A stretch of 37,894 bases of DNA from Lachnospiraceae bacterium. Its GTDB lineage: Bacteria > Bacillota > Clostridia > Lachnospirales > Lachnospiraceae. The stretch covers positions 1-37,894 of the forward strand of contig JAGAPK010000031.1 in NCBI GenBank assembly GCA_017623295.1. Reading direction: 5' to 3'. This document shows, piece after piece, positions 1-37,894 of the stretch. Every line of letters starts with the position of its first letter. The stretch's first letter is position 1. Under the pieces are notes generated by a model. The model worked only from the letters and a program-made list of their open reading frames with translations. It was not told the DNA's origin and searched no databases. The translations under genes were made by a program, and so were the position numbers.

Positions 1-468
<468 letters not shown>

Positions 469-496
469 CTATAAATATATGCAAATTCTTTTTAGC

Positions 497-1090
497 CTAT
501 TGTACAACCGCTACCATACTATGTCTTACGACAGTGTCGCGGTAAGTATAACCTTTTAACAGTTCCTGTGCTACTATGCCGGATTCATATTCTTCACTCT
601 CTACCTGCATTACTGCATTGTGGAAATCCGGATTAAATTCCTGGCCAACCGCCTCAATCGGTTTTACATCAATTGCTTCTAATTCCGTTAAAAGCTGTTT
701 ATATATCATTTCCATACCTTGTGCAAAGGCACCGCCTTTGTCTTCTTCCGGTACAGTTGCCAGACCTCTTTCAAAGTTATCAACAACCGGCAGGATTTTT
801 TCAATAACGCTTTTGGCACCGGTTTCAAACATAAGTGTTTTTTCTTTCTCGGTACGTTTGCGGAAATTATCGAATTCTGCCATCTGACGTTTCACTCTGT
901 CTTCCAGCTCATCGATTTTCTCTTTCATTGCATCCTGTTTCTTGTCTGCTTTCTCTTTTTTCTTCTTTTCTTTTTTGCTTTCTTTAGTGTCTTCTTTTTC
1001 TTCTTCACATTCAGAAGTATTTGCCGTTTCTTCTACGGTTTCCTCTAAAACTTCTTCCTGCTGTTCTTTCTTAGTTTCATTTTCTGCCAC
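497..1090 (-). CDS. grpE: Nucleotide exchange factor GrpE
   Basis: GrpE releases ADP from DnaK and resets the chaperone cycle. The 197-residue length is normal for Firmicutes. Residues 1 to about 55 are an extremely charged Glu/Lys tail, typical of the disordered N-terminus. A long coiled coil follows (DELEDRVKRQMAEFDNFRKR, about residues 60-90). The C-terminal beta domain includes VIEKILPVVDNFERGL, the signature GQEFNPDFHNAVMQVE and the end motif GYTYRDTVVRHSMVAVV. It lies between hrcA (40 bases upstream) and dnaK (40 bases downstream), all on one strand. Confidence 0.97.
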   Translation of the reverse strand: MAENETKKEQQEEVLEETVEETANTSECEEEKEDTKESKKEKKKKEKADKKQDAMKEKIDELEDRVKRQMAEFDNFRKRTEKEKTLMFETGAKSVIEKILPVVDNFERGLATVPEEDKGGAFAQGMEMIYKQLLTELEAIDVKPIEAVGQEFNPDFHNAVMQVESEEYESGIVAQELLKGYTYRDTVVRHSMVAVVQ

Positions 1091-1130
1091 GATTTTTCAT
1101 CCCTTTCTTGTGCTGCAATATTTATCAGCT

Positions 1131-2153
1131 TTATTTCTTATATAAATCATCTAACTGGTTTTTTAACATTTTTAGATTATTTACAACTTTCTCATAATCC
1201 ATACGCTTCGGACCAATGATACCGATAGTTCCCTTCATGCCTTCATCCAGTTCATACGTTGCTGTTACAACACTGCAATCTTTCATTCCCTGTATTGGTG
1301 TTTCATTTCCGATGTAAACCTGAATACCTGTGTTTTCATCTGACAATTTTTCCTGAACCAATTCATTCAAAATCTGTTTTTCTTCAAAAGTAGTAATCAG
1401 TTCGCTGGCTCTCTGGTTATCTGAAAGCTCCGGATACTTGAAGAAATTCTTCGTACCACTCGTATAGATTTCCAAATCCTCATCTGCTTTAATCGCCTCT
1501 GCAACTGCATCAATTACATCCGCTACAATCTCGCTATGGATTCCTGCCTGCTGTTTCATGGCTGCTATCATTCCAAGATTAATTTCTTCTAATGATAATC
1601 CATTCAAATGAGTGTTTAACAGAATATTTAGTTTCAGTAGTGTTTCATCATTCAGTTCTTCGGATACCGGCAACATTGTGTTTTTAATTACATTGCCTTC
1701 TACAACGATAACTGCCAGAATCTGATTCGCATCCACACGGGAAAGCTGAATGAATTTCAACTTATTGTGATGGTACTGCGGAGCCGAAACCATTGCCGCA
1801 TATTCCGTATTGTTTGCCAGAAGCTTCGCTGCCTGTTTTAAAAGATGTTCCATTTTGTCTTCTTTCTCAAGAAGCATTTCTTTCATCTCTTCAACTTCGC
1901 GTTCCTTCTCTTCCATCATCTTATCTACATACAACCGGTAGCCCTTATCCGATGGAATACGTCCGGCAGAAGTATGTGGCTGTAAAATATATCCCAGCTC
2001 TTCCAAGTCTGCCATCTCATTACGAATCGTTGCTGAACTGAGATTCAAATCGGTGTACTTGGAAATCGTTCTGCTCCCCACCGGTTCTCCAGTCTCTAAA
2101 TAGTTCCGGATGATGGCTTGCAATATTTTATATTTTCTTTCATCCAACTGCAT
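1131..2153 (-). CDS. hrcA: Heat-inducible transcription repressor HrcA
   Basis: HrcA is the dimeric repressor that binds CIRCE and needs GroEL for folding, so chaperone supply feeds back on transcription. The protein is 340 residues from the ATG at 2151-2153. An N-terminal winged helix contains QLDERKYKILQAIIRNYLET, PVGSRTISK and LSSATIRNEMADLEELGYI. The segment QPHTSAGRIPSDKGYRLYVD follows, then the GAF-like and dimerisation region with IGPKRMDYEKVVNNL near the end. The reading frame stays open upstream to a GTG at 2177, but that GTG sits inside the CIRCE palindrome and has no ribosome binding site. The 2153 ATG has AGGAGA about seven bases upstream and is preferred. It is the first gene of the heat-shock operon and represses its own synthesis. 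Confidence 0.97.
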   Translation of the reverse strand: MQLDERKYKILQAIIRNYLETGEPVGSRTISKYTDLNLSSATIRNEMADLEELGYILQPHTSAGRIPSDKGYRLYVDKMMEEKEREVEEMKEMLLEKEDKMEHLLKQAAKLLANNTEYAAMVSAPQYHHNKLKFIQLSRVDANQILAVIVVEGNVIKNTMLPVSEELNDETLLKLNILLNTHLNGLSLEEINLGMIAAMKQQAGIHSEIVADVIDAVAEAIKADEDLEIYTSGTKNFFKYPELSDNQRASELITTFEEKQILNELVQEKLSDENTGIQVYIGNETPIQGMKDCSVVTATYELDEGMKGTIGIIGPKRMDYEKVVNNLKMLKNQLDDLYKK

Positions 2154-2170
2154 ACCATTTTCTCCTATTG

Positions 2171-2197
2171 TTAGCACTCAATTAGTTAGAGTGCTAA
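2171..2197 (-). promoter_or_regulatory. CIRCE operator
   Basis: A perfect inverted repeat TTAGCACTC - 9 bases - GAGTGCTAA exactly matches the CIRCE consensus bound by HrcA. It lies 17 bases upstream of the hrcA start, downstream of the predicted transcription start, so it would also be present in the mRNA leader. Confidence 0.98.
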
Positions 2198-2211
2198 CAC
2201 CTTCTAGTGAT

Positions 2212-2240
2212 AAGTTATCACTTCGATATTTAGTTGTCAA
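2212..2240 (-). promoter_or_regulatory. Promoter of hrcA-grpE-dnaK
   Basis: On the minus strand, a -35 TTGACA (2235-2240) is separated by 17 bases from a -10 TAACTT (2212-2217). Initiation would fall near 2205, just before CIRCE. A 17-base palindrome (2206-2222) overlaps the -10 element; see findings. Confidence 0.7.
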
Positions 2241-2343
2241 CATATCTTGTTAAAAAAATTTATGAAAAAAGTATTAAAATAATAAAAATGAAAAAAACAA
2301 CAGAAACAAAAAGGCAAAAATAAAGATAAAAATACCGACAAAA

Positions 2344-2375
2344 AATCAGCTTCCACATTTCTATGAAAGCTGATT
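2344..2375 (-). terminator. Rho-independent terminator of the DUF6465-like gene
   Basis: A nine-pair stem AATCAGCTT/AAGCTGATT (2344-2352 with 2367-2375) encloses a 14-base loop. On the minus strand it is followed by a run of six T. It lies about 70 bases downstream of the gene that ends at 2443. A shorter T tract on the plus side could make it weakly bidirectional. Confidence 0.7.
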
Positions 2376-2442
2376 GATTTTTACTCATATCTTTTTAAAT
2401 ACAATTATGTATTATAACTACATATTAGTTTATAACTACTTA

Positions 2443-2925
2443 TTAAATAAAGAAGCTACCTGTTACATCACCATTGATAACATAGTATGCAAGGTTTTCT
2501 TCCGGTTTAACATAAAGTTCAACTGTTTTGAAATCTGCCGGTTTCTGATTTAAATCATATTTCCAAACATCTTTTGCGCTCTGAACTAAATCTTCTGTTG
2601 TATAAGATTTACCAGAAAACTGTACATGTACAACTTCTTTTACTTTCTTAGCTGCCGGAGCTGCTTTCTTCTCTGCTGCTTCTTTTTTAGCAGGTGCTTT
2701 TTTCTCTGTTGCTTTCTTTGTAGCAGTTTTCTTAGCTGCCGGTTTCTTAACTGCTTCTTTCTTAGGTTCTTCTTTCTTTACTTCAACAGCCTCAACTACT
2801 TTTGCTGTTTCTTTTACTACAGGTGTCTCAACCTTTTTTACTTCTTCTTTTTTTACTTCTGTTGCTTTTGCAACTACTGCTTTTGCTGCCGGTTTAACAA
2901 CTGCAGTCTTCTTAGCTTCTGCCAT
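2443..2925 (-). CDS. Histone-H1-like Ala/Lys/Pro-rich protein with DUF6465-type C-terminal domain
   Basis: The product is 160 residues. Residues 1 to about 95 are a low-complexity tail of Ala, Lys, Pro, Glu and Val with repeated PAAKK, KKEE and KKATEKK patterns resembling histone H1 tails. The last 60 or so residues form a compact, ordinary-composition domain that begins VVHVQFSGKSYTTEDLVQ and ends LAYYVINGDVTGSFFI. From memory this matches the DUF6465 family common in Lachnospiraceae; its function is unknown. The start at 2923-2925 is chosen over an in-frame ATG eight codons earlier because AAAGGAG lies just upstream. The gene stands alone with its own near-consensus promoter and terminator, so expression is probably high. 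Binding of nucleic acid or of an acidic polymer is only suggested by charge. Confidence 0.85.
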   Translation of the reverse strand: MAEAKKTAVVKPAAKAVVAKATEVKKEEVKKVETPVVKETAKVVEAVEVKKEEPKKEAVKKPAAKKTATKKATEKKAPAKKEAAEKKAAPAAKKVKEVVHVQFSGKSYTTEDLVQSAKDVWKYDLNQKPADFKTVELYVKPEENLAYYVINGDVTGSFFI

Positions 2926-3027
2926 GAATGTTCTCCTTTCAATACACAAACCTTTTCACTTTATGAGTAACATCTATAAGTCTCTAAAATAGATATAATC
3001 ATCTCTAATCCAATGATTATGACATGA

Positions 3028-3056
3028 ATTGTAACCCAATGCAATAATGTTGTCAA
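3028..3056 (-). promoter_or_regulatory. Strong promoter of the DUF6465-like gene
   Basis: -35 TTGACA (3051-3056), 17-base spacer, -10 TACAAT (3028-3033) on the minus strand. Initiation near 3021 gives a leader of about 95 bases. The leader contains two short inverted repeats (AATCAT/ATGATT and ATCTAT/ATAGAT) of unknown meaning. Confidence 0.75.
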
Positions 3057-3119
3057 TCAACAAACTGTAACAAATCTGACGTTATTTCTACCTAAATATA
3101 TGCTAAATGCAACAAAAAA

Positions 3120-3938
3120 TTACCGAAACATGAAATATAACAGTACAATTACGCCCAAAACAATACGATACCAACCAAATACTTTGAAATCATGTTTCTT
3201 GATATAATCCATTAAAAACTTAATCACAATAACAGATACAAGGAAAGCAACTACCATTCCAACAAACAAAATTGTCAGCTCTGTTCCCGAAAAAGCAAAA
3301 CCAAATTTCAAAAGCTTAAGCAGACTTGCACCAAGCATAACCGGAATTGCCAGGAAGAAAGTAAATTCTGCTGCCACTGTTCTGGAAACTCCGATTAACA
3401 ATGCTCCGACAATGGTAGCACCGGAACGGGAGGTTCCCGGAAAAACTGCTGCAATCAACTGGAAAAGTCCAATCATAAGTGCTGTTTTATAACTAATCTG
3501 ACTAAGGTCTGTAATATGCGGATTCAGATTTTTATTGCGATTTTCTATAATGATGAAAGCAATACCAAACACAATCAACGCAATAGCTACGCACCAGGGA
3601 TTATAGAACAAGGCATCAAACACATCATCAAATGCAAGTCCAATAACTGCTGCCGGAACACAGGCAACCAGGATTTTAAACCATAAGGTAAAAACATCTT
3701 TTTTAACATGTGGTTTCTTTTTTAAGTCAAATGGGAAAATCTTATTCCAGAAAAGCAGCACTACTGCCAAAATTGCTCCCAGCTGTATGACTACCAGAAA
3801 CATTTCCCAAAATTCTTCTGAAACATCCAGTTTCACAAACTCATCTAACAGTATCATATGTCCGGTACTGCTAATCGGCAGCCATTCGGTAATTCCTTCT
3901 ACAACACCGAATAGTATCGCCTTCAAAATTTCTAACAT
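3120..3938 (-). CDS. uppP: Undecaprenyl-diphosphate phosphatase (BacA/UppP family)
   Basis: This integral membrane enzyme dephosphorylates undecaprenyl diphosphate so the lipid carrier for peptidoglycan and other envelope polymers can be recycled; overexpression confers bacitracin tolerance. The 272-residue length is typical. The first family motif, EGITEWLPISSTGH, is at residues 14-27 with catalytic Glu residues and His27. The second, PGTSRSGATI, is near residue 166. Multiple hydrophobic helices span the protein. The ATG at 3938 has GGAGGAG upstream. It lies 21 bases downstream of the patatin-like gene and is probably the last gene of that operon. No clear terminator is visible after it. Confidence 0.96.
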   Translation of the reverse strand: MLEILKAILFGVVEGITEWLPISSTGHMILLDEFVKLDVSEEFWEMFLVVIQLGAILAVVLLFWNKIFPFDLKKKPHVKKDVFTLWFKILVACVPAAVIGLAFDDVFDALFYNPWCVAIALIVFGIAFIIIENRNKNLNPHITDLSQISYKTALMIGLFQLIAAVFPGTSRSGATIVGALLIGVSRTVAAEFTFFLAIPVMLGASLLKLLKFGFAFSGTELTILFVGMVVAFLVSVIVIKFLMDYIKKHDFKVFGWYRIVLGVIVLLYFMFR

Positions 3939-3959
3939 AAAAACTCCTCCAACTCAAAA

Positions 3960-4811
3960 CTATTTCTCAAGATATTCCAACAGTTCTACATAGCAAGCTT
4001 CTGCATCACGATAGCCTTCTTCATAAAGTGCATCCAGCTTCGCTCTATCCTTTTCCAGTCTGCCTACTTTACTTTCATGCTTTGGTCGAATCACAAATAC
4101 ATCACCATGTTCTTTCTGTTCTTCAATGTACTGCACGATATTATTATAACGAATATGTCTGTCGCGCATCAGCTCATACACTTTCGGATAACGTGCGTAG
4201 CGCACCTTCATAAGAGAAAGTTCCTTGCCCGCCGGCTGACGGATATAACCTTCTTCTTTTGTCATAACGATAACATTTTTGTTGTTACCATCTTTTATGG
4301 AACGACGAATCGGAATAAAATCCGAAATACCTCCATCCAGATAATAGTCTTCTCCAATTTTGACATTTCTGGATACGAGGGGCATGGAACTGGATGCCTG
4401 CACTGCAATAATATCCTTGTGCATATCTTTTAACTGCATATATTCCGGCTCACCGGTACGAATATTGGTAACAACCGCATATGCCTTGCCTTCATATTTA
4501 TCAAAGGTTTCATAATCATATGGATCCAGATAATCTGGAATCAGCTTATAACACATATCCGTTCCAAAAATATTTCCTGTTTTCAACAAGCTTTCCACGC
4601 TGCAATAGTCTTTGTGCTCTAAGTAGTTTACATTAACACGGTAAGCTCTTTTTCGCTGTTTGGAAAGATAACTGCACAAAGAACAAGCTCCCGCTGATAC
4701 TCCATAACAGCTTGAAAACATAATTTCTTTGTCCAGGAAAAAATCCAGCACTCCTGCTGTATAAATTCCTTTCATGCCACCGCCTTCTAAAACAAGACCT
4801 GCCTGATACAT
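3960..4811 (-). CDS. Patatin-like phospholipase family protein
   Basis: A predicted cytoplasmic serine acyl hydrolase of 283 residues. The oxyanion-hole motif LEGGGMKG is at residues 8-15. The nucleophile elbow GVSAG (Ser39) follows, and the second member of the Ser-Asp dyad is in the DGGISDFIP segment near residue 157. The architecture resembles bacterial RssA/YjjU-type patatins rather than secreted toxins: no signal peptide and no extra domains. The substrate is unknown; a lysophospholipid or acylglycerol is plausible. It sits 15 bases after the aminotransferase stop and 21 bases before uppP, suggesting co-transcription. Confidence 0.9.
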   Translation of the reverse strand: MYQAGLVLEGGGMKGIYTAGVLDFFLDKEIMFSSCYGVSAGACSLCSYLSKQRKRAYRVNVNYLEHKDYCSVESLLKTGNIFGTDMCYKLIPDYLDPYDYETFDKYEGKAYAVVTNIRTGEPEYMQLKDMHKDIIAVQASSSMPLVSRNVKIGEDYYLDGGISDFIPIRRSIKDGNNKNVIVMTKEEGYIRQPAGKELSLMKVRYARYPKVYELMRDRHIRYNNIVQYIEEQKEHGDVFVIRPKHESKVGRLEKDRAKLDALYEEGYRDAEACYVELLEYLEK

Positions 4812-4826
4812 TCCAACACCTTCTTT

Positions 4827-6011
4827 CTAATATTCTGCTTTCACAAACTTACGGAAAGCATCCAGAGAACGTTCTACTTTCTCTGTGTCGATGCAATATG
4901 CCAGACGGAAATATCCAGGCACACCAAAGCTGTTACTTGGCACCAGAATCAGATCATACTTCTTCGCTTTCTCACTAAATGCAACAGCATCTTCTTCCAA
5001 TGCTTTCGGGAACATATAGAAGGTTCCTCCCGGTTTCACACAATCGAAACCGAGGGAGGTCAGTTCTTTATATAATATGTTCATATTTGTTTCATATACG
5101 GATAAATCCGATGTTAAATCCAATACTTCTGCTACGGCAAGCTGGATAATGGATGGTGGACAGTTGTGACCTGTTCCCCTGGAAATCTGTCCACACATAT
5201 TTGTAATGTATTCCGCATCGGTACATGCCGGATTTACGGCAATATAACCAATTCGCTCACCCGGAAGGGACAATGATTTTGAGAACGAATAACAGGATAA
5301 AGTATTCGGATAGAACTTGGATACATACGGTGCATCCGTTCCTGCAAATACAATTTCTCTATATGGTTCATCGGAAATCAGGAAAATATCATGTCCGTAT
5401 TTTTCAGATTTCTCGGTCAAAATTGCTGCCAGTTTCTGAATCGTTTCGGTTGTATAAACAATACCGGACGGATTATTCGGGGTATTGATTAATACTGCCA
5501 TTACTTTGTCTGTCAGCATTTCTTCAAATGCCTCAAAATTAATCTGGAAGTTCTCTACATTGGCAGGAACAACTTTTAAGGTCGCTCCTGTGAGATTGAT
5601 ATAAGGTCCATATTCCGGAAAATAAGGTGCAAATGTCAGAATTTCATCACCCGGCTGTGTCACACAACGAACTGCATGTGCAATCGCACCTGCTGCTCCT
5701 GTTGTCATAAAAATATGATTGCCGGTATAATTCATTCCGAAACGTTTATTCAGGGATGCCGCTACCTTGTCGCGTACTGCCGGAATACCAAGACTCTGGC
5801 TGTAACCATGCAATTCCATCGGATTACGATTCTGCAGCATATCTATCATTGTATCTGTAAATTTCTGTGGTGCCGGAACAGACGGATTACCAAGACTGTA
5901 ATCAAATACATTCTCATAACCTATTTCCGCTCCTCTGGCAGTTGCAAATTCGGACAACTGTCTGATTACTGATTTTCCCTGTAACATATCCTTATATTTC
6001 TGTACTATCAT
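4827..6011 (-). CDS. Class I/II pyridoxal-phosphate aminotransferase
   Basis: A fold-type I PLP enzyme of 394 residues. The PLP-lysine motif is SFSKSLSLPGERIGY, preceded by the NTPNNPSG motif and ISDEPYREI, in which Asp and Tyr bind the cofactor. A C-terminal FRLAYCID carries the carboxylate-binding Arg. It belongs with aspartate/aromatic-type aminotransferases, but the amino-acid substrate cannot be read from sequence. It is the first gene of a probable operon with the patatin-like gene and uppP. Its own promoter is not obvious in the 81 bases that separate it from the alpha-galactosidase gene. Confidence 0.9.
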   Translation of the reverse strand: MIVQKYKDMLQGKSVIRQLSEFATARGAEIGYENVFDYSLGNPSVPAPQKFTDTMIDMLQNRNPMELHGYSQSLGIPAVRDKVAASLNKRFGMNYTGNHIFMTTGAAGAIAHAVRCVTQPGDEILTFAPYFPEYGPYINLTGATLKVVPANVENFQINFEAFEEMLTDKVMAVLINTPNNPSGIVYTTETIQKLAAILTEKSEKYGHDIFLISDEPYREIVFAGTDAPYVSKFYPNTLSCYSFSKSLSLPGERIGYIAVNPACTDAEYITNMCGQISRGTGHNCPPSIIQLAVAEVLDLTSDLSVYETNMNILYKELTSLGFDCVKPGGTFYMFPKALEEDAVAFSEKAKKYDLILVPSNSFGVPGYFRLAYCIDTEKVERSLDAFRKFVKAEY

Positions 6012-6092
6012 TTCGCCTTACCCTTTCAATCCATATATCAGCCTTTTTATTTAATTACTTCTTATTCTTATGCATGCTTGTTACACATACTT

Positions 6093-8309
6093 CTATGAAT
6101 TCTTTACCACTAAGTGCAATAATCTGCCTTTGAAATCACCCCAGAGTGCCGGAATATTGATACCTGCATAATGTAATGTTTCTCCGGTATATTCTGTCTG
6201 TTTTAATTCCGGCCATTCCTCTGCGTTTGCAATCACATAGGTTTTCTCCGGTGCAAGTCCCGGGAGACAGATTCTTCTACTGTGATAATTTGGTCTGTTT
6301 AACACTTGAATATAGGTAACAAGTGCTTCGGATTTATCTTTTGCCACAACTTCATAGCAGTCATAGTAATGATTTTCTGCATAAGAAGCAATACGGTAAT
6401 AGTCTCCTTCACGAACAAGGTCGTTGTATTTGTGATACATAGCAACCTGTTTAGGAATCATATTTCTGTCTTCTTCCGGAATCTTAGTTACATCCAATTC
6501 ATAGCCAAAGGTTCCTGCCAATGCTACATAGCCTCTTGTTTCAAAAGGTGTTACCCTGCCTACCGCATGGTTTGGACAATCAGAAACATGCGCTCCCATA
6601 GTAGACAACGGATAAATCATTGCTGTACCGGACTGAATAGACAATCTTTCAATGGCATCCGTATCATCAGAACACCAGATCTGTGGGCTGTAATATAACA
6701 TACCCGGATCAAATCTCGCACCACCACCGGAACAGTTTTCTAACAGCAAGTGCGGAAATTCCTTCGTCAGTCTATCCTGTAACTCATATAAAGCCAGCAC
6801 CTGTCTATGGAATAATTCACCCTGTCTGTCAGCCGGAAGTCCATAACTTCCTATATCAGTCAACTGTCTGTTCATATCCCATTTTACATATTCAATATTT
6901 GCACTATGTAATACACCGGACATGATATCATACACATAATCTCTTACTTCTTTACGAGTCAGATCCAGTACATACTGATTTCTGCAAAGACTTCCTGTTC
7001 TTCCTGGAATCGCAATTGCCCAGTCCTGATGTGCCCTGTATAAATCGGAATCAGGAGAAATCATTTCCGGCTCAAACCAGATACCGAATTTCATGCCAAG
7101 CTTATTCACTTCATCTACGAGATTTTTCAAACCACCGTTCAATTTTTTCTCATTAACAATCCAGTCTCCAAGACTTGTATTATCATCATTACGATAGCCA
7201 AACCAGCCATCATCCATAACTAACATTTCAATACCAAGCTTAGATGCCTGTCTTGCAATATCCAGAAGCTTCTCTGTGTTAAAGTCAAAATAAGTAGCTT
7301 CCCAGTTGTTGATTAAGATAGGACGTTTCTTATCTTTGTATTCACCACGAATCAAATGATTTCTGTATAAGTCATGCAGATTTCTTGTCATGCCGCCAAT
7401 ACCATCTGCAGAATAAACACAAACAACCTCCGGTGCCTGGAAGCTTTCACCTTTTTCCAGTTTCCAGCAGAAGTTCTCCGGATGAATACCCATCAAAGCA
7501 CGAATGGAATCAAACTGTGTCATTTCAATCTGTGCGAGGAAATTACCGGAATATACAAAATGCATTCCGTAAATATCTCCAGTTTCCTGCGTTGTTGATT
7601 TCTTTTTCCATGCCATAAAAGGATGCTCCTGATGGCTGGATTCACCGCGCACAGAAGCTACCCCCTGTTTCCCTTTCATAATCGGACGATACTGCAGTGC
7701 ACGTTCTCTTGCCCAGGAACCATGTAAAGTCATCATTTCATAATCATCATTATCCATGTCGATACATGCGGATAATACTTTGGTAAGATAAATTTCTTCA
7801 TCACTATTGTTGATTACTTTCACACTTCTTGTAACGATATCTACATCTGCAAAAACAGTATAAAGCAATACTACCTGTAATTGCAGAATCTTATCTTCAC
7901 AAACAAGTTCTAAGGTCTTACACTCCTTGTCTGTTCCAAAAGTTGCCGGAAGGCCTTCCAATTCCGGCTTACCATCATAAATTTTATGAGAAACATAAGA
8001 TAAAGATACTCCTGTATGTCCTCCCTTAGTTCTGACGCTCAAAGTACCTTCACGATAATCGCCTAAATCATTTCCTGTATATTCCATTGGAAATGAATCT
8101 AAGAAAGAGGTTCTGTCTCTGTTGTTAAGTGACGGTACAAAAGGCGCCTCCTCTGTACGCATCAGATAAGCCAAATTGTCATCCTCTAACTTCCTTCCAT
8201 AATATACATGTCCAACAAAGTTTTCTTCGTCTACGATTCCGATACAGTAACTTGTATTCGCTGTATCCAGTTTAAAAATTTTGTTCTGTTCGTTGTAAGT
8301 AATGTTCAT
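6093..8309 (-). CDS. Alpha-galactosidase, glycoside hydrolase family 36
   Basis: The enzyme hydrolyses terminal alpha-1,6-galactosyl residues of raffinose-family sugars or galactomannan oligomers, in the cytoplasm since no signal peptide is present. At 738 residues it has the typical length of the AgaB/Aga-type tetrameric enzymes: an N-terminal beta-sandwich, then a TIM barrel with WEATYFDFN and MDDGWFG, then a C-terminal beta domain. By position the nucleophile is Asp478 in VKWDMNR, and the acid/base is Asp548 in WCSDDTDA. CSGGGARFDPGML lies between them. No sugar transporter gene is adjacent; the enzyme may depend on an importer encoded elsewhere. The ATG at 8309 has an AAGGGA-type ribosome binding site. 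Confidence 0.96.
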   Translation of the reverse strand: MNITYNEQNKIFKLDTANTSYCIGIVDEENFVGHVYYGRKLEDDNLAYLMRTEEAPFVPSLNNRDRTSFLDSFPMEYTGNDLGDYREGTLSVRTKGGHTGVSLSYVSHKIYDGKPELEGLPATFGTDKECKTLELVCEDKILQLQVVLLYTVFADVDIVTRSVKVINNSDEEIYLTKVLSACIDMDNDDYEMMTLHGSWARERALQYRPIMKGKQGVASVRGESSHQEHPFMAWKKKSTTQETGDIYGMHFVYSGNFLAQIEMTQFDSIRALMGIHPENFCWKLEKGESFQAPEVVCVYSADGIGGMTRNLHDLYRNHLIRGEYKDKKRPILINNWEATYFDFNTEKLLDIARQASKLGIEMLVMDDGWFGYRNDDNTSLGDWIVNEKKLNGGLKNLVDEVNKLGMKFGIWFEPEMISPDSDLYRAHQDWAIAIPGRTGSLCRNQYVLDLTRKEVRDYVYDIMSGVLHSANIEYVKWDMNRQLTDIGSYGLPADRQGELFHRQVLALYELQDRLTKEFPHLLLENCSGGGARFDPGMLYYSPQIWCSDDTDAIERLSIQSGTAMIYPLSTMGAHVSDCPNHAVGRVTPFETRGYVALAGTFGYELDVTKIPEEDRNMIPKQVAMYHKYNDLVREGDYYRIASYAENHYYDCYEVVAKDKSEALVTYIQVLNRPNYHSRRICLPGLAPEKTYVIANAEEWPELKQTEYTGETLHYAGINIPALWGDFKGRLLHLVVKNS

Positions 8310-8373
8310 TTACTCAATCCCTTTTCCCTTTCCTCACTATTTCCTTTTCTTCACTATTTCCCTTAATTCTTCT

Positions 8374-8403
8374 ATTATACATCCTCTGTCACTACCCCGA
8401 CAA
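8374..8403 (-). promoter_or_regulatory. Probable promoter of the alpha-galactosidase gene
   Basis: On the minus strand, -35 TTGTCG (8398-8403), 18-base spacer, -10 TATAAT (8374-8379). Between it and the gene, the 11-mer TCACTATTTCC (plus strand) occurs twice, at 8334-8344 and 8351-8361, a period of 17. I see no clear cre site. Confidence 0.55.
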
Positions 8404-8500
8404 GAGTGCATTTCACATGGCAGAAATCGTATAATTCCCATTTTTACAGTATATAATATTTTTATTCTTCTGTTAACCCTCTTCCCATTTTAAAAAAAAG

Positions 8501-8509
8501 TGCTACAAT
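8501..8509 (+). promoter_or_regulatory. Extended -10 promoter of the AEC transporter gene
   Basis: TGCTACAAT fits an extended -10 (TGnTATAAT-like) 35 bases before the ATG. No convincing -35 hexamer is present at the right distance. Confidence 0.45.
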
Positions 8510-8543
8510 AGGTCTGTTGACTTTTACAAAAGGAGTTTTGGCT

Positions 8544-9491
8544 ATGAGCATTTCTGTTGTCTTTGAGCAAATGATTATTATATTTATATTGATTTTAACC
8601 GGGGTATTACTTTTCAAAAAAAATATGCTTTCCGAAAGCTCTTCCAAGCAATTATCCGGATTGATAGTTAATGTTACAAACCCGGCTGTTCTTATCTGCT
8701 CTGCTTTTGATGACGGACCAAAGGCTTCTATTCAGGAATTGGGTATTGCCGCACTTGTTTTTATCATAGCTTATGGTATACTAATACTATGTGCTTATTT
8801 GATTCCTATCCTTATGGGAATCCCGGAGAATGCAAGATATTCCTACCGGATGCTGACGATTTTTGGCAATGTGGGGTTCATCGGAATTCCTCTTGCATCA
8901 GCAGTTTTAGGAAATTCTTCATTAATATTTGTATCTTTGAACAATTTGTTGTATAATATACTTGTATATACATTTGGACTTTCTATTTTAAAGAAAGCAG
9001 CAACACAGCAAGGGGTCTTTGAAGCACCCGAGAACTCGGAAAATATCCTTCATAAAATAGTAAATGCAGGAACGATTTCCGCAGTACTTACCATCGTTTT
9101 TTATCTGGGCGATTTTAATGTACCGGTTATCATTTCTTCCTCATTAAGCTACGCCGGACGCGCAACCACACTTTTATCCATGTTGGTTCTTGGCGTATCC
9201 GTAGCACAGATGGCACCGAAAGATATTTTTTCTCATCCGAAATTATATATCTTTACCATAATACGCCAGATATTGATTCCGATTGTATTTACTTTGTCAT
9301 TAGGACTTTTTATAAAAAATCCTTTGATTTTAAATACCTGTGCATTGATGTTAGCCGTGCCGGCAGGCAATATGCCGCTCATGCTTTCCAAGCAGTTAAA
9401 TGTGGATGAATCCACTATTTCGCAAGGTATTATTTTGACTACGATTTTCAGTTTGGTTACTATTCCGATTGTAACTTTGCTTATATCTTAA
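8544..9491 (+). CDS. AEC family (auxin efflux carrier-like) transporter
   Basis: A polytopic inner-membrane protein of 315 residues with about ten hydrophobic segments in two five-helix halves. The halves are separated by a hydrophilic loop around residues 155-170 (QGVFEAPENSEN). Family hallmarks include the N-terminal GVLLFKKNMLSE and LIVNVTNPAVL, a GNVGFIGIPLASAV segment, and the C-terminal PAGNMPLMLSKQLN. Bacterial members export or import small organic acids such as malate; the substrate here is not deducible. The open frame extends upstream to a TTG at 8517, but the ATG at 8544 is preferred because AAAAGGAG lies at 8528-8535. It stands alone on the plus strand and converges on pyruvate kinase. 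Confidence 0.92.
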   Translation: MSISVVFEQMIIIFILILTGVLLFKKNMLSESSSKQLSGLIVNVTNPAVLICSAFDDGPKASIQELGIAALVFIIAYGILILCAYLIPILMGIPENARYSYRMLTIFGNVGFIGIPLASAVLGNSSLIFVSLNNLLYNILVYTFGLSILKKAATQQGVFEAPENSENILHKIVNAGTISAVLTIVFYLGDFNVPVIISSSLSYAGRATTLLSMLVLGVSVAQMAPKDIFSHPKLYIFTIIRQILIPIVFTLSLGLFIKNPLILNTCALMLAVPAGNMPLMLSKQLNVDESTISQGIILTTIFSLVTIPIVTLLIS

Positions 9492-9515
9492 AACTCATCA
9501 TTATTGTACATTTTA

Positions 9516-9554
9516 GAAGAAGCAGCACCTGCTCGTCACAGGTACTGCTTCTTC
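9516..9554. terminator. Bidirectional terminator between AEC transporter and pyk
   Basis: A ten-pair stem GAAGAAGCAG/CTGCTTCTTC (9516-9525 with 9545-9554) is extended inward by ACCTG/CAGGT. T-rich tracts follow on the plus strand and a weaker one on the minus strand. Its position between two convergent genes fits a shared terminator. Confidence 0.8.
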
Positions 9555-9586
9555 GCCTTTTAAAAATATTCTTTTTTCATTTAAAT

Positions 9587-11002
9587 TTAAACATTCTGAA
9601 CTTTAATCATATTGGTTGTACCGGACATACCAATCGGCACACCGGAAGTAATAACCGTCAAATCACCTTTTTTCAGAAGTCCCATTCTCTCTGCTGCACT
9701 GATTGCATGGTCGAATAAATCAAATACTTCTTTTTCTTCCTTAATAACAAGCGGTGTAACACCCCATGACATATTTAACTGTCTGCATACCTTCTCAGAT
9801 GTTGCACAGCTGATAATATCACTTGCCGGTCTGTATCTGGAAATCATTCTGGCAGAACGTCCGGATTTGGTTACGGTAACAATGGCTTTTGCATTTAAGT
9901 CATGTGCTGTTGTACAGGTTGCGTGACAGATAGCATCTGTAACATCCGGATTTGCTTTTCTATCGTGATTGAAAAATCTCTTACGATAGTCTACATCCCG
10001 CTCTGTACGTTCCGCAATTTTTACCATTGTTCTAACAGCTTCTACCGGATATGCACCGGCTGCTGTTTCGCCAGAAAGCATAATTGCACTTGTTCCGTCA
10101 TAAACGGCATTTGCAACGTCTGTTGTCTCTGCTCTGGTCGGTCTCGGATTCTTAATCATGGATTCGAGCATCTGAGTTGCTGTAATAACCTGTTTTCCGG
10201 CTTCATAAACCTTCTTGATAATCATTTTCTGAATAACCGGCACTTCCTCGTAAGGAATTTCTACACCCATGTCACCTCTGGCAATCATAATACCATCGGA
10301 TACTTCAATAATTTCGTCAATATTTTCTACACCCTGCACATTTTCAATCTTAGCAATGATATTGATTGCTTCACCACCGTTTTTATCAAGCAGTTTACGA
10401 AGCTGTAAAATATCATCCTTACACTGTACAAAAGATGCTGCAATAAAATCTACATCCTGACTGATACCAAAGAGAATATCTTCACGGTCTTTTTCACTTA
10501 AATAAGGCATGGAAAGATTTACATCCGGTACGTTAATTCCTTTATTATTAGAAACAACACCACCATTGATGACACGACATACAATGTTAGTCTGTTCTAC
10601 TTTCTCAACCTTCATCTCAATCAGACCATCATCAATCAATACTTTCATTCCGACTTCCAAATCTTCATAAAGGCGGTTGTAAGTAACAGAAACTTTTTCT
10701 TCTGTTCCTTCTACATCTTCAGAAGTCAGTGTAAAAAGCTGTCCTTCTTTCAGAGTAATTTTTCCCTGTTTGAACTGTTTTACTCGAACTTCCGGACCCT
10801 TGGTATCCAATAAAATAGCGATTGGTTTTTTCACTTCCTTACGAAGCTTTTTTATCATATCCATACGTTTCTTATGTTCGTCATAACTTCCATGAGAAAA
10901 GTTACATCTGGCAACATTCATACCTTCTACCATAAGTTGTCTTAATACTTCCTCATTATCCGTTGATGGACCCATTGTACATACGATTTTTGTTTTTCTC
11001 AT
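9587..11002 (-). CDS. pyk: Pyruvate kinase
   Basis: Converts phosphoenolpyruvate and ADP to pyruvate and ATP, the last step of glycolysis. The 471-residue length is the short form without the extra C-terminal PEP-utiliser domain found in Bacillus. N-terminal MRKTKIVCTMGPSTDN and NFSHGSYDEH are diagnostic. The B domain lies at about residues 70-170. The active-site signature IIAKIENVQGVEN is followed by MIARGDMGVEIPYEEVP, with catalytic Lys in IAKIE and metal-binding Glu and Asp. The allosteric-site C-domain ends GVPIGMSGTTNMIKV. The gene appears monocistronic, with its own promoter region and a terminator shared with the convergent AEC gene. Confidence 0.98.
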   Translation of the reverse strand: MRKTKIVCTMGPSTDNEEVLRQLMVEGMNVARCNFSHGSYDEHKKRMDMIKKLRKEVKKPIAILLDTKGPEVRVKQFKQGKITLKEGQLFTLTSEDVEGTEEKVSVTYNRLYEDLEVGMKVLIDDGLIEMKVEKVEQTNIVCRVINGGVVSNNKGINVPDVNLSMPYLSEKDREDILFGISQDVDFIAASFVQCKDDILQLRKLLDKNGGEAINIIAKIENVQGVENIDEIIEVSDGIMIARGDMGVEIPYEEVPVIQKMIIKKVYEAGKQVITATQMLESMIKNPRPTRAETTDVANAVYDGTSAIMLSGETAAGAYPVEAVRTMVKIAERTERDVDYRKRFFNHDRKANPDVTDAICHATCTTAHDLNAKAIVTVTKSGRSARMISRYRPASDIISCATSEKVCRQLNMSWGVTPLVIKEEKEVFDLFDHAISAAERMGLLKKGDLTVITSGVPIGMSGTTNMIKVQNV

Positions 11003-11073
11003 ACTTTATTCCTTTCTTCTTTCCTATTATTATATCTAAAAATAGAAAACTAATTCATATAGAAAACAGATGC

Positions 11074-11082
11074 ATTATAACA
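11074..11082 (-). promoter_or_regulatory. Extended -10 promoter of pyk
   Basis: On the minus strand TGTTATAAT matches the extended -10 consensus, about 70 bases upstream of the pyk ATG. The -35 region is poor. Confidence 0.55.
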
Positions 11083-11151
11083 CAACCAGCTTGTATACAC
11101 CACTAGCAATTTTATTTTTTAACAAAAAATATATTTTTTTATACAAAACAA

Positions 11152-11180
11152 GTCCCCCGGCGGTGGAAGCACCAGGGGAC
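11152..11180 (-). terminator. Terminator of the amt-PII gene
   Basis: GTCCCC/GGGGAC (11152-11157 with 11175-11180) encloses an inner GGTG/CACC-type helix. It is followed on the minus strand by a T-rich tract. It lies about 40 bases after the amt stop. Confidence 0.8.
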
Positions 11181-11221
11181 CTGTTTTATATACAAACTAA
11201 GGGATATAGGTAAACGCTTAA

Positions 11222-12967
11222 TTATTCTACGTCCTGCAATGCATCAAAATCTTCTTCGCCTGTACGAACTTTAACGACTTTGGCTACATTGTATACGAAA
11301 ATCTTACCGTCTCCGATATGTCCGGTATAAAGAGCTTTCTTAGCAGCCTCAATAACTGCCTCAACCGGAATCTTACTAACAATGACTTCAACTTTAACCT
11401 TCGGAAGAAGTGTTGCATCCATTTCAACACCACGATATCTGTCGCCAGCACCTTTCTGAACACCACAGCCCATAACCTGTGTTACGGTCATACCGGTTAC
11501 ACCAAGATCGTTCATTGCTTTCTTCAGGTAATCATATCTGGAGAGTTTTGCAACAATAACTACTTTGTGAATACCTGTTGCAGGAACAAGCGACTGTTCT
11601 TCTACTACTTTCACAGCTGCATTTTTCTGTGCCGTTGAAGCTTCTTCGTAAACATCAACACCAAGACTTGTGTTTTCATTTACATCCATTGTCATAGTGT
11701 TAGAAATATCCATAATGCTGAATCCGGAGTAAGCAGATGTAAGACCATGTTCACAGGAATCCAGACCTACGATTTCTTCTTCTTCTGATACACGAAGACC
11801 AACTGTTGCTTTAATAATTAAGAATGCAATTGTAATTGTTACCGCTGTCCAAGCTGCTACTGTTACAAAACCTACCAACTGTAAACCTAACTGTTTAAAT
11901 CCACCACCATAGAACAAACCTACTACTGTATCATTTCCGGGTGCAGATGTTGTTGCAAATAAACCTACTGCGATAGTACCCCAGATACCATTTAAACAGT
12001 GAACTGCTACGGCACCTACCGGATCATCAATATGTAATTTATAATCCAGGAACCATACACCAAATACTACTAACAGACCAGCCACAGCACCAATAACAAT
12101 AGTACCTATTACATCTGTTACATCACAAGAAGCTGTAATAGCAACCAGACCTGCCAAGGAAGCATTCAGACACATGGAAACATCCGGTTTGCCATATTTA
12201 ATCCATGTAAATACCATACATACTACTGTTGCAATTGCCGGAGCAATTGTCGTTGTTACGAATACAGAACCTAACTGTTCTACACTAGTACAAGCTGCAC
12301 CATTGAATCCGTACCAGCCAAGCCATAAGATAAATACACCAAGGCAACCAATTGGAAGGTTATGACCTGGAAATGCATTTACTTTTACCTTGTCACCATC
12401 TTTTGTAAATTTACCAATACGAGGTCCTAACAATTTTGCACCGATTAATGCAGAAATACCGCCTACCATATGAATTGCACAGGAACCGGCGAAATCATGA
12501 AAGCCAATCTGGGATAACCAGCCGCCACCCCAAATCCAGTGTGCTTCAACCGGATAAATCAAAGCGGATATAACACCGGAATAAATACAATAGGATAAAA
12601 ATTTTGTTCTTTCAGCCATTGCACCAGAAACGATAGTTGCTGCTGTTGCACAGAATACAAGGTTGAATACGAAACCAGACCAATCGAACTCTGCATAGTT
12701 TGTGAAGATATCAAAACCGGGTTTACCAATGAAACCAAATAAGTCTTCACCAAGCAGTAACCCAAAACCAATCAGGATGAAAACAACTGTACCGATACAG
12801 AAGTCCATCAAGTTTTTCATAAGGATATTACCTGCGTTTTTTGCTCTGGTGAAACCGGTTTCTACCATTGCGAAACCGGCCTGCATCCAGAAGACCAGCG
12901 CTGCACCAATTAGGAACCAGACACTAAATACTTCGCCACTTACGGCACTCATAATTTCTTCTGTCAT
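11222..12967 (-). CDS. amt: Ammonium transporter fused to a C-terminal PII (GlnB/GlnK-like) domain
   Basis: A 581-residue two-domain protein. Residues 1 to about 405 are a complete Amt channel of about 11 helices. It has the WGGGWLSQIGFHDFAGS segment, the first pore His in AIHMVGG, the second in GAVAVHCLNGIWGT, and the usual C-terminal SEEEEIVGLDSCEHG. A linker of about 60 residues follows. Residues 466-576 are a PII domain with MTVTQV, a T-loop starting VQKGAGDRYRG, LPKVKVEVIV, and the nucleotide-binding GHIGDGKIFVYN and VRTGEED. In free PII proteins Arg47 enters the Amt pore; the equivalent Arg512 is kept. The uridylylation residue Tyr51 is replaced by Met516. Gating by ATP/ADP/2-oxoglutarate in cis is likely. 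The gene is monocistronic with an unusual leader (13112-12968). Such fusions are known in some clostridia, so the architecture is not unique. Confidence 0.97.
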   Translation of the reverse strand: MTEEIMSAVSGEVFSVWFLIGAALVFWMQAGFAMVETGFTRAKNAGNILMKNLMDFCIGTVVFILIGFGLLLGEDLFGFIGKPGFDIFTNYAEFDWSGFVFNLVFCATAATIVSGAMAERTKFLSYCIYSGVISALIYPVEAHWIWGGGWLSQIGFHDFAGSCAIHMVGGISALIGAKLLGPRIGKFTKDGDKVKVNAFPGHNLPIGCLGVFILWLGWYGFNGAACTSVEQLGSVFVTTTIAPAIATVVCMVFTWIKYGKPDVSMCLNASLAGLVAITASCDVTDVIGTIVIGAVAGLLVVFGVWFLDYKLHIDDPVGAVAVHCLNGIWGTIAVGLFATTSAPGNDTVVGLFYGGGFKQLGLQLVGFVTVAAWTAVTITIAFLIIKATVGLRVSEEEEIVGLDSCEHGLTSAYSGFSIMDISNTMTMDVNENTSLGVDVYEEASTAQKNAAVKVVEEQSLVPATGIHKVVIVAKLSRYDYLKKAMNDLGVTGMTVTQVMGCGVQKGAGDRYRGVEMDATLLPKVKVEVIVSKIPVEAVIEAAKKALYTGHIGDGKIFVYNVAKVVKVRTGEEDFDALQDVE

Positions 12968-12987
12968 AACTTTTTCCTCCTCACATT

Positions 12988-13045
12988 AAAAAATGTGGAT
13001 ACAAGGCTCTTCTTTTTCCCACAAGCGCCATTGCTCCACATCTTT
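12988..13045 (-). terminator. Second stem/T-run in the amt leader, possible attenuator
   Basis: On the minus strand ATGTGGA (13041-13035) pairs with TCCACAT (12999-12993), extendable to about 11 pairs through A/G-T pairs. It is followed by six T ending at 12988, about 20 bases before the amt ATG. A second TGTGG near 13019-13023 could replace the 5' arm. The 3' arm can alternatively pair downstream (CACATT with AATGTG) next to the AGGAGG ribosome binding site. This gives mutually exclusive folds, as expected of a regulated leader. Confidence 0.5.
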
Positions 13046-13105
13046 ATATTATGATATAATTATAACAAAAAAGGTACCATGAGTATCTCTCACAGCACCT
13101 TTGCT
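13024..13105 (-). promoter_or_regulatory. Two matching hexaloop hairpins in the amt leader (ANTAR-target-like)
   Basis: On the minus strand AGC-AAAGGT-GCT (13105-13094) and AGC-AATGGC-GCT (13035-13024) are the same short hairpin with a six-base loop having A at position 1 and G at position 4. These are the conserved loop bases of RNA targets of ANTAR antiterminators. The first hairpin uses the 5' arm of terminator 1 and excludes it; the second lies inside stem 2. The 58-base separation is larger than in described dual-hexaloop elements, so assignment to that class is tentative. Confidence 0.45.
13067..13102 (-). terminator. First intrinsic terminator in the amt leader
   Basis: A continuous 14-pair stem including three G-U pairs (13102-13089 with 13083-13070), loop AGATA, then T through 13067. 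It starts about 10 bases after the predicted transcription start and about 100 bases before the amt ATG. Transcripts must therefore read through it to express amt. No gene upstream on this strand needs it, which argues for attenuation. Confidence 0.65.
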
Positions 13106-13118
13106 TGTTATGTTTTGG

Positions 13119-13147
13119 ATTGTATCACTCTTAAAAAACATTGTCAA
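13119..13147 (-). promoter_or_regulatory. Near-consensus promoter of amt
   Basis: -35 TTGACA (13142-13147), 17-base spacer, -10 TACAAT (13119-13124) on the minus strand. Initiation near 13112 gives a leader of about 145 bases that contains both stem/T-run structures. Confidence 0.75.
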
Positions 13148-13241
13148 TATAATTTTTTAGAATTTTTTTATAAAATGTTTCGCTTTTTTTCGTAAATGTG
13201 TTAAAATGGAAAAGGGTATTAGTGAAGGAGGGTTATTAATT

Positions 13242-15401
13242 ATGATGAAACAGAAAGAAAAGCAAACGCAAGAAAAAACAAAAAAGCAAGAAAAAGCAAA
13301 AAGGCAAAAAACAGAAAAACAAAAAACTCCTAAGTCAGTCAATAATAAAAAAGAGAAATCTAAAAATACGATTTCACTTTTTCATCAACTTCGTACGAAA
13401 CTGATTATTTCCTTTATGGTTCCTGTTTGTTGTATTGTAATACTTGGATTTGTTTCTTATCAGAAAGCATATAGTGCTATTATTACAAGTTATGAAACAT
13501 CCGCTTCACAGACAATGAATATGATGAATCAGTATTTAACTCTGGCGATTGATACCATTCGTTCTACCTACAAATCCTATCTGAATGAAGATGAGGTTAT
13601 AAAATATTTAAAAGGTATCTATGCAATTGATCCTGCTAAACAGACAAATACTAAGAAAAGTTATGTATCTACCTTAAAGACAAGTATTAATACAGATTCC
13701 CTTGTTTCTAATATTTATCTGTTTGCCGATGATGTACCTGCAATTTCTACCGGAACAATTGAGGAAGCAAAACCTTATACCGCCTATACACAGACAGAAG
13801 AAGGCGCCATCATCAAAGCCGATAAGTATAATTATTATCTTTTTGGTAATCAATCAGAAGCAAATACAATATTTACTACGGATAGCTCCATATATGCACT
13901 TCGTCTGGCGCGTGGATACAGTCAGGGCAGTGCTGCTATGGTTATTGATATTAACAAAGAATCTGTTATCAATACATTATCGTCTATCGATGTTGGCGAA
14001 GGCGGTCATGTCGCACTGGTTACTTTTGACGGAACAGAATTTTATGCAGACGGAACTTCCAAAAATCAGGATACTATTTTTACAAGTTCCACTTTCTATC
14101 AGGATGCAATAGCTAATGAAGAAGCAAGTGGCATGGAATATGTTACATATGATGGACAGCAATACTTATTCCTTTATTCCAAAATTGTAGAATACAATGC
14201 AATGCTCTGTACTTTGATTCCACAATCCGTAATTGTAGCGCAGGCATCCAGCATTAAAACCATTACTGTTTTACTGGTTGTTATAGCAGTTATTATTGCA
14301 GCCATATTAGGAAGTGTATTATCAAATTATATTAACAAAAATATTAAGTACATTCTGAAACAACTGAAAAAGGTTTCGGATGGTGATTTAACTACTCACC
14401 TCACAGTAAAAAGCAAAGGCGAATTCCGTCTGCTGGGTGATGGCGTAAATACCATGATTACCAATATGAAGAATCTGATTACCAATGTAACGGCTGCCAG
14501 TGATGCACTGAATCACACTGCTTTACAGGTTGCAGAATCTGCCGATACCTTCGTTAGCACTTCACGGGATATTCAGGGTGCTATTTCAGAAATTGAATCC
14601 GGCGTTATCAATCTGGATGAAAATTCCGCTGATTGTATGACACAGATGGATACCTTATCGGGTAAAATCGGTGATGTTACAACCGGAACAAATGAAATCG
14701 GTACTTTAACGGATGCGGCAAGCAGTTCCATTACAGAAGGTATCACTTCTATGGACAGACTGACCGAAAGTGCAAAACAGACAAGTGAAAAAACGGAAAA
14801 TGTTATTCTGGCGATTGAAGCCTTATCAGAGAAATCCCGTTCCATTGGACAGATTGTTGAAAGTATCAATCACATTGCCAAAGAAACAAACCTTCTTTCT
14901 CTGAATGCTTCCATCGAAGCTGCAAGAGCCGGAGAAGCCGGAAGAGGATTTGCCGTTGTTGCAGAGCAGATTCGCGAACTTGCTGACCAGTCAGCCGCCT
15001 CTGCCGGACAGATTCAGAAAATTATTGAAGATATTATTTCCAATACCTCGGAAGTTGTTTCCATTGCCCAAGAAGCTGCTGATACAGTAACTTCTCAGGA
15101 AGGCGCAATGCAGCAGACCGCAGATGCTTTCCAGACAATGGATACCCATATTCACTCCTTAATTTCTTCCCTTTCACAGATTACGTTGAATGTGGAGAAT
15201 ATGGAACAGGCAAGAAGCGCAACCTTAAATGCAATCGAAAGCATTTCTTCTGTTTCCGCACAAACTGCTGCCGGCTCCAAAAATGTGCAGACTACTGTTA
15301 ATGCACAGCAAGCTGCCATCTCTACTTTGGAAGAAGCAGCTGACAGCGTAAGAACAAAAGCAGAAGAACTTGCTGAACTTCTTCGTCAGTTTATTATTTA
15401 A
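13242..15401 (+). CDS. Methyl-accepting chemotaxis protein
   Basis: A transmembrane chemoreceptor of 719 residues that signals through CheA/CheW. It has a strongly basic, Lys/Gln-rich cytoplasmic N-terminal tail (about residues 1-50). TM1 follows ([17 protein letters not shown], about 53-73), then an extracellular sensor region of about 265 residues, probably Cache-like. Next come TM2 ([16 protein letters not shown], about 341-363), a HAMP domain, and a long coiled-coil signalling domain. The conserved tip includes [20 protein letters not shown] and [11 protein letters not shown]. The ATG pair at 13242/13245 follows GAAGGAGGG; an earlier in-frame ATG at 13206 has no ribosome binding site. The ligand is unknown. 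No other motility genes are in the window. It is transcribed toward the GNAT gene. Confidence 0.95.
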
Positions 15402-15441
15402 GCTTACATCTAACTCACTATAACCCACAGCTATTTCACCA

Positions 15442-15479
15442 GAAAACGGGAACCCCTTATTACAGGGATTCCCGTTTTC
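15442..15479. terminator. Strong convergent terminator between the MCP and GNAT genes
   Basis: A long stem, GAAAACGGGAA paired with TTCCCGTTTTC, is extended by CCC/GGG across a short loop. It ends in T-rich sequence. It serves the plus-strand MCP gene. Its right arm encodes the last codons of the GNAT gene, whose TAA (15460-15462) sits in the apical loop. Confidence 0.8.
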
Positions 15480-16371
15480 GCCCTTTAACTTGAAGTAGCA
15501 TCCTCTTATACTGTCTGCTCTCCAGGAAAACAGTTGAATCATCCTGAAATCCCAGTTTACGGCACAATGCTTCTGATTTCACATTTCCATCCATAATGAG
15601 CACTTGATAGCACGTAAAGCCAAGTTCCTTCTGCCCATATGCAAGAATCGCCTGACATACTTCATAAGCATATCCTTTTCCCTGATAAGGCACCGCTATG
15701 ACAAAACCCAGTTCCGGTATATCATACCCCTCTCTCCAGCTGATTCCGGCTCTCCCGATAACCTGTCCGCTTTCCTTCTCCAGAATCGTCCACATACCAT
15801 ATCCATAAAAACCATACACCTTCTGGATATAATCTTCCATATAAGCAATTTCTTCTGCCCTATCCTCAAATAAATCTTCCATGTAATCAGTAATAGAAGG
15901 TTCTCTGTATATTTCATAAAATGCATCGACATCATTTATTGTACTTTCTCTCACTTTACACCGATTCGTTGTAAGGATTGTCCAAGGCTGTCCGGTCAGT
16001 CTTTGGTATGCAAGTTCCAAGGATTCTGCTTCAATTTCCGCTATCTGTTCAATCGCATATGCCGCTTGAGAAAAATCCTCATCCCGGTTATCCTCATGCA
16101 GATAAACAATAGTTGGAAGCTTTTTTTCCTGCAGAAACTTCTGGCAATCGGCATTATCCGTAATATATAGTGTTTTACACACGTTTGTTGTATCGTTATC
16201 ATCATTTACAACTATTGCATTTATATCATCATATATGCTCGATGTATTTGCATCTTTACACACATTTGTTGTAAAAACTTCAATTTTATTCGCTGTAAGC
16301 TCTGCTAATAATTTCTCTATTTCCTTTTCTGCAGCCTTCTTTTTTAGAAAAAAAACAACCCTTTGTAACAT
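15460..16371 (-). CDS. GNAT family N-acetyltransferase with an N-terminal extra domain
   Basis: A 303-residue protein in two parts. The C-terminal 170 or so residues form a GNAT acetyltransferase: CKVRESTINDVDAFYEIYRE opens it, IGRAGISW and IPELGFVIAVPYQGKGYA contain the acetyl-CoA pyrophosphate-binding loop, and SEALCRKLGF is the typical final helix. The target is unknown. The N-terminal 125 residues contain LYITDN and LPTIVYLHEDNRDEDFSQA followed by ESLELAYQRLTGQPWTIL. From memory this resembles the degenerate HAD-like region fused to GNAT domains in Lachnospiraceae. TTN(V/R)CK occurs three times, near residues 34, 62 and 134. The stop codon lies within a terminator hairpin. Confidence 0.85.
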   Translation of the reverse strand: MLQRVVFFLKKKAAEKEIEKLLAELTANKIEVFTTNVCKDANTSSIYDDINAIVVNDDNDTTNVCKTLYITDNADCQKFLQEKKLPTIVYLHEDNRDEDFSQAAYAIEQIAEIEAESLELAYQRLTGQPWTILTTNRCKVRESTINDVDAFYEIYREPSITDYMEDLFEDRAEEIAYMEDYIQKVYGFYGYGMWTILEKESGQVIGRAGISWREGYDIPELGFVIAVPYQGKGYAYEVCQAILAYGQKELGFTCYQVLIMDGNVKSEALCRKLGFQDDSTVFLESRQYKRMLLQVKGRKRESL

Positions 16372-16495
16372 GCCTCTTTACCTTCTTTGTCTTTTCATAT
16401 AAAATAATATCGTATGATTTTCTCAGTCCGTGTTAATACTGAATGAGAAATTCTTTTAAACTATTATAGTAGAAAATCAGAAAGGAAGCAAAACA

Positions 16496-17029
16496 ATGGC
16501 ACAGAATCCAGTTGTAACAATTACGATGAAAAGCGGTGATGTGATTAAGGCTGAGTTATATCCTGAAATCGCACCTATGTCCGTAAATAATTTTATTAGT
16601 CTTATTCAGAAAAATTTCTATGATGGTCTTATTTTCCATCGTGTTATTAAGGGCTTTATGATTCAGGGCGGTGACCCGGAAGGCACCGGAATGGGTGGCC
16701 CAGGCTATTCTATTCGCGGTGAATTTTCACAGAACGGTTATCCAAATGATTTAAAACATACTGCAGGCGTTCTTTCTATGGCAAGAAGCATGCATCCAAA
16801 CTCTGCCGGAAGTCAGTTTTTTATCATGCACAAAGATGCACCTCACTTAGATGGTGCTTATGCTGCTTTTGGTAAAGTAACAGAAGGCATCGAAGTTGTG
16901 AATAAAATTGCTGAAACAGCAACCGATTACTCTGATCGTCCAATCGAGCCACAGGTAATTGATACTGTAACAGTTGATACTTTTGGTGAAACCTATCCGG
17001 AACCGGATAAAATTCAGGCAGGTTTCTAA
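16496..17029 (+). CDS. Cyclophilin-type peptidyl-prolyl cis-trans isomerase
   Basis: A cytoplasmic cyclophilin of 177 residues that catalyses proline isomerisation during folding. It starts NPVVTITMKSGDVIKAELYP. Catalytic Arg is in IFHRVIKGFMIQGGDPEG, followed by SAGSQFFIMHKDAPHLDGAY, the active-site Gln/Phe segment, and AFGKVTEG. There is no signal peptide. The ribosome binding site AAAGGAAG precedes the ATG. It is divergent from the GNAT gene and followed by a strong hairpin. The inverted repeat TTTCTCA/TGAGAAA at 16419-16450 lies in its promoter region. Confidence 0.96.
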   Translation: MAQNPVVTITMKSGDVIKAELYPEIAPMSVNNFISLIQKNFYDGLIFHRVIKGFMIQGGDPEGTGMGGPGYSIRGEFSQNGYPNDLKHTAGVLSMARSMHPNSAGSQFFIMHKDAPHLDGAYAAFGKVTEGIEVVNKIAETATDYSDRPIEPQVIDTVTVDTFGETYPEPDKIQAGF

Positions 17030-17050
17030 ATTCAAACAAATTTCTTAATT

Positions 17051-17082
17051 CGAGGCGGTACTAGTCCTAAAGTACCGCCTCG
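17051..17082 (+). terminator. Hairpin after the cyclophilin gene
   Basis: A perfect 11-pair stem CGAGGCGGTAC/GTACCGCCTCG with a ten-base loop starts 22 bases after the stop codon. The following T tract is short and interrupted (TTCATAATTT), so this is a terminator with a weak U-run. Confidence 0.7.
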
Positions 17083-17225
17083 TTCATAATTTGTTCACAT
17101 TTAATTTAAAGATTCTTCATTCAAGCAACATTCTTTAGACATTTCTTTTGCATATACTTATATCATAAGATAACAAAAGAGAAGAACACAAAGTAGACAG
17201 ATTAATTAATACTTTTTCATAATAA

Positions 17226-17278
17226 ATGCCAAGTAAATTATTTTACTTGGCATCCTCCCTTTTACAGGGTATTTTTTC
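17226..17278 (+). other. Gene-free stretch (17030-17350) with a perfect hairpin of unknown role
   Basis: Apart from the flanking terminators, this 320-base gap holds no credible ORF. It contains a perfect 12-pair hairpin, ATGCCAAGTAAA/TTTACTTGGCAT (17226-17237 with 17242-17253, loop TTAT). A small CCCT/AGGG stem (17257-17270) and six T ending at 17278 follow directly. This could be the 3' end of a small plus-strand RNA or a redundant terminator. A candidate promoter (TTGCAT, 17 bases, TAACAA) about 60 bases upstream is weak. Confidence 0.4.
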
Positions 17279-17306
17279 GATTTCAGGTTAATAGTTTCTT
17301 ACACAA

Positions 17307-17334
17307 AAAAGGCATCCCATGCAGGATGCCTTTT
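17307..17334 (-). terminator. Terminator of the aldolase gene
   Basis: An 11-pair stem AAAAGGCATCC/GGATGCCTTTT with loop CATGCA. It is followed by T on the minus strand, 17 bases after the aldolase stop. Confidence 0.85.
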
Positions 17335-17350
17335 ATATTGTTCATTATTC

Positions 17351-18214
17351 TTATGCTTTTCCAACAGATCCGAATAATTCCATTTTTTCTTTAACTTTAG
17401 CTTTGATAGCATCAAAACCAGGAGCAAGAAGTTTACGAGGATCGAATCCTTTACCTTCAAGGTCTTTACCAGCTTCGATGTATTTACGTGTAGCTTCTGC
17501 GAATGCTAACTGACATTCTGTGTTAACGTTGATCTTAGCAACACCAAGGGAGATTGCTTTTTTGATCATGTCATCCGGAATACCTGTACCACCGTGAAGA
17601 ACTAAAGGAAGATCTCCTGTTTTCTCCTGAACAGCTGCAAGTACGTCGAACTGTAAACCAGCCCAGTTTTCTGGATATTTACCATGAATGTTACCGATAC
17701 CAGCTGCTAAGAAATCTACACCAAGATCAGCGATAGATTTACATTCTGCAGGATCTGCACATTCACCCATACCTACAACACCATCTTCTTCACCACCGAT
17801 AGAACCAACTTCTGCTTCGATAGAGATTCCCTTAGCGTGAGCTGCTGCTACTAATTCTTTTGTTTTCTCAATGTTCTCTTCGATAGAGTAGTGAGAACCA
17901 TCAAACATGATGGAAGGGAAACCAGCTTCGATACATTTATAGCAGTGATCATAAGAACCGTGATCAAGGTGTACTGCTACAGGTACTGTAATGTTCTGGT
18001 CTTTGATTAAACCATTAACCATACCCATAACTACGTCATATCCGCCCATGTATTTACCAGCACCTTCGGATACACCAAGGATAACTGGGGAGTTGCACTC
18101 CTGAGCTGTGAGCAGGATAGCTTTTGTCCACTCAAGGTTGTTGATATTGAACTGGCCTACTGCATAATGACCAGCCACTGCTTTTTGAAGCATTTCTGTT
18201 GCTGAAACTAACAT
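17351..18214 (-). CDS. fba: Class II fructose-1,6-bisphosphate aldolase
   Basis: This zinc-dependent glycolytic and gluconeogenic enzyme cleaves fructose 1,6-bisphosphate into dihydroxyacetone phosphate and glyceraldehyde 3-phosphate. The 287 residues match the FbaA/GatY-type family. VPVAVHLDHGSYDHC carries the catalytic Asp and zinc-binding His. EAEVGSIGGEEDGVVG and AAGIGNIHGKYPEN carry further metal and phosphate ligands. LVLHGGTGIPDDMI and KINVNTECQ complete the phosphate site. Tagatose-bisphosphate aldolase is the main alternative, but a glycolytic role fits best. It is monocistronic, with a strong ribosome binding site (ATGGAGG) and its own terminator. Confidence 0.95.
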   Translation of the reverse strand: MLVSATEMLQKAVAGHYAVGQFNINNLEWTKAILLTAQECNSPVILGVSEGAGKYMGGYDVVMGMVNGLIKDQNITVPVAVHLDHGSYDHCYKCIEAGFPSIMFDGSHYSIEENIEKTKELVAAAHAKGISIEAEVGSIGGEEDGVVGMGECADPAECKSIADLGVDFLAAGIGNIHGKYPENWAGLQFDVLAAVQEKTGDLPLVLHGGTGIPDDMIKKAISLGVAKINVNTECQLAFAEATRKYIEAGKDLEGKGFDPRKLLAPGFDAIKAKVKEKMELFGSVGKA

Positions 18215-18250
18215 TTTATATTACCTCCATTAAAAAATTTATCATTCTTA

Positions 18251-18282
18251 GGCTGTACAAGCAGCCGTTTGATGTAATTATA
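18251..18282 (-). promoter_or_regulatory. Likely promoter and leader hairpin of fba
   Basis: On the minus strand a perfect TATAAT (18277-18282) lies about 65 bases before the fba ATG; the -35 is poor (TTTTCT at 17 bases). Just downstream, GGCTG/CAGCC (18251-18266) forms a small hairpin in the leader. Confidence 0.45.
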
Positions 18283-18320
18283 CCGCATTCCTTCTAAAAA
18301 GAAAACCATTAAAAGGAATT

Positions 18321-19229
18321 TTATTTTGTTTTTATCTCCGGTTTCGGAATTCTGATTTCCAAAGCCTGGTGCCTGTTCTCAACAATTGCTTTCTGATGTT
18401 CTCCACCAAATTCTCCATCCAAGGTCCACGCCACCGGCATATCCGACTCAATCGTAATATGAGAAGTCTTAAAACAATGAATTGCTTCCGAGTGAATATT
18501 TTTATCCACAAGCGCTGCCACGATGTTATTAAGTTCTATTGGATTTGTCGGTTTCCGAACCAGCATAACTTCAAACAAACCATCATTCAGTTCGACATTT
18601 TTTCCGGTGATTCCTTTAAATCCGCCTACTGAATTGGAATTGGTAATCATACCATACAGAAAATCTTCTTCCAGACAAACATCATCATAGGTCACTTTTA
18701 AATGATAGCTTTTAATGGAAGAAAGACTTTTGACACCTTCTATCAAATATGCAGTATGCCCCAAAATATTTTTTACATCCTGATTTGTTTCATAGGATAC
18801 ATTGGTAAATATTCCAAATGCCGCAATATAAACAAAACTATTATTATTGAAGGAACCAATATCACATGGGAAATTTTCTCCGTTAACCACAACATCTGCT
18901 GCCTTTTTCATACCACGCGGAATCCCAAGACTGTTTGCAAAGTCATTTGTACTTCCTGCTGGTACATATCCTATCGGAAGCTTTTCCTCACACTGCATCA
19001 TACCATTAACAACTTCATCCAGTGTGCCGTCGCCACCACTGCAAACAACAATATCATATCCTTTTCTGCGATCTCTGACAGCTTTTATAGCATCACCCGC
19101 TGCCTGTGTCGGATAAGCTGTAACCTCATAACCTGCTTTTACAAAAATATCTATGATATCCAACAGATTACTCCTGATTTGTGCTTTTCCTGCTCGTGGA
19201 TTATAAACAAAAAGCATATTTTTATCCAT
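18321..19229 (-). CDS. Diacylglycerol/lipid kinase family protein (YegS/BmrU type)
   Basis: A soluble or peripheral ATP-dependent lipid kinase of 302 residues. The nucleotide-binding loop CSGGDGTLDEVVNGM (GGDGT at residues 65-69) is followed by PIGYVPAGSTNDFANSLGIP. The C-terminal domain carries GGFKGITGKNVELNDG and the family motif WTLDGEFGGE. In Firmicutes, relatives phosphorylate diacylglycerol released during lipoteichoic acid synthesis, but relaxed members exist, so the substrate is inferred. The start at 19229 follows GGAGAG. It is separated from the HPr-like gene by a terminator, so it probably depends on read-through or its own promoter. Confidence 0.92.
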   Translation of the reverse strand: MDKNMLFVYNPRAGKAQIRSNLLDIIDIFVKAGYEVTAYPTQAAGDAIKAVRDRRKGYDIVVCSGGDGTLDEVVNGMMQCEEKLPIGYVPAGSTNDFANSLGIPRGMKKAADVVVNGENFPCDIGSFNNNSFVYIAAFGIFTNVSYETNQDVKNILGHTAYLIEGVKSLSSIKSYHLKVTYDDVCLEEDFLYGMITNSNSVGGFKGITGKNVELNDGLFEVMLVRKPTNPIELNNIVAALVDKNIHSEAIHCFKTSHITIESDMPVAWTLDGEFGGEHQKAIVENRHQALEIRIPKPEIKTK

Positions 19230-19243
19230 TGCACTCTCCTAAA

Positions 19244-19273
19244 AAAGAGATTTCCACGCATGGAAATCTCTTT
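19244..19273 (-). terminator. Terminator at the end of the hprK-glk-murB-rapZ-whiA-HPr operon
   Basis: A perfect 13-pair stem, AAAGAGATTTCCA with its complement, around a four-base loop. It is followed on the minus strand by more T and then directly by the ribosome binding site of the lipid kinase gene. Confidence 0.85.
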
Positions 19274-19287
19274 CATCTTCTGCCTTA

Positions 19288-19542
19288 CTATTTGCCGCCT
19301 AAAAAGTCTTCAATTCCAGCAACTGCTGCTGCCTCGTCGCTTCCGTCTGCTATGACAGTCACAGACTCACCGCTGTCAAGTCCAAGACTCATCATACCCA
19401 TAATGCTCTTAGCATTTACCTTTTTGTCTGCACACTCAATGTACACGCTACTATCATACTGGCTTGCCACCTGCACGAGCATAGCTACCGGTCTTGCTTC
19501 CAAACCGCCTTCCAACTTAATTTGGACAGATTTTTGAATCAT
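19288..19542 (-). CDS. HPr-like (Crh-type) protein with Glu15 instead of His15
   Basis: An HPr-fold protein of 84 residues. The classical PTS phosphorylation site GLHARP reads GLEARP here: residue 15 is Glu (codon 19498-19500). It therefore cannot accept phosphate from Enzyme I on His15. The regulatory site is intact, VNAKSIMGMMSLG with Ser at position 46, the residue phosphorylated by HprK. Bacillus Crh has Gln15 and Ser46 and lies in the same whiA-linked location, so this is most likely a Crh-like signalling protein for carbon catabolite control, not a sugar-transport phosphocarrier. It is 14 bases after whiA, the last gene of an operon that also contains hprK. Confidence 0.93.
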   Translation of the reverse strand: MIQKSVQIKLEGGLEARPVAMLVQVASQYDSSVYIECADKKVNAKSIMGMMSLGLDSGESVTVIADGSDEAAAVAGIEDFLGGK

Positions 19543-19556
19543 AATATTCTCCTCCT

Positions 19557-20435
19557 TTATAACCTCATATGATCAGCTATTTCACTTAGTTTTCTCAAAC
19601 GATGGTTCACTCCGGATTTCCCTACTGCCGGTTCCAAATACTCACCCAGCTCTTTCAGGGTAGCTTCCGGATATTCTAACCGGACCTCTGCCATTTGTCG
19701 CAGATTTGCCGGTAAATTTTCAAAGCCGTAACGCTCTTTTACCAAAAGAATATCTTCAATCTGTTTCGAGGCTGCATTTACTGTTTTGGTAATATTAGCC
19801 GCCTCACAATTCACACGTCTGTTAATGGAATTACGCATTTCTTTTACAATGCGGAGATTTTCCAGATTCATTAAGGATACATGGGCACCCATAACATTGA
19901 GCAAATCAACAAGCCCTGCTCCTTCTTTCAAATAAACTACATAATATTTCTTACGTTTAATAATCTTAGCTTCTATCTGAAATTCCTGAATAATACTCTG
20001 TAACTGTTCTGCCTGTTCTGATTCATTACAGACAAATTCCAGATGATAACTTTTCTCCGGGTCACTCATGGAACCGATACATAGAAAAGCTCCTCTTATA
20101 AAAGCTCTTGCACAACAACTATTCTTCACCAAAAGAGAATTCACCGGCTTATCCAGAGAAATTATTTCGCCTGTTTCATCATACAAGTGCAATCCCTGAA
20201 GAACCTTCTCTTCATCCTCTTGTGACATAACATTATTTATATTATATGTTTTTTGCAATAATGTAAAGCACTTTCTGGAAACGGATTCGTTTTCTATTTC
20301 TAATGCCAGATGTTTTCCGTCTTCCGAAAGCCGTCCGCCAAAGTGAATCAATGCGGCTAATTCTGCTAATTGGCAATGTCTTGCCGGACTGATATATGTT
20401 GCCAATTCTTCTTTTACTGTTCTGGAAAAAGACAT
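19557..20435 (-). CDS. whiA: DNA-binding protein WhiA
   Basis: WhiA combines a LAGLIDADG-homing-endonuclease-like fold without nuclease activity with a C-terminal helix-turn-helix. In Firmicutes it affects cell division and chromosome segregation. The 292 residues are slightly shorter than many homologues. The N-terminus MSFSRTVKEELATY and CQLAELAALIHFGG are characteristic. RGAFLCIGSMSDPEKSYHLE is the central signature. The C-terminal VNCEAANITKTVNAASKQ and SGVNHRLRKLSEIA form the HTH region. It starts two bases after the rapZ stop, a tight coupling conserved across Firmicutes. Confidence 0.96.
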   Translation of the reverse strand: MSFSRTVKEELATYISPARHCQLAELAALIHFGGRLSEDGKHLALEIENESVSRKCFTLLQKTYNINNVMSQEDEEKVLQGLHLYDETGEIISLDKPVNSLLVKNSCCARAFIRGAFLCIGSMSDPEKSYHLEFVCNESEQAEQLQSIIQEFQIEAKIIKRKKYYVVYLKEGAGLVDLLNVMGAHVSLMNLENLRIVKEMRNSINRRVNCEAANITKTVNAASKQIEDILLVKERYGFENLPANLRQMAEVRLEYPEATLKELGEYLEPAVGKSGVNHRLRKLSEIADHMRL

Positions 20436-20437
20436 AC

Positions 20438-21301
20438 CTATACTCCCTTTTTCACATCCCGGTGATACAGCTTAATACCATAATTTCCATGATCTTTCAT
20501 ACGCGCATACAATTCATTTGCAAGCGTCACACTACGGTGCTGTCCACCGGTACAACCAATTCCCACTACCAACTGATATTTTCCTTCTTTAATATAATTA
20601 GGAATCAGGAAGTCTAACATATCTACCAGCTTGTCCATGAAATCTGAGGCCTCGTGAAAACTCATAACGTAATCCTGAACTTCTTTATCATTACCAGTTT
20701 TATGCTTTAATTCATCAATATAGAACGGATTCGGCAAAAAACGAACATCAAATACCAAATCAGCATCTGTCGGAATACCATTCTTGAATCCAAAGGAAAG
20801 AACCGTTACCATCAAAGAATTGTATTCTTCGTTCTGAATAAAGATACGGTCCAATTCTTCTTTCAGCTCTCTTGTCAAAAGATTGGATGTATCGATGACA
20901 TAGTCTGCTTTCTTCTGAATATCATGCAAAATCTTTCTTTCGCACGCCACACCTTCCTCAATTCTGCCATCCTGAGAAAGTGGGTGCAATCTTCTTGTTT
21001 CCTTATAGCGTTTTACTAATACTGAGTCACTTGCATCCATAAAAAGAATTTCAAAAGAATAGCCTTCTTTACGCAATTTTTCCAGTGTTTTCTGAACATC
21101 GCCAAATGACTGGTCAGCACGTACATCTAAGCCTAATGCTACTTTTGTAATTTCACTGTCCGGGGTTGCAATCAGTTCCACAAATTTTTCTATTAAAGGC
21201 ACCGGAAGATTATCAACACAATAAAATCCTAAATCCTCTAACATTTTCAATGCTGTACTTTTACCACCGCCGCTCATGCCGGTCACAACAACAAATCTCA
21301 T
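20438..21301 (-). CDS. rapZ: RNase adapter / nucleotide-binding protein RapZ (YvcJ)
   Basis: A P-loop ATP/GTP-binding protein of 287 residues. Walker A is GMSGGGKST (residues 8-16), followed by LEDLGFYCVDNLPVPL, LGLDVRAD and FLPNPFYIDELKHKTGND. The C-terminal domain carries GCTGGQHRSVTLANEL. In E. coli RapZ directs RNase E to the GlmZ small RNA and so tunes glucosamine-6-phosphate supply. In Firmicutes the role is less clear (YvcJ affects competence), so the name follows family and synteny. It lies between murB (53 bases) and whiA (two bases). Confidence 0.96.
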   Translation of the reverse strand: MRFVVVTGMSGGGKSTALKMLEDLGFYCVDNLPVPLIEKFVELIATPDSEITKVALGLDVRADQSFGDVQKTLEKLRKEGYSFEILFMDASDSVLVKRYKETRRLHPLSQDGRIEEGVACERKILHDIQKKADYVIDTSNLLTRELKEELDRIFIQNEEYNSLMVTVLSFGFKNGIPTDADLVFDVRFLPNPFYIDELKHKTGNDKEVQDYVMSFHEASDFMDKLVDMLDFLIPNYIKEGKYQLVVGIGCTGGQHRSVTLANELYARMKDHGNYGIKLYHRDVKKGV

Positions 21302-21354
21302 CTGTTTTACCCTCTTGCAATCATCCGTTTTTAATCTTCTTCTAACGTTTTATC

Positions 21355-22341
21355 TTAAAATTCTCCCAGAAAAATAACTTCCGGTTCTAAGGTAACGTGA
21401 AAGCGTTCTTTTACTTTCATCTGCACTTCTTCAATTACTTCTTTAATATCTGCTGCTGTCGCCTTACCTGTATTCACAATAAAGCCACAGTGCTTCTCCG
21501 AAACCTGTGCTCCACCAATACGAAAGCCTCTCATATTTGCTTCCATAATCAGTTTTCCTGCAAAATGCCCTTCCGGACGTTTGAAGGTACTTCCCGCACT
21601 CGGATAATTTAATGGCTGTTTGCTCCGCCTTTGTTCTGCCAAATCATCCATTTTGGCCTGAATAGCTTCTTTATCTCCCGGCTGCAGCTTTAAAACCACT
21701 TCCAGCACTACAAATGGCCGGTTCTTGATAATACTGGTACGATAACCGAATTCCATCGTATCATTATCCAGAACCATAATTTCGCCTTCATTGTTCATTA
21801 CTTTAACAGACTCTACAATCTGCTTCATTTCACCATCATAAGCACCTGCATTCATTACAATAGCACCGCCTATGCTGCCAGGTATTCCTGCTGCAAATTC
21901 CATACCGGTCAAACCGGCATCTCTGGCTGCCGCTGCTGTCTGGGACAGCAAAGCTCCTGCCTGCACATGGATATGATTTTCTTCTACGGTAATCTGATTC
22001 ATACCGTCTCCCAGTTTCAGCACAATCCCCCGATAACCCTTATCACCTACCAAGAGATTACTACCATTTCCCAGCACAAAATAATCCTGCTCAATTTTCA
22101 GAAAGAAAGGAATCAGCTTCAAAAGCTCTTCTTCCTTCTCAATCAAAATCATACAATCTGCTTCTCCGCCTACTCTAAATGTCGTATGATTGCTCATAGG
22201 TTCATCAAAAAGCAATCTTTCTCTTGGTACAATATTTTTAATATAATCATACATTTCTGTGTTCAAGCTCACTTTTCGCACCTTCACATTTCTCTTACAA
22301 GGAGTCTGTACTCCCTCAGACTCCATTGCGTTTACTTTCAT
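21355..22341 (-). CDS. murB: UDP-N-acetylmuramate dehydrogenase (UDP-N-acetylenolpyruvoylglucosamine reductase)
   Basis: A flavoenzyme using NADPH to reduce UDP-GlcNAc-enolpyruvate to UDP-MurNAc, the second committed step of peptidoglycan precursor synthesis. It is a 328-residue type II MurB. The FAD domain contains NHTTFRVGGEAD and FVLGNGSNLLVGD. MEFAAGIPGSIGGAIVMNAGAY follows in two halves. The catalytic Ser is in NYPSAGSTFKRP, and a terminal Glu is in EPEVIFLGEF. About 30 residues before MYDYIKNI are atypical. The upstream ATG is kept because GGAG lies five bases before it, while the internal Met lacks a ribosome binding site. It is 15 bases after the glucokinase stop. Confidence 0.95.
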   Translation of the reverse strand: MKVNAMESEGVQTPCKRNVKVRKVSLNTEMYDYIKNIVPRERLLFDEPMSNHTTFRVGGEADCMILIEKEEELLKLIPFFLKIEQDYFVLGNGSNLLVGDKGYRGIVLKLGDGMNQITVEENHIHVQAGALLSQTAAAARDAGLTGMEFAAGIPGSIGGAIVMNAGAYDGEMKQIVESVKVMNNEGEIMVLDNDTMEFGYRTSIIKNRPFVVLEVVLKLQPGDKEAIQAKMDDLAEQRRSKQPLNYPSAGSTFKRPEGHFAGKLIMEANMRGFRIGGAQVSEKHCGFIVNTGKATAADIKEVIEEVQMKVKERFHVTLEPEVIFLGEF

Positions 22342-22356
22342 TATACTCCAAAAAAA

Positions 22357-23307
22357 TTAATCTAATACCATTTTCGCTGCACCGTAAATACCAGCATCAT
22401 TTCCTAATGTAGCTAATGCAAAAGCAGTATCTTTACATGCATGGAATACGGTTGCTTCAAATGTCGGTTTAATATAATCAAATAAAACTTCACCGGCTTT
22501 GGAAACACCGCCACCAATAACGAAAATTTCCGGATTGATTACACCGGCAATAATGCCAAGACCTTTTCCAAGATATTCACCGAACTGTTTTGCTACTTCA
22601 ATTGCTAATTCATCGCCAGCTTTTACAGCATCAAAAACAGTTTTGGCAGATACTTCGCCATTTCTTAAAACGCTGTCCTTATCGCTTGCTTTCAAAGTTC
22701 TGTTAGCCAGTCTTGTAATACCGGTTGCAGAAGCATATTCTTCCAGACATCCACAATTACCGCAGCCACATTTTTCTGTTTCGTTATCTTCTACATGAAT
22801 GTGTCCGATTTCACCGCCGGCACCTGTTGCACCGGTCATAATTTTACCATTGATGATAATACCACCACCAACACCGGTTCCTAATGTTACGGCTACCAGA
22901 TTCTTATGTCCTTGTCCGCCGCCTTTCCACATTTCACCAAGTGCTGCTACATTTGCATCATTACCACCTTCTACACGCATACCACCAAGAAGCGCTGTCA
23001 ATTCTTTCTTCAAATCAAACTGATTCCATCCAAGATTAACTGCTTTGTGCACGATTCCATCTCCGTCAACCGGCCCCGGAACACCAACACCAACACCTGC
23101 AACATCATTTTTCACAATATTTTTTTCTGTCATTTTAGCTTCAATGCTTGCTGCAATATCCGGTAAAATCTTTTCGCCACCATTTTCGGTTCTTGTTGGA
23201 ATCTCCCACTTATCCAAAACATTTCCGTTAATATCAAATAATCCTAATTTTACAGTTGTACCACCTACATCTACTCCAAATACATAATTTGCCATGTTAT
23301 ACGCCAT
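22357..23307 (-). CDS. glk: ROK-family glucokinase
   Basis: Phosphorylates intracellular glucose with ATP. At 316 residues it carries YVFGVDVGGTTVKLGLFD, the phosphate loop. The sugar-binding EGGNDANVAALGE, LGTGVGGGIIING and GEIGHIHV follow, then the ROK zinc motif CGCGNCGCLEEYAS, and a C-terminal VIGGGVSKAG. The start could be 23307 or the Met four codons later (23295). AAGGAAGG lies upstream of both, so this is unresolved. It sits between hprK (38 bases) and murB (15 bases), placing glucose phosphorylation in the operon that carries the HprK/HPr-type sensor. Confidence 0.94.
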   Translation of the reverse strand: MAYNMANYVFGVDVGGTTVKLGLFDINGNVLDKWEIPTRTENGGEKILPDIAASIEAKMTEKNIVKNDVAGVGVGVPGPVDGDGIVHKAVNLGWNQFDLKKELTALLGGMRVEGGNDANVAALGEMWKGGGQGHKNLVAVTLGTGVGGGIIINGKIMTGATGAGGEIGHIHVEDNETEKCGCGNCGCLEEYASATGITRLANRTLKASDKDSVLRNGEVSAKTVFDAVKAGDELAIEVAKQFGEYLGKGLGIIAGVINPEIFVIGGGVSKAGEVLFDYIKPTFEATVFHACKDTAFALATLGNDAGIYGAAKMVLD

Positions 23308-23345
23308 TCCTTCCTTTTATTATTTACCAATATTATTTGTCATTA

Positions 23346-24284
23346 TTATTCTTCATCATCTCTTTTTTGAGCAAGAGAATTCTGTACTCGTTTATACAGT
23401 TCCTGTGCAGCATTATAGCCCATCTTCTTCTGACGATGATTAACAGCAGCTGTTTCACAAATAACCGCCAGATTACGTCCCGGTCTGATTGGAATATTAT
23501 GACATACTACCTTATTGCCAAGATATTCTGTATATTCCTCTTCCAGACCAAGTCTGTCGTACTCTTTATCTTTATCCCAATCCTCCAGACGAATTACCAA
23601 ATCAATAGACTGAGTATCTTTTACGCTGGATGCACCGAAAAGCGCTTTAATATCCACAATACCAATACCACGAAGTTCAATAAAGTGTTTCGTAATATCA
23701 GGTGCAGAACCAATCAGAGTATCATCACTGACTCTGCGAAGTTCTACTACGTCATCTGTTACAAGACGATGTCCTCTTTTTACAAGTTCCAAAGCTGCTT
23801 CGGATTTACCGATTCCACTTTCACCGGTAATCAGAACACCTTCACCATAAACATCTACCAATACCCCGTGAACGGAAATACAAGGTGCCAGTTTTACATT
23901 CAGCCAACGAATCACTTCTGCCATACATGCGGAGGTTGCCTTTTTACTCATCAAAAGCGGTACTCCATGTTTAATGGCAATTTCTTTAAATAATTCGTCC
24001 GGATATAACTCTCTACAAAAAACAATACCCGGAATCGGATTGTTTAACAGCTTCTCATAAATCTGTGTTCTGACATCTTCTTCCAGATTCGTCATGTAAG
24101 AATACTCCACAAATCCAATAATCTGTAAACGAGTCGCCTCAAAATGTTCAAAATACCCTGCCAGCTGTAATGCCGGTCTGTTAATATCAGGCTGTGTTAC
24201 CTTAATTTTAGAAATATCAATTTCCGGGGTGAGATTTTCCCACTTCATTTTATCAATTACTTTTGTTAAACTGATACTTGCCAT
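23346..24284 (-). CDS. hprK: HPr kinase/phosphorylase
   Basis: A bifunctional homohexameric enzyme that phosphorylates Ser46 of HPr/Crh with ATP when fructose 1,6-bisphosphate is high and reverses this with phosphate. It is 312 residues long. The Walker A motif GESGIGKSEAALELV is near residue 155. The family signatures RHGVPLLMSKKATS-like region (KHGVPLLMSKKATSA here), LVTDDVVEL and the HPrK signature IELRGIGIVDIKALFG follow. The gene has its own promoter at 24334-24362 and heads the run hprK-glk-murB-rapZ-whiA-HPr-like. The likely local substrate is the Glu15/Ser46 protein at the other end of the operon. Confidence 0.97.
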   Translation of the reverse strand: MASISLTKVIDKMKWENLTPEIDISKIKVTQPDINRPALQLAGYFEHFEATRLQIIGFVEYSYMTNLEEDVRTQIYEKLLNNPIPGIVFCRELYPDELFKEIAIKHGVPLLMSKKATSACMAEVIRWLNVKLAPCISVHGVLVDVYGEGVLITGESGIGKSEAALELVKRGHRLVTDDVVELRRVSDDTLIGSAPDITKHFIELRGIGIVDIKALFGASSVKDTQSIDLVIRLEDWDKDKEYDRLGLEEEYTEYLGNKVVCHNIPIRPGRNLAVICETAAVNHRQKKMGYNAAQELYKRVQNSLAQKRDDEE

Positions 24285-24333
24285 AACCCTTCTCCTTCAT
24301 CTGTATGGTTTTTGCTATGTTCCCAGCGGTCTT

Positions 24334-24362
24334 ATTGTAGCACAATCCCTCTGTAATAGCAA
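24334..24362 (-). promoter_or_regulatory. Promoter of the hprK operon
   Basis: -35 TTGCTA (24357-24362), 17-base spacer, -10 TACAAT (24334-24339) with the extended TG one base upstream, on the minus strand between uvrC and hprK. Confidence 0.65.
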
Positions 24363-24389
24363 TAAATGCCAGCTCTACGAATCCTATTT

Positions 24390-26261
24390 TTACAAATCTG
24401 TTGCCTTATGAAAATAGTCATAAATCTGATTTGCAATATGCTCCGGAATCTCCGGAACTTCACACAGTTGTTCTGTCGATGCATTTTTAATCTCATCTAT
24501 CGATTTAAAATGCTTCATCAATGCCTTTCGTCTTGTCGGTCCTACTCCCGGAACTTCATCTAGAACCGATTTCACCTGCGACTTGGAACGTAAAGAACGA
24601 TGGTATTCAATCGCAAACCGATGGGCTTCGTCCTGAATTCTTGTAATCAGCTTAAAACCTTCCGAATGCGTGTCTATTGGGATTTCTACGTTGTGATAAT
24701 ACAAGCCTCTTGTGCGATGATTATCATCTTTTACCATACCACAAACCGGGATTTCTATATGCAGTTCTTCTAATACCTGCAGGGCAATGTTGACTTGTCC
24801 TCGCCCACCATCCATTAACAGTAAATCCGGAAACTTCGTAAAACTTCCAAACTCTTTGTCTATTTCTTTGCGGTCCAGTTCCGCCCGCTCTTCCATGCCA
24901 TGTACGAATCGCCTCGTGAGCACTTCTTTCATACATGCGTAATCATCCGGCCCGGAAACAGATTGTATTTTAAATTTACGATAGTCGCTGCGTTTCGGCT
25001 TTCCTTTTTCATAAACAACCATAGAACCTACATTAGCAAAGCCACTGATATTGGAAATATCAAATGCTTCCATTCTGTTTACGGATTCCAAATCAAGCAA
25101 AGAAGCAATTTCCCGAACAGCACCAATCGTACGTCCTTCTTCTCTTTTGATTCGCTCTTTATCCTGACTGAGAACTAAATGTGCATTTTGTGCCGCCAGT
25201 TCCACCAGCTTTTCTTTACTTCCTTTTTTCGGAACACGGATATACACTCTGCTGCCTTTTCTTGTACTCAGCCATTTTTCCAGAATTTCAATATCTGCTA
25301 TTTCTTCCTGTAACATTAATTCTTTTGGAATAAAAGGTGTTCCTGCATAAAACTGTTTTACAAAATCTAACAATATCTGCGCATCGTCATATCCGGCTAC
25401 ATGCATCATATAAAAATGCTCTCTGCCAATCAGCTTACCATCCCTTACAAAAAAGACCTGCACCACAGCATCGGTTTCATCTTTTGCCAGTGCAATAATA
25501 TCTTTGTCTTCTCCGTCACTATCTGTAATTTTTTGCTTCTGTGCCACACTTTTCACACTGTTAAATAAATCCCGATATCGAATCGCTTCCTCAAATTCCA
25601 GTTGCTCTGAAGCTTCCTGCATTTTCTGTTCCAGTTCCCTCAAAATCGGTTTATAATTTCCATTCAGAAAATCCAATGCCTGTTCCACTCTCTGACAGTA
25701 ATCTTCCTTGCTGATATATCCCTGACAAGGTGCAAGGCACTGTTTAATATGATAATTTAAACAAGGCCGCTCCAGTCCGATATCTCTCGGCAACTTTCGG
25801 TTACAGGTTTTTAACTGATAAAGTTTATTCATTAAATCTATCGTATCTTTTACTGCTGCCGCACTGGTGTATGGACCAAAATATTTGGATTTGTCCTTTT
25901 TCATTTCTCTGGAAAAAAGAATGCGCGGATATTCCTCACCCATTGTTACTTTGATGTATGGATAAGTCTTATCATCTTTCAACATAGTATTATATTTCGG
26001 ACTATGCTCTTTTATCAGATTATTTTCCAAAACAAGTGCTTCCAGTTCAGAATCGGTCACAATATATTCAAAACGGGCAATCTGTGCAACCATCTTATCA
26101 ATCTGTGGTCCACGTCCCACAATTTTGCGAAAATAAGAACGCACTCTGTTATGCAGATTGATTGCCTTTCCAACATAGATAATCGTATCATCTGCATCAT
26201 GCATGATATATACCCCCGGACTGTTAGGGAGTTTTTTCAATTCTTCTGCTATATCAAACAT
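24390..26261 (-). CDS. uvrC: Excinuclease ABC subunit C
   Basis: UvrC makes the dual incisions of nucleotide excision repair after UvrAB recognises a lesion. It is 623 residues long. The N-terminal GIY-YIG nuclease reads [12 protein letters not shown] and [18 protein letters not shown]. The UVR domain is [20 protein letters not shown]. The C-terminal RNase H-like nuclease has [10 protein letters not shown] and [12 protein letters not shown]. Tandem helix-hairpin-helix motifs follow ([19 protein letters not shown]). An open frame extends 16 codons upstream, but the Met at 26259-26261 has GGAGG six to seven bases before it and matches the family N-terminus. It lies upstream of hprK with a 105-base gap containing a promoter. 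Confidence 0.97.
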
Positions 26262-26280
26262 ATACTTCCTCCATGCTTTC

Positions 26281-26309
26281 ATTCTAACGAAAAAAACAAC
26301 AAAAGGCAA
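26281..26309 (-). promoter_or_regulatory. Possible promoter of uvrC
   Basis: -35 TTGCCT (26304-26309), 17-base spacer, -10 TAGAAT (26281-26286). The -35 overlaps the distal arm of the ftsH terminator. Confidence 0.45.
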
Positions 26310-26329
26310 AGCCTGTTTCTGACTTTGCC
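26305..26329 (-). terminator. Terminator of ftsH
   Basis: A seven-pair stem GGCAAAG/CTTTGCC with an 11-base loop. On the minus strand it is followed by TTTTGTTGTTTTTTT. It lies 46 bases after the ftsH stop. Confidence 0.7.
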
Positions 26330-26374
26330 CCTGTTTTTTTATATTATAATCATATTATAAATTTATCATTCGTT

Positions 26375-28591
26375 TCATTTCTGATCCGATGGTACTTCCG
26401 CTTCTGAAAAAAGACCTACATTACCGCGCGGTGCTTCCGGCTGCTCCTGCGCCGGGGCTTCCGGTTGTTCTTGCGCAGATGGTTGTTGCGGCATCTGCTG
26501 AAATTCCTGCGCTGGTGCTTCCGATGTGACTACATTCTGCTCGACATCTTTCTGCTCGACATCTTTCTGCTCACCGTCTTTCTGCTCACCGTCTTTCTGC
26601 TCACCGTCTTTCTTCTTCTCATCTTCTTCTGGTTCCGGAATACCTTTTTCCTGACGGTAAATCTTCATAAACTCTTTACCGGTAATGGTTTCTTTTTCAA
26701 TTAAGTGGGCTGCCAATTTATCCATCAGCTCACGGTTTTCTTTTAATAATTTCTTCGCTTCTTCATAGCTTTCACGAAGCATTGTCATAACTTCGGTATC
26801 GATGTCCGCTGCTGTTACATCGGAACAGGTCAGAGAAGCTCTTCCGTCAAGGTACTGGCTTTCTACGGTAGCAAGTCCCATCAAGCCAAACTTCTTGCTC
26901 ATACCAAAACGTGTAACCATGTTCCGGGCAATGCTGGTTGCCTGCTCAATATCATTCGCCGCACCTGTTGTTACCGTATCGAATACAATTTCTTCTGCAG
27001 CACGACCACCAAGAAGACCTACTAATCTGTCACGAAGTTCTGCTTCTGTATTCAGATATTTCTCTTCTTCCGGTACATGCATAACATAGCCTAGTGCACC
27101 CATTGTTCTTGGTACAATGGTAATCTTCTGTACCGGCTCGGAATTTTTCTGTAAGGCACTGACAAGTGCATGACCTACTTCATGATAAGAAACAATCTTA
27201 CGCTCTTCTTTGCTCATGATGCGGTCTTTCTTTTCTTTACCGACAAGTACCTGCTCTACGGCATCAAATAAGTCTTTCTGGCTGACAAACTCTCTGCCCA
27301 TTTTAACAGCATTAATTGCTGCCTCATTAATCATATTGGCAAGATCAGAACCAACTGCGCCAGAAGTCGCAAGTGCAATCTCATCCAAATCTACGGTTTC
27401 ATCCATAAGTACATTTTTGGCATGTACTTTTAAAATTTCCACTCGACCTTTTAAATCTGGCTTATCTACAATAATTCTTCTATCGAAACGTCCCGGACGA
27501 AGCAGGGCTTTATCCAGAATTTCCGGACGGTTTGTAGCTGCCAGAATAATAATACCCTTCTTGGCATCAAAACCATCCATCTCAGAAAGCAGCTGATTCA
27601 AGGTCTGCTCACGTTCTTCGTTACCGCCGCCGTATTTTGTATCACGGCTTCTACCGATGGCATCAATCTCATCAATAAATACGATACAAGGTGCATTTTT
27701 CTCAGCTTCCTTAAACAAATCACGCACACGGGAAGCACCCACACCAACATATAATTCAATAAAATCGGAACCAGACAATGAGAAGAATGGCACATGTGCC
27801 TCTCCTGCTACCGCTTTGGCAAGTAACGTCTTACCAGTACCCGGAGGGCCTACTAAAAGCGCACCTTTTGGTAATCTTGCACCAATCTTGGAATATTTAC
27901 CCGGATTATGCAGGAAATCAACGACCTCGACCAAGGATTCTTTCGCCTCATCTTCACCTGCTACGTCCTTAAAAGTAATACCTGTTTCCTTTTGTACATA
28001 TACTTTAGCATTGCTCTTACCGACTCCCATCGGACCGCCGCCTTTGCCCATCTTGCGGAACAGCAGGCTCAAAAGTCCCCACATTAATAAAATCGGCAAA
28101 ATATAGTACAGCAATATCGTCATAATGACACTGGAACTGTCTGCTACTTCCTTATTAATTGCAATATTGTGCTCCAGCAATCTTGCCGTCAGCGTATCAT
28201 CTTCTTCCATTTTACCAGTATAATAGGAAATATTATTTCCATACGCATACATAAAAGGATTGTCCGATCCTTCCTGTTTTGGATAAATGGTAATTGTATC
28301 AGCATCCACTACAACATTATCAATTTCATCATTTTCAATCATTTCGATAAATTCGTTATAGCTGATTTCCTGATTTGTTGCACCTGTCATAAATTTCATA
28401 AACATGCTGATGCTGAACAAAGTAATCAATGCAGCAACAATTAAAATCACAAAACTCTGTTTCTTTGGATCATTGCCATTACCACCCGGACCTCCCGGTC
28501 CGCCCTGACCATTATTTCCGTTATTCGGTCCGCCATTCTGATTACTGTTATTATTATAATTACCATCATATTGGTTTAAATTATTGTCCAT
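26375..28591 (-). CDS. ftsH: ATP-dependent zinc metalloprotease FtsH
   Basis: A membrane-anchored AAA+ protease that degrades misfolded and regulatory proteins. It is 738 residues long. Residues 1 to about 45 are an Asn/Gly/Pro-rich tail. TM1 is [18 protein letters not shown]. The extracytoplasmic domain follows, then TM2 ([20 protein letters not shown]). The AAA module has Walker A GPPGTGKT, Walker [12 protein letters not shown] and RPGRFDR. The zinc site is HEVGH, His470 to His474, with Val where Ala is usual. The C-terminus is another low-complexity tail, with five copies of KD(G/V)EQ and two of QEQPEAPA. The gene is monocistronic, with its own promoter and terminator. Confidence 0.97.
26537..26611 (-). 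repeat. Five 15-bp tandem repeats in the ftsH tail
   Basis: Five units of CTGCTC(G/A)(A/C)C(A/G)TCTTT (plus strand) encode KD(V/G)EQ five times in the FtsH C-terminal tail. A second direct repeat (two 24-bp units, 26433-26480) encodes QEQPEAPA. In-frame arrays of this kind commonly vary in copy number between strains. Confidence 0.9.
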
Positions 28592-28630
28592 TATGAGGTG
28601 TCCTCACTTTCAAAAACTTAGTCTACTCCT

Positions 28631-28659
28631 ATTATAGGTAACCAATTTTTATAAATCAA
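28631..28659 (-). promoter_or_regulatory. Promoter of ftsH
   Basis: -35 TTGATT (28654-28659), 17-base spacer, -10 TATAAT (28631-28636) on the minus strand, 40 bases before the ftsH ATG. Confidence 0.7.
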
Positions 28660-28767
28660 TAAGATATTTATGAATTTATAGACACAAGTATTAAAGATTT
28701 CTAAATTTTTTACCCAATCATTTCCAATATCTGCACTTTTAGATTCAAATTAAATCTATATTTTTAG

Positions 28768-28779
28768 GTCAATATTGAC
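28768..28779 (+). promoter_or_regulatory. Palindrome upstream of the AraC-type gene
   Basis: A perfect 12-base palindrome GTCAATATTGAC lies 48 bases before the ATG and overlaps a TTGACT that could act as a -35. A looser inverted repeat (AGATT/AATCT) is at 28741-28757. It is a candidate operator; autoregulation is only a guess. Confidence 0.35.
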
Positions 28780-28827
28780 TTTTCAAAAAAAATATCCGAT
28801 GATATCTACAGAAAGGAATCAGCCGGT

Positions 28828-29679
28828 ATGACACAATATACTCACGAAGAAGTGCAAACTGAATCAGCCATTCATGTAAAATTTATGATTTATGAGGATT
28901 CCAACCATCTTGTAACAGAGCATTGGCATCGTAGCATGGAAGTAGTTTATCTTTATGAAGGTGAAATGGATGTTACGATAAACAGTCGGAAATACAAATT
29001 GCTTTCCGGTGATTTCATTGTCATTAATTCTGCAGACATTCACGCTACACAATGTTATGAACATGCTAAGGTTCTGCTATTACAGATTCCTTTTGACTTT
29101 CTTCAGCACGCCATTCCTGATTATGACAATATCCGCTTTGATATGGATAAAAATATGACAAAGAATTCTGACCTTTCCGACAGTCGCACCTCGGATGCTC
29201 TCTTAAAACTTCGTCAGATTCTGACTTCTATGGGAAGCTTATACGAAGAAAAACCACAGGGATATTCTCTGCGTTTCTCCAGTCTGCTCTATGATTTTCT
29301 TTATACACTTGTTATTCATTATCAGGTTTCGATTGATTCTACTGCCAAAATTCAAAGTCAGAAGAATCTCAAACGTTTAGAGCCTGTTATTCATTATGTA
29401 AAAAAACATTATAAAGAAGTTATTTCTTTAGAGGAGGCGTCTTCTCTTGCCGCCCTGAATCCTGAATATTTCTGCCGTTTCTTCAAAAAAAATATGGGCA
29501 CCACGTTCACTACTTATGTCAATAGTGTACGTCTTGCCCATGTATGTGAGGATTTAAAAAATACGGATTATAATATCGGAACTATTTTAGAACAGAACGG
29601 TATTACCAACTACAAGCTTTTTATGAAAAATTTCAAGCATTTATATGGCTGCACGCCAAAGGAATTCCGCCGCAATTAA
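28828..29679 (+). CDS. AraC family transcriptional regulator with N-terminal cupin domain
   Basis: A 283-residue regulator. Residues about 10-100 form a cupin ligand-binding domain (VTEHWHRSMEVVYLYEGEMD, then YKLLSGDFIVINSADIHATQ), typical of sugar-responsive members. A helical linker follows, then the AraC double HTH over the last 100 residues: VIHYVKKHYKEVISLEEAS, PEYFCRFFKKNMGTTFTTYV and FMKNFKHLYGCTPKEFRRN. The ATG follows AGAAAGGAA. Its regulon is unknown: neighbours are ftsH and a dehydrogenase, neither an obvious sugar target. Its TAA overlaps the stop of the convergent small gene inside one TTAA. Confidence 0.93.
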   Translation: MTQYTHEEVQTESAIHVKFMIYEDSNHLVTEHWHRSMEVVYLYEGEMDVTINSRKYKLLSGDFIVINSADIHATQCYEHAKVLLLQIPFDFLQHAIPDYDNIRFDMDKNMTKNSDLSDSRTSDALLKLRQILTSMGSLYEEKPQGYSLRFSSLLYDFLYTLVIHYQVSIDSTAKIQSQKNLKRLEPVIHYVKKHYKEVISLEEASSLAALNPEYFCRFFKKNMGTTFTTYVNSVRLAHVCEDLKNTDYNIGTILEQNGITNYKLFMKNFKHLYGCTPKEFRRN

Positions 29680-29876
29680 CCACGCTGTTTGTCCAGAAGT
29701 TCCTTGAGTGCCTCATCGCCAATGCTTACCCATGCATCTTCTTCCTCTGCATTTAATCCAAGGTATTCACGAAGTGTCATAGTTTCGTCATGAAATCCCC
29801 AATCCTGGCTATAATCGTCTATTTCTTCAAACTCTATTTCTCCGGCTAAATATTTCTCTTTAAAAGTCTTCTCCAA
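29676..29876 (-). CDS. Small unknown acidic protein (TTG start)
   Basis: I do not recognise this 66-residue product. It starts at a TTG (29874-29876) with a perfect AAGGAGG eight bases upstream. Longer in-frame ATG starts at 29975 and 29954 would overlap the preceding dehydrogenase gene and lack ribosome binding sites. The protein is acidic and soluble, with LAGEIEFEEIDDYSQDWGF, MTLREYLGLNAEEEDAWVS and EALKELL. Its organisation resembles short accessory proteins of Clostridia that have an EFLGM/EYLGL-type motif before a conserved Trp. It begins 34 bases after the dehydrogenase stop and is probably co-transcribed. The convergent AraC stop shares its TTAA, with no terminator between. Confidence 0.65.
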   Translation of the reverse strand: MEKTFKEKYLAGEIEFEEIDDYSQDWGFHDETMTLREYLGLNAEEEDAWVSIGDEALKELLDKQRG

Positions 29877-29910
29877 CGTCTTTTCCTCCTTCTGAATCTC
29901 TTCCTGATTT

Positions 29911-30831
29911 TTAGCTAAGTCCTTGCTCTCTTGCCTTTGCCGCAACCATCTCATAGGTCGGCACCGGAACACCATACTGCTGTCCCATGCGGACTACTTC
30001 GTAAATCAGTCCATCAATTTCCGAACTTTTGCCTGCATATACATCTCTCTGCATAGAGGTAGATGCAGTCGGATCTAATGTATCCAGAATTTGTAAATTC
30101 GTTGTTACAATATCTACCTGAAACGGCACATCCATAGCAACTGCCAGTGCATCAATTTCTTTCATCAATTTTACAAAAGTATCTCTTGCATCACCGGTTT
30201 TCTGCACCTCGCCTGCGGAAACATGATAATATAATCCGCATGCTGCCATCGGTGATACATAAGCGAATTTCTGAAGCGCATCTCTACGAATGTTGTCAGA
30301 TAACACCGCATCAATACCGCTGTCTTTTAAATCTTTGGCCACTTCAAACAAAGCCGGACAGAGACTCTCCGGTTCCCTGGCACCATATACCACCCGGAAA
30401 ATATTTCCCTTCTGCCAGATGGTTCCCGGTTCTTTGATTTCTGCCGCTATGTAAATACAACCGTCCGTAACCAATAAGTCCGGCAGTTGTTTCTGCATTC
30501 TGCTTCCCGTTCCATAGATATTCAAAATCGGAATCACAACGGTATCCTTTTTGGCTACTTTCTTAATAAAAGGAATCGTATCTTCTAAAGAATACCCTTT
30601 GACACAGACAAAAATAACATCCGGCCGTCCATCATAATGCTCCATATCAGTTGCTTTGATTGGATGAACCACATAATTTCCCTTCACGGTAGTATCCATC
30701 TTAAGCCCCTGCTCCTGCATTTTTTTAAGATGTTCCCCTCTTGCAATCAAAGTAACATCTTTCCCTGCCTCTGTCATAAAAGCACCGATACTTCCGCCGG
30801 TACCTCCTGCTCCGATTACTAAATACTTCAT
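29911..30831 (-). CDS. Ketopantoate reductase (PanE/ApbA) family dehydrogenase
   Basis: An NAD(P)-dependent 2-hydroxyacid-type dehydrogenase of 306 residues. The Rossmann motif YLVIGAGGTGGSIGAFM is N-terminal. VTLIARGEHLKKMQEQGLK and DVIFVCVKGYSLEDTIPFI (Lys in the conserved VK position) follow. The C-terminal helical domain carries DNIRRDALQKFAYVSPMAA and SSEIDGLIYEVVRMGQQYGV. In true PanE this reduces ketopantoate for pantothenate synthesis; no pantothenate genes are nearby, so other 2-oxoacids are equally possible. The Met at 30829-30831 with GGAGAG upstream is chosen over an earlier ATG at 30918 that overlaps the promoter. Confidence 0.88.
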   Translation of the reverse strand: MKYLVIGAGGTGGSIGAFMTEAGKDVTLIARGEHLKKMQEQGLKMDTTVKGNYVVHPIKATDMEHYDGRPDVIFVCVKGYSLEDTIPFIKKVAKKDTVVIPILNIYGTGSRMQKQLPDLLVTDGCIYIAAEIKEPGTIWQKGNIFRVVYGAREPESLCPALFEVAKDLKDSGIDAVLSDNIRRDALQKFAYVSPMAACGLYYHVSAGEVQKTGDARDTFVKLMKEIDALAVAMDVPFQVDIVTTNLQILDTLDPTASTSMQRDVYAGKSSEIDGLIYEVVRMGQQYGVPVPTYEMVAAKAREQGLS

Positions 30832-30904
30832 ATTGTTGTTCTCTCCATGTTGCCGTATTTGACGGCTTTTTCTTTTTATAATTCTTTTTTTAGAATACAT
30901 AAAA

Positions 30905-30934
30905 ATTATACAGAACAACTTCTTATACTGTCAA
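30905..30934 (-). promoter_or_regulatory. Consensus promoter of the dehydrogenase gene
   Basis: Perfect -35 TTGACA (30929-30934) and -10 TATAAT (30905-30910) hexamers with an 18-base spacer on the minus strand. The -35 lies in the last codons of the upstream malY-like gene. The leader holds a GCCGT/ACGGC hairpin (30852-30866). Confidence 0.75.
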
Positions 30935-32104
30935 TGCTGCAACCGCTTTTTCCAAACGTTCTAATGCTTCCTGCAAAAGACTTCTCGGACAGGTAAGATT
31001 AATTCGTTCAAAACCTGCTCCAACTTTTCCAAACATTGCTCCTGCATCCAGCCATAGTTTTGCCTGATTGACAATCAAATCTTCCAAATCATGTTCCGAC
31101 AAACCAAGTTCACGGCAATCCAGCCATATTAAATAAGTTCCTTCCGGTTCCACAAGTTTAATCTGTGGAATTCTTTTTTCCAGAAAATCTCTGGCAAAAT
31201 CCAGATTCCCTTTCAAATACACTTTTAACTGTTCCAGCCACTCTCTGCCGCCTTCATAAGCTGCCTGACAAGCATGCTGTCCTAACATGTTCACTTCGCA
31301 ATATCCGGCTGCATCCAGACGTTTCAAAAAAGCCTTACGAATTTCCGGATTTGGAATAAAAATATTGGAAACCTGCAAGCCTGCCAGATTAAAGGTCTTG
31401 CTTGGTGCAGTACAAATAATACTAATATCTTTCAATCTTTCATCTACCGTAGGCAGTATGTAATGCTTATGTCCAGGATAAACGAAATCACTGTGAATCT
31501 CATCACTGACAATTTTCACACCATGTTTCAGACAGATTTCTCCTACTTTCTGTAACTCTTCTTTTGTCCATACTCTTCCCACCGGGTTGTGCGGACTGCA
31601 GAGCAAAAAAAGCTTCACATTCTCTTCTACAATCTTGGTTTCCAGTTCTTCAAAGTTCATCTCATAATGACCATCTTTTAAGATAAGCGGACTGTTTACC
31701 AACTTACGATTATTATCTTTGACAACTGCCGCAAAAGGATAATACACCGGCTGTTGGATTAAAACACCGTCACCCTCTTTGGTCAATGCCTGAATTGCCA
31801 TAGCAATCGCAAATACTACACCGGGCGTTTTAACAAGCCACTCTTTTTCAACGGTCCAGTCGAAATAAGTCTGATACCAATTTGCAATTGCCTGAAAATA
31901 ATTATCTTTATGATTCGTGTACCCGAAAATACCAAGCTCTACATCTTTCTTCATTCGCTCCGTAATACAGGATGCTGTCCTAAAATCCATATCTGCTACC
32001 CAGAGTGGTAAAATGTCTGCCGGTTTTCCTCGTTCTACCGCAAAATCATATTTCAGACAGTCCGAATTTTTTCTATCAATTACTTCGTCAAAATTATGTA
32101 CCAT
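30923..32104 (-). CDS. MalY/PatB-family PLP C-S lyase or aminotransferase
   Basis: A fold-type I PLP enzyme of 393 residues. The N-terminus FDEVIDRKNSDCLKYDF and LPLWVADMDF is diagnostic of the MalY/PatB group, most of which act as cystathionine beta-lyases or cysteine desulfhydrases. PVYYPFAAVV, CSPHNPVGRVWTKEEL, VSDEIHSDFVY and the PLP-lysine motif APSKTFNLAGLQVSN follow. A C-terminal INLTCPRSLL carries the substrate-carboxylate Arg. Its neighbour encodes a cystathionine-gamma-synthase-family enzyme, so the pair could convert cysteine to homocysteine. MalY-type regulation of sugar uptake is an alternative not supported here. Confidence 0.9.
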   Translation of the reverse strand: MVHNFDEVIDRKNSDCLKYDFAVERGKPADILPLWVADMDFRTASCITERMKKDVELGIFGYTNHKDNYFQAIANWYQTYFDWTVEKEWLVKTPGVVFAIAMAIQALTKEGDGVLIQQPVYYPFAAVVKDNNRKLVNSPLILKDGHYEMNFEELETKIVEENVKLFLLCSPHNPVGRVWTKEELQKVGEICLKHGVKIVSDEIHSDFVYPGHKHYILPTVDERLKDISIICTAPSKTFNLAGLQVSNIFIPNPEIRKAFLKRLDAAGYCEVNMLGQHACQAAYEGGREWLEQLKVYLKGNLDFARDFLEKRIPQIKLVEPEGTYLIWLDCRELGLSEHDLEDLIVNQAKLWLDAGAMFGKVGAGFERINLTCPRSLLQEALERLEKAVAALTV

Positions 32105-32189
32105 GCTTCAGTTCTCCACATCTATTATTATCTGCTTCTCACATCTATTGTTTTGGCTTTATTTTTTCTTTATCTTTCACAGCACTCTT

Positions 32190-33338
32190 TTAAGCGTTCA
32201 TTGCCTGTTCCAAATCAGCTATCAAGTCATGAACATCTTCAATACCAACAGACATACGAAGCAAGGTTTCATCGATACCTTTCGCTTTTCGCTTTTCTTC
32301 CGGTACATCCGCATGCGTCTGTGTCATCGGATAAGTAATCAGACTTTCCGTACCACCCAGGCTCTCTGCAAACTGCACCACCTTCACATGCTCCAAAATC
32401 CGATATACGGTTTCCTTCGAATCCACACGAAATGTCAACATACCACCATAACCACGACTCTGTTTCTGTATAATTTCTCTGCCGGGATGATTTTCTAATC
32501 CTATATAACGTACTTCCTTTACCTTTGGCTGGTTCTGTAACCACTGTGCAATCGCCAATGCATTCGCCTGATGCTTCTCCATACGCACAGATAAGGTTTT
32601 GATACCTCGCAAAACAAGCCAGCTATCGAATGGTGCCAGACCTGCACCGGTTGTCTTCAGGACGTTCCGAATCCCTTCCGAAATGTCTTCCCGGTTTGTT
32701 ACGAGAAAACCACCCAGAGTATCATTATGCCCTTCCAGATACTTCGTCGCACTGTGAACTACTACATCTGCGCCCAAATCCAGCGGATTCTGAAAATATG
32801 GTGTAAGGAAAGTATTGTCAACTGCCAGAAGACAACCTTTTTCCTTCGCGATTTTACTGATTTCCGTAATATCTGTTACCTGCATCATCGGATTGGTCGG
32901 TGTTTCCACATAAATAAGTTTTGTATTTTCCTGTAATGCCGCTTTTACCTGTTCCAAATCAGATGTATCTACATAAGTTACTTTAATTCCATTTTTCTCA
33001 TTTATCAAACGGAACTGACGAATCGTTCCTCCATATAAGTCATCGGTTGCTACAATATGGTCGCCCGGATGCAGAAGTTCCATAAACGCACTGACTGCTG
33101 CCATACCACAGGAAAAGGCAATCGCATCTGTTCCATGTTCCAAATCTGCCATGATTCGCTCTACTTCTTCTCTGGTTGGATTCTGGACTCTGGTATAATC
33201 ATATCCTGTACTTTGTCCAACTCCCGGATGAGCGTAAGCCGCAGTCTGATAAATCGGGAAACTGATGCTTCCAGTATTATCTACATTTTTTCTCTTCCCA
33301 TTGCCGTGAATACACACGGTATCAACTCCATAACTCAT
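32190..33338 (-). CDS. Cystathionine gamma-synthase/lyase family trans-sulfuration enzyme
   Basis: A PLP enzyme of the Cys/Met metabolism family, 382 residues. GSISFPIYQTAAY, YDYTRVQNPTREEVERIMA, FSCGMAAVSAF, DDLYGGTIRQF and VETPTNPMMQVTDI are hallmark segments. The PLP-binding Lys is in VVHSATKYLEGHNDTLGG. ESLGGTESLITYPMTQTHAD and LLRMSVGIED close the protein. Synthase (MetB), gamma-lyase and O-acetylhomoserine sulfhydrylase activities cannot be separated reliably by motif. The Met at 33336-33338 (GAAGGAA upstream) replaces a longer open frame from 33365 that has no ribosome binding site. No S-box or T-box leader fits in the short upstream gap. Confidence 0.92.
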   Translation of the reverse strand: MSYGVDTVCIHGNGKRKNVDNTGSISFPIYQTAAYAHPGVGQSTGYDYTRVQNPTREEVERIMADLEHGTDAIAFSCGMAAVSAFMELLHPGDHIVATDDLYGGTIRQFRLINEKNGIKVTYVDTSDLEQVKAALQENTKLIYVETPTNPMMQVTDITEISKIAKEKGCLLAVDNTFLTPYFQNPLDLGADVVVHSATKYLEGHNDTLGGFLVTNREDISEGIRNVLKTTGAGLAPFDSWLVLRGIKTLSVRMEKHQANALAIAQWLQNQPKVKEVRYIGLENHPGREIIQKQSRGYGGMLTFRVDSKETVYRILEHVKVVQFAESLGGTESLITYPMTQTHADVPEEKRKAKGIDETLLRMSVGIEDVHDLIADLEQAMNA

Positions 33339-33411
33339 ATATATTTCCTTCGCTTTCTTCTGCATTTTAAATATATTATACTGCCAACTATTTATATATG
33401 ATAGTCTCTAT

Positions 33412-34164
33412 TTAAATAAGATAATCATAATCATTCAGATATCTACGCAAAAACTGTCGTGTACGTTCTTCCTTCGGATGTGTAAAAAATTCTTTGGAAG
33501 TACCTTCTTCTACAATTTTTCCATCTGCCATAAAGACAACTTTTGTTGCAGCATCTCTGGCAAAAGACATTTCATGAGTAACAACTACCATTGTCGTTCC
33601 TTCTTTTGCAAGTTTCTTCATAACGCCCAATACTTCACCTATCAGTTCCGGGTCCAAAGCAGAAGTTGGTTCATCAAACAAAATCACCTCCGGGTTCACA
33701 GCAAACGCGCGGGCAATTCCTACTCGTTGCTGCTGACCACCAGATAATTGTGAGGGATAGTAATCATATCTTTCAGAAAGTCCAACTTTATCCAATGCTT
33801 CTTTTGCTATTTTCTCTGCTTCTGCCTTTGGCACTTTTCTTGCAATAATCAATCCTTCTGTTACATTTTCCAATGCCGTTTTATTTTGAAAAAGATTGTA
33901 ATTTTGAAAAACAAAGGCTGTTTTTTTACGAATTGCTGCAATCTCTTTTTTGCTTGCCTTACTCAAATCCGTCTCAATACCATCAAAAACTATTTTTCCT
34001 TCATCCGCTTTCTCCAAAAAGTTAATGCATCGTAAAAATGTCGTTTTACCCGAGCCACTTGGGCCAAGAATTGCAACTACATCATTTTTTTCTATGGTCA
34101 ATGAAATTCCTTTCAGTACCTCATTTCCTTGAAACGATTTTTTTACATTATCAATTGTTATCAT
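33412..34164 (-). CDS. Polar amino acid ABC transporter, ATP-binding subunit
   Basis: The cytoplasmic ATPase of an importer, 250 residues. Walker A is [19 protein letters not shown]. The Q-loop region [18 protein letters not shown] follows, then signature [15 protein letters not shown], Walker [16 protein letters not shown] and the H-loop [12 protein letters not shown]. It belongs to the GlnQ/TcyN polar-amino-acid group. It is the last gene of the substrate-binding protein, permease, permease, ATPase series, 26 bases after the second permease. Nearby trans-sulfuration genes make cystine or another sulfur amino acid a reasonable but unproven substrate. Confidence 0.95.
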
Positions 34165-34190
34165 ATGTTCACCTATTTTCTTTCCACTCT

Positions 34191-34895
34191 TTATGCAGTT
34201 ATCTTATAATGCAACAAACGTTTTTCCCAAATTTGGAACAATTTTTCCACGCATAGACATAGGATCAAATACATAACGAAAATATCCAGGTAGGCTTCTA
34301 AATATTGATATCCCACACCTGCCAATGCCTTAGCACGTCCTGTAATATCCATTACTGCCATCATATATGCCAGTGAAGTATTTTTCAGCATATTCATACT
34401 GGCAGTACACATACTTGGGGCTGCAACCGCAAGTGCTTGCGGAATAATGATTCTCCGGTAGGCTTGAAAAGCATTCAAACCAACGGTATATGCAGCTTCT
34501 TTTTGTCCTTTGGGAACTGACAATAATGCAGAGCGAAAGATTTCGCTTAAATGTGTAGAAGTATTAAATCCAAACACTAAAATCGCATAAAGCACAGGTG
34601 GTACACTGTATGCATCCAGTTGCCAGCCATTCGCTTCTATCATCTGATTCAGAATAGCCGGCAATGCAGAATAAATAAGAAAAATCTGGACTACTACCGG
34701 AGTTCCTCGTACAAAAGAAACATATAATGCAGCTAACTTATCAATTATGAAAATCTTATTTACACGAATGAGTGCTAATAGAAATCCTAAAGGAACTGCA
34801 ATAAGCAATGCCCCCAAGGCCATTCCCAATGTTACTGGTATACCCGGAATAATCTGTATTAAAGTTTCAAATGCGAAAGAAATATCTAAATTCAT
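34191..34895 (-). CDS. Polar amino acid ABC transporter permease (second)
   Basis: An integral membrane permease of 234 residues of the HisMQ type. [20 protein letters not shown] opens the first helix. [20 protein letters not shown] is the family motif. The EAA loop reads [20 protein letters not shown]. About five hydrophobic segments are visible. Its start overlaps the stop of the first permease by four bases (ATGA). The two permeases differ in sequence and so form a heterodimer, as in TcyLM-type cystine systems. Confidence 0.93.
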
Positions 34896-35617
34896 ACGTT
34901 CCCTCCTGCAGATGCTTTCACTTTTCTTGGATTAGTATATTTTCCAAGATGTAAATGATACACCCGAAGTATTTTCTCCACTAGTAAGGCAAGTAGCCAG
35001 AATAGTAACGCCACTAAAATATATATCTCTGTTGTATGTACATTGTATGCCAAAGAATCCAATATTTTCGCCTGACCCATTAAATCTACCAAACCGATTG
35101 CAAACACCAGAGCGGTATCCTGCATTAACGAAATAATAACATTACTAATCATTGGAACCGCAATATACATCATTTGCGGAAAAATGATTCTAATAAAAGC
35201 TTGTCTTTCTGTTAAGCCACTACACAGCGCAGCTTCTCTTTGTCCTTTTCCTACTGCTACATAAGCTGTTCTGAAGTTATCCGATAAATTGGATGCTGCA
35301 TACATGGTTAATGTAATTACTGCATAAAATGACTTCGGTAAATTAGGATTTTTTGCTCCAAACAATCCTCCTATTATCGGAATGGCATAATAGACAATGA
35401 AGAGCATAATAATGAATGGCGTACAGCGAATCATACTGGTATATCCAAAAGCAATTTTTTTCACCCACTTGTACTGACTCATTTTTGCCTTTGCTAATAG
35501 TCCTCCAAAGAATGCACCTAAAAGGAAACTTATCAATACAATCCTAAGTGTAACTAATGTATAAGGCAGTAATTTCGGTATTAAATTGACTATGTAGACT
35601 ATATCAAATGTTCGCAT
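34892..35617 (-). CDS. Polar amino acid ABC transporter permease (first)
   Basis: A 241-residue membrane permease. LLPYTLVTLRIVLISFLLGA and YTSMIRCTPFIIMLFIVYY form the N-terminal permease motif, with Cys where Gly is usual (RGTP to RCTP). The EAA loop is REAALCSGLTERQAFIRIIF. Helices continue to the C-terminal Lys-rich tail. It lies 17 bases after the binding-protein stop and overlaps the next permease by four bases, so the genes are translationally coupled. Confidence 0.93.
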   Translation of the reverse strand: MRTFDIVYIVNLIPKLLPYTLVTLRIVLISFLLGAFFGGLLAKAKMSQYKWVKKIAFGYTSMIRCTPFIIMLFIVYYAIPIIGGLFGAKNPNLPKSFYAVITLTMYAASNLSDNFRTAYVAVGKGQREAALCSGLTERQAFIRIIFPQMMYIAVPMISNVIISLMQDTALVFAIGLVDLMGQAKILDSLAYNVHTTEIYILVALLFWLLALLVEKILRVYHLHLGKYTNPRKVKASAGGNV

Positions 35618-35634
35618 CCGCCTCTTCTCCCATT

Positions 35635-36447
35635 TTACTCTTCTGTATACTGTAAAATATCAGTACCAAAGTATTCTTCTGACAATGTTGATAAAGTTCC
35701 ATCCTCTTTTAACTGTTTCAGAATAGTGTCATACTTCTGCTGCAAGTCAGTCTGTTCTTTGTTAAATAATGTCCATGTCTTAATCGCTGTTACCGGAATA
35801 AATACCAGTTCATCATTTGTATCAATTGCTTCTTTAATTTTTTCAAAACGACTGTTCTCTGCAACACATACGTCATATCTGCCATCTAACACCCACTGAA
35901 AACCTTCTGCATCAGTCTTCCAATCAGTAACCTCTAATTCAATTTGTTTATCTGGATGTGCTTCATTATATTCTTTGATTACACCATAGTTACCACTTGT
36001 TCCACCCAATGGTGTTACGGTTAAGCCCTGATCCACAATGTCTTCAAATCCTGTTAAGTCAGAATGCTCTTTGGTTGTAATAATTCCTACAATACTACCT
36101 CCGATATTTTCTTCCGGGAACAAATACTTCTGTTCTCTTTCCTCATTCCAGAAATAACCCGCAAATCCTGCTACATACTGTCCACTCTCTAATCCCATTA
36201 AAAGATTTTCCTGTGATACGGCATCATAAACAAATTCATATTCCGGTAATGCTTCATCAATCAGTTTTGCAATTTCTACGTCATAGCCAGAAGGATTTCC
36301 TTCTTCATCAATATAAGATGTCGGATACAAATCTTCTCGAATTCCGATGGTAACTTGTGTCACACCATCCTCTGTTTCCTGTCCGCATCCTACAACTCCT
36401 GTTACCACGATTCCTGTTAATAATGCTGCTAATAATCTTTTTTTCAT
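35635..36447 (-). CDS. Amino acid ABC transporter substrate-binding lipoprotein
   Basis: A 270-residue periplasmic-binding-protein-type lipoprotein tethered outside the membrane. The signal peptide MKKRLLAALLTGIVVTGVVG ends in a lipobox with Cys21. The mature protein has TIGIREDLYPTSYIDEEGNP, GYDVEIAKLIDEALPEYEF and AVSQENLLMGLESGQYVAGF, the type II solute-binding fold. Late segments include DGRYDVCVAENSRFEKI and DGTLSTLSEEYFGTD. The ligand is not readable; TcyK-like sulfur amino-acid binders are the closest guess given the neighbours. It is 55 bases after the M24 peptidase and 17 before the first permease. Confidence 0.94.
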   Translation of the reverse strand: MKKRLLAALLTGIVVTGVVGCGQETEDGVTQVTIGIREDLYPTSYIDEEGNPSGYDVEIAKLIDEALPEYEFVYDAVSQENLLMGLESGQYVAGFAGYFWNEEREQKYLFPEENIGGSIVGIITTKEHSDLTGFEDIVDQGLTVTPLGGTSGNYGVIKEYNEAHPDKQIELEVTDWKTDAEGFQWVLDGRYDVCVAENSRFEKIKEAIDTNDELVFIPVTAIKTWTLFNKEQTDLQQKYDTILKQLKEDGTLSTLSEEYFGTDILQYTEE

Positions 36448-36502
36448 TGTTTTAATCTCCTCTTTTGTCTTTTTATTTTGTTATTTTTATTTTTTTGTGA
36501 TT

Positions 36503-37687
36503 TTATAAATGTAAAGTTGGAACTGCGTTGGTAAAATATTCAATTCCCTGTTCCGTTACTAAAAAAGTATCTTCTATATTATAGCTGTGATGTTTTGAAC
36601 TATAATAAGGTACCTCGATGCAAAATACCATTCCCGGTTCAAAAACTCGATTATCATCCGGTGCAATAAAAGGATATTCTTCTGAAAATCTTGCGCAACC
36701 CAAAGAATGTCCATGATGCCCTCTGATATAATTTTCAATTCCGGCATCTGCAATCGCTTTCTGCACTTGCTTAAATACTTCACTTCTTGGTACTCCGGGA
36801 GCAATTGTTTTTCTTGCTGCTTCATATCCTTTCCAGAGTTTTTCGTAAATTTTTTCACGTTCGGGAACAGTGCTTCCTCCTACTGCAAAAGTTCTTGCAA
36901 TATCTGAATTATATCCAGACAACTCCGGTCCTCCATCTAAACGAACAATATCACCTCTCTTTAGCACCTTGCCTGTAAGAATCCACGCCGGAGCAAAATC
37001 ATCTGCAAAAGTATGCGCTTGATCGACTGCTATAATTTCACTGTTCTGCTCCAGACAATGTTTTCTGAACAAAGCAGAAACTTCTGTATCCGTCATTCCC
37101 TGTACAGTCTCTCTTGCCGTCTTAATCATGGCAATTTCCGACATTCTTGCCGCTTCTCTTAATAAATTAATTTCCCATTCCGTTTTTCTACTGCGTAACT
37201 CAATCAAAAACTGTGTAATATCCGGTAACTGCTCCGCTTTAAACTGAGATGTCAAATATTCCCATGCTTTAATTTTGATATAGTCTTGCTGAACACCAAT
37301 CGTAAGGCCTTTTTGCTTTTCCGGCAAAACACTTAATGCCAATCGATAACTCTGATTTACATCCGGCTGCACCTCTTTTTTCTGTCCTGCTTTTGCATAA
37401 TCCTCTATGTAAATCCATGTTGGATAAGCAATCAATTCGATATCCTTTGTTACTCGTGCTGCTGACTGTCTTTCGAATTCACTCAAAATCAGATATGCCT
37501 TTCCCTCTGCTGTAATAACCGCAATTGTAAGACCGGTATTTACTGACTTATATAGAAATGGACTGGCAAAACCTGTCGCATAAAAAATGGCATCCGGTGA
37601 AGTTAAAAGAATGGCATCATAATTTTCTCTTTGTATACCAGAAACAATTTTTTGTAAAATCTCTTTTTGATTTCTACCCTGTATCAT
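36503..37687 (-). CDS. M24 family aminopeptidase (Xaa-Pro aminopeptidase/creatinase type)
   Basis: A cytoplasmic metallopeptidase of 394 residues with an N-terminal creatinase-like domain (LTSPDAIFYATGFASPF) and a pita-bread catalytic domain. The five metal ligands are visible in order: Asp in VRLDGGPELSGYNSD, a second Asp there, His in HHGHSLGC, Glu in VFCIEVPYYS and Glu in YNIEDTFLV. The expected activity is removal of the N-terminal residue before proline from peptides. The Met at 37685-37687 has AGAGGA six bases before it; ATGs at 37705 and 37693 lack good spacing. It precedes the ABC importer by 55 bases, so peptide trimming and amino-acid import may share regulation. Confidence 0.92.
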   Translation of the reverse strand: MIQGRNQKEILQKIVSGIQRENYDAILLTSPDAIFYATGFASPFLYKSVNTGLTIAVITAEGKAYLILSEFERQSAARVTKDIELIAYPTWIYIEDYAKAGQKKEVQPDVNQSYRLALSVLPEKQKGLTIGVQQDYIKIKAWEYLTSQFKAEQLPDITQFLIELRSRKTEWEINLLREAARMSEIAMIKTARETVQGMTDTEVSALFRKHCLEQNSEIIAVDQAHTFADDFAPAWILTGKVLKRGDIVRLDGGPELSGYNSDIARTFAVGGSTVPEREKIYEKLWKGYEAARKTIAPGVPRSEVFKQVQKAIADAGIENYIRGHHGHSLGCARFSEEYPFIAPDDNRVFEPGMVFCIEVPYYSSKHHSYNIEDTFLVTEQGIEYFTNAVPTLHL

Positions 37688-37754
37688 CTTCATTCCTCTT
37701 TTCATATTTGTATATCATGTTTTCATCCATCTGCCTGATATCTGCCAAATGACA

Positions 37755-37894
37755 ATCGAGTAGGAGAAAATTCCTCTTTATAGAGAAATTTTCGACCTCT
37801 CACACCACCGTGCGTACCGTTCGGTACACGGCGGTTCAATCAATTTAACAAGTGACACACTTTTCGGTGTAGTAGTCTGACATGGAGACTAATC
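37755..37894 (-). mobile_element. 3' end of a group II intron (domains V and VI), cut by the window edge
   Basis: On the minus strand, 37836-37804 folds as a canonical domain V. It has a nine-pair lower helix (ACCGCCGTG with CACGGTGGT) containing a G-U pair in the catalytic-triad position (CGC), a two-base CG bulge, and a four-pair tip capped by loop GAAC. Directly after it, 37801 to about 37760 forms a domain VI-like hairpin (GAAAATT/AATTTTC). The sequence then runs to CTACTCGAT, a typical intron 3' end, placed at 37755. The remainder of the intron lies beyond the window. Confidence 0.85.
37845..37892 (-). CDS. Possible last 15 codons of the intron-encoded reverse transcriptase
   Basis: An open frame from the window edge ends LVSMSDYYTEKCVTC and a TAA at 37845-37847, just upstream of domain V, where the LtrA-type maturase ORF would end. 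The fragment is too short to recognise by sequence; only position supports it. Confidence 0.3.
   Translation of the reverse strand, partial: LVSMSDYYTEKCVTC

Follow-up and report, generated by a model that had tools for sequence, protein, structure and literature searches.

Putative ANTAR-controlled attenuators with single hexaloops at an amt-PII gene and other nitrogen genes of a Lachnospiraceae bacterium

ANTAR targets and the amt-PII leader

RNA targets of ANTAR-domain proteins are, by definition, two hairpins with A1/G4 hexaloops joined by a linker (PMC3369931, PMC8164766). In work on EutV, both hairpins and a short linker were reported to be necessary (PMC3369931, PMC8934654); the linkers of the eut leaders measure 5 to 12 nucleotides (nt), a linker of 14 nt does not work with EutV (PMC3369931), and lengthening the linker by 20 nt abolishes antitermination by EutV, though one dimer contacts one hexaloop (PMC8934654). 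Searches for ANTAR targets demand dual stem-loops with linkers of 2 to 25 nt (PMC8164766). The EutV structure paper leaves single-hexaloop sites as a possibility (PMC8934654), and the binding of NasR to a single hairpin is given as weak, at about 12 µM (PMC7496416). Surveyed targets include genes for PII, ammonium transporters, and glutamine synthase, and the ANTAR regulon of Desulfotomaculum acetoxidans is described as 13 attenuators in 6 operons (PMC3369931). In the AmiC-AmiR and NasS-NasT systems, the ANTAR protein is sequestered by a sensor (PMC8934654, PMC3795266). Among open-licence papers, only PMC8934654 uses "single hexaloop" together with ANTAR, and none describes an ANTAR nitrogen regulon of Lachnospiraceae or Clostridia; such a regulon may be listed in the supplementary tables of PMC3369931.

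The leader examined here was found on the minus strand of the window, the whole 37,894-nt stretch of DNA that was analyzed. The presumed controlled gene (11222..12967, minus strand) encodes an ammonium transporter of 581 amino acids with a fused C-terminal PII domain (TIGR00836 amt, PF00909, and PF00543, all above cutoffs). An initial annotation of this DNA had described a TTGACA/TACAAT promoter followed by two hexaloops, each within a stem with a T run, and these elements were recovered in sequence and fold. The sigma-70-type promoter (13119..13147, minus strand) has TTGACA at 13147-13142 and TACAAT at 13124-13119 with a 17-nt spacer, and its position predicts a transcription start at about 13111-13113. 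Hexaloop hairpin 1 (AGC-AAAGGT-GCT; 13094..13105, minus strand), a putative ANTAR site with A1, G4, and a C:G closing pair, has its A1 16 nt past the -10 box. Terminator 1 (13067..13102, minus strand) consists of a 14-pair stem (13102-13089 with 13083-13070, G.U pairs counted) and a run of six T (13072-13067). Because its 5' arm starts at loop base A1 of hairpin 1, the two structures are mutually exclusive. Hexaloop hairpin 2 (AGC-AATGGC-GCT; 13024..13035, minus strand) sits within the 5' arm of terminator 2 (12988..13044, minus strand), an interrupted stem, AAAGATGTGGAGCAATGG...CCTTGTATCCACATT, that is followed by six T (12993-12988). The second hexaloop had been placed about 60 bases beyond the first; the measured distance from A1 to A1 is 70 nt. 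The CACATT/AATGTG fold proposed for the ribosome binding site does exist in this leader, but such a 5-nt pair across the second T run was found in only 5 of 26 tandem genus leaders, the window's counted, and the fold was rejected as unconserved.

The leader folds to -52.5 kcal/mol, compared with -28.4 kcal/mol in dinucleotide shuffles (z, -6.4; 0 of 200 shuffles as low). Isolated 12-base hexaloop hairpins are weak, at -1.1 kcal/mol each, while the 72-nt stretches holding unit 1 and unit 2 (a unit being one hexaloop with its terminator) fold to -23.1 and -19.5 kcal/mol, respectively; keeping the hairpin formed would therefore require a factor. In the 2.78-Mb genome, the exact motif AGCAAWGGNGCT has 6 occurrences, and the pattern read backwards has none; three of the six are leader sites (two at amt and one at pyrG), and the other three appear coding-like by eye. 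The initial annotation had suggested a search with the ANTAR RNA covariance model; with Rfam 15 there were 0 matches in the window at gathering scores, and the leader gave sub-threshold matches only. Divergent to amt, at 13206-15401 on the plus strand, lies a gene whose first listed start and the amt -35 box are about 60 bp apart and whose product, judged from its sequence, presumably resembles a methyl-accepting chemotaxis receptor.

With the eut leaders of Enterococcus faecalis (EutV), nasF of Klebsiella oxytoca (NasR), and amiE of Pseudomonas aeruginosa (AmiR), the units share an A1/G4 hexaloop whose stem, 3 bp or longer, is closed by a C:G pair, a hairpin that overlaps and excludes an intrinsic terminator, an ANTAR gene in the same genome, and an association with nitrogen genes. 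They differ in that each terminator has a single hexaloop where these systems have two with a linker of 2 to 25 nt, the hairpin lies a few bases from the 5' end of the RNA, and complete units stand in tandem at amt. D. acetoxidans likewise has several attenuators per operon, but those were predicted with a dual-hairpin model (PMC3369931), whereas the units here are single hairpins.

Conservation of the unit and its candidate regulon

Two sets of amt leaders were compared, from which fragmentary amt matches were excluded and in which some leaders are near-duplicates. The genus sample comprised 60 genomes (own included), 51 of which had an amt match, and 49 amt leaders were taken. The second sample drew on contigs of named records, among them Lachnospiraceae, Butyrivibrio, Roseburia, and Oribacterium, from which the best 80 of 587 matches supplied 80 leaders. 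When scanned strictly, 45 of the 49 genus leaders showed one or more units, three showed none, and one was too short; of the named leaders (again the best 80 of 587), 55 showed units and 25 did not. Among hexaloops overlapped by a terminator in both sets (49 genus leaders and the best 80 of 587 named leaders), the A1/G4 class numbered 120, and each of 14 other classes numbered at most 13. A C:G closing pair was present in 118 of the 122 units from these same leaders, though the scan did not demand it; the four A1/G4 hairpins without C:G are spurious, and one of them lies upstream in the window's own leader. The window hairpins have both the A1/G4 hexanucleotide loop, carried by 3 bp or more of stem, and the terminal C:G pair, and C:G, A1, and G4 constitute the consensus obtained by SELEX for NasR (PMC7496416). 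Unit 2 of the window was overlooked by the strict scan because the stem of terminator 2 is interrupted, and the covariance model described below overlooked it as well.

Covariation among related amt leaders, which the initial annotation had suggested looking for, was found in both hairpin and terminator. For 97 distinct hairpins chosen solely on C:G, A1, G4, and a terminator (genus leaders plus the best 80 of 587 named), pair 2 formed in 96 (shuffle mean, 77; maximum, 85), pair 3 in 92 (mean, 56; maximum, 68), and pair 4 in 71 (mean, 50; maximum, 62); pairs 5 and 6 were no commoner than their shuffle maxima. In the loops of these hairpins, positions 3 and 6 can be any of the four bases, and position 5 is G or A. 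In 53 hairpins, the best terminator stem begins at or past A1 and so leaves the 5' strand of the hairpin unconstrained by it. All 53 have both pair 2 and pair 3 (shuffle means, 41 and 32), and 41 have pair 4 (shuffle mean, 27). An alignment of 58 units gave 42 double-changed cells in the hairpin versus 12.9 when shuffled, and 125 in the terminator versus 35.1; this alignment was preselected for stems of at least 3 bp, and the tests on 97 and 53 hairpins are less biased. All of these tests are based mainly on hairpins of the unit 1 type, and the shuffles ignore relatedness. Both the predicted structures and the covariation place the putative antiterminator hairpin across an intrinsic terminator.

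R1, a covariance model of the unit, derives from amt leaders and therefore favors units resembling them. It matches unit 1 of the window (13108-13066) at 45 bits, the highest of the amt, pyrG (42.8 bits), glnA-ANTAR operon (25.5 bits), and glnN (24.5 bits) matches in the own genome, whose targets were named by comparison with NCBIfam and Pfam. The unit before glnN (contig C28, 26473-26516) has the loop GAAGGC, with G1 in place of A1 and G4 kept. Similar G1 loops are visible by eye in four amt leaders of relatives (L088, L091, L115, and L146). Four further R1 rows from three places in the own genome (C24, C68, and C60; 23 to 28 bits) were set aside, as no proper hexaloop stem could be seen by eye, and two of them score above the glnA and glnN matches. 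Since the latter are weak and outscored, they rest also on their position before genes and, in the case of glnA, on the recurrence of the leader unit (ACAAAGGCGT) in 2 of 2 other genus genomes looked at.

Within the genus, R1 matches at an E value of ≤0.001 were found in 52 of 60 genomes. Thirty of about 40 non-amt places were examined, and 20 of these precede genes for glnN (3), an ATP-grasp-type protein (8), pyrG (3), a GlnQ-like ABC ATPase (3), acetolactate synthase (2), or purF (1). One member of each target kind, the ATP-grasp type excepted, was compared with NCBIfam or Pfam, and the others were assigned by similarity or by eye; the GlnQ-like ATPases fall below the GlnQ cutoff. The ATP-grasp-type gene, which outnumbers every other target at the 30 non-amt places examined, has no NCBIfam match, and we take its product to be a circularly permuted ATP-grasp protein (L241 to L243, L246, L249, L250, L256, and L257). 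Two more of the 30 places presumably precede cytosine-deaminase-type and gamma-glutamyl-hydrolase-type genes, and the remaining 8 could not be assigned to such a gene. One unit-like match in another genus genome (L234 in G023) precedes what by eye is a homologue of the alpha-galactosidase-like gene of the window (6093-8309), which lies about 3 kb from amt; at the window's own copy of this gene, R1 found no unit.

Beyond the genus, 291 genomes of the class Clostridia were searched. A downstream protein was obtained for 26 of 29 loci, comprising glnN (13), asnA (5), amt (5), and three others, two of which (L220 and L232) came from misplaced motifs. In the six listed class regions with an ANTAR gene, this gene comes immediately after a glnA-type gene, and units are found before glnN or else before asnA with glnN alongside. 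The gene after this glnA-ANTAR pair is, by our own assignment, carA (L264), pyrG (L265 and L269), or dapF (L268), and a second unit in L272 precedes what we take to be a gltB-like gene. In the own genome, pyrG lies away from glnA-ANTAR and bears its own unit, and in L265 and L269 pyrG follows glnA-ANTAR. Reiterative control of the CTP type, which is known for pyrG in Bacillus subtilis, was considered on account of the pyrG target and rejected because, by eye, the start sequences differ between genes.

The ANTAR gene and the position of the hexaloop

An ANTAR regulator had been predicted beside glnA, and the own genome contains a single ANTAR gene (PF03861; E value, 3e-17) directly downstream of glnA. 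Its product scores 62.5 bits, compared with a curated PF03861 cutoff of 27.3. Exactly one ANTAR gene is present in 56 of the 60 genus genomes (own included), and in 30 of 30 loci examined (of the 56), the ANTAR gene is preceded by glnA in the same orientation, the aligned parts being 26 to 362 nt apart. The ANTAR protein aligns with EutV (6wsh), NasR (4akk), AmiR (1qo0), and Rv1626 (1s8n). Assuming that the PDB chain and the paper number EutV with a shift of two residues, the Met plug of EutV, Met172, corresponds to M163, a Met in all 30 aligned genus proteins. The residue that stacks on G4 in EutV, Tyr164, corresponds to H155; this position is His, Tyr, or Phe across the genus and His in AmiR. 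The RNA-contact residues K143 and K147 of EutV are not kept in the own protein.

In the 30 genus proteins, Gly, Ser, or Ala occupies the receiver position at which a phosphorylated Asp is expected; among 8 class proteins, one has an Asp there. The phmmer alignment to EutV spans residues 94 to 177 only, and the site was placed by the usual receiver pattern, which we take to locate the phospho-accepting Asp. The receiver-like domain thus appears to be without the phosphorylation aspartate of an EutV-type phosphorylated response regulator, and phosphorylation is unlikely. Together with the constant glnA-ANTAR pairing, this suggests control by partner binding, as in AmiC-AmiR, and such a partner, perhaps the glutamine synthetase encoded next to it, probably conveys the signal to the ANTAR protein. 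The neighbor here is a glutamine synthetase or a GS-like protein, which belongs to a different family from AmiC and NasS. As with AmiR, the ANTAR protein has a receiver unable to accept phosphate and is encoded beside a possible sensor (PMC8934654). All six sampled class glnA-type partners fall below the NCBIfam GlnA cutoff, and the own GlnA is well above it. Two of the six, GS-like proteins encoded directly upstream of ANTAR genes (L268, 8165-9448; L269, 2770-3972), have changes in conserved GS motifs: the NGSGMH region reads AGSGMS in L268, and L269 has RMEF at the ECEF glutamate site. Given the roles that we assume for these motifs, the two proteins are consistent with dedicated sensors derived from GS and are offered as candidates, a lead to follow.

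The co-occurrence of units and ANTAR genes was examined in the 291 Clostridia genomes, with PF03861 representing ANTAR. ANTAR was found at an E value of ≤0.001 in 145 genomes (143 above the cutoff), and R1 matches at an E value of ≤1e-4 were found in 90. R1-positive genomes with and without ANTAR numbered 22 and 0 at 42 bits or more, 29 and 2 at 40, 47 and 5 at 37, 62 and 8 at 35, and 70 and 20 at 31 (Fisher p as low as 1e-14, without correction for phylogeny). Misses mean little in this search, which was restricted to 21 first-look candidates per genome with strict filters and from which the own glnA and glnN units are absent, their E values being above the 1e-4 limit; 75 ANTAR-positive genomes gave no R1 match at an E value of ≤1e-4. 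The five ANTAR-less exceptions at 37 bits belong, as checked by hand, to families that also have ANTAR-positive members.

It is conceivable, if quite improbable, that the attenuator is real and its hexaloop is read by some other RNA-binding protein or a small ligand, with ANTAR genes co-occurring merely by way of nitrogen-metabolizing Clostridia. This would accommodate the loss of the basic contact residues of EutV, the 5 of 52 genomes that have a match of at least 37 bits and no ANTAR, and three genus genomes (G004, G022, and G035; one of them 98% complete) in which units are present and an ANTAR gene was not detected, a full-length ANTAR protein search, run without a positive control, finding none either. 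The best GlnA match in these three genomes is only 44 to 48% identical, compared with 88 to 94% in two control genomes, and the glnA-ANTAR locus has therefore been lost or is unassembled there. Against another reader stand the A1/G4 loop and C:G closing pair, which match the ANTAR SELEX consensus (PMC7496416), the failure to find units of at least 42 bits in the 146 Clostridia without ANTAR, and, in at least 23 genomes, the proximity of a unit to an ANTAR gene (within 12 kb). The nitrogen-linked ANTAR antitermination proposed in the initial annotation is strongly supported by the A1/G4 and C:G hexaloops, covariation, the ANTAR gene beside glnA, the nitrogen targets, and this co-occurrence.

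The frame of paired, unusually widely spaced hexaloops in which that proposal was put did not fare as well. In a relaxed count (C:G, pairs 2 and 3, A1 or G1, and G4, with no T run demanded), 19 of 48 genus leaders show exactly one hexaloop, 27 show two or more, and 2 show none; the pair frame is unsupported because 19 of the 48 have one only. With a T run demanded, 26 of the 48 have two and 22 have at most one (none in 5 of the 22, 3 of which do have a unit). Tandem genus leaders have their hexaloops 46 to 129 nt apart with a terminator in between, so that two hairpins with a short linker (5 to 12 nt in eut, 2 to 25 nt in searches) were not found. Among the 104 first units of the genus leaders and the best 80 of 587 named leaders, a promoter scoring at least 9 of 12 was found for 84; the distance from the -10 box to the first A1 is 14 to 16 nt in 65 of these 84 and 10 to 20 nt in 81, and 78 of 2,540 random positions in the same leaders fall at 10 to 20 nt past a -10 box. 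In the class-wide loci, after three contig-end loci had been dropped, this distance is 11 to 16 nt in 20 of 26. With a start about 7 nt past the -10 box, A1 lies near +8 of the RNA, and an upstream partner hairpin therefore has no room. Each hexaloop with its terminator looks like a complete element, two of which stand in series at amt here.

A classical dual-hexaloop target, in which hexaloop 1 would be the recruitment hairpin P1 and hexaloop 2 the antiterminator P2 with a long linker between them, is accordingly a very improbable reading, even with two hexaloops in the window leader and two or more in 27 of 48 genus leaders. It is opposed by the 19 single-hexaloop leaders, by the first hexaloop's possession of a terminator, and by a spacing of 46 to 129 nt where EutV is reported to fail with a 14-nt linker (PMC3369931) or with 20 nt added (PMC8934654). 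The units before glnN, asnA, and pyrG that were looked at are, by eye, mostly promoter-proximal singles. Second A1/G4 hexaloops were sought from -45 to +60 nt around 130 units; 23 were found downstream and 8 upstream, part of which must be tandem copies, and A1/G4 was not the commonest class there. In one leader (L109), an apparent first hexaloop was rejected as a P1 hairpin, since by eye it lies inside the promoter spacer. That the units are ordinary, unregulated start-proximal terminators or 5' stability stem-loops with the hexaloop as a by-product of the terminator is the least credible reading: hexaloop bases do double as terminator bases, and part of their conservation is therefore shared, but pairs 2 and 3 form in every one of the 53 hairpins whose 5' strand is not part of the best terminator stem, and A1/G4 enrichment, the near-fixed promoter distance, and the nitrogen target genes all speak against it.

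Proposed mechanism and implications

We consider it likely that the units are ANTAR-controlled transcription attenuators for nitrogen genes, of a single-hexaloop, 5'-terminal type, and duplicated at amt here. Comparison among genomes supports the exclusive structures, the loop identities, the promoter position, the target genes, and the ANTAR link, and from these we infer ANTAR binding, termination, and activation under nitrogen limitation. A response to nitrogen status is suggested because the target genes are nitrogen genes.

In the proposed mechanism, the 5' arm with the hexaloop bases would by default fold into the terminator, and transcription would end after about 45 nt at terminator 1 or about 125 nt at terminator 2. 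Under nitrogen limitation, the active ANTAR protein encoded directly downstream of glnA would bind the hexaloop hairpin, which would form first. The bound hairpin would hold bases that the terminator needs, and the polymerase would read into amt-PII. At amt, the two units in series would act as a double checkpoint.

A broader reading, which we put forward only tentatively, is that Clostridia possess a separate class of ANTAR system in which one hexaloop at the start of the transcript is sufficient, and that the dual-hexaloop rule is not general. The signal would come from the GS-type protein encoded just before ANTAR, in some lineages a GS without catalytic residues that would serve as a dedicated nitrogen sensor, and the whole might constitute the master nitrogen regulon (amt, glnA, glnN, asnA, pyrG, purF, and perhaps gltB) of many gut anaerobes.

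The units provide a natural test of whether one hexaloop suffices for ANTAR antitermination, the question left by the EutV structure paper (PMC8934654). Searches for ANTAR targets that require two hairpins could miss a single-hexaloop class. On our reading, Lachnospiraceae and other Clostridia, which are major bacteria of the gut and rumen, would have a nitrogen regulon of this type.
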